A program made the translations under genes and the position numbers. Below the pieces are notes generated by a model, which saw only the letters and a list, made by a program, of their open reading frames with translations, was not told where the DNA came from and ran no database searches. Below are positions 1 through 32,147 of a stretch of 32,147 nt of DNA, in pieces (position 1 is the first letter of the stretch; every line of letters begins with the position of its first letter). This DNA comes from an uncultured Bacteroidia bacterium (GTDB lineage: Bacteria; Bacteroidota; Bacteroidia; Bacteroidales; Prolixibacteraceae), in NCBI GenBank assembly GCA_903927965.1, contig CAIYPA010000206.1:1-32147 (forward strand). The letters run 5' to 3'.

Positions 1-2289
1 CCCTACACTGGCAGGAACAGGGATCTGATAGAGGATGTCATCGGTCGTTTTGTTGTACCAATCGGCAGTGAAAGTAAACAATCCGTTTTTTACATTCATG
101 TCAATTCCAAAGTCGGTCACCGTTGTAGTTTCCCATTGCAGAGTTTTGTCAACTAGCCTTGTGGGCCGTGCTCCTGCTTCCAATGCTGCAAAATCATACT
201 GAGTGGTTGACAAAACGTCCTGGTAGGGGTATAATCCCACGTTTTGGTTACCCAATTGTCCCCATGAACCCCTTAGTTTCATATTGGAAATCCAATCGTA
301 TTTTTTCATAAACGATTCCTGTGAAATTCTCCAGGCACCCGAAGCTGAAGGGAAAAATCCCCAACGGGTTTTTGGGGCAATCCTGGAAGTCCCATCATAA
401 CGACCATTGAGTTCTACAAAGTATTTGTCCTTAAAATCATAAGTCGCACGGCCAAAAAAGGATTGTATTGCCCACTCGCTTGCTGTTCCGCGGGTAGTCT
501 GGCCCGTTGCCGAACCTGCGTTTAGCTCTTTAAGATTATCCGTTGGAAAAGTGACTTTAGATCCACCCAATTGTTTAGAATAGGAACCTTCCTGGTTATA
601 CCCAGCTAAAACGTTCACATTGTGGATCTTATTAAAAGTCTTTTTGTAGTTCAGAGTGGAATACAAGGTCGTATTAAAAGTTGCATAGATATCCTCAATA
701 ACTCCCTGGTGCCATACGGCGCCGTTATGAGCAAATGAACCATCTGTAAAGTAATAGTTGTTAACGGCGTTCTCATGATTTTGTATCCAGTTATAATCAA
801 AAGATGCTGCTCCTTTGGTAAGCCATTTCAGATCCTTGTTCAGGTTGACCTCAGCATAAACTTGTGGGGCCGTATAATACCGTGTGTTCAAATTCGAACC
901 TTGTGCGATCATCGCATCAGGATTCCTTACGGTCCACTCGGCAATCGCAGGACTGTATCTTGCCACAAACCCCGTTGAGCCATCAGGCAACGTCATCGTC
1001 GGGGTGTAATTTGGTCCAGGTCCAAAGGTGTGCATGATGAAATAATTGTCCGCAAATGTGGACTGAACATCCGCAACTTTATCCGATTTTAACAATTGTA
1101 CATTTCCACCTACTTTGAGCCAGTCATTTATTTTAGTGTCAACATTCAATTGCATATTATATCTCTTAAAATCAAATAAAGGGACGATTCCCGATTGGTC
1201 AAAATAGCCAACAGACAGATTAAAAGTTGTTTTTTCGTTTCCGCCGTTGACACTCAGGTGATGGTTTTGGGTAAATCCGGTTTTGTACATGTGTTTTTCC
1301 CAGTTAAAATTTGGATATTTAACCGGATCGTTAGGATGGCTTCTGAATGCATCTATTTCAGCCTGTGTAAAATAGGGAACCATACCCGCCCTAACATTGG
1401 CTTCATTCCAATATTGCATATAATCGGCCGAATTGTAAAGAAGATCAGGCAGTCTTGTTGGGTCCTGGGCAGCAAAAGTTCCATGGTATTCGATCGATAC
1501 GCTTCCTGCTTTTCCCCGTTTGGTCGTGACCAAAATTACACCATTTGCAGCCCTCGCCCCATAGATTGCAGCAGAAGCTGCATCCTTTAAAACAGAAACA
1601 TCCTCAATGTTGTCGGCATCCAGGTAGGTCATATTGCCTTCTACTCCATCAATCAGGACCAAGGGATTACTACCAGTGCTGCTAAATGTCCCGAACCCAC
1701 GGATCCGGATTGTTGCACCATCGGCACCAGGTGTTGCACCACTCTGAGTCACCTGCAATCCGGAGGCTTTTCCCTCCAAAAGGTTTTGAACACTTGGAAC
1801 AGGACGTTTTGCCATTTCAGTACCTGTTACCGATGACACCGATCCGGTAAGATTTGCCCTTTTCTGGGTCCCATATCCAACGGCAACAACCTCTTCAAGG
1901 TCTATCACGTTAGATTCCATCGCAATACTGAAGTTGGTTTTAGTGCCGAGCATTATTTCTTGATTTTTCATTCCAATAAAAGAGATTGTCAACGCTTTGG
2001 CATTTGGTGGAACTGAGATCGTAAATGCTCCTTCAGTATCAGAAACCACACCAATAGTAGTCCCTTTTACGATTACGGAAGCACCAGGCAACGGAAGACC
2101 CTGGTTATCAGATATTTTTCCACTTATCTTTTTCCCTTGCTGTTGTGCAATGACGACATTGAAACTGCTCGATAGGGTGATAAAACTGATTAAACAAAAC
2201 AGGCATACAGCTGTTTTTGTCACTAAATAAAATTCTTTAAATGCGGCCATACTGAGTACACGGCCAACCTTTTTCAATTTTTTTTTCAT
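1..2289 (-). CDS. SusC/RagA-type TonB-linked outer-membrane receptor, N-terminal part (3' end outside window)
   Basis: The frame is open from 2289 to the window edge (763 codons), so the rest of the beta-barrel lies outside. The start at 2289 opens with a Lys-rich MKKKLKKVGR and a hydrophobic segment at residues 21-48; an in-frame ATG at 2250 is the alternative. Residues about 52-125 form a carboxypeptidase-regulatory-like domain (ISGKISDNQGLPLPGASV). The SusC signature VVAVGYGTQKRANLTGS follows at about 134-150, and then the plug domain (LVLIDGVEGN, AASAAIYGARAANGVILVTT). The family imports glycans across the outer membrane with TonB energy, usually with a SusD lipoprotein encoded next downstream; here that position is outside the window. 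The substrate cannot be read from this part. The family call is firm. Confidence 0.95.
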   Translation of the reverse strand, partial: MKKKLKKVGRVLSMAAFKEFYLVTKTAVCLFCLISFITLSSSFNVVIAQQQGKKISGKISDNQGLPLPGASVIVKGTTIGVVSDTEGAFTISVPPNAKALTISFIGMKNQEIMLGTKTNFSIAMESNVIDLEEVVAVGYGTQKRANLTGSVSSVTGTEMAKRPVPSVQNLLEGKASGLQVTQSGATPGADGATIRIRGFGTFSSTGSNPLVLIDGVEGNMTYLDADNIEDVSVLKDAASAAIYGARAANGVILVTTKRGKAGSVSIEYHGTFAAQDPTRLPDLLYNSADYMQYWNEANVRAGMVPYFTQAEIDAFRSHPNDPVKYPNFNWEKHMYKTGFTQNHHLSVNGGNEKTTFNLSVGYFDQSGIVPLFDFKRYNMQLNVDTKINDWLKVGGNVQLLKSDKVADVQSTFADNYFIMHTFGPGPNYTPTMTLPDGSTGFVARYSPAIAEWTVRNPDAMIAQGSNLNTRYYTAPQVYAEVNLNKDLKWLTKGAASFDYNWIQNHENAVNNYYFTDGSFAHNGAVWHQGVIEDIYATFNTTLYSTLNYKKTFNKIHNVNVLAGYNQEGSYSKQLGGSKVTFPTDNLKELNAGSATGQTTRGTASEWAIQSFFGRATYDFKDKYFVELNGRYDGTSRIAPKTRWGFFPSASGAWRISQESFMKKYDWISNMKLRGSWGQLGNQNVGLYPYQDVLSTTQYDFAALEAGARPTRLVDKTLQWETTTVTDFGIDMNVKNGLFTFTADWYNKTTDDILYQIPVPASVG

Positions 2290-2390
2290 ATTTTTGCAAA
2301 AAATTTAGTTGTGCCATTTTTTTCAACGAATAAATTCCACTAAATTCATTTGAAATGGCATTAATTAAGTAATTGAATATGAGCGTAAGT

Positions 2391-2413
2391 GGGACTGAAA
2401 CTTTTTCAGTCCC
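2391..2413. other. 10-bp perfect hairpin in the leader of the SusC-like gene
   Basis: GGGACTGAAA at 2391-2400 and TTTCAGTCCC at 2404-2413 are perfect inverted arms around a 3-nt loop. The hairpin lies about 100 nt upstream of the receptor start and downstream of the putative -7 at 2500-2507, so it would be in the 5' UTR. No long T-run follows it on either strand, so an ordinary terminator is unlikely. An mRNA leader structure or a protein-binding palindrome are both possible. Confidence 0.45.
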
Positions 2414-2499
2414 TTCTTGTTTTGGTGAATTGGACAGGATTAAATCATAGGCATCATATTTTCAGTTGTTAGTTACTATTCCGGTATAAATCAACAATT

Positions 2500-2507
2500 C
2501 AAATTTA
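2500..2507 (-). promoter_or_regulatory. Putative Bacteroidota -7 element (TAAATTTG) for the SusC-like gene
   Basis: On the minus strand this reads TAAATTTG, matching TAnnTTTG. A weak GTTG stands about 15 bp further upstream instead of a TTTG at the usual distance. Transcription from here would give a leader of about 200 nt containing the hairpin at 2391-2413. The rest of the 2290-2766 gap holds only this, that hairpin and the terminator at 2701-2744; I see no gene in it. Motif match only. Confidence 0.3.
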
Positions 2508-2700
2508 GGGAGTATTTAAACCCAACCGTTGCATTAATAAGGGATTTATTTGTACAAATACGATAATTTAATTGACCCATCTTTATATATTACAGTTGTT
2601 GAATGTGTTAGTTTCTAACCGGAGTTACAAATCCAATATCGGTAACAATTTGACTTCCCGGAAAAATACGCAGGCGGTAATACCCATGTAACCGATTGTA

Positions 2701-2744
2701 AAATAAAAAATCCGACAGGTTTTTGAAGACCTGCCGGATTTAAA
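2701..2744 (-). terminator. Rho-independent terminator after the Oar-like receptor gene
   Basis: On the minus strand, AAATCCGGCAGGT and ACCTGTCGGATTT pair over 13 positions with one G-U, around an 8-nt loop (stem at 2708-2741), and are followed by TTTTTATTTT. It lies 25 nt past the stop codon at 2767, so the Oar-like gene is separated transcriptionally from the SusC-like gene beyond it. Confidence 0.8.
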
Positions 2745-2766
2745 ATCACAAGAATTGTTGCTGTTT

Positions 2767-5700
2767 TTAAAAAGTATATCTTAACCCAAATTGCATCTGG
2801 AAACGTGAAGCGAACAGATCAACTGCATACGGAGTGCCCGGATCTGAGAAGCTGTTAAATTTCGGATAAGTAGTCGCATTACCTGCGGTTGATGGTGCCC
2901 TCAAACCAATACTTGAAGTAGAGTTAAAGGTGTTGGCCGAAAAGTATACCTTGCCCCAATTTGAATTGAGCAGGTTCGTCAGGTTAACGATATCCCAGAT
3001 AAAGGATAAAGTATGTGTTTTATTCACTTTAAAATCCTGGTTAAACCTGAAATCGAGAGATACATTCCATGGTGTACGACCACCATTGCGTTCGGTGAAA
3101 TCACCTCTTTTGCTTTTCAGATAAGAATTGTTGTCAATGAATTTATCAAATGCATCTGATAACTGCTGGGCTGTTGCGGCTGCACCGTTTAATGTTCCGT
3201 TTACAAAGAAATTGGAGGTTTCGCCGACCTTAGGAATATATGCTAAACTTACCTGTTGTGCTGTGTTCTGGACTGTGGCATTCAGGAATCCATAACTGAA
3301 TGGGGTTCCGGAAGCTGCATTCAGGAAAAGGGAGAAATTCGCAATGTATTTTCCTTTTTTTGTCCAGTCAACCTGCTGACCTAAATTGGCTACAATGCGG
3401 TGCCTGATGTCAAAATTGGAATAAGCCAACCCAGGGTTATTGGGATTCAAAGCCTGGTTCAACTGCCAGTTCGATTCCATAGAGTTACGGATCCCATTGG
3501 TAATATCTTTTGATTCTCCATAAGTATATGCAGCCATCAGCCTGAACCCTTTGTCGAATGCTTTTGTGACCTGACCGGTAATGCTGTAACGATATCCTTT
3601 GTCGGTATTGGAAAGCTGGTAAGCATTTGTGAAATTGTTAGAGATACGGGTACTGCTGGTCAAAGGATTATTCACATAAATTGGCTGCTGCTTGTTTACA
3701 TCATAAGGATAATAGATAACATTGTCGCTTAAGTTGACATGCTGGAATTTAAGGTCATTAATAACCTGAGTATAAATACCTTCCAAAGTAAATTTCCATC
3801 CGTCCTTGGTATAATCCAGTGCAAGGCTGGATCTCCATACCTGCGGCATTTTGAAGTTGTTATCGATCATATCAACTTGTGTGCGTCCTGTAGCATCTTT
3901 TACGTTCACACCATTCTGACTGGCGAAAGCGGCGATTCCTGTGTCTGCTGGTTTGGCCGGATCTCCTGTAAAAGCGGGTGTAGCAACACCTGCCGGATAG
4001 GAATATTTCTGGTCATAAGCACCATAGCTGTCACCATTGTTGTAGAAAGCATAACCCAACCATGCGAATGGAATACGTCCTGTAAACAATCCAGTACCAC
4101 CGCGTACAACAAGCGACCTGTTGCCATTTACATCATAATTGAAACCAATACGGGGTGAGAACTGTACCTTGCCAAAAATTTCATTTTTGATATCTTTTGG
4201 CTTTGTATAAGTATAGGTTGCGCCATAATTGGCATCTACAACCGCACTGGTCGTTTTTGTGCTTAACACCGGTTTTGTTGGCAAGTCAGCCAGGTCAAAG
4301 CGCAGACCGGCTGTAATTGAAAACTTACGACTGAATTTGATTTCGTCCTGTCCGTAAACACTGTAAAGATTAACATGAAAAGAGGCAGAAGGATGTGCCA
4401 AAATATATGCCCTTGTATTGTCGGTGTAATTAAAGCTGCCCCTTGCACGTGCAGGCTTCATTGCGATAAAATCGGCTACGCTGTTATAGTCCAGACGTCC
4501 GTTCCATGAATTTACAAAGCCGTAATCAATATTGTACAACTCATTGTGTGTTCCAATGGTAAAAGTATGGTTGTTCTTGAAGAAAGTAAGATTGTCGGTC
4601 AATTCAAGGGTGTTTTGTTTGAAACCGAAAATAGTCGATTCGCGGTCTGAACCCAGGAAGATGGTACCTCCACCACTTGCAATCTGGATCTGGGGCATAC
4701 GTGGATCGGTTAAAGGATCACGCGTATCTTTTACACTGCTGTAACCTATTAATAGGTTATTGGATACTGCATTTGAAAGGCGTGATTTCAATTCCAATAC
4801 TGTAGATGTGGAATTGTTTTTCTGTAGGAAATCGTTGCTCTGGAACCTGTAATTCTGCTGGTCGCGTTCAAGGTTGGTTGCTCTTGAAAAAACGGTGTTG
4901 TTACGCAGGACCAATTGGTTTTTAGCGTTGATATTCCAGTCAAGGCGATTGAACATTTTTTCAGAGTTGGCATACCGACTACTCGTTCCCGACTGCAGCG
5001 GATCATAATTGTATTGTGATTTGACAAAGGCGGTGATGTCGGCAGCCTGTTGCGCGGTAATAACATTGGCGATATCAGAAGAACCTGCTCCCAAAATAAC
5101 CGGATCATCTCTTTTTGCCAATTCCATATTGCTGAAAAAGAACAATTTATCTTTAACTATTGGCAGCCCAATCCTGTAACCTGTCTGATAATCCTTGAAA
5201 TCAGAAGGCATAGATGATTTGTCACCGGCATTGTTAGGGCCAACAAGTGCAGAATTTCTTCCAAAACCATAAACCGAACCTTCCACTTTGTTTGATCCGC
5301 TCCTGGTTACGGCATTGATACTGCCGCCAAGGAAGTTGCCGATTTTAATATCGAATGGGGAAAGGAAGACCTGCATCTCCTGAATAGCATCCAATGAAAC
5401 AGCATTACTTCGGGTGCTGCTCCCTATCATACCTGAGGTGTTGGACTGACCACCTAAAGATGGACTAAAACCGATTGCGTCATTGTTGATTGCCCCGTCG
5501 ATGGTGACATTGTTATAGCGGAAGTTCGTGCCCATAAATGAGTTGTTCGACCCCTGTGGTGTAAGACGCACCATATCTTTAAAACTCCTGCTCAAAGTCG
5601 GCATATAGTCAATCTGTTCCTTGCTGATATTGGTTTTAGCGGCAGCTTGCGCGGCAGTGCCTCCCTTAAACGTTGAAACAACAACTTCGGAGAGTTGGAC

Positions 5701-6036
5701 ATTTGATGGCTTGAGGTCAAAATTGAAAGTCTCATCTGTACCCAATGTCAGAAAAACATTTTCTTTTTTCTGGGCTTCATAACCAATAAAAGAGACTTCG
5801 ATAAGATAGGGGCCTCCTGGAGCCAGGTTGTTGAGCACATAATTCCCTTTGTCCGTAGTGATAACACCATAAAGAGCTCCGGTTTTGAGATAAACAGCTT
5901 TCACGGTTGCCCCGACCATTGGACCCTCTTTATCCTTGATCGTCCCACTGATACTGGAGGTCGTAACCTGTGCCTTCGTCAAAACAACGACAGCAAAAAA
6001 AACAATTGTTAATAAAAACTTCGATTTGATTTTCAT
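2767..6036 (-). CDS. Oar-like TonB-dependent outer-membrane receptor with N-terminal carboxypeptidase-regulatory domain
   Basis: This 1089-aa protein starts at the ATG at 6036; an in-frame TTG two codons upstream is less likely. It has a signal peptide (about 1-22, ending VLTKAQ), a carboxypeptidase-regulatory-like Ig domain (about 27-115), a plug domain (about 135-260, NNVTIDGAINNDAIGF) and a long barrel ending in RYTF, with the C-terminal Phe typical of outer-membrane barrels. It lacks the VGYGTQ motif of SusC and has no SusD partner beside it, which fits the Oar-like group. It follows a promoter block shared with the short paralogue at 6302 and ends in its own terminator, so it is probably a single-gene unit under a PhoB-type regulator. 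Substrate unknown; phosphate-linked uptake is an inference from the regulation only. Confidence 0.93.
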   Translation of the reverse strand: MKIKSKFLLTIVFFAVVVLTKAQVTTSSISGTIKDKEGPMVGATVKAVYLKTGALYGVITTDKGNYVLNNLAPGGPYLIEVSFIGYEAQKKENVFLTLGTDETFNFDLKPSNVQLSEVVVSTFKGGTAAQAAAKTNISKEQIDYMPTLSRSFKDMVRLTPQGSNNSFMGTNFRYNNVTIDGAINNDAIGFSPSLGGQSNTSGMIGSSTRSNAVSLDAIQEMQVFLSPFDIKIGNFLGGSINAVTRSGSNKVEGSVYGFGRNSALVGPNNAGDKSSMPSDFKDYQTGYRIGLPIVKDKLFFFSNMELAKRDDPVILGAGSSDIANVITAQQAADITAFVKSQYNYDPLQSGTSSRYANSEKMFNRLDWNINAKNQLVLRNNTVFSRATNLERDQQNYRFQSNDFLQKNNSTSTVLELKSRLSNAVSNNLLIGYSSVKDTRDPLTDPRMPQIQIASGGGTIFLGSDRESTIFGFKQNTLELTDNLTFFKNNHTFTIGTHNELYNIDYGFVNSWNGRLDYNSVADFIAMKPARARGSFNYTDNTRAYILAHPSASFHVNLYSVYGQDEIKFSRKFSITAGLRFDLADLPTKPVLSTKTTSAVVDANYGATYTYTKPKDIKNEIFGKVQFSPRIGFNYDVNGNRSLVVRGGTGLFTGRIPFAWLGYAFYNNGDSYGAYDQKYSYPAGVATPAFTGDPAKPADTGIAAFASQNGVNVKDATGRTQVDMIDNNFKMPQVWRSSLALDYTKDGWKFTLEGIYTQVINDLKFQHVNLSDNVIYYPYDVNKQQPIYVNNPLTSSTRISNNFTNAYQLSNTDKGYRYSITGQVTKAFDKGFRLMAAYTYGESKDITNGIRNSMESNWQLNQALNPNNPGLAYSNFDIRHRIVANLGQQVDWTKKGKYIANFSLFLNAASGTPFSYGFLNATVQNTAQQVSLAYIPKVGETSNFFVNGTLNGAAATAQQLSDAFDKFIDNNSYLKSKRGDFTERNGGRTPWNVSLDFRFNQDFKVNKTHTLSFIWDIVNLTNLLNSNWGKVYFSANTFNSTSSIGLRAPSTAGNATTYPKFNSFSDPGTPYAVDLFASRFQMQFGLRYTF

Positions 6037-6116
6037 ATTCAATGAATTAAATTTTAATGTATAAATAACTCAATTTCAATTTGTTATTTATAGGATGTAT
6101 CTAAATAAATCCATGC

Positions 6117-6186
6117 CAAAGGTCTGGTTATATTTCAGAGGTCTGGTTACAAAACCATTAAACCATGTTGCAAAATGGTTACATTT
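6117..6186 (-). promoter_or_regulatory. Promoter/operator block B: -7-like element plus four phased GTTACA-type repeats (Oar-like receptor)
   Basis: Plus-strand CAAAGGTC at 6117-6124 (minus GACCTTTG, near TAnnTTTG) is followed by 21 bp. Then come GTTACA (6146), CATTAA (6156), GTTGCA (6167) and GTTACA (6178), spaced 10, 11 and 11 bp. Direct repeats in helical phase next to the -33 region are how OmpR/PhoB-type regulators bind. The repeat part matches the block at 6762-6831 in 34 of 41 positions with identical spacing. A partial direct repeat GGTCTGGTTA also occurs at 6121 and 6140. Confidence 0.65.
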
Positions 6187-6221
6187 TTGATATTGAAACT
6201 TATTTTCAGGGAAATTAACAA

Positions 6222-6255
6222 TAAAAAAAACGTCACAGCGTTAACCTATGACGTT
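6222..6255 (-). terminator. Rho-independent terminator after the short regulatory-domain gene
   Basis: On the minus strand AACGTCATAG pairs with CTGTGACGTT (one G-U) around a 7-nt loop and runs into at least eight T residues. It lies about 46 nt past the stop codon at 6302 and upstream of promoter block B, so the two paralogous genes are separate transcription units. Confidence 0.75.
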
Positions 6256-6301
6256 CATATACTGATAATTAATTATTATCTGTTAGTGGAATCCACACTC
6301 T

Positions 6302-6721
6302 TCAATTCGTTACTGCCTTTGATGCCGTTTGGTTAGCTGCTACCTCATTGTAAACAGATTTAACAACATTTTCGGAAATCTGGGTTTGTATGGGTTTAAG
6401 GTGAAAATCCAGATTCTCATCGGCTCCCAATTTAAGATAGAAATTGTCGATTTTCTGAGTCTCATAACCTGCATACGAAACCTCGATGATGTAAGGACCA
6501 CCTGGCGTTAAATTATTGAGCCTGAAATTTCCTTTTTTTGATGTGTTCACATCATAAGTTACACTTGTTTTTGAATAGTATGCCTTTATTGTGGCTTTGG
6601 CCAACGGACCTTCATTGTCCCTGATCAATCCACTGATGCTCGCGGTCGTAACCTGAGCATTCGATGTATAAACGATTGCAAAAAAAACGATTGTCAAAAA
6701 AAACTTTAATCCGATCTTCAT
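6302..6721 (-). CDS. Short secreted protein matching only the N-terminus of the adjacent TonB receptor (carboxypeptidase-regulatory-like domain)
   Basis: This 139-aa protein starts at the ATG at 6721; the frame also has a TTG two codons upstream. It has a signal peptide ending TSNAQ and one carboxypeptidase-regulatory-like domain (ASISGLIRDNEGPLAKATIK, LNNLTPGGPYIIEVSYAGYE). It aligns with residues 1-140 of the Oar-like receptor encoded downstream and stops just before the plug domain would begin. It could be a decayed tandem duplicate, but it keeps an intact frame, a promoter block conserved with its paralogue and its own terminator, which argues for a working short product. It cannot be a channel. 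A periplasmic accessory or decoy role is speculation. Confidence 0.75.
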   Translation of the reverse strand: MKIGLKFFLTIVFFAIVYTSNAQVTTASISGLIRDNEGPLAKATIKAYYSKTSVTYDVNTSKKGNFRLNNLTPGGPYIIEVSYAGYETQKIDNFYLKLGADENLDFHLKPIQTQISENVVKSVYNEVAANQTASKAVTN

Positions 6722-6761
6722 AACCAATGAATCTAATGTAAGTGTTAAAATAAATTCATTG

Positions 6762-6831
6762 CAAAGATCTTTCTATAATTCTGACCAGTGGTTACAAAAT
6801 GATTAAAGCGTGTTACAGAACGGTTACATTT
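6762..6831 (-). promoter_or_regulatory. Promoter/operator block A: -7-like element plus four phased GTTACA-type repeats (short paralogue)
   Basis: Plus-strand CAAAGATC at 6762-6769 (minus GATCTTTG) is followed by 21 bp. Then come GTTACA (6791), GATTAA (6801), GTTACA (6812) and GTTACA (6823), spaced 10, 11 and 11 bp, as in block B. In gene orientation the unit is TGTAAC plus about 5 nt. The block starts at the stop codon of the histidine kinase gene and ends about 40 nt before the ATG at 6721. Confidence 0.65.
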
Positions 6832-8605
6832 ACTTCGGCAATGAGAAAAGGAATTCCAAACCTCCCCCTTTTCTATTTCGAACAGATATATCCCCTTTGA
6901 TACTTAGGATAGCATTTTTTACAATGGCAAGCCCTAAACCAGTGCCGCCAGCCTTTCGGGAGCGGCCGGAATCCACCCTATAGAATCGTTCAAATAATCT
7001 GGAAAGATGCTCCTCTTCAACCCCGGGACCATTATCGGCAAATGAAAAATAATAAAAATCATTGTCTTCGTGATACTTGGCAATTGTAATCGTAATTCCG
7101 TGGCCCCCATAATTGACAGAATTTTCGATCAGGTTCCTTAACACCGAGAAAACAAGTGAAGAATTGGCATTTACTATGATTTCCTTTTCAACCAAACAAT
7201 CCACTTTTATTCCCTTTTCCCTTATCTTGTCGCTCAAGCCCTCAACCGCTTCTTCAATCACTTTTAAAAGCGCAACTTTCTCCCGGACATAAAGATCGGA
7301 ATACTCCTCAATCTTGTTCAGCAGCGCAATATCGTTGACCAATTGTGTTAGTCTCTCCGATTGGTGAAAGGCTTTCTTAATAAAGTAGTGAAGTTTGGCC
7401 CGGTCAAGATCGGGATTATTCAATAAAGTTTCGAGGTAACCTTTTACAGAGGCAATCGGAGTCTTTAATTCGTGCGAGATATTTGAAGTAATCTGCTGCT
7501 TCATAATACTCCTTTTCATGAGTTGGGTCTTATCTGTAATTAGGATCTCAAAACTGAAGTCAGGAAATATAATGCATTGTATATTAAAATGATATCTGTT
7601 TTTTTGAATTGAGTATTCCAATCTTGGCAATTCATTTGGAACAATATTCCCATTGACTGAAAAGATCTTTTCGATGAATTGATTGACTTCCCCAAAAACC
7701 TCCGAGTCGAGTATTTTTTCAGCCTGGGTTTCGGTCTCATCTGTTATAATGTTGATATACAATATAAAATGACTGTTGTTTAGGATTATTTTCCTGCCAC
7801 GTGAAAAGAATGCAATCCCTTCTTTCAATACGTTTAAATGGCTGATCAGTTTCTCCTTTTCAATCAGCAGTTCACCTTTGGTCCTTTTCAGTCTTTTATA
7901 GATCTGAATGATTTCCTTACTGATAAATCCCAGTTCGTCATTTGAAAAACCTGTTTCATCAATGTTTTCAATTGCTTCGTTGCGCCTGATTTTTACAACA
8001 AAATCTTTCAGTTTGGCAATCGAATCACCGATGAGGTTTGCAATGTATCGCAACGACAATCCAAAAACAATAAAAAGAATCGCAAAAAAGGTAATGAAAA
8101 CTTTGTCTGCTTGCAAAAAAGCTTTTAATTTGGAATTATAAACCATGGCAGCGCGGATGACTATTTTCCCATATGTTTTTGCATAATAGACGTATTCCTC
8201 ATTAGTTGAAGTGGAATAGCGGATACTAATACCGGAACCTGAAATCATTGCTTTCTGAAATTCGGGCCTTGTTTTGTGGTTCTCCAAATGGATATAGTCA
8301 GATACTGCATTGTCGTACAGAACAATACCAGTAGTGTCAATAATAGTTATCCGAACTTTTTCAGCTGGTAAAAAATGCTTAATGCTATCAAGGGTTGAAT
8401 AAGTTTTAAATTCAATGATCTTATAATGATCGATATACTTGAATGAAATATCGGTATATTCATTCAGGGTCATTTCAAGTTCGGCAATTTTAAATTGTTT
8501 TTCGCGCTTACTTTGATAGATGACGATGGAAAGTGAAAAAATGCCGAAAAGCATAAAGTAGTAAACGTAAAGTTTCCACTTGATTGTCTGCCGATTAATT
8601 GACAT
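6830..8605 (-). CDS. PhoR-like membrane sensor histidine kinase
   Basis: This 591-aa protein is the sensor of a two-component pair with the regulator encoded 6 nt upstream. It has a first membrane helix (about 13-30), an extracytoplasmic sensor (31-165), a second helix (about 168-190), a HAMP-like linker, a PAS-like stretch (about 250-360), and the H-box SNISHELKTPIASVKGYLETL with the phospho-acceptor at about His378. The N-box NLIENSVNYGG (about 491-501) and ATP-lid motifs DNGPGV and GGTGLGLAIVKNA (about 524-565) are intact. The H-box is strongly PhoR-like. The signal is not readable; phosphate is the family precedent, and no pst/phoU genes are in this window. Confidence 0.93.
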   Translation of the reverse strand: MSINRQTIKWKLYVYYFMLFGIFSLSIVIYQSKREKQFKIAELEMTLNEYTDISFKYIDHYKIIEFKTYSTLDSIKHFLPAEKVRITIIDTTGIVLYDNAVSDYIHLENHKTRPEFQKAMISGSGISIRYSTSTNEEYVYYAKTYGKIVIRAAMVYNSKLKAFLQADKVFITFFAILFIVFGLSLRYIANLIGDSIAKLKDFVVKIRRNEAIENIDETGFSNDELGFISKEIIQIYKRLKRTKGELLIEKEKLISHLNVLKEGIAFFSRGRKIILNNSHFILYINIITDETETQAEKILDSEVFGEVNQFIEKIFSVNGNIVPNELPRLEYSIQKNRYHFNIQCIIFPDFSFEILITDKTQLMKRSIMKQQITSNISHELKTPIASVKGYLETLLNNPDLDRAKLHYFIKKAFHQSERLTQLVNDIALLNKIEEYSDLYVREKVALLKVIEEAVEGLSDKIREKGIKVDCLVEKEIIVNANSSLVFSVLRNLIENSVNYGGHGITITIAKYHEDNDFYYFSFADNGPGVEEEHLSRLFERFYRVDSGRSRKAGGTGLGLAIVKNAILSIKGDISVRNRKGGGLEFLFSLPK

Positions 8606-8611
8606 AAATTA

Positions 8612-9301
8612 CTAAATTTCAAAGTAATAGCCAAAACCAGCTTTATTCCGGAGATAGTTTCCGTGATCCTCCAATTTTTTTCTTAGCCTTGTCATGTTCA
8701 CATCGACTGTACGGTCGGTGACAATAACATCACTTTCCCAGATCTTTGAAAGGATCTCCTCACGCGAAAAAATTCTACCAGGCGATTTGGCAAGGAGGAT
8801 AAGAAGGTCATATTCCTTGCGTGTCAGATCGGTCCTTTTCTCCCCGCTGATGATCTGCTTGGATTTGCAATCGATCAAAATCTCACCCATGACCACAGTA
8901 TTAGAGTCAGGAATGACCTTGTTTACTGGTTTGGCCCGTTTCAGGATGGCTTTGACACGTGCCTGCAACTCTTTGATTGAAAACGGTTTCGTAATGTAAT
9001 CGTCTGCACCGATATTAAAACCGGTCAGCAGGTCATTTTCTGTATCTCTTGCTGTTAGGAAAATAATGGGAACATTCAACAACATTTCCTTCCTGATTTT
9101 TTGTGCCAGGCTGAAACCTGAAATCTTCCCCATCATGACATCAAGGACCATCAAATCATAAACTGAAAGATCCTTCTTTAAGGCTTCCTCAGCAGAAAAG
9201 GCTGTATCTACCAGATAACCATCGTTTTCAAGATTGAATTTCAATATTTCGTTGAGGTCTTCCTCGTCTTCGACCGCCAAAATCCGATAATTTGTGTTCA
9301 T
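8612..9301 (-). CDS. PhoB/OmpR-type DNA-binding response regulator
   Basis: This 229-aa protein has a receiver domain with the acidic cluster EDEED (11-15), phospho-acceptor Asp54 (VLDVMMG), Thr83 and Lys105 (TKPFS), followed by a winged-helix domain (LTRKEYDLLILLAKSPGRIF, then TVDVNMTRLRKKL). It is cotranscribed with the kinase gene (6-nt gap). Phased GTTACA-like repeats occur in its own upstream region and before the two receptor-type genes downstream of the kinase, so it is the obvious candidate to bind them and probably autoregulates. That binding is inferred from position and repeat phase. Confidence 0.95.
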   Translation of the reverse strand: MNTNYRILAVEDEEDLNEILKFNLENDGYLVDTAFSAEEALKKDLSVYDLMVLDVMMGKISGFSLAQKIRKEMLLNVPIIFLTARDTENDLLTGFNIGADDYITKPFSIKELQARVKAILKRAKPVNKVIPDSNTVVMGEILIDCKSKQIISGEKRTDLTRKEYDLLILLAKSPGRIFSREEILSKIWESDVIVTDRTVDVNMTRLRKKLEDHGNYLRNKAGFGYYFEI

Positions 9302-9442
9302 GATTTTTTTACTAGAAATACTCCGTCAAGGTACATCTTTTTAAGAACTAAAAAAATAATAGTTCCGATTCTATGTTGGCATTAACCCGATGAAATAATT
9401 TGAGAAAAATATGAATGATATCAGTTAATTCCATATAAACCA

Positions 9443-9499
9443 CAAAAGTGATCCAATGATGTTACAGGTTGGTTTCAATCCTATGACAATATGGTTACT
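9443..9499 (-). promoter_or_regulatory. Putative autoregulatory array of four 11-bp-phased GTTACA-like repeats before the response regulator
   Basis: GTTACA (9461), GTTTCA (9472), ATGACA (9483) and GTTACT (9494) are spaced exactly 11 bp. A weak -7-like element, minus CACTTTTG at 9443-9450, stands 21 bp from the repeat at 9472, the same distance as in blocks A and B. The array lies about 160 nt before the regulator's ATG, in a gap with no other gene. The repeats are less conserved than in A and B. Confidence 0.5.
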
Positions 9500-9577
9500 C
9501 TTGTTTGAACGAAAAAAACCAGAAAGGTATCCATTTATTGGATGCTTGTCCAGCCTGATGGAAGCTATTCAATTAAA

Positions 9578-10291
9578 TTACTCCATCGGCACTTCCATAA
9601 GGAGGAATTCTGCCTCACTATTAGCCGTAACTATCAGTTGTTCAATATCCCAAACTCCAAACCCATCACGGGCTGCTAATTCCTGTCCATTAATCGTGAC
9701 ATCCCCGCTTAGGATAAATGCATAGACGCCGTTCCCGGAAGCTTTCAGATTGTATTCCTTCACAACACCTTTGTCGAATTTACCGAGATGGAACCATGCA
9801 TTCTGATGGATCCAAACTCCTGGGTCATTTGCGTCAGGTGAAAGGATTTGCTGAAATTGGTTGTGGCGGTCTTCCAGGTTCAGGGTGATCTGGTCATAAC
9901 GTGGGGTCACCATTTTTTGATTCGGGAAAACCCAGATTTGCAGGAATTTAACCAACCTATTTTTGTTCTTGTTGTACTCGCTGTGGCGGATTCCCGTACC
10001 CGCGCTCATCACCTGGATGTCCCCATGTTTGATCACCGAAACATTTCCCATACTGTCCTTGTGTTCAAGGTCGCCTTCCAGTGGGATCGAAATGATCTCC
10101 ATATTGTCGTGGGGATGCGTCCCAAACCCCATACCGGCCTTAACGGTATCGTCGTTCAAGACCCTTAACGCCCCGAAATGTACACGTTCCGGATTGTAAT
10201 AATTTGCGAAACTAAATGTGTGAAAACTATTCAACCAACCATGGTTTGCATGACCGCGGGTTGCAGCTTTGTGAAGGACTGATTTTGACAT
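9578..10291 (-). CDS. Pirin-family bicupin protein (YhhW-like, possible quercetinase)
   Basis: This 237-aa protein has the usual length and layout of bacterial pirins. The metal-binding set of the N-terminal cupin is intact: His59 and His61 in GTHPHDNMEI and His103/Glu105 in GIRHSEYN. Family members such as E. coli YhhW bind a metal and can cleave quercetin in vitro, but their cellular role is unsettled. It starts at the ATG at 10291 (MSKSVLHKAATRGHANHGWL) and appears to stand alone. Confidence 0.93.
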   Translation of the reverse strand: MSKSVLHKAATRGHANHGWLNSFHTFSFANYYNPERVHFGALRVLNDDTVKAGMGFGTHPHDNMEIISIPLEGDLEHKDSMGNVSVIKHGDIQVMSAGTGIRHSEYNKNKNRLVKFLQIWVFPNQKMVTPRYDQITLNLEDRHNQFQQILSPDANDPGVWIHQNAWFHLGKFDKGVVKEYNLKASGNGVYAFILSGDVTINGQELAARDGFGVWDIEQLIVTANSEAEFLLMEVPME

Positions 10292-10414
10292 ATTTAAAAA
10301 TTACTGTTTTACTAATTGCATATGAAATATTTTCCAAATAGGATTGGTTGTAATGTAATACCAATTATGAACGTGCGAATGACAGTAACGGTTCGTCATT
10401 ATTGTACTTGACAG

Positions 10415-10503
10415 ACAATCTATGATCAAAAGTCAGGTTTAATCCTGACAAATACAAATTTAAATCAGGCTAAAACCTGACTTATTATTTGATAATAGAT
10501 TGT
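10415..10503. repeat. 89-bp imperfect palindromic element (MITE- or hairpin-like)
   Basis: The outer arms ACAATCTAT (10415-10423) and ATAGATTGT (10495-10503) are exact inverted copies. The inner arms at 10430-10448 and 10465-10483, built on AAGTCAGGTTT and AAACCTGACTT, match in 17 of 19 positions; the two sets are offset by a 4-5 nt bulge on the right. It lies between the pirin start and the end of the nuclease-like gene. There is no T-run typical of a terminator and no clear target-site duplication. A small non-autonomous element or a structured RNA are both possible. Confidence 0.55.
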
Positions 10504-10547
10504 ACGAAAATGACTTGCGCCACGATTGCGCACTATTTGATTATCCA

Positions 10548-11066
10548 TCAGTCAATAATTATCCGGTTTTCAATCCTTAGGACATATCCTGTTTCTGTAA
10601 GAAACTGATCCATGCGGTCTATTTGGCTTTCTCTAAATTTTGGTCTTTGGTTATTCACTATGTATGCTTTTTTTGTTTTGTAATCTTGAGCCTCTTCCGA
10701 TTTTTCAAAGTACCCAATTGTTGACCGAAGCTGCATTTCAGCATCTTTGATCCATCTGGGTTTCTTTTCGACCCTTTCTTTTAACTCAACAAATGCCACT
10801 GTTGCATCAAATGTCAAAACACCATCGCAACGTTTTACCATTTTGCCTTTTTCACTTTTTATTTCAATATAGTTGTCAATAGCAGTAAAAGTAACTTGCT
10901 GATTGTAGCCATTATCCACCACAGCAATCCATTTGGCTCCATTTTCTTCATCAAGATAAGCTTGTTTTTGGGTTTGATTTTTAATCTGTGAAGAATCATC
11001 ACAAAGACCAAAAAGCGTCTTTTCGGTGATGTACTGACATTTTGCCTCGAAAAAATTGATGCTCAT
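10548..11066 (-). CDS. Small PD-(D/E)XK-like putative nuclease, partner of the upstream ATPase
   Basis: I do not recognise this 172-aa protein as a named family. It has an arrangement consistent with a PD-(D/E)XK core: Asp81 in RCDGVLTF, then Glu94-x-Lys96 in AFVELKER on a predicted beta strand, with a helix AEMQLRSTIGYF about 15 residues on, where such nucleases often carry a conserved Gln. Its ATG overlaps the stop of the AAA ATPase gene by 4 nt, so the two are translationally coupled and probably work together. By analogy with defence pairs that join an ATPase sensor to a nuclease effector (Septu, PARIS, Gabija), it may be the effector. The nuclease call rests on short motifs. Confidence 0.6.
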   Translation of the reverse strand: MSINFFEAKCQYITEKTLFGLCDDSSQIKNQTQKQAYLDEENGAKWIAVVDNGYNQQVTFTAIDNYIEIKSEKGKMVKRCDGVLTFDATVAFVELKERVEKKPRWIKDAEMQLRSTIGYFEKSEEAQDYKTKKAYIVNNQRPKFRESQIDRMDQFLTETGYVLRIENRIIID

Positions 11067-12337
11067 GACCTTTGTTGGATTTCTAATAATTGTGCAAAAA
11101 GCTCATTGCTTTCCCCAAGATTTTCATTTAGGCTATTCTCATCCGATGGAAGGCCATTGTATGATTCAAGCTTTTCAATGGTCCCCCTTTTCTCATCAAA
11201 TTGATAAATCGCTAATTCATTGGGATTAACAGTAGATGAAAATGGGACTATTTTTTGAAGTTTATTTCTTGATTTATCGGTTTTTACTTTTTCCTTTAAA
11301 GTATCCACCTTAACTGCCAATGTTAAGTAGTTGATCAGGTAAGGGCTGTGGGTGGTCATGACCAACTTATTACCATCGTTTAGACCATTAAATTCCAACA
11401 AACTAAATAGCATTTGTTTTTGGGAAACAGGGAATAAATTCTGCTCCGGCTCTTCTATTATATTAATAAAACAGGTATTCAGATATTTCGAGTCAATCTC
11501 AATCACCTTTCTGGATTTCTCCTGTTCAGAGAAGTTGGTTTTAAACATTACATCTGCAATTTCTTTGTTCCGCCTGACACTTTGATCAACACTTAATTGT
11601 TCCCTGGAAACCTTTTCCCCTTTTTTCAGTTCATCAGTCAGGAATTTCGTAACAAGGTACAATGGAACAAACGATTGGAAACCACTGGAAGATTCAAGCA
11701 AATCCAATTCGAAATTCTCCCCCACAATATATGAAGTCTCGTTATCATGGTTGTACTTATACTTCAATTCGGAAATTGGCAACTGAAGTAATTCACCATT
11801 TAATTCGAACTGACCCTTTCTTAGCTCTTCAGCAAAAGTGTAAAGTGTATCAGGCAAATTCTTTATTCCATAGGCATTTTTAACAACGCTTAAAAAATTC
11901 CTCTCTGCGGGAACATACATAATTTTAGGAACATTGAATTTGCTGGTTTTTAATGATTTATCAATTGGAAAGGCCAATGATTTATTATTATATGAAATAT
12001 TTCGTGAGTCGCCAACATATTCAATAACCGTATCTTCCCTAAAGTAGTTTTTGATACGCTGGTACTCGAAGAAAGTATAGAAGGTATTGAGGTTCAATTT
12101 CGCAATTTCAATATCGCCCCTATTTAGGGATTTTTCCATCCAGGTCAATGTCGAAAATACCTTTGCAACTGTACTTTTGCCACTTCCCTGGTTGCCAATA
12201 AACAGGGTCACCTTTGATATGTCTATCCATCCGTTGTTTTCCAGAAAGCCTTCTTTTATAGGCCCAAAATTCTTTATTTTTATTTTGCTCATTCGATCTG
12301 CGTTTTTAAAGAATATTTTGCTTTCTAATAATGCCAT
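11063..12337 (-). CDS. AAA family ATPase (AAA_15/OLD-like), putative defence-module sensor
   Basis: This 424-aa protein has an SMC/OLD-type ATPase core: IKIKNFGPIKEG, Walker A GNQGSGKST (about 48-56), a signature-like SSSGFQSFVPL (about 216-226), Walker B with D-loop INIIEEPEQNLFP (about 291-303) and the switch His330 in MTTHSPYLI. There is no TOPRIM domain after the ATPase, unlike OLD or GajA; the putative nuclease is a separate protein encoded by the overlapping next gene. The start at 12337 is supported by a TATCTTTG element 22 nt upstream, but the ATG at 12292 (MSKIKIKNFG) fits the usual family N-terminus and is a fair alternative. Confidence 0.88.
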   Translation of the reverse strand: MALLESKIFFKNADRMSKIKIKNFGPIKEGFLENNGWIDISKVTLFIGNQGSGKSTVAKVFSTLTWMEKSLNRGDIEIAKLNLNTFYTFFEYQRIKNYFREDTVIEYVGDSRNISYNNKSLAFPIDKSLKTSKFNVPKIMYVPAERNFLSVVKNAYGIKNLPDTLYTFAEELRKGQFELNGELLQLPISELKYKYNHDNETSYIVGENFELDLLESSSGFQSFVPLYLVTKFLTDELKKGEKVSREQLSVDQSVRRNKEIADVMFKTNFSEQEKSRKVIEIDSKYLNTCFINIIEEPEQNLFPVSQKQMLFSLLEFNGLNDGNKLVMTTHSPYLINYLTLAVKVDTLKEKVKTDKSRNKLQKIVPFSSTVNPNELAIYQFDEKRGTIEKLESYNGLPSDENSLNENLGESNELFAQLLEIQQRS

Positions 12338-12358
12338 TTTCCCACTCTTCGCGAATTA

Positions 12359-12366
12359 CAAAGATA
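12359..12366 (-). promoter_or_regulatory. Putative -7 element (TATCTTTG) for the ATPase-nuclease unit
   Basis: The minus strand reads TATCTTTG, a full match to TAnnTTTG, with transcription expected about 16 nt before the ATG at 12337. A -33 TTTG at the usual distance is not evident. If real, it separates this pair from the heparinase-family gene upstream. Confidence 0.4.
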
Positions 12367-12453
12367 AGTAATTTGCCAAATCAATGAGTCGGTCTCATTA
12401 TATAATCCTTTAGAATCGAGAATGTTCCCGTTATTAGTAATTTAAATAGTATC

Positions 12454-15171
12454 TTATTCAATTCCAATCAAAACATCTTTTCCCACCGGCAACTCAAAAA
12501 TCAACTGTTTCCCAGACCGTACAGTTTTTAATTTATTGCTCTTATCTCCGATTCTGACTGAGATGTTCTTTACACCTGACACCGGAATCCCAACTTCTAC
12601 AGGCTGGTTGCAGCTAACTTTAAGAACTTTTCCTTCGATGGTAAGACTGGCAGAACCTATTTTTCCTTTGGTCTTCAGCGAGTACCCTGAATGGGAAATC
12701 AGGTTTCCTTCGCCCAGATATAACGAGTTGATCCTCTCGTTTTTAAATCCAGCAACACCATAAGATCCAGAAAATTCCCATTTTTCGCCCTTGAAAGAAG
12801 CGGTATTGTCAATTGATTGATATATTGATTGTTGTGAATTATCGCGATTGAAGACCTTCAAAACTGAAAACTTTTCCCCATCCTTGCGTTTTTCCAGTTC
12901 GATTCTTTCAACACTGTTGTTCCCTATTCCTTGGTAAGGTTCCAAAACCGTGATAAATGGCTTTGAGGAAGCTTCGGCTTCTGTTCGGATTGTAAACAGG
13001 GGAAGCGGTTTCCCATTATAGACTTTCCCCGCAGTTTTCGTCTTGAGCGATTTGGCCTTATAATAAGTACGCCCCTCGGTTCCAGGAATCAAAACCTGCA
13101 AATACAAATCGTTCTTCTCTTCATCTTTGATCGAAAAAAGGGCGGTCACATTTTCGTTAACCCCTTCAAGTTTTTCGACATCTGTATAAAAACGGAATCC
13201 GGGATAATCTTTCTCTGTAACAGGATATTTACATTCGACAGTCTTTAAAGGGGAACTCTTGCTATCCAGGAAAGTGACCTGATCGCCGATGTTGTGGTAA
13301 ACATAGTCGTTGCTAATTGGATTATCGGACCTGAAAATATCGACATAATAACCCGCTGTAGAAGAGGTTCTTACAATTGCCAATGCCCTCGACTGGTTTG
13401 TTTTGGTCGATTTGTCAAAGTAACGTGTGTCGGTGAAAGAATAGCTTGGCGATACAGCCTCCTTATCGGGCATTGGTTCCATCGCAGACAATTCGATCTG
13501 GCCAATGTTTTTTGCCCCTGCCGCTCCGCTAAACGGGACCGAACTTGAAGAACCTGCAGCAACCACTGTGTTATGGGCAGCCCACTGACTGTAATAATTC
13601 CGATGGAGCGGATGTTCGTAGTTGGGACCTGTTCCCGCATCGATCCCCATCACTTCACCAAGTCCGTACAGCTCCATCGCCATCCCGTTGCAATGGTTGT
13701 GGTTATAAGTCGCTCCTTGGACACCGACCATCAAACCTGTTTGGGGATCTGTACCGTTTCGTTGGAGAAAATATTTCGCAAAATCGAGGGTGCCGGTCCG
13801 TGGCCATTGATAGGTGGTGGTTGTTTTCGGCAAGTCGGGCAGATAGCAGAGCAATCCCAGAAAACCGGACCGTTCGCGTTTGTACAACCCGCCTTCAATC
13901 AGCTTGTTCATCGAAGCAAGCATTTCGGGCAATTCGGGTTGGTTGTACTTTACAGCACCGGTCAAACCAATCTCCAATGATTCAGCACTTTGGGAAGCAC
14001 GTCCCGTATCTCCAAATCCTCCGACAGTCAGGTTTGGAAAAGAATATTTCAGCATCGCATAAGAGGCTTTGAAGAGTGCCGGAAACTGCCGGAATACTTC
14101 ATGCCCATTCTTTTCAAGGGCAAGCGAAGAAACAAGCAAATTTCCGACCGGATAGTTGTGATAGCCACCGGGTTCCTTCCAATGGCCATCGGGTGTCAGC
14201 CACAGTTTCACTGTCGAAGGCAAAGCCAACTGCCCGCAACTTCCATTGATCGTGTCTTTGGAGAGGATAAACTGGAGGTAGTAATCCTGCGTTTTTTTGT
14301 TTTCGAGGCTCAATGCTGCAAACACCATCGTGGAACTTTCGGCGGCATACCAGTTGTTGTTCCAGAAACCCCTGAAAGCAAGGGTCGAGGCAAACTTCTC
14401 AAAAACAGGCTCATACCAATGAAGGTCGTAGTTGTTTTGTTTCATAAAAGGTTTCACAAAATCGTAGGCAAGGATAATGCTCCTGTAGCTCTGGTCGCCC
14501 AAAGTCTGCATGTCGAGGAGACCTGTGCGGCAAGGCCCTACAATAGGTTCCTGATAATAAACCCCTTTCGCCCACTGATCGAGAAGATCGGAAGCAAACT
14601 TTGCATATTTTTCCTCACCCGTCAGCCAATAGGTAATTGCAGCTTCCAAAGCCAAATTGTTGATGTCGCCGTTGAGGTCGGTGATGTAGGCTTGTGGATC
14701 GATCCACTCTTTTTGTCCTGTTTCGGGATTGAACAGGTGCATGACAAAAGAGGTATCGTTTGGGACCAATTCATCAATTGAAGGTTTATGGTAAGAAGTT
14801 CCCTTTTCGGTGATTGGCGAACGCAAATAGGTGGAGACCCTGATTGTAGGCACAGGTGCATCGCCCGACCAGCGGATCAACTTCGAACCAGAATCATCGG
14901 AATAGACAGTGGTATAACGTTTTCCCGGAACACGGTTCATCAGATACCTGCTCAATATCCATTGCGGATCTGTCTTGTGCCTCTCAACATAAGGTGTCAC
15001 TTCGTTTTTGATCTCCTCAAAAATCGATTTGGCCCAGACTTGCTGACCGATCTTATCGAGGACAGTTTTCTTGTCGGCATTTTCAACCAGAATATGAGGA
15101 TTCTGAGCCAAAAGCCTTACATTCACTTGAATACATATAATAATGATTAACAGGCACTTAAAAATTTTCAT
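12454..15171 (-). CDS. Secreted heparinase II/III-family polysaccharide lyase
   Basis: This 905-aa protein has a signal peptide (about 1-22, ending LLAQ), an alpha/alpha-toroid region (about 150-450, with NNNWYAAESS and GGYHNYPVGN) and a heparinase II/III beta-sandwich starting near 480 (YNHNHCNGMAMELYGLGEVM, then QWAAHNTVV). The family cleaves uronic-acid-containing glycans by beta-elimination; members act on heparin, alginate and related polymers, and the exact substrate cannot be assigned. His491/His493 and His533 are candidate catalytic or metal residues. It starts 11 nt after the stop of the double FAD oxidoreductase gene, so they are very probably cotranscribed. No clear terminator was found after it. 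Confidence 0.88.
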   Translation of the reverse strand: MKIFKCLLIIIICIQVNVRLLAQNPHILVENADKKTVLDKIGQQVWAKSIFEEIKNEVTPYVERHKTDPQWILSRYLMNRVPGKRYTTVYSDDSGSKLIRWSGDAPVPTIRVSTYLRSPITEKGTSYHKPSIDELVPNDTSFVMHLFNPETGQKEWIDPQAYITDLNGDINNLALEAAITYWLTGEEKYAKFASDLLDQWAKGVYYQEPIVGPCRTGLLDMQTLGDQSYRSIILAYDFVKPFMKQNNYDLHWYEPVFEKFASTLAFRGFWNNNWYAAESSTMVFAALSLENKKTQDYYLQFILSKDTINGSCGQLALPSTVKLWLTPDGHWKEPGGYHNYPVGNLLVSSLALEKNGHEVFRQFPALFKASYAMLKYSFPNLTVGGFGDTGRASQSAESLEIGLTGAVKYNQPELPEMLASMNKLIEGGLYKRERSGFLGLLCYLPDLPKTTTTYQWPRTGTLDFAKYFLQRNGTDPQTGLMVGVQGATYNHNHCNGMAMELYGLGEVMGIDAGTGPNYEHPLHRNYYSQWAAHNTVVAAGSSSSVPFSGAAGAKNIGQIELSAMEPMPDKEAVSPSYSFTDTRYFDKSTKTNQSRALAIVRTSSTAGYYVDIFRSDNPISNDYVYHNIGDQVTFLDSKSSPLKTVECKYPVTEKDYPGFRFYTDVEKLEGVNENVTALFSIKDEEKNDLYLQVLIPGTEGRTYYKAKSLKTKTAGKVYNGKPLPLFTIRTEAEASSKPFITVLEPYQGIGNNSVERIELEKRKDGEKFSVLKVFNRDNSQQSIYQSIDNTASFKGEKWEFSGSYGVAGFKNERINSLYLGEGNLISHSGYSLKTKGKIGSASLTIEGKVLKVSCNQPVEVGIPVSGVKNISVRIGDKSNKLKTVRSGKQLIFELPVGKDVLIGIE

Positions 15172-15182
15172 GGTTTCATAGA

Positions 15183-18100
15183 TTATTTGATTGGTTTCAA
15201 GGGTACAATCTGTTTTTTAATTTCGGGAAAGGGAGGATTCGCCTCTGTTTTCGTGTTCTTTGTATCTATTTGTTTTTCAGGTACTTTTGAATACATCTTT
15301 AAAACACCGCTGGCATGTCGATAGTAATGTCCCCTGAGGTCTTTAGAATAGTTCGTCAAAATATCTTTTCCCAATCCATTCACATCGCCGCAACGGAACA
15401 AAGCCCTGGCAAGGATCAATTCCCGCAACGAATTGTTCCGCGTACTTGTGTCGGTGTCGCCAACGGGGGTCATCCTTTTGGCGGTTTCAATATTGGGAAA
15501 TGAATACCCTGTAATTCCGGGAATCTGAAGCAGGTCGTATAAGATTAGGGCTCCTTTTGGATCACCGATTGTCTCCAATGCCATCGACACTGCCCTGAAA
15601 TGGGAAAACTCGCTGCCAATGTCAAGCTTTTTTGAAATTCTTTCCAGTAATGGGATCGCCTCAGTTCTTTTAGTCCTTCCTAGGGCTATGATCAACCCAT
15701 CGAGGTAGCTGATACTTTTGCCGAATTGCCCCATACCTGTATAATTCCAACCTTTGTCCCAATCCCTTTCGTTCTCGATGGCCGTTTGCAGGGCTTTCCA
15801 TCCGACAGGATTCCCCAACATTCCAAGGATCCGCGCATAGGTCAACTGATCTTCAGGAGTTTTGGCCTGGTTATAAGCCTCAACCATCAGTGGAACCGAC
15901 CGGTCTTTGTCCCATAACAATAACTCAAGACCATCAAGATTGTGTGTCACAGTTGAAGCAGCTGCTTTAATTTTTTCATCAGTGGGAGGATAATTATCGT
16001 TATCACTAAGCACTGTTTCCGGAAGGCTTTCAATTTTCACCAATTCTTTCTGGAGTGATTTCAGATCTATATTTCTGATATTCTGATTGTTCCTTGCTGC
16101 CATAGCTGCGGCCCATCCCACGGCATAACCCTGGTTCTGAAGACAGGGTTGCATCCTGATCACCGGCATCGCATCGCGGTCGGCACTCGCGCCAAGGCCG
16201 GTCACTGCAATCCCTTCGATCCCTTTGGGAAGCAATGCCCGGAAGGGAACATAAGCAGTCACATCCACGCCGCTGTGGTCGGGTGGTTTAAGGAAGAAAA
16301 ACGAATCTTCGGTAAAACCATGGGTATCAAACGAACTTTGGTGGATCGAGATCACATCGGGATAGGTACGGCCATTGTACACATCCAAAGCCGAGATGGT
16401 GTAATCACCCACCATTCTTCGCCGTTCGCGAGTTTGCGATAACTTTCCAATATCGTATTGTTCAGAGAATTTGTCTTTTGAAACAATAAATGTCCACCAG
16501 ATGTCGAGCATGTCGGTATCGTCTGTAAATGTCCAGTCGCTGTTGTTGTAGAAATCGTCAGGATTTTTGAAAGGCATACCGGCACCCTGCACGGCAACAG
16601 TATTTCCATCGGTGTAAACAAATCCTGCACCGGCGGCTATTGCGATATCGGAGCTTCCGGTCGAATCGACAACTGTATGGGCAAGGATCACCCCTTTCCC
16701 GGCAGGTGTTGCAACAACCACCCCTTTGACTTTCCCTTTTTCGATGTATGCGCCACATCCTAATACCCCGAACCAGATATCCCCACCGGCATTCCGGATT
16801 TCGTGACGGAAATATTCTGTTTTCCAGTCGAATACCCATTCGTAAAGCTGCTTTTTCTGGCGCACGTTGCCTTCACCAATCGCCTTCACCCCAAGATCGA
16901 CCTCATTCGTATAGCCTTTCCGGTATCCATGGTAATAACGCCCTACCATTCCAAGGGTTCCGATGCCACCAAGTCCGTGCAGGTATTCAAGCACAATCGT
17001 TTTTGCACCATGACGCGCAGCCCCCACAGCGGCAGGAGCCCCGGCAGTTCCCCCACCCATTACAACCACATCGTAAGTTCCAAAAATTGGAAGTGATGTC
17101 TGTTCCGAATCAATCAAGCCCTGACCCAATGCAGGACGTATTCCGCCAAGCAACTCGCCAACATCACCTTTAACAGGATTTGAACGCAGCTTTCCTGCGA
17201 TTTTTGCAGAAACTGGTTGTGTGGTTGCAGAGGCCAAGTGAGCAGCCTCTTTTCCAATCCTTTCACCGATCCGTATCATTCCACCCGGTTGTAATAGGTT
17301 GGCTGCAGCGGTCCGGTGGATGTCTGCCATTCCGTTCAACACAAACACCTTGGTTACATTTTTCGGTTGGAACGGAGTAAGTTCTATGTTTTCAGGGTCT
17401 ATTTCGGTTTTATCAGAATGGCTTTCCCCTGTGACATGATCTGGCGGAACCTGAAAAAGCAGGTCTCCTGATTCGACCTGATTAGGATCCCATGTGAGGT
17501 CGCGGGCAACCTGTTCCGCATTGGCAAACGACTCAAAAGAACCGTCCTTCATCTCGATGTCCAACGAATATTCGATGGCTTTGTAACTCTTTTCCTTGGC
17601 CAATACCGGTTGGGGCATCTCCTGGGAGGTGCCTTCAGTCAATTTCTTAACATTGTTTCCGACCACGATAAACTTGAAATTCTGCTTCCCGGCAGGGTAA
17701 GGGGTAAAAACCGCAGATGTGAGCCTCGCTACCATCGCCCTCGGTGTGGCATCGATGATCACTTTTGCCTTAATTGCCTGCCTGCCTGATCGGTTGGCGA
17801 TCACGACCCCGGCAGGATTTCCCTGCTGATCAGTCAGCAGGTCAGTAACATAACTTGAATATAAAAAATCTATCTTGTTGTTTATCAATTCATTGTCGAG
17901 CGACTGTTTAAATTTGAGAGGAATGGGTAATCCATTTCCGAATAGCTTCTTGCCAAGGACTGTTTTTAATGCATCAGGGTGGATGTTCCAGTAACGGTAA
18001 GTCCCGCTTACATCCTCCCCAAGATAGGTTTCTTGCGCGACCAGAAAAACTTTTGCACTACCTCGGGCTGCGGATACAGCGGCAGCAACAGCGGCAGTCG

Positions 18101-18278
18101 ATCCGCCAACGACAACTACATCAACGGTATAGGCGACAGGTATTTTGCGTTCCGATTGTGAACAGAACTTAGATGTACCTTTCGTCGGAACGGGTGTTTG
18201 CGGAAAAGCGAACAAGTTCCCGGTTGCAAGCAGGGCCGATCCGGTGGCTGTGGTAAAGATGAAATCCCTTCGTTTCAT
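15183..18278 (-). CDS. Tat-exported double-module FAD-dependent oxidoreductase with C-terminal HEAT-like region
   Basis: This 1031-aa protein begins with a twin-arginine leader (MKRRDFIFTT, hydrophobic to about 24). Two FAD_oxidored-type modules follow. The first has a degenerate dinucleotide motif GGSTAA (58-63), and the second a normal GGGTAG (408-413) with FAD-ribose Glu431 and GLGGIGTLGMVGRYYHG. Residues about 770-960 are helical repeats reminiscent of HEAT repeats. Single-module relatives are 450-650 aa, so this is a fusion or duplication in which the first module may have lost flavin binding. It would fold in the cytoplasm and act in the periplasm. It is followed at 11 nt by the lyase gene, suggesting a sugar or glycan substrate. 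The reaction is unknown. Confidence 0.85.
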   Translation of the reverse strand: MKRRDFIFTTATGSALLATGNLFAFPQTPVPTKGTSKFCSQSERKIPVAYTVDVVVVGGSTAAVAAAVSAARGSAKVFLVAQETYLGEDVSGTYRYWNIHPDALKTVLGKKLFGNGLPIPLKFKQSLDNELINNKIDFLYSSYVTDLLTDQQGNPAGVVIANRSGRQAIKAKVIIDATPRAMVARLTSAVFTPYPAGKQNFKFIVVGNNVKKLTEGTSQEMPQPVLAKEKSYKAIEYSLDIEMKDGSFESFANAEQVARDLTWDPNQVESGDLLFQVPPDHVTGESHSDKTEIDPENIELTPFQPKNVTKVFVLNGMADIHRTAAANLLQPGGMIRIGERIGKEAAHLASATTQPVSAKIAGKLRSNPVKGDVGELLGGIRPALGQGLIDSEQTSLPIFGTYDVVVMGGGTAGAPAAVGAARHGAKTIVLEYLHGLGGIGTLGMVGRYYHGYRKGYTNEVDLGVKAIGEGNVRQKKQLYEWVFDWKTEYFRHEIRNAGGDIWFGVLGCGAYIEKGKVKGVVVATPAGKGVILAHTVVDSTGSSDIAIAAGAGFVYTDGNTVAVQGAGMPFKNPDDFYNNSDWTFTDDTDMLDIWWTFIVSKDKFSEQYDIGKLSQTRERRRMVGDYTISALDVYNGRTYPDVISIHQSSFDTHGFTEDSFFFLKPPDHSGVDVTAYVPFRALLPKGIEGIAVTGLGASADRDAMPVIRMQPCLQNQGYAVGWAAAMAARNNQNIRNIDLKSLQKELVKIESLPETVLSDNDNYPPTDEKIKAAASTVTHNLDGLELLLWDKDRSVPLMVEAYNQAKTPEDQLTYARILGMLGNPVGWKALQTAIENERDWDKGWNYTGMGQFGKSISYLDGLIIALGRTKRTEAIPLLERISKKLDIGSEFSHFRAVSMALETIGDPKGALILYDLLQIPGITGYSFPNIETAKRMTPVGDTDTSTRNNSLRELILARALFRCGDVNGLGKDILTNYSKDLRGHYYRHASGVLKMYSKVPEKQIDTKNTKTEANPPFPEIKKQIVPLKPIK

Positions 18279-18416
18279 AATCGTATGTCAATTTAATATG
18301 GATAATCTCTATATAGCGGTGCCCTGCACCTTCCCATCAAAAACAATCTAAAGTTCTACAAATATCTTCGGTACTCTGTACCTTTGGAATGAAAAGAATT
18401 GTAAATCTCTAATTCT

Positions 18417-18568
18417 GAGTCGACTCCTAAAGCCTTTTTATTGCCACTAAGACACAAGGACACCAAGGCTTCACTAAGTCTATAGTGCAGTTAATTAGCT
18501 CTTTGTGAAACCTTGGTGTCTTAGGGCCTTTGTGGCATTTTTTGTTTTCATCTTTTAGGAGTTAACTC
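18417..18568. repeat. About 150-bp nested palindromic intergenic element (GCCACTAAGACAC type)
   Basis: Inverted arms occur in two layers. The outer arms are GAGTCGACTCCTAAAG (18417-18432) and CTTTTAGGAGTTAACTC (18552-18568). The inner arms are at 18439-18478 and 18501-18543, built on GCCACTAAGACA, GACACCAAGG and their inverses CCTTGGTGTC and TGTGGC. It fills most of the gap between the HEAT/FMN-like gene and the double FAD oxidoreductase gene. Repeats with this CACTAAGACAC core are common between genes in Bacteroidota, to my recollection. The rest of the gap (18279-18416, 18569-18601) shows nothing I can assign. Confidence 0.7.
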
Positions 18569-18601
18569 AATTCTATTGTCAAATTGTTAATCATTTAACT
18601 T

Positions 18602-19744
18602 TTAATTACTATTCTTAAAACGGTTGAGTTGTTTGGCAAGACCCGGTGATTTCGAGGGTAAATTTAACAAAAAAATATAGACCCTGTTGGCTACGCTACC
18701 GCTTTGACTGTTCAGAAGGGTGCTTAACCGGATCTGGTCTTCAAAATCGGGCTGGTATTTTTTTTCAATTAACGAGAGGATCACATTCACAAGATAATAA
18801 TTATCAGATTGGGTCTTTTTAATCATCTCTTTGGCAACCGATTGGTAAAGTTTTTCAGAATGTCTTAAATATTCGATTGCCGAATTTTTTATCCTGAAAT
18901 CTTCATTGTCGAGCAATTGGATCACCTCGTTTTGCAAGGTCTCCTCACCAAAGTTACAATTGACCAAATATTTCAATGCAAGTCCCGAAGCATTGAATTG
19001 GCCATTGTGCAGGATATTTAATGCAGGTCCGATAAACTGACTGCAGGATCCGTTGGTTTGATCAATCCATTGCAGCCCTTTCATTTGAGAAAACGCATCT
19101 TTACTTTCCAATAATTTATTTATCAGGCTCTTAGAGACAAAGTGTTTTTTTGTGTAGGCAACGATACTGTCAGGTGTTGAACCGTAGGTCAGATGCCACA
19201 ATGTATAGGAGGTATAAGCGGCTTCGGGTACGATCCAAGGCTCAAGATCGGGAATGGTAGCCCCGGATATCCCGTCAGTTTTTATGTTCACCGGTTTTAC
19301 CGGATGGATTTCCGCAGGGGTGTAGAACCCGAGTTGGGAGGTAGAGTCGCCAAGGATTTCGTTCAAACGGTTGTAATCCATTTCAGTAAATGGGACGTGC
19401 TTCTTCTTGGTCAACTCAGTTGCTGGAGGCAATTGAAACCCAAGGTATCTGCCGGTTATTTCCCAAAATAAGGTGATATCAACAAGCCGGCAGAGGCTAT
19501 CCATGCAGACGGCTGTATGAATATCGCGGCTAAAAGCAAGCGGTTCATTAATCCCTGAATAATAAATAGTTAAAGAGTCGTTTGGAATTGTGTCGTTGAA
19601 ATTGATCAGGACCCTGGAGAATTTTTCTATTTTATCTGGCCGGAAAGTTGTGTTGAAAACCATCCGGACACCTTTATTCTGGGGGATATTTCCCAACAAG
19701 AGGAGCTGTAGCAGGAAAAGTATCATTGTGGTTCGTTTCATCAT
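18602..19744 (-). CDS. Exported protein with FMN-attachment-like SGAT motif and HEAT-like C-terminus
   Basis: I do not recognise this 380-aa protein as a named family. It has a signal sequence (about 1-20), a central segment with DGISGATIP at 157-165, and a helical C-terminus from about 195 that looks like degenerate HEAT repeats. The motif resembles the S/T-G-A-T site at which FMN is covalently bound to the Thr in RnfG, NqrC and NosR-type domains; Thr163 would be the site. It follows the polyferredoxin gene by 27 nt, and NosR joins those two functions in one protein, which supports a role as periplasmic flavin carrier. One short motif plus context is the whole case. Confidence 0.6.
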   Translation of the reverse strand: MMKRTTMILFLLQLLLLGNIPQNKGVRMVFNTTFRPDKIEKFSRVLINFNDTIPNDSLTIYYSGINEPLAFSRDIHTAVCMDSLCRLVDITLFWEITGRYLGFQLPPATELTKKKHVPFTEMDYNRLNEILGDSTSQLGFYTPAEIHPVKPVNIKTDGISGATIPDLEPWIVPEAAYTSYTLWHLTYGSTPDSIVAYTKKHFVSKSLINKLLESKDAFSQMKGLQWIDQTNGSCSQFIGPALNILHNGQFNASGLALKYLVNCNFGEETLQNEVIQLLDNEDFRIKNSAIEYLRHSEKLYQSVAKEMIKKTQSDNYYLVNVILSLIEKKYQPDFEDQIRLSTLLNSQSGSVANRVYIFLLNLPSKSPGLAKQLNRFKNSN

Positions 19745-19771
19745 TTTTGTTTCCGCTAAAATTATTCTTTT

Positions 19772-20917
19772 TCAGTTAATCGAGATACAATTTTTCGGAC
19801 AAACAATTTTGCAAGCCCCACAACCCACACATTTTACCGGATCGATTTCAGGCAAAACAATCGATTCGTTGTCTTTTGCTTTGATAAATACTGCTTTATA
19901 GGCACATACGACTTTACAGCGATCACATTCCTTTTGAAAAGAGAGGAGGCAATCAGTAGTCTTAAGAGTTGCCTTTCCAATGATCAGTTGGGATTTTGCG
20001 TCCACATCGAAGAGCGTAATTGCACCACTCGGACAAACGACACTACAGGCATTGCAGGTTTCCAAACAATAGCCGTTTTCAAATTTTACTTCAGGGGTCA
20101 ATAGTCCTGCTCCAAACCGGGTATCTTGTTTTAAAATCTTTGTTGGACAGGCTTTGAGGCAACTTCCGCATCGGGTACATAAGGCATAAAAATCGATTGG
20201 AGTAACCGATGCCGGAGGACGGATAATGCTCACTTCTTTCCCTATAACAACAAAAGGGTAGGCGATTGCCGCCGCTGCTCCTACCGCACTGCCAATAAAC
20301 AACCGACGGCCCAGGTTTTCCTTTCCAGTAGTAGGTTTTACCCTTTTGGGTAAACTTTTTACATCCCAAACCAAAAGCTGCAATCCACCCAAAGGACAAA
20401 TCCGTTTACACCACAGCCCTGGCCAAATCCATTGAATGATAAGCAATAACAGAAATCCTGCCCCCGATATTAAAAAAGAATACAATGAAACCTGGATCAG
20501 GGAATTGAAGAATCCATTAAAGATCGCAACAGGGTCAAGAAAGATAAAAAGCGGAAAACCAAATATTGCCCCGGTTAAAGAGCTAATCGCCAATAATTTG
20601 CCAATTAATGGTATATTCCTGAATGAATGTTTGTTAGCTAAATTGTTTCGTTTTGGTATCCTGTCCAGCATACAGCCTGTCGGACACAGATATCTGCAGA
20701 AGAACCGTTTTTTGAACCAGGTCGCTATCAGGATTACAAATCCCAGACCGTTCAACAAGACCAGCGATTTCAGCGCGAATACAGAGTTCAACATGATAAA
20801 CGGACTGATCCAATTGGTAAACCCGGAGATTTTCCCCCAACCAAAAGGCATTGCCAGTAATATTGCAACTGACAACGAGAAGTATCGAATGGTATTTCTT
20901 TTAGCCGAGATAAACAT
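19772..20917 (-). CDS. Membrane polyferredoxin, NapH/NosR-like helices fused to a NapG-like four-cluster domain
   Basis: This 381-aa protein has about four membrane helices (residues 10-180) with two CxxxCP motifs, C74-RYL-C78-P and C170-KRI-C174-P, as in NapH and NosR. A twin-arginine plus hydrophobic segment (GRRLFIGSAVG, about 203-226) follows, and then a ferredoxin-like domain with Cys clusters at 247-257, 284-295, 323-338 and 363-373 (CVGCGACKIVCP). NapG is a separate Tat-exported protein; here the equivalent is joined to the NapH part with the leader in the middle. The start overlaps the preceding FAD oxidoreductase gene by 17 nt. Expected role: moving electrons between the quinone pool and the exported flavoproteins of this cluster; direction not known. 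Confidence 0.85.
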   Translation of the reverse strand: MFISAKRNTIRYFSLSVAILLAMPFGWGKISGFTNWISPFIMLNSVFALKSLVLLNGLGFVILIATWFKKRFFCRYLCPTGCMLDRIPKRNNLANKHSFRNIPLIGKLLAISSLTGAIFGFPLFIFLDPVAIFNGFFNSLIQVSLYSFLISGAGFLLLLIIQWIWPGLWCKRICPLGGLQLLVWDVKSLPKRVKPTTGKENLGRRLFIGSAVGAAAAIAYPFVVIGKEVSIIRPPASVTPIDFYALCTRCGSCLKACPTKILKQDTRFGAGLLTPEVKFENGYCLETCNACSVVCPSGAITLFDVDAKSQLIIGKATLKTTDCLLSFQKECDRCKVVCAYKAVFIKAKDNESIVLPEIDPVKCVGCGACKIVCPKNCISIN

Positions 20918-22244
20918 TTTGGGAAAGCAATTCTTTCTCTAATTTTTTCAGATCGAGGTCGCGGACACTTTGCCGATCCTTTATTGCCAGACCAGCTGCA
21001 ACACCTGCCCCATGTCCTGTGATCAGACAGGTTCCAATGATCCTGGTATCTTCGACCAATTCCTTTTCAAAGCAGAAGCAACGTCCGGCAACCAGCAAAC
21101 CTTCCGTTTTTTTAGGTACCAACGAACGCAAAGGGATCTGCCACAACGGGCGATCTGCAACTGCCACTTTTTTGCCTTTGTAAAGCATAGGGGTCCAGGC
21201 ACCACTTATACCGATCACATCTTTGAATTTCTTATATGTCATGGTATCTTCAAGTGTCAGTTTATAATCGGCATCAACAATCCTTGACATACGAACACCC
21301 AATTGTGAGGCAGTATCCAAAATATACAACTGTTCATAACCAGGGGTTTGCTTCATTTTTTGATAATCTTTCCAGATCTGCTGACGGTATTCGACCTGAA
21401 GATTGGAGAGGTTCAATGCGTCTGTTCCATCCTGATCATCTTTGCCGTGCATATTGACCCAATTTACGCCAGTAATTGGTGTTTTGCTTCCGATGGGATA
21501 TTTGACAAACCCAGGTTTATTGGGATTGATTTTATCTACATTGCCCAAACGGTGGACCAATCCAATATGGTATTTCATGTTTTCGTAGTCCTCGCCGGCC
21601 AGGTGGAAGATATCGCCATCACCGGAACAGTCGATCACCATTTTAGCCATGATCACCGACCTGCCTGATTTATTTTCGATAAAAACACCTTTGATTGTAT
21701 TGCCATCCATGATCACATTGGCCGCGTAGGTATGGTACAACAACTTCACCCCTGAGGCAATGATCATCTGCTCCAGGACAAATTTCCCTGCTTCGGGGTC
21801 AATGACCGGATTTACTTCGTCAATTGACATACCCAAAGTTTTGAGGCGTTGCCACATCTCATCCCCGAGTCCGTAAATCACCTGTTTCTTGTTGTGGTTC
21901 TGATCAATCGCATGGGTCGAAAGCAAAGGAAGTACTTCACCACCTGTCCATAATCCTCCCAAATGGTTGTAGCGTTCAATCAACCAAACACTTGCACCAG
22001 TTTTGCTGGCAGCGATTGCTGCAGCGGTCCCGGCTGGTCCACCTCCAATTACAAGCACATCGGTCTCAGCAAAAACAGGGATTGAACGTGCCGGTTCGGT
22101 AATGAATTTAGAAACCTTCTCTCCTGGTTTTTGAACAGAGGTTAGAATATCAGGTGTCTTTTCAATTTTTCTGCCACACGAGTTTCCCAAAGCCAATGCT
22201 CCACCAGCCAAAGCCGCTTTTGTAAAAAAATCTCTTCGTTTCAT
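20901..22244 (-). CDS. Tat-exported FAD-dependent oxidoreductase (single module)
   Basis: This 447-aa protein has a twin-arginine leader (MKRRDFFTKAALAGGALALG) ending near Cys23, which might be lipidated, though the lipobox is weak. It is a FAD_oxidored-type protein with dinucleotide motif GGGPAG (67-72), ribose-binding Glu90, NHLGGLWTGGEVLPL after it, and the FAD-contacting C-terminal LLVAGRCFCFE and GTCLITGHGAG. The product is expected in the periplasm. Its 3' end overlaps the polyferredoxin gene by 17 nt, which is the best evidence that the two act together. It lies 15 nt after the Bro-N gene. Substrate unknown. Confidence 0.87.
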   Translation of the reverse strand: MKRRDFFTKAALAGGALALGNSCGRKIEKTPDILTSVQKPGEKVSKFITEPARSIPVFAETDVLVIGGGPAGTAAAIAASKTGASVWLIERYNHLGGLWTGGEVLPLLSTHAIDQNHNKKQVIYGLGDEMWQRLKTLGMSIDEVNPVIDPEAGKFVLEQMIIASGVKLLYHTYAANVIMDGNTIKGVFIENKSGRSVIMAKMVIDCSGDGDIFHLAGEDYENMKYHIGLVHRLGNVDKINPNKPGFVKYPIGSKTPITGVNWVNMHGKDDQDGTDALNLSNLQVEYRQQIWKDYQKMKQTPGYEQLYILDTASQLGVRMSRIVDADYKLTLEDTMTYKKFKDVIGISGAWTPMLYKGKKVAVADRPLWQIPLRSLVPKKTEGLLVAGRCFCFEKELVEDTRIIGTCLITGHGAGVAAGLAIKDRQSVRDLDLKKLEKELLSQNVYLG

Positions 22245-22259
22245 ATCATCAGGTTGTTA

Positions 22260-23090
22260 TTATTTCTTATCGATTTGCTTTTTCTCTTTTGCTGGAGGTA
22301 GAAAGTTTTCACCTGTCACAACGCTTTTGCCTGTTTTTGATTCAAGTTCTTTACGGGCGTTTTTTGCTACCGCACCACCTTTTTTTCCTGCGACGGCATT
22401 CTCAGGCAAACCTTTGGCTTGATCTGCTTCTGCGATTTGACGAGTAGAAATTTCTGCTAATGCGGTGAAAATCAGCTCAGCTTCGCTCATATGGTCACGA
22501 AGATTCTGGGTTTTTAAGCCTTTTAAGTCTTTGTGCTTTTTTACAGTTAAACCTGTCCATTCTTCATGGATGATATTGGTCAGCATGGCAAATTCATCCC
22601 GCTCTTTGATTCCAGCATCTTTCCAATAATCGGTCAATTTATTGCGGGTTTCCTGACCTGTCATGCGTTGTTGAATCCACTTTTCGCTCCGGCCAAGTTT
22701 TTGCCAGTTTTCCCTTGCCCTATCGAGGCATTGGGCAGGATCGGCTATTTCCTGCATTCGTTCATAACCTACTTTTGCCAACCATTGTTTGAAGGGTTCA
22801 GCTTTTGGAGAGGGTATCGCCTGGATGATTCGCAATAACCCTTGTACATTGGAACAATCAGTTGCATACTTTTTCCCATCAGCAGATTCCAGTTTCAGTT
22901 GTCGACAAATTGTCGACAACTCAATGCCCGACAATTTCTCTCTTTTTTTAATCCTATACCAGTAATCCTTTGGATCGGGACTCTCTGATAAAATTCCAAC
23001 AACATCAATCACAGAGAAATACCATTGTTCTTCTTTTTCATCCCAGTAACTTCGAACTTTTCTATTTTCAAATAATTTAATGTTATTCAT
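22260..23090 (-). CDS. DinD/Bro-N family protein (antirepressor-like)
   Basis: This 276-aa protein has nearly the length of E. coli DinD. It has an N-terminal Bro-N domain (about 1-110, WYFSVIDVVGILSESPDPKDYW, QLKLESADGKKYATD), the family stretch IPSPKAEPFKQWLAKVGYER and a C-terminal GLPENAVAGKKGGAVAKNAR. Bro-N proteins occur in phages as antirepressors, and DinD is an SOS-induced protein that acts on RecA filaments in vitro; which role applies here is open. Codons 57-65 hold a perfect 25-bp inverted repeat (22897-22921). It sits inside the redox run, so it may be an insertion. Confidence 0.88.
   Translation of the reverse strand: MNNIKLFENRKVRSYWDEKEEQWYFSVIDVVGILSESPDPKDYWYRIKKREKLSGIELSTICRQLKLESADGKKYATDCSNVQGLLRIIQAIPSPKAEPFKQWLAKVGYERMQEIADPAQCLDRARENWQKLGRSEKWIQQRMTGQETRNKLTDYWKDAGIKERDEFAMLTNIIHEEWTGLTVKKHKDLKGLKTQNLRDHMSEAELIFTALAEISTRQIAEADQAKGLPENAVAGKKGGAVAKNARKELESKTGKSVVTGENFLPPAKEKKQIDKK
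22897..22921. repeat. 25-bp perfect inverted repeat inside the DinD-like gene
   Basis: AGTTGTCGACAA (22897-22908) and TTGTCGACAACT (22910-22921) are exact inverse copies with a 1-nt centre. The repeat begins at the second base of codon 57 and covers ELSTICRQL. Confidence 0.9.
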
Positions 23091-23100
23091 AGGATTTGGG

Positions 23101-23307
23101 TTATATTTTAATAAATATTGAAATATCCGTTTCCCTCATTTTGCCATCATCTGCTTTCATTTTCAACTGTCCCAATCTTTGGGACAGTTCACTGCCTTCA
23201 GCTATAAGTTTTGATTTTAAGGCGCTCCAATATTTTCGAGGCCTTGGACTTTCGGTTAGAATCTCAATAACATTAATTACCGAAAAATACCATTTTTCAT
23301 TTTTCAT
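23101..23307 (-). pseudogene. Truncated Bro-N paralogue (N-terminal domain only)
   Basis: The 68-aa frame (MKNEKWYFSVINVIEILTES) matches residues about 22-77 of the DinD-like protein encoded 10 nt downstream, then ends early (ETDISIFIKI). It lacks the first 20 or so residues and everything after the Bro-N core. Its ATG overlaps the end of the FAD oxidoreductase gene by 11 nt. It is most likely a remnant of a tandem duplication, though short Bro-N-only proteins exist and it could still be made. It keeps a palindrome at the same codons as the full-length copy. Confidence 0.6.
23165..23189. repeat. 25-bp perfect inverted repeat inside the truncated Bro-N gene
   Basis: AACTGTCCCAA (23165-23175) and TTGGGACAGTT (23179-23189) are exact inverse copies with a 3-nt centre. 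The repeat begins at the second base of codon 40, which aligns with codon 57 of the full-length paralogue, and covers ELSQRLGQL. Confidence 0.9.
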
Positions 23308-25168
23308 TTTTTAATTCCTTCATTAAAGTTCCCCCCAAATTGTATTTCTGCACATCTGGGATATCGGAACGTCCAGTACCTTTGCTCATTAAATCCTTTA
23401 ATTCAGGGAGATAGCTTTCAAAGACTTTCCGCGGAAGCACACCATGGTTTTTGCAGACCGAAGCCGCCATACCAACCACCTCGCCCATCATCCCCGTTGT
23501 GCGCATCACCCTTACTGTTCCTAGGGCTACATGGGTTACGCTGATGTTCCGTCCGGCCATAAAAAGATTATTGATATTTCGTGAATAGAGGCAGCGATAG
23601 GGAATCGGATATGGATAAATTGTCTGATGCTTTGCAATTGAAAGGAACTCTTCGCCAGGAAAGAATTGGGTGTTTTTGGGATCGGGATAATGCAGGTCCA
23701 CCGACCATGAAGTGGGTGCTGTCCCATCAGGAAAATTCACCTGGTCTTTCACATCCTGTTCTTTTAGGACCAGGTCGCCAACCAATCTGCGTGATTCGCG
23801 TTTCCCGGCAACATAGGCTACCCAACCCAACCTGCTGTTTTTGTATCCTTGGTTTTCCTGGAAACGGTTCTTCAGATACGACCAGTTCGAGAAGACCACC
23901 ATTAAACCGTAATCCCTAATCCGCTCAAAATCTTTAACCTGATCGTAATTCATTCCGGTTTCCCATTGCCAATCCCCCTTTTTGATCGTCTGTACATTTT
24001 TTTCGTTGATATTGACGCCCCACGAAACCAAAGGGAAATATTCCGCTTGGGAAGATTCCTCGGAATACCACTGCACCGATGAACCCATGGTCATTTTGTC
24101 TTTCGTTTTGGGTGCAGTTGGTTCACCATAATCACTTTGCCCTTCGCGGCCCATCATAAAATCGGCCCCGGCCAGCGCACCAATTGTAGCATCACCGGTA
24201 CAATCGGCAAAAACGGGCGCTTCAAAACGCAATTGTTTTGAATTTTCGGTATTGGTGGCCAGTACGGCTTTGATCAAATCGCCGTTTTTCTCAACCCCGT
24301 TTGCATGGTAATTGAGGAAAATGGTGATATTTTTCTCTGCTTTAACGGCATCCAGTTTTTTCTGGTCCTCATAATACGAAGCAGGCTGCGCATTTCCGCC
24401 CTGTGAAGGGCCAATCTCATTCACAAGGTTTCCCAACTTTGGGTAGGGGTCAAGATTGATGCGGCCACCAAGATGGACCCTTACTTCAGAACTGTTGTTC
24501 CCACCCAAAACCGGACGGTCCTGGATCAATGCAACTTTCACCCCAAGACGGGCGGCCGAAAGTGCAGCACAGGTCCCAGCCATGCCACCGCCAATCACTA
24601 CCAGATCAAATTTTCCAGCCAATTCGGGTGCAGCAGGTAAACCTAAAGCCTTCTTTCTGAATGCCGCCAACTTCCCATGTGAATTTTCCGGTACAAACTT
24701 AGGGTCAGCACTAAAAATTATTGCATCGCAACGTCCATTGAAACCGGTAAGGTCGTGCAAAGCGATTTTTGTCATTCCTTCTTTTATTTTTACGGACCCC
24801 CCAAACTGCCAGTTCCACTCCGTATCCTGTGTCCCAAAAATTGTATGGAGTTGTTTGTCATTGACAATCAGGTTAAATTTTCCCGGCGTTTCTTTGTCGG
24901 TCCAATAGCCGACCCAATTTCTTGTTCGCACGAAAACATTATAATTACCTGATTTGGTGAATTTTAATTGAGTACTGGCATCGGCCACAGGTTTTCCCAA
25001 ACCATGCGCCATCAAAAAAGGTGACCCCATCTGGTCCATAAACTGCTGATCGACAACCCACCCGCCTTTATTTGAAAAACTTTCGGCTTCGAGCAGAATT
25101 TGTGAATATAAGGCAGAAGGATTCCAGCAAACCAACGCCAACAATAGAACTTTACAGAAATTTTTCAT
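23297..25168 (-). CDS. Secreted FAD-dependent oxidoreductase with N-terminal carbohydrate-binding-like beta domain
   Basis: This 623-aa protein has a Sec-type signal peptide (about 1-22), then a beta-rich segment (about 24-160, ILLEAESFSNKGGW, SGNYNVFVRTRNWVGYW) like the jelly-roll modules often attached to glycan-active enzymes, then a FAD_oxidored module with GGGMAG (193-198), LGGNNSSEVRVHLGGR (221-236) and a C-terminal LFMAGRNISVTHVALG. Relatives are sometimes annotated as xanthan lyase, which the flavin fold does not support. It is the first redox gene of the run. Use of a Sec leader while its two relatives use Tat leaders is notable. The substrate is probably a sugar or glycan; not determined. 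Confidence 0.85.
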   Translation of the reverse strand: MKNFCKVLLLALVCWNPSALYSQILLEAESFSNKGGWVVDQQFMDQMGSPFLMAHGLGKPVADASTQLKFTKSGNYNVFVRTRNWVGYWTDKETPGKFNLIVNDKQLHTIFGTQDTEWNWQFGGSVKIKEGMTKIALHDLTGFNGRCDAIIFSADPKFVPENSHGKLAAFRKKALGLPAAPELAGKFDLVVIGGGMAGTCAALSAARLGVKVALIQDRPVLGGNNSSEVRVHLGGRINLDPYPKLGNLVNEIGPSQGGNAQPASYYEDQKKLDAVKAEKNITIFLNYHANGVEKNGDLIKAVLATNTENSKQLRFEAPVFADCTGDATIGALAGADFMMGREGQSDYGEPTAPKTKDKMTMGSSVQWYSEESSQAEYFPLVSWGVNINEKNVQTIKKGDWQWETGMNYDQVKDFERIRDYGLMVVFSNWSYLKNRFQENQGYKNSRLGWVAYVAGKRESRRLVGDLVLKEQDVKDQVNFPDGTAPTSWSVDLHYPDPKNTQFFPGEEFLSIAKHQTIYPYPIPYRCLYSRNINNLFMAGRNISVTHVALGTVRVMRTTGMMGEVVGMAASVCKNHGVLPRKVFESYLPELKDLMSKGTGRSDIPDVQKYNLGGTLMKELKNEK

Positions 25169-25273
25169 AGTTAATTGTATTCCTGATATTTATAAATTCC
25201 GAATATTAGATTTCAATTCGGGCGGTTCATGGGTAAAAATAGGATTATTAATTTTAAAACCATTGCCTTAAAT

Positions 25274-25603
25274 TCAATCAACCTGAAATTTTACCCCATA
25301 ATCGCTCATGGCCTGCATGATTGGCAGAAGTTTTTCCCCTTCCTGAGTAAGGTTATATTCAACCTTTGGCGGTACAACTTCATAAACTTTGCGGTTGACT
25401 ACCCCTTGCTGCTCCAATTCGCGCAAGACTTGCGACAACATTTTGTCATTGATTGTGACGAGAGTCCGCTTCAATTCACTAAACCGCTTTACCCCTTCCC
25501 TCAAATTCCAGATCACGATCCCTTTCCATCGTCCGCCAACAATCTGTAAGGTCAGGTCCACCGGACAATAATAATAAGTGCCGTTCAATTTATACTTTTT
25601 CAT
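25274..25603 (-). CDS. HxlR-family winged-helix transcriptional regulator
   Basis: This 109-aa protein has the HxlR fold: Cys13 in YYYCPVDLTLQIVGGRWK, recognition region FSELKRTLVTINDKMLSQVLRELEQQGVV and wing VPPKVEYNLTQEGEKLLPIM. Several family members sense electrophiles or oxidants through the N-terminal Cys. It diverges from the SnoaL-like gene at 25944, which it probably controls, and lies 105 nt before the first redox gene on the same strand, so a role there is also possible. Confidence 0.93.
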   Translation of the reverse strand: MKKYKLNGTYYYCPVDLTLQIVGGRWKGIVIWNLREGVKRFSELKRTLVTINDKMLSQVLRELEQQGVVNRKVYEVVPPKVEYNLTQEGEKLLPIMQAMSDYGVKFQVD

Positions 25604-25651
25604 TGGATAATGTATTTATTTTATCTCTAATATTTTCATAATGTGTGAATT

Positions 25652-25734
25652 GCAACTGGCTACTGGCAGCTCGCAACTGGCAGGTCTTCAGAATAAATTC
25701 CGATTTTCCATGTCAGTAGGTGCCAGTAGCAACT
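25652..25734. repeat. CAACTGGC-type short repeats and inverted copy in the HxlR/SnoaL intergenic region
   Basis: GCAACTGGC occurs at 25652-25660 and 25673-25681. CTACTGGCA near 25659 is inverted as TGCCAGTAG near 25721. This occupies the regulator-proximal half of the 340-bp gap at 25604-25943; the other half holds the promoter and GGTARG repeats described separately. Function unknown. Confidence 0.45.
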
Positions 25735-25849
25735 AACCGGCTGCAAAATAGCTTATAAATAAAGATACATTGCATAGTATTAGCTCACTTCACAATAGTT
25801 TCCTACTCCTACTACAAAATTGAGGATTAAAACCTCATCAATCTTAGTA

Positions 25850-25918
25850 CTTACCAATAAGGTAGTGCTTTCAAATAGGTAAGTATATTGACAAAGGTAA
25901 GCGGTAAATCTATTTTTG
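25850..25918 (+). promoter_or_regulatory. Promoter of the SnoaL-like gene with repeated GGTARG half-sites (putative HxlR operator)
   Basis: TATTTTTG at 25911-25918 fully matches the -7 consensus, and ATTG at 25887-25890 is a fair -33 at 20 bp. GGTAGT (25861), GGTAAG (25878), GGTAAG (25896) and GGTAAA (25903) occur across and before the promoter, and ACTTACC at about 25849-25855 is inverted to GGTAAGT at 25878. Sites that overlap the core promoter suggest repression. Assignment to HxlR rests on the divergent arrangement. Confidence 0.5.
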
Positions 25919-25943
25919 ACCATCATAAATTTAATAAAAGATC

Positions 25944-26417
25944 ATGGAAAAGGAACACGTAAAACAAACTGCACTGGCCGTTTCATTGGCCATACTTGAA
26001 GCAAGATGGAATGACCTGGACAAACTTTTGGATGAAAATTTCACCTACACAGGTGATGGTTTCGTATTCACCAAAGACGAATACATTGGGTTTATGCAAG
26101 ACATGAAAGCTGCTTTCTCGAATTTGAAAATGGAATTCCCGCAGATTTTGGTGGATGGCGATATGGCTTCAATCCGTTTTATTTCAACTGCCGTGAATAC
26201 CGGGAAATTTATGGGTGCCCCAGCCAATAAAAGGAACCTGGAGGTCCATGGTATTTTTATGCGAAAGGTAAAAGATGGTAAAGTCATGCAGGAATGGCAA
26301 ACAACCGATTTACTGGGCGTAATGAAGCAGATTGGTTTCGGTGCTTTGTTTGGCTATTCCCTTTTTGTAGGATTGTTCAATGTCAAACAAGCCAGGCCTG
26401 TAAGAAAACGGCTGTAA
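25944..26417 (+). CDS. SnoaL-like/NTF2-fold protein
   Basis: This 157-aa protein reads as a SnoaL/NTF2-like cone fold: a helical start (LAILEARWNDLDKLLDENFTY), a central sheet (ILVDGDMASIRFISTAV, LEVHGIFMRKVKDGKVMQEW) and a family-like end (TTDLLGVMKQIGF). It has a C-terminal extension (GALFGYSLFVGLFNVKQARP) beyond the usual fold. Members bind or convert small hydrophobic molecules; no specific reaction can be assigned. It has its own promoter and terminator and is divergent from an HxlR regulator, a common pairing. Confidence 0.8.
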   Translation: MEKEHVKQTALAVSLAILEARWNDLDKLLDENFTYTGDGFVFTKDEYIGFMQDMKAAFSNLKMEFPQILVDGDMASIRFISTAVNTGKFMGAPANKRNLEVHGIFMRKVKDGKVMQEWQTTDLLGVMKQIGFGALFGYSLFVGLFNVKQARPVRKRL

Positions 26418-26470
26418 CAAATGAAGTTACTTTTTTCAGTAAGTCATTAAATGCTAAAACCAAAATTGAT

Positions 26471-26510
26471 CCCCTTCGGTGCGATATTATCACCGAAGGG
26501 ATTTTTATTA
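26471..26510 (+). terminator. Rho-independent terminator after the SnoaL-like gene
   Basis: CCCTTCGGTG pairs perfectly with CACCGAAGGG across a 9-nt loop (about 26472-26500), followed by ATTTTTATTA. It lies about 55 nt past the stop codon. Confidence 0.85.
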
Positions 26511-26561
26511 TAATTATTTTTTATTTTATCGTTTGATTATATTTTCTTTAGTTTATAGGTT

Positions 26562-26569
26562 TACTTTTG
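26562..26569 (+). promoter_or_regulatory. Putative -7 element (TACTTTTG) for the secreted protein at 26677
   Basis: Full match to TAnnTTTG, placed after the preceding terminator and about 108 nt before the ATG. A -33 element at the expected distance is not clear. Confidence 0.4.
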
Positions 26570-26676
26570 TCCCGAATGAAGTGACATCAAATAAATATTA
26601 ATTGCACAGCTTATTGGATGAAAAGCTTCATTTATTAATTTAAACAAAAAATAAATTTATTAAAAAAACAGGTATT

Positions 26677-27318
26677 ATGAAGTTAATGTTGTTCGTTTTA
26701 AGCTTACTTTTCACTATTCAATTGTCGGGTCAGGAGACCCAAAAGCAAACTTTTGAATCTCCAAATCTGAAAGAGTGTATCCTCAAACATAAAAAAGTTG
26801 CCATTCTTCCATTTATAGCTACAATAACCTATAGAAGGCCTCCAAAGAATTACGATGAGGCCAAGAATAAAGCAGATGAGAAAAGTATGGGAACAAGCCT
26901 TCAAAATGAAATGTTCACATTCCTTTTGACCAAGAGGAATAATTATACGGTTGATTTTCAGGATGTTGATAAATCAAATGCATTGCTGAAAAAAGCTGGT
27001 TATTACGATAAATTGGAAGAGGTAACGGCCGATTCAATTGCAAAAGTCCTGGGTGTCGATGCCATCATCAAATGCACCTATTCATTTGAAAAGACCTCAT
27101 CCGATGGAGGGGCAATTGCCAAAACAATTCTGTTTGGCCCTTTTGCTTCCAAAACTGCCAGTGGGTTGTTGGTCATGGCAATCAAGAATGCTGCCGATGG
27201 GGAGTTGATCTGGAGGTTTTCCAAAACGATGGACGAAACTGTCTTTTCTTCCCCAAGCGTGTTGATGGAGCGGATGATGAGGAAAGTTTCCAGGAATTTC
27301 CCTTACGAAAAACCGTAA
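26677..27318 (+). CDS. Secreted protein of unknown function (TolB-N/CsgG-like VAILPF motif)
   Basis: This 213-aa protein has a signal peptide (about 1-19, ending QLSGQ). KKVAILPFIATITYR at about 39-53 followed by a later VLGVDAIIKCTYSFEK is the pattern of the alpha/beta fold shared by TolB N-terminal and CsgG-like proteins, in which a named-lipoprotein or secretion role is usual. The C-terminus reads AIKNAADGELIWRFSKTM, also a common ending in such proteins. I cannot name the family. It stands alone between two terminators. Confidence 0.75.
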   Translation: MKLMLFVLSLLFTIQLSGQETQKQTFESPNLKECILKHKKVAILPFIATITYRRPPKNYDEAKNKADEKSMGTSLQNEMFTFLLTKRNNYTVDFQDVDKSNALLKKAGYYDKLEEVTADSIAKVLGVDAIIKCTYSFEKTSSDGGAIAKTILFGPFASKTASGLLVMAIKNAADGELIWRFSKTMDETVFSSPSVLMERMMRKVSRNFPYEKP

Positions 27319-27350
27319 CTCATAGGATATCCTATTATCCATAAATAAAT

Positions 27351-27390
27351 ATCCCGTTGGAACGATACATCTTCCAACGGGATTTTTATT
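27351..27390 (+). terminator. Terminator between convergent genes
   Basis: ATCCCGTTGGAA (27351-27362) pairs perfectly with TTCCAACGGGAT (27372-27383), followed by TTTTATTT. It follows the plus-strand gene by 32 nt. On the minus strand the stem is followed by the weaker ATTTATTTAT, so it may also serve the DUF4097 operon. Confidence 0.85.
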
Positions 27391-27479
27391 TCAACTATTT
27401 CTAAGTATCTCAATATATTTCAACGGATTTCAATATATATCTAATTACTAATACTTTAGAATAAATGTATCTTTCTTCA

Positions 27480-28127
27480 TTACCTCGCCTCCCTAAGAAA
27501 AATATCCCCGCTCACAGTTTTCAAGTCAACAGCTACATTTCCCCCGTTCAAAATCAGTGTGCGTTTTGTACCCACCCACGACATTTTTTCCTGAGACTTG
27601 TCCTCAAATTTAAGGTTGGAGTAAACATTCCCAGAAACGGTCGATAGATCGATATGGGCACTATGGGACTTTGGAACTATAAAATCGATGAACCCACTGA
27701 TCGAATTTATGGCCATCTTTCCCAAAGTGCCTTTCAGTTCCACCTTTCCCGAGATTGTTTTGAGATCGAATTCGAGCGTTGCCGGAACCCTCAACTTGTA
27801 ATTGATGATACTTTTCAAATTTTGTTTATCCTTGCTTTTAGACTGAACATCCTTAAAATCAACTTTTTCAATCAATTCAAGTTCATTTCGGTTATCTTTA
27901 ACATTTAATTGATAATCATCATTATAGCTGTCGTTATCAATATTTACCGAGACCTGAAGTTCCAGGGTGTTTTTATTCCAGGTTTCGACTACGATCGAAT
28001 CGGCGAAATCAAATTTCATTTTCACTTTTTTTCCCCCGACATCGAAATTTTTTTGTACCACACGCTGCGAAAAGGCAAAGAATGTCGTGACAAGCAGAAA
28101 TGCCTGCAATGCAATGAATCGTTTCAT
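27480..28127 (-). CDS. DUF4097-family secreted beta-repeat protein (second copy)
   Basis: This 215-aa protein has a signal peptide (ending FFAFSQ) and beta-solenoid-like repeats of the DUF4097 type (LKTISGKVELKGTLGKMAIN, ISGFIDFIVP, LSTVSGNVYSNL, LKTVSGDIFLREA). The recurring T-x-SG-x-[IV] pattern is the family mark. It is the last gene of an ECF sigma/anti-sigma operon, 8 nt after its paralogue, so it is likely an envelope-stress or surface output. Molecular function unknown. Confidence 0.83.
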   Translation of the reverse strand: MKRFIALQAFLLVTTFFAFSQRVVQKNFDVGGKKVKMKFDFADSIVVETWNKNTLELQVSVNIDNDSYNDDYQLNVKDNRNELELIEKVDFKDVQSKSKDKQNLKSIINYKLRVPATLEFDLKTISGKVELKGTLGKMAINSISGFIDFIVPKSHSAHIDLSTVSGNVYSNLKFEDKSQEKMSWVGTKRTLILNGGNVAVDLKTVSGDIFLREAR

Positions 28128-28135
28128 CTGTTCTA

Positions 28136-28927
28136 TTATTTTTTTCGAAGGTAAATATTTCCCGTGATCGTTTTCAGAAGTACTTTTTGACCACCACCAT
28201 TCAGTGTAAATTCACCAGTCTCGTGACGGATCACTTTCATGTCCTTGGCACGATTGTCAGGTTCATTCTCTTTCACACTTTTAAGGTCCAGATTGTTGTA
28301 AATATTCCCTTGCATGGTATTGATCGTGAAGATCGCTTTTTCACCAGCTGGAACCGTCACATCGATCAATCCCGAAATAGAGGCGAGCGAAGTTGAAGCT
28401 TCCTGGTTGATGCTGCTGAAAACAACATCAATGTCACCACTGATCGAATTGACTGCAAATGGCCCTGAGGAATTGGTAATCTTTACGTTGGCACTCAATG
28501 TGCGTACGTCGAGGCTTCCCTTGAAAGAATCGATGGTTAGTTCACTATTTGCAAAAGGGTTGTTGTAATCGAGTTCAACTGCCATCCCAACAGGAATAAG
28601 GATTTTGTACTTATGGTCACGCACCTGCCTGACTGCGCCCACAATTGAGACGACTCCATTCTCCTCGCTCAGGTTGATCCCAATATCGGTATTGTCTTCC
28701 AATGATCCAAGCAATTTCAACCCTTTCGCACGGTCGGGAACCTCCATCTGAAAGTCAGATTCAATGACAATTGCTTTTCCGGAAGTGTTCTGAACAGAGA
28801 TTGCGCCAATTACGTTTTTAATTTCGACCTTGTTTCCCACTTTAGGGACGTATTCGTATTTCTTCACCTGGCCAAGGCAGAGTATAGGAAACACGAATAT
28901 TGCTAAAACTATAGTTAACTGTTTCAT
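28136..28927 (-). CDS. DUF4097-family secreted beta-repeat protein (first copy)
   Basis: This 263-aa protein has a signal peptide (ending ILCLGQ) and the same repeat pattern as its neighbour (VRTLSANVKI, VNSISGDIDVVF, LASISGLIDVTVP, INTMQGNIYNNLDL, LKTITGNIYLRKK). Its longer N-terminus includes an added beta region (VEIKNVIGAISVQNTSGKAI). It is encoded 70 nt after the anti-sigma gene on the same strand. Function unknown. Confidence 0.83.
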   Translation of the reverse strand: MKQLTIVLAIFVFPILCLGQVKKYEYVPKVGNKVEIKNVIGAISVQNTSGKAIVIESDFQMEVPDRAKGLKLLGSLEDNTDIGINLSEENGVVSIVGAVRQVRDHKYKILIPVGMAVELDYNNPFANSELTIDSFKGSLDVRTLSANVKITNSSGPFAVNSISGDIDVVFSSINQEASTSLASISGLIDVTVPAGEKAIFTINTMQGNIYNNLDLKSVKENEPDNRAKDMKVIRHETGEFTLNGGGQKVLLKTITGNIYLRKK

Positions 28928-28997
28928 TTTGTATTGTTTTAAAAATTAATAATTGTTACAGGAATGTGATTCAGCCGGCGTCGAACCACCCCCTCTT

Positions 28998-29765
28998 TTA
29001 TATGATAATTTTAATCATATCCTTAGCAAATGCTTTTACATTTTCATCTGTCTTTTCATTCCGCGACATCGACTCAATTTCATCTTTGGCTTCCTTAACC
29101 CCCGATTCTGTCAAAACCTGTATAAGCGAAATCTGCAACAATGGGTTGTTCTGCAGCGAAAGTGAACGGATCAGTTCATTTTTTACCCGTTGGTTTTTTC
29201 CGATCATTCCCGTGAGGGCATTGATGGCTGCCAAGCGCACATTGACATTCTTATCGGTGTTCATCGTATTGACCAGTGCATCGATCAGCGCATCCCCTGT
29301 TTGTCCCGACTGGCTGATGTTGTAAACTGCTTCGATCTTTTGCGGCCCCGTGAAATCCTGCAGACTAGCCAGCGAAACCTGCTGTTTCGTATGATTCAAA
29401 GCAACTTCAAGTGCTTTCAGTTTTTCATCACCTTTTTCAGACCCAAGATAATACCCTGTTTCATAAGTTAATAAGGCAAATATCAGAATAGCTGCCACTT
29501 TAAGCCACGAGGGAACCATCACCACAACTTTGGGTTTTTGGGGCATTTCAGTTTCCATCATTTTGAGAAATTCAGCCTTCATGCCTGGTGGCGGTTCGAT
29601 ATCGTCCACATTATCAGTAAAGTCCAAAAATATTTTCAATTCTTTATGGAGGTCGTTGCATTCCTCACACGATTCCAGATGAAGGCCTATTGCTTCGGCA
29701 ATCTTCTCATCCAATCTCTGATCGATGTATTCTGGTAGATTTATTTTTACTTCTTCGCACTTCAT
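28998..29765 (-). CDS. Membrane anti-sigma factor: zinc finger, one helix, HEAT-like sensor domain
   Basis: This 255-aa protein starts with an anti-sigma zinc finger, Cys3 plus His29-x3-Cys33-x2-Cys36 (HLESCEEC). One membrane helix at about 84-108 (WLKVAAILIFALLTYETGYY) follows, and then an outer domain of helical HEAT-like repeats (VNTMNTDKNVNVRLAAINAL, RSLSLQNNPLLQISLIQVL). It starts 2 nt after the sigma stop codon, so it is the cognate regulator. The HEAT-like outer half in place of a plain tail suggests a protein-protein signal input. Confidence 0.88.
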   Translation of the reverse strand: MKCEEVKINLPEYIDQRLDEKIAEAIGLHLESCEECNDLHKELKIFLDFTDNVDDIEPPPGMKAEFLKMMETEMPQKPKVVVMVPSWLKVAAILIFALLTYETGYYLGSEKGDEKLKALEVALNHTKQQVSLASLQDFTGPQKIEAVYNISQSGQTGDALIDALVNTMNTDKNVNVRLAAINALTGMIGKNQRVKNELIRSLSLQNNPLLQISLIQVLTESGVKEAKDEIESMSRNEKTDENVKAFAKDMIKIII

Positions 29766-29767
29766 AA

Positions 29768-30319
29768 TCAGTCAATTATTATTTTTTCATAAATCTCTTT
29801 TAATTTTTGGATTGCCCTGAAGGTCTTCACTTTCACTGCATTCTCTGTCGAATCGATTGTTACGGCGATTTCCTTGTAGGAGAATCCCTGAAACCGGTTC
29901 ATCTCGATCAGTTCCCGATAACCCGGCGGAAGTTTGGCCATTGCATCCAACAGTAGTTCATACAATTCGGTTGCTTCGATGTTCTGGATCGACAGTTCAT
30001 TGTCTTTCCTGCCTTTCTCCGGTTCTTCATCAAAATTGTAAAACCGTTTTGCACCTTTATGAAAATCCACCAGAATGTTCCTGGCGATACGGAACAACCA
30101 ATAAACAAAGACCTTATCTTCTTTCCAGGTGTGGCTGTATTTGATCACTTTGAGAAAAACATTCTGGGTAAGGTCACGGCTTGCCTCAGTATCGTGGGTC
30201 ATTCGGACAAAATAGCCGAATACCTTCGCATGGTACCTGTCGTAAAGGAACCCGGCGGCATTTTTATCACCGTGTGCCAACTGCCCCATTAGTTTCTCGT
30301 CGCTTAATTGGTTCGCCAT
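29768..30319 (-). CDS. ECF sigma factor (RpoE-like), first gene of the DUF4097 operon
   Basis: This 183-aa protein has region 2 (SRDLTQNVFLKVIKYSHTW, VYWLFRIARNILVDFHKG) and region 4 (LPPGYRELIEMNRFQGFSYK, EIAVTIDSTENAVKVKTFRA), the minimal ECF layout. With the anti-sigma gene 2 nt downstream and two DUF4097 genes next, it forms a standard sigma/anti-sigma/output operon. The promoter before it is unclear; I could not find a full TAnnTTTG in the 108-bp divergent gap. Confidence 0.93.
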   Translation of the reverse strand: MANQLSDEKLMGQLAHGDKNAAGFLYDRYHAKVFGYFVRMTHDTEASRDLTQNVFLKVIKYSHTWKEDKVFVYWLFRIARNILVDFHKGAKRFYNFDEEPEKGRKDNELSIQNIEATELYELLLDAMAKLPPGYRELIEMNRFQGFSYKEIAVTIDSTENAVKVKTFRAIQKLKEIYEKIIID

Positions 30320-30403
30320 AAACCATCAGATCAAATAATACCTTAAATTTACTAACTGAAAACAATACCTGAAAAGTAGTCAATTCGTTACATGGGAAAA
30401 AAA

Positions 30404-30411
30404 TAATTTTG
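30404..30411 (+). promoter_or_regulatory. Putative -7 element (TAATTTTG) for the plus-strand ECF sigma gene
   Basis: Full match to TAnnTTTG. Transcription would start near 30417, which makes the GTG at 30428 too close to be the start and favours the ATGs at 30455 or 30488. No good -33 element was seen. Confidence 0.4.
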
Positions 30412-30487
30412 ATGAAACTTTGAAAAAGTGAATAAAAATGTAACCTTTCACGGAATGTCCAAACTAAATAAGCAAAACATCAAAACA

Positions 30488-30997
30488 ATGAATGACCCAA
30501 AAGAAAACCGGTTTAAGCAAATCATCGAAGAGAATGGCGGAAGGATCAACAGTATCTGTAGTTATTACTGCCCAAATGCCGAAGACCAGAAAGTCATGGT
30601 CCAGGAGGTGCTCGTGAACATCTGGAAAAGCCTCGATAAATTCAGGGGCGAGTCAACTATAAGTACCTGGATTTACAGGATAGCCGTCAATACTTCTTTA
30701 AGTTTCACAGGAAAGACTTATCGTAATTTAAAGCTTTACATCGACAAAGACCCGCTTGCCATGAATATTTTGCTCGATGAAGGCGAACTGGAGCAGAAAT
30801 TGAAAACAGAAGAGCAGCTTGAGCAACTGGAAATCAGCTTAAACCAGTTATCGGTGATAGATAAAGCCTTGATTTCCCTTGTTCTTGAAGGGCTTTCATT
30901 GCGCGAAATAGCCGATGTGGTAGGTCTCACAGAACCCAATGTCAAGGTGAAAATACACAGGATCAAAGAACAACTTAAACAATTATTAAATAATTAA
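30488..30997 (+). CDS. Second ECF sigma factor
   Basis: From the ATG at 30488 this is 169 aa beginning MNDPKENRFKQIIEENGG, right before sigma region 2. The ATG at 30455 and a GTG at 30428 are in frame upstream; the added residues have no sigma homology that I see. Region 2 is AEDQKVMVQEVLVNIWKSLD plus STISTWIYRIAVNTSL, and region 4 is LSVIDKALISLVLEGLSLRE plus IADVVGLTEPNVKVKIHRIK. It is divergent from the other ECF gene and 13 nt before a small membrane protein gene, with no zinc-finger anti-sigma next to it. Confidence 0.9.
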   Translation: MNDPKENRFKQIIEENGGRINSICSYYCPNAEDQKVMVQEVLVNIWKSLDKFRGESTISTWIYRIAVNTSLSFTGKTYRNLKLYIDKDPLAMNILLDEGELEQKLKTEEQLEQLEISLNQLSVIDKALISLVLEGLSLREIADVVGLTEPNVKVKIHRIKEQLKQLLNN

Positions 30998-31010
30998 ATA
31001 TCAATATATT

Positions 31011-31571
31011 ATGAAAACAGAACAAGACTATAAACAAGAGTTCGACCTCGAACAACTGGTAAAAGGGCTCAAGAAGGAAGATACCCGTTACCTGTCGTTG
31101 ACCAAATCGTTTAAATGGATCATGGGGGTGCTTGCACCTTTCTATTTTATGATCTTTGTGTTAGGGATGATCATTGACCACCCGGAGATCGACAAAGTCG
31201 GTTTTTTGTTCTTCTCGTTGGGATTCCTGGCATTCTCCCTGTTGTTCAATAGCTTACACAAGGAATACAAATCGGTTGACTATGGTGTTTCGACCATGGA
31301 AATGTTGAGAAAGGCTGCCGACAGATACGCATTGTGGCAGACAAAAACCTACCTGACCATCATCCCTATATTGTTGTGCGCGATTGGATTCAGTTTTTCG
31401 GCGCAAAAAGGATTCCCTTTTGAAGATCTGGTAATGCGCATTCTCGTTGGTTTTGGCAGTATCCTTTTTTTTCTGTGCTGTGGAGGTTTTGTTGGCTATT
31501 TGATCTGGCGAAAACGACAGAAGCCATTAAGGGATAAGGCGTTGGAATTATTGAGGGAAATGGGGAAATAG
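31011..31571 (+). CDS. Four-helix membrane protein cotranscribed with the ECF sigma gene, possible regulator
   Basis: I do not recognise this 186-aa protein. A soluble Glu/Lys-rich N-terminus (about 1-35) leads into membrane helices at about 38-56, 64-80, 115-130 and 143-166, with a short basic tail (RKRQKPLRDKALELLREMGK). It follows the sigma gene by 13 nt, where an anti-sigma factor would be expected, but has no zinc-finger motif. The cytoplasmic N-terminus could bind the sigma factor. That is inference from position. Confidence 0.75.
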   Translation: MKTEQDYKQEFDLEQLVKGLKKEDTRYLSLTKSFKWIMGVLAPFYFMIFVLGMIIDHPEIDKVGFLFFSLGFLAFSLLFNSLHKEYKSVDYGVSTMEMLRKAADRYALWQTKTYLTIIPILLCAIGFSFSAQKGFPFEDLVMRILVGFGSILFFLCCGGFVGYLIWRKRQKPLRDKALELLREMGK

Positions 31572-31574
31572 TTT

Positions 31575-31920
31575 GAAAGTCTGCCCTTCGACTCCGCTCA
31601 GGGACCTTTGATAGTGCAAGATCAATTTTAAAAGTGCTGATAGATTGTACATTCAAAATTGAGGAGAGGAGTAAAGTCGGTCATTGATCCGAAAGTCGGC
31701 CCTTCGACTCCGCTCAGGGACCTTTGATAGTGCAAGATCAACTTTGAAAGTGCTGATTATTAGTTTGGTTAACAAGGAAGAGAGGAGCACGATCGGTCAT
31801 TGATCCGAAGTCGGGACTTCGATTCCGCTCAGTCACCTTTGATCGTGCAAGATCATCTTTGAAAGTGCTGATTAATAGCTCGGTCAATATCGATGAGGTG
31901 AGCATGATCGGTCATTGAGC
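31575..31920. repeat. Three tandem 116-bp repeats built on TTCGACTCCGCTCAG
   Basis: Units begin at 31575, 31691 and 31807 (period 116 bp). Shared parts are the TTCGACTCCGCTCA core, the segments CCTTTGATAGTGCAAGATCA and GAAAGTGCTGAT, and an end CGGTCATTGATCC. The third unit is the most diverged. The array is closed by an inverted core, TGAGCGGAGTCGAA at 31916-31929, so it starts and ends with inverted copies. It fills most of the 465-bp gap at 31572-32036 before the GIY-YIG gene. No gene is seen in it. Confidence 0.85.
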
Positions 31921-31927
31921 GGAGTCG

Positions 31928-31966
31928 AAATGACAAATTAAAAGAATTAAAATGACAAATTAAAAG
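31928..31966. repeat. 22-bp-period direct repeat AAATGACAAATTAAAAG
   Basis: AAATGACAAATTAAAAG occurs at 31928-31944 and 31950-31966, right after the inverted core that closes the 116-bp array. It could be a slippage product or the edge of an inserted element. Confidence 0.6.
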
Positions 31967-32036
31967 GAGCGTACCTGATATGGAATGGAGGCCTTTGTTG
32001 AAGAAAGTTAATCAACTACTTAATAAAAAAAATATC

Positions 32037-32147
32037 ATGAAAGGCTGGATGTACATCTTATTGTGTTCCAATGGTCAATACTACACAGGCAGTACAAATG
32101 AACTGGCAAGAAGAATGCAGCAGCACCTGAATGGTGAAGGTGCAAAC
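32037..32147 (+). CDS. GIY-YIG nuclease-family protein, N-terminal part (runs off the window)
   Basis: The first 37 codons are present: [20 protein letters not shown], then [17 protein letters not shown]. This is the typical start of the small single-domain GIY-YIG (YhbQ/UPF0213-like) proteins, with the Y-I-L and Y-Y-T-G strands and the following Arg-bearing helix. The full protein is usually 80-120 aa. Its biological role is unknown. It lies right after the TTCGACTCCGCTCA repeat array. Confidence 0.85.

Follow-up and report, generated by a model that had tools for sequence, protein, structure and literature searches.

Why should two neighbouring paralogous genes carry different perfect palindromes at the same codons? 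This question is raised by a DNA of 32,147 nt (the window, meaning the whole stretch that was analysed) from an uncultured Bacteroidia bacterium of the Prolixibacteraceae (GCA_903927965.1, contig CAIYPA010000206.1). An earlier note on this DNA had proposed that each palindrome is selected at the nucleotide level while its sequence diversifies. The features concerned are the following.

22260..23090, minus strand: gene A (P0001), Bro-N/DinD-like, 276 aa, contains palindrome A
22851..23000, minus strand: approximate exchangeable specificity segment (helix, wing and palindrome), about codons 30-80 of P0001, projected
22897..22921, no strand assigned: palindrome A, AGTTGTCGACAA-A-TTGTCGACAACT as written on the plus strand, codons 57-65 of P0001, exact
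22932..22973, minus strand: codons 40-53 of P0001, a helix whose residues 42, 45, 46 and 49 covary with the palindrome (from model secondary structure and covariation)
23101..23307, minus strand: gene B (P0002), a truncated paralogue, N-terminal part with palindrome B, 68 aa
23165..23189, no strand assigned: palindrome B, AACTGTCCCAA-TCT-TTGGGACAGTT as written on the plus strand, codons 40-48 of P0002, exact

The borders of the exchangeable segment in P0001 were projected from the sliding identity between orthologous loci of other genomes.

We observed that both palindromes are exact and start, as had been described, at the second base of aligned codons (57 in P0001 and 40 in P0002). The centre of palindrome A is the second base of I61, and that of palindrome B is the second base of the P0002 codon matching I61. 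The encoded residues differ in the paired manner claimed before, L-S-T-I-C-R-Q for A and L-S-Q-R-L-G-Q for B. P0002 ends 20 codons past its palindrome; its region is a tblastn match to residues 19-80 of P0001, and it matches phrog_15286. This remnant, with a palindrome of its own, lies just upstream of a complete gene whose palindrome differs, and the DNA upstream of L038 (genome G228) resembles a similar remnant that ends near the same codons. P0001 also has a second half-site-like inverted match (22904-22915 with 22929-22940; 12 nt, 92%, arms 13 nt apart), which overlaps palindrome A.

P0001 meets the requirement for Bro-N membership, scoring 41.4 bits with PF02498 against a gathering cut-off of 25.6, and no Bro-N match was obtained for P0002 in the profile search. 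With the DinD equivalog NF008573, P0001 gave only a weak match in its C-terminal half (21 bits against a cut-off of 242, not met); by these profile scores it is a relative, not a member, of the DinD equivalog family. The PADLOC profile PDC-S13 matches P0001 with an E value of 7e-124, and a PDC-S13 model likewise matches E. coli DinD (2e-121). PDC-S13 is a candidate label, and phage protection by such genes is putative. Eight neighbouring or nearby proteins of the window were scanned: three gave matches to FAD-dependent oxidoreductases, four others, one each, to a histidine kinase, an AAA ATPase, 4Fe-4S ferredoxin domains and a heparinase-like domain, and the last had no match; prophage surroundings are not evident.

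Of 140 genomes of the same family, 64 had relatives of P0001 (up to 15 matches in a single genome), and within the order such relatives were detected in 136 of 295. Similarity to P0001 guided the choice of loci, and the scan of named genomes took the best 80 of at least 573 relatives. These 80 loci carry the labels of Bacteroidota, Pseudomonadota, Verrucomicrobia, Planctomycetota, Patescibacteria groups, Gastranaerophilales, two archaeal bins and others; the records are mostly metagenome bins, so single taxon labels may be wrong. Further relatives came from viral contigs (56 loci), phages (4 records) and plasmids (13 records).

Is the palindrome a constant property of these genes? We collected 356 distinct sites without any palindrome filter, and in 350 of them at least 8 of the ten arm pairs k3-k12 were complementary within 6 nt of the homologous centre (all ten in 184, nine in 87, eight in 79, seven in 5 and five in 1), as against 15 of 1665 control places in the same genes reaching this level. 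A palindrome filter would remove three of the 356 (L151, L164 and L362), all of which have some palindrome. Most of the code and covariation statistics given below come from 367 palindrome-filtered copies, some of them duplicated between collections; 334 of these pass a frame check (centre on the middle codon base). The 33 that fail were left out of the code and are mostly in another codon phase, e.g. CCAAAGGGTGGGTACAA.TTGTACCCACCCTTTGG, while at least four more likely carry an insertion. The 334 copies show 31 half-site types. The best palindrome of the entire gene lies at the homologous place in 277 of 306 full-length genes, with 18 ties and 11 failures; in L431 it is elsewhere in the gene, and for short-arm copies the single-gene score is often not above its own codon-shuffled maximum.

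The palindrome also extends beyond the close relatives. All 21 sequences of a sibling family (32-41% identity to P0001) have 8-10 of the ten pairs complementary at the homologous centre. Classical dinD relatives carry palindromes at the motif DHF..V.(K/E)MV, where, among 32 distinct sites, 23-32 show pairing at each position 1.5-13.5 nt from the centre; some are exact palindromes of 30-32 bp (e.g. L423 and L449). In E. coli K-12, dinD has TGACCATTTCGAGGAGATCCTCGATATGGTCA at the equivalent motif, with 14 of 16 pairs formed, and in a second E. coli allele 4 of 14 positions do not pair. The palindrome at the motif is weak in Streptococcus dinD and absent from Thiothrix dinD, and another dinD relative, L418, scores low. 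In dinD of a Zymomonas plasmid (L473), the codons for KVFPQTGKNP, which come a few codons after the HF motif, contain a palindrome, GGTTTTTCCCC-AAAC-GGGGAAAAACC. Three of three Bro-N genes of the phage-antirepressor type (L409-L411) showed no palindrome beyond shuffles. The earlier note would have been refuted if other Bro-N genes lacked the repeat; this is the case for these three antirepressor-type genes and not for the DinD-like Bro-N genes. Judged from its distribution, the coding palindrome is old in this superfamily. None of the open-access papers surveyed, judged mainly by title and abstract, appeared to describe a coding palindrome in Bro-N or dinD genes; most subscription papers lie outside this survey, so such a description may exist.

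We then asked how much symmetry the proteins alone would impose. When codons were shuffled with the protein fixed and pooled synonymous usage, 6.02 of the 10 pairs were expected, against 9.23 observed over 181 distinct sites, and all ten pairs were complementary in 88 of these sites. The excess was largest for k5 (180 observed, 53 expected, of 181), k7 (176 and 65) and k8 (169 and 61), and was also found for k11 (175 and 85) and k10 (128 and 62). The weaker pairs are k9 and k10, complementary in 127 and 128 of the 181 sites, respectively. In a set of 330 sequences that includes a few duplicates, pair k5 is complementary in 329 and occurs as all four pair types, with at least 32 parsimony changes; k4 is complementary in 329 (17 changes) and k11 in 321 (32 changes). 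The residue pairs at -2/+2 were compatible with reverse complementarity in 97.8%, against 33% when permuted.

The choice of synonymous codons gives the same picture. At sites reading Val-(Thr/Ser)-x-Cys, the valine codon followed the residue four codons on in 147 of 147 cases, GTT going with Asn (77), GTG with His (58), GTC with Asp (7) and GTA with Tyr (5), a rule that involves at least 13 changes on the tree. Without restriction to the motif, it held in 126 of 127, the exception being GTT with Thr. The covariation check that had been recommended, a many-gene alignment at this site, thus yielded paired, symmetry-keeping changes, and the codon shuffle, the k5 changes and the valine codons strongly support the proposal that the palindrome is under selection while it diversifies. 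These alignments demonstrate, at the level of sequence comparison, that DNA-level symmetry is selected and kept through paired changes.

The earlier note had also supposed that the segment possibly codes for part of a DNA-contacting surface and serves as an operator as well, and this gained support from the predicted fold and from a putative recognition-helix code, the operator role itself being inferred. The AlphaFold2 model of P0001 (mean pLDDT 89) has helices at 27-35 and 40-53 and strands at 62-68 and 74-80; by our own reading of this model, the N-terminal layout is that of a winged helix, in which the residues encoded by the palindrome follow helix 40-53 and reach into the first wing strand. 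Information about the half-site peaks at residues 42 (2.09 bits), 45 (1.77), 46 (1.72) and 49 (1.64), whose spacing is that of one helix face, against at most 0.78 bits for residues 38, 52, 53, 76 and 84 of similar entropy. Where two copies have C-terminal bodies no more than 70% identical but differ at two or fewer of residues 40-56, they have the same half-site in 67-89% of cases, as compared with 9-15% when the control residues 84-100 are used. From residue 46 alone the inner triplet follows correctly in 90.7% of 334 copies, against a baseline of 36%, and the pairings of this residue recur across different outer triplets (V-TAC with 6, K-GAC with 7 and D-CGA with 5); the inferred code is in this sense modular.

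In a held-out test with 201 training copies and 122 other copies after duplicate removal, residues 42, 45 and 46 predicted the exact half-site in 81 of 96 copies whose code had been seen in training; the code of the remaining 26 of 122 was absent from training. Before duplicate removal, the score was 87 of 103. Other residue triples gave 23/112, 20/104 and 7/32, the nearest C-terminal body 13/122, and the nearest N-domain outside the helix and palindrome 32/122. In a strict set, where every test copy had less than 75% identity to all the training copies, the three residues gave 68 of 78 exact predictions, against 14/93, 12/84 and 4/21 for control triples, 7/101 for the C-terminal body and 22/101 for the N-domain outside the helix and palindrome. 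In the surveyed code, the P0001 residues D42, Y45 and R46 are paired with GTCGAC. P0002 has K, S and A at the matching positions, and its half-site GTCCCA agrees with the code table, where KSA goes with GTCCCA in 7 of 8 copies, a set to which P0002 does not belong. That the specificity of the protein matches its site is met by coevolution only.

Genes at the same locus, recognised by homologous flanks, may differ in their palindromes even where their C-terminal bodies are 98-99% identical (e.g. L088, L094 and L107). In such swapped comparisons, nucleotide identity was mostly high before nt ~90, fell to ~40-75% between ~90 and ~240 and was high again afterwards, most clearly for L107 against L088 and L094, L008 against L013 and L071 against L108. 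The palindrome centre, near nt 182, is inside the exchanged segment and not at its edges. These allele comparisons demonstrate that a putative specificity segment of ~150 bp, with both helix and palindrome, has been exchanged as a block.

A related pattern was observed in E. coli, where K-12 dinD was matched in 4668 of 5426 genomes, 1526 of them over at least 80% of the gene. Among the E. coli matches listed, 10 of 20 match K-12 dinD only from nt 247 on, and all five of those ten that we compared carry one other N-terminal segment. Its identity to K-12 is 43-60% from nt 30 to nt 240, and the sequence ahead of it is 97% identical. The same segment is present in L470 and in the frameshifted L482. 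E. coli dinD (L439:5761-6585, L470, L477-L484) occurs as at least two natural alleles, which differ through exchange of the N-terminal DNA-binding segment (nt ~30-245); elsewhere in the gene, 30-nt windows are about 83-100% identical. Flank homology between genomes often ends near the gene ends (L001, L008, L009 and L037), as if each gene moved by itself. The compared copies showed no conserved terminal motif within 60 nt upstream or 90 nt downstream. L018 has a near-identical direct repeat of ~22 nt, TTTTGGTAT[A/G]GAAAATTCAAAC, just upstream and downstream of the gene, possibly the trace of an insertion.

If each protein recognises its own palindrome, do copies in one genome share it? We compared 228 copies from 105 genomes, which do not include every listed match and leave out P0002. 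The same 10-nt arm was shared by 2 of 250 within-genome pairs, against 11.3 expected (permutation p 0.0004), and with body identity matched, by 1 of 221 pairs, against 9.2 expected (p 0.0007). For the 7-nt core there were 9 sharing pairs against 17.3 expected (p 0.018), and 8 against 14.5 when body-matched. The two same-arm pairs are in genomes G092 and G094, and in each one copy is listed with internal stops. Twenty-five loci had been brought in by palindrome pattern, a bias that works against the result.

Second sites were sought both in genomes and near the gene start. Allowing up to 3 mismatches, the 21-nt core of palindrome A is unique in its whole genome, and palindrome B, allowing up to 2, is matched nowhere else there; at 3 mismatches, palindrome B has five genome matches, the same as the 5 of its backward control. 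The idea of the palindrome as an address elsewhere in the genome was rejected on these counts. In 140 genomes, the sequence GTGACRAATTGTCAC occurs at 25 places, of which 16 are in such genes, 4 in gene remnants that keep the gene context (L307, L308, L317 and L322) and 5 elsewhere without long arms (L313, L315, L320, L321 and L326, the last in the window's own genome); its backward control has 4 places among the matches listed. A second operator upstream was likewise dismissed, with little signal near the start of 359 copies: full-length matches occurred in 4 of them, and the own half-site in 29, against 17 ± 4 when shuffled, partly in gene remnants.

From the above we consider it very likely that the protein binds its own palindrome, an inference made without binding data. 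The encoded protein would bind as a dimer to a site sitting in the codons that follow its recognition helix; physical binding, the dimer mode and repression are all inferred, whereas the coevolution of the palindrome with one helix face and the rarity of shared arms within genomes are demonstrated. As the helix, the wing and the site share one segment of ~150 bp, recombination could exchange specificity while keeping protein and site together, and every copy would retain a private address. The most likely use would be self-control of the gene, with the palindrome as an intragenic operator acting via roadblock or looping; this use is preferred because no second site was found in the window's genome for palindromes A and B at the mismatch levels used. 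Self-control would also keep co-resident paralogues from acting on each other, and self-repression would explain why copies avoid a shared arm. What is expected of an autoregulator, a palindromic site in the gene under DNA-level selection, is met. We put the probability that the protein binds the site inside its own gene and thereby controls itself at roughly 0.6; binding is strongly inferred, regulation is inferred, and there are no expression data. Against self-control, operators do not usually lie as deep as ~180 nt inside a gene, and next to no matching sites were found near the gene start.

Several known systems share parts of this arrangement. The intragenic operators lac O2 in lacZ and gal OI in galE are palindromes inside coding regions at which a DNA-binding protein acts, but they lie in another gene, neither coding for nor changing together with the DNA-binding domain of the regulator. 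A parS site lies inside spo0J, the ParB gene of Bacillus subtilis, so that there too the palindromic site of a protein is within its own gene; parS, however, is one nearly constant motif with copies elsewhere, whereas the sites of the Bro-N/DinD-like genes are of many half-site types and lie in the codons of the DNA-binding domain. A parS-like role would call for a conserved motif with several copies per genome, and this is not met by A and B, each found once at the mismatch levels used. HsdS of type I restriction exchanges target-recognition domains, and its target sites occur genome-wide; the likeness is the exchange of a specificity segment as a block in a conserved gene, the difference that the coding segment which HsdS exchanges does not itself contain the targets. 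Plain E. coli DinD (L439) is matched over residues 8-269 by the PADLOC model Specificity_I (PDLC03083), with an E value of 3e-114, so that DinD proteins may be annotated by this model as specificity subunits of type I restriction systems.

A structural relative is DdrC of Deinococcus radiodurans, a DNA-damage-response DNA-binding protein. Its structures (PDB 8u0g, 7udi and 7qvb) are the best match to the predicted fold of P0001, although identity is only 13-17%; a shared fold seems to be present, and weak profile hits (E 0.10-0.15) agree. The parts consulted of a paper on DdrC (PMC5436757) do not mention DinD or a winged helix. DinD itself is an SOS protein of E. coli that inhibits RecA strand exchange and postsynaptic RecA filaments (Uranga 2011, as cited in the portions seen of PMC4849656 and PMC4129442). 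Its likeness to P0001 consists of the weak C-terminal match and the equivalent coding palindrome; in dinD, however, the palindrome centre falls between bases, and the arm sequences differ from those of the P0001 family. Mitochondrial genes of Nematomorpha also have coding palindromes, inverted repeats under joint protein and nucleotide constraint, according to the parts consulted of PMC6649704; these repeats are far longer (up to 284 bp) and lie in respiratory genes, and binding by the encoded protein is not proposed in those parts.

Which other explanations could produce such repeats? Protein conservation with codon bias alone accounts for k3, k9 and k12, which show almost no excess over the codon shuffle, but k5, k7, k8 and k11 are far above expectation and the valine codons obey their rule without exception at the motif, so this explanation is already refuted. 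A mutational process is a reading already disfavoured, and we give it hardly any credence: template-switch correction of quasi-palindromes makes concerted changes on both arms and could keep them alike without function, but it leaves unexplained the held-out code, the rarity of shared arms within genomes and the persistence at the same codons across phyla and in the sibling family. It is improbable, too, that an mRNA hairpin controlling translation or stability is the selected object. Palindrome A does fold as a strong RNA hairpin (z -2.83), and RNA pairing would also yield paired changes. However, an RNA helix would tolerate G.U, and among 134 arm types the sense-strand mismatches were G.T in 33 and A.C in 30 (160 were of other kinds, mainly at k2, k10 and k13); with the two so similar in frequency, the sense mRNA is not favoured as the selected object. 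A sense-strand wobble excess disappeared when counted over arm types, except at k2, next to the centre, where all wobble mismatches are G.T (7 arm types, none with A.C). The dinD genes of the KTI type break one pair by an A.C mismatch, and an RNA hairpin needs no covariation with the face of a predicted DNA-recognition helix. The mismatch pattern speaks for DNA rather than mRNA.

That the palindrome serves recombination or mobility, as a site for exchanging the N-terminal segment, had been suggested as well. The segment is indeed exchanged in place, and flank homology mostly ends at the gene ends in the copies compared; the exchange boundaries, however, flank the palindrome at a distance, close to nt 90 and nt 240 of the gene, the arms vary over their length, and swapped alleles have different palindromes. 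With 31 half-sites, what a recombination site would require is not met, and we regard this guess as very improbable and do not retain it. A less remote though still unlikely alternative accepts binding to the own palindrome without self-regulation, either as an identity or nucleation mark (parS-like, or with nucleoid or DNA-damage binding like that of DdrC) or in a phage-defence gene diversifying against outside targets. In its favour, DdrC of Deinococcus was the only Foldseek match in the PDB with E ≤0.001 (best 3e-7), and the family matches the candidate PDC-S13 and reaches up to 15 matches per genome; the DdrC relationship and this label leave room for other uses of the same binding. On the other hand, no second host site was found for A when 3 mismatches were allowed, nor for B with 2, and in the one scan of viral contigs the exact core of palindrome A was found in a single contig (that of L250), inside such a gene.

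Self-control through an intragenic site therefore remains the reading that we prefer. It can be extended to an evolvable private repressor, in which the DNA coding for the recognition surface would itself be the DNA recognised, specificity would be swappable by segment, residues 42, 45 and 46 would specify six bases, the superfamily including E. coli dinD would share the principle, and copies with the same palindrome would exclude each other like incompatibility groups; to this full version we give even odds. For the Bro-N/DinD genes, with PDC-S13 and E. coli dinD, the finding would provide a common and poorly understood family with a concrete DNA target and a predicted code. It offers a clear case of a protein with amino acids dictated by the symmetry of the DNA that encodes it, and illustrates how a regulator and its operator could be exchanged together and so stay in step.
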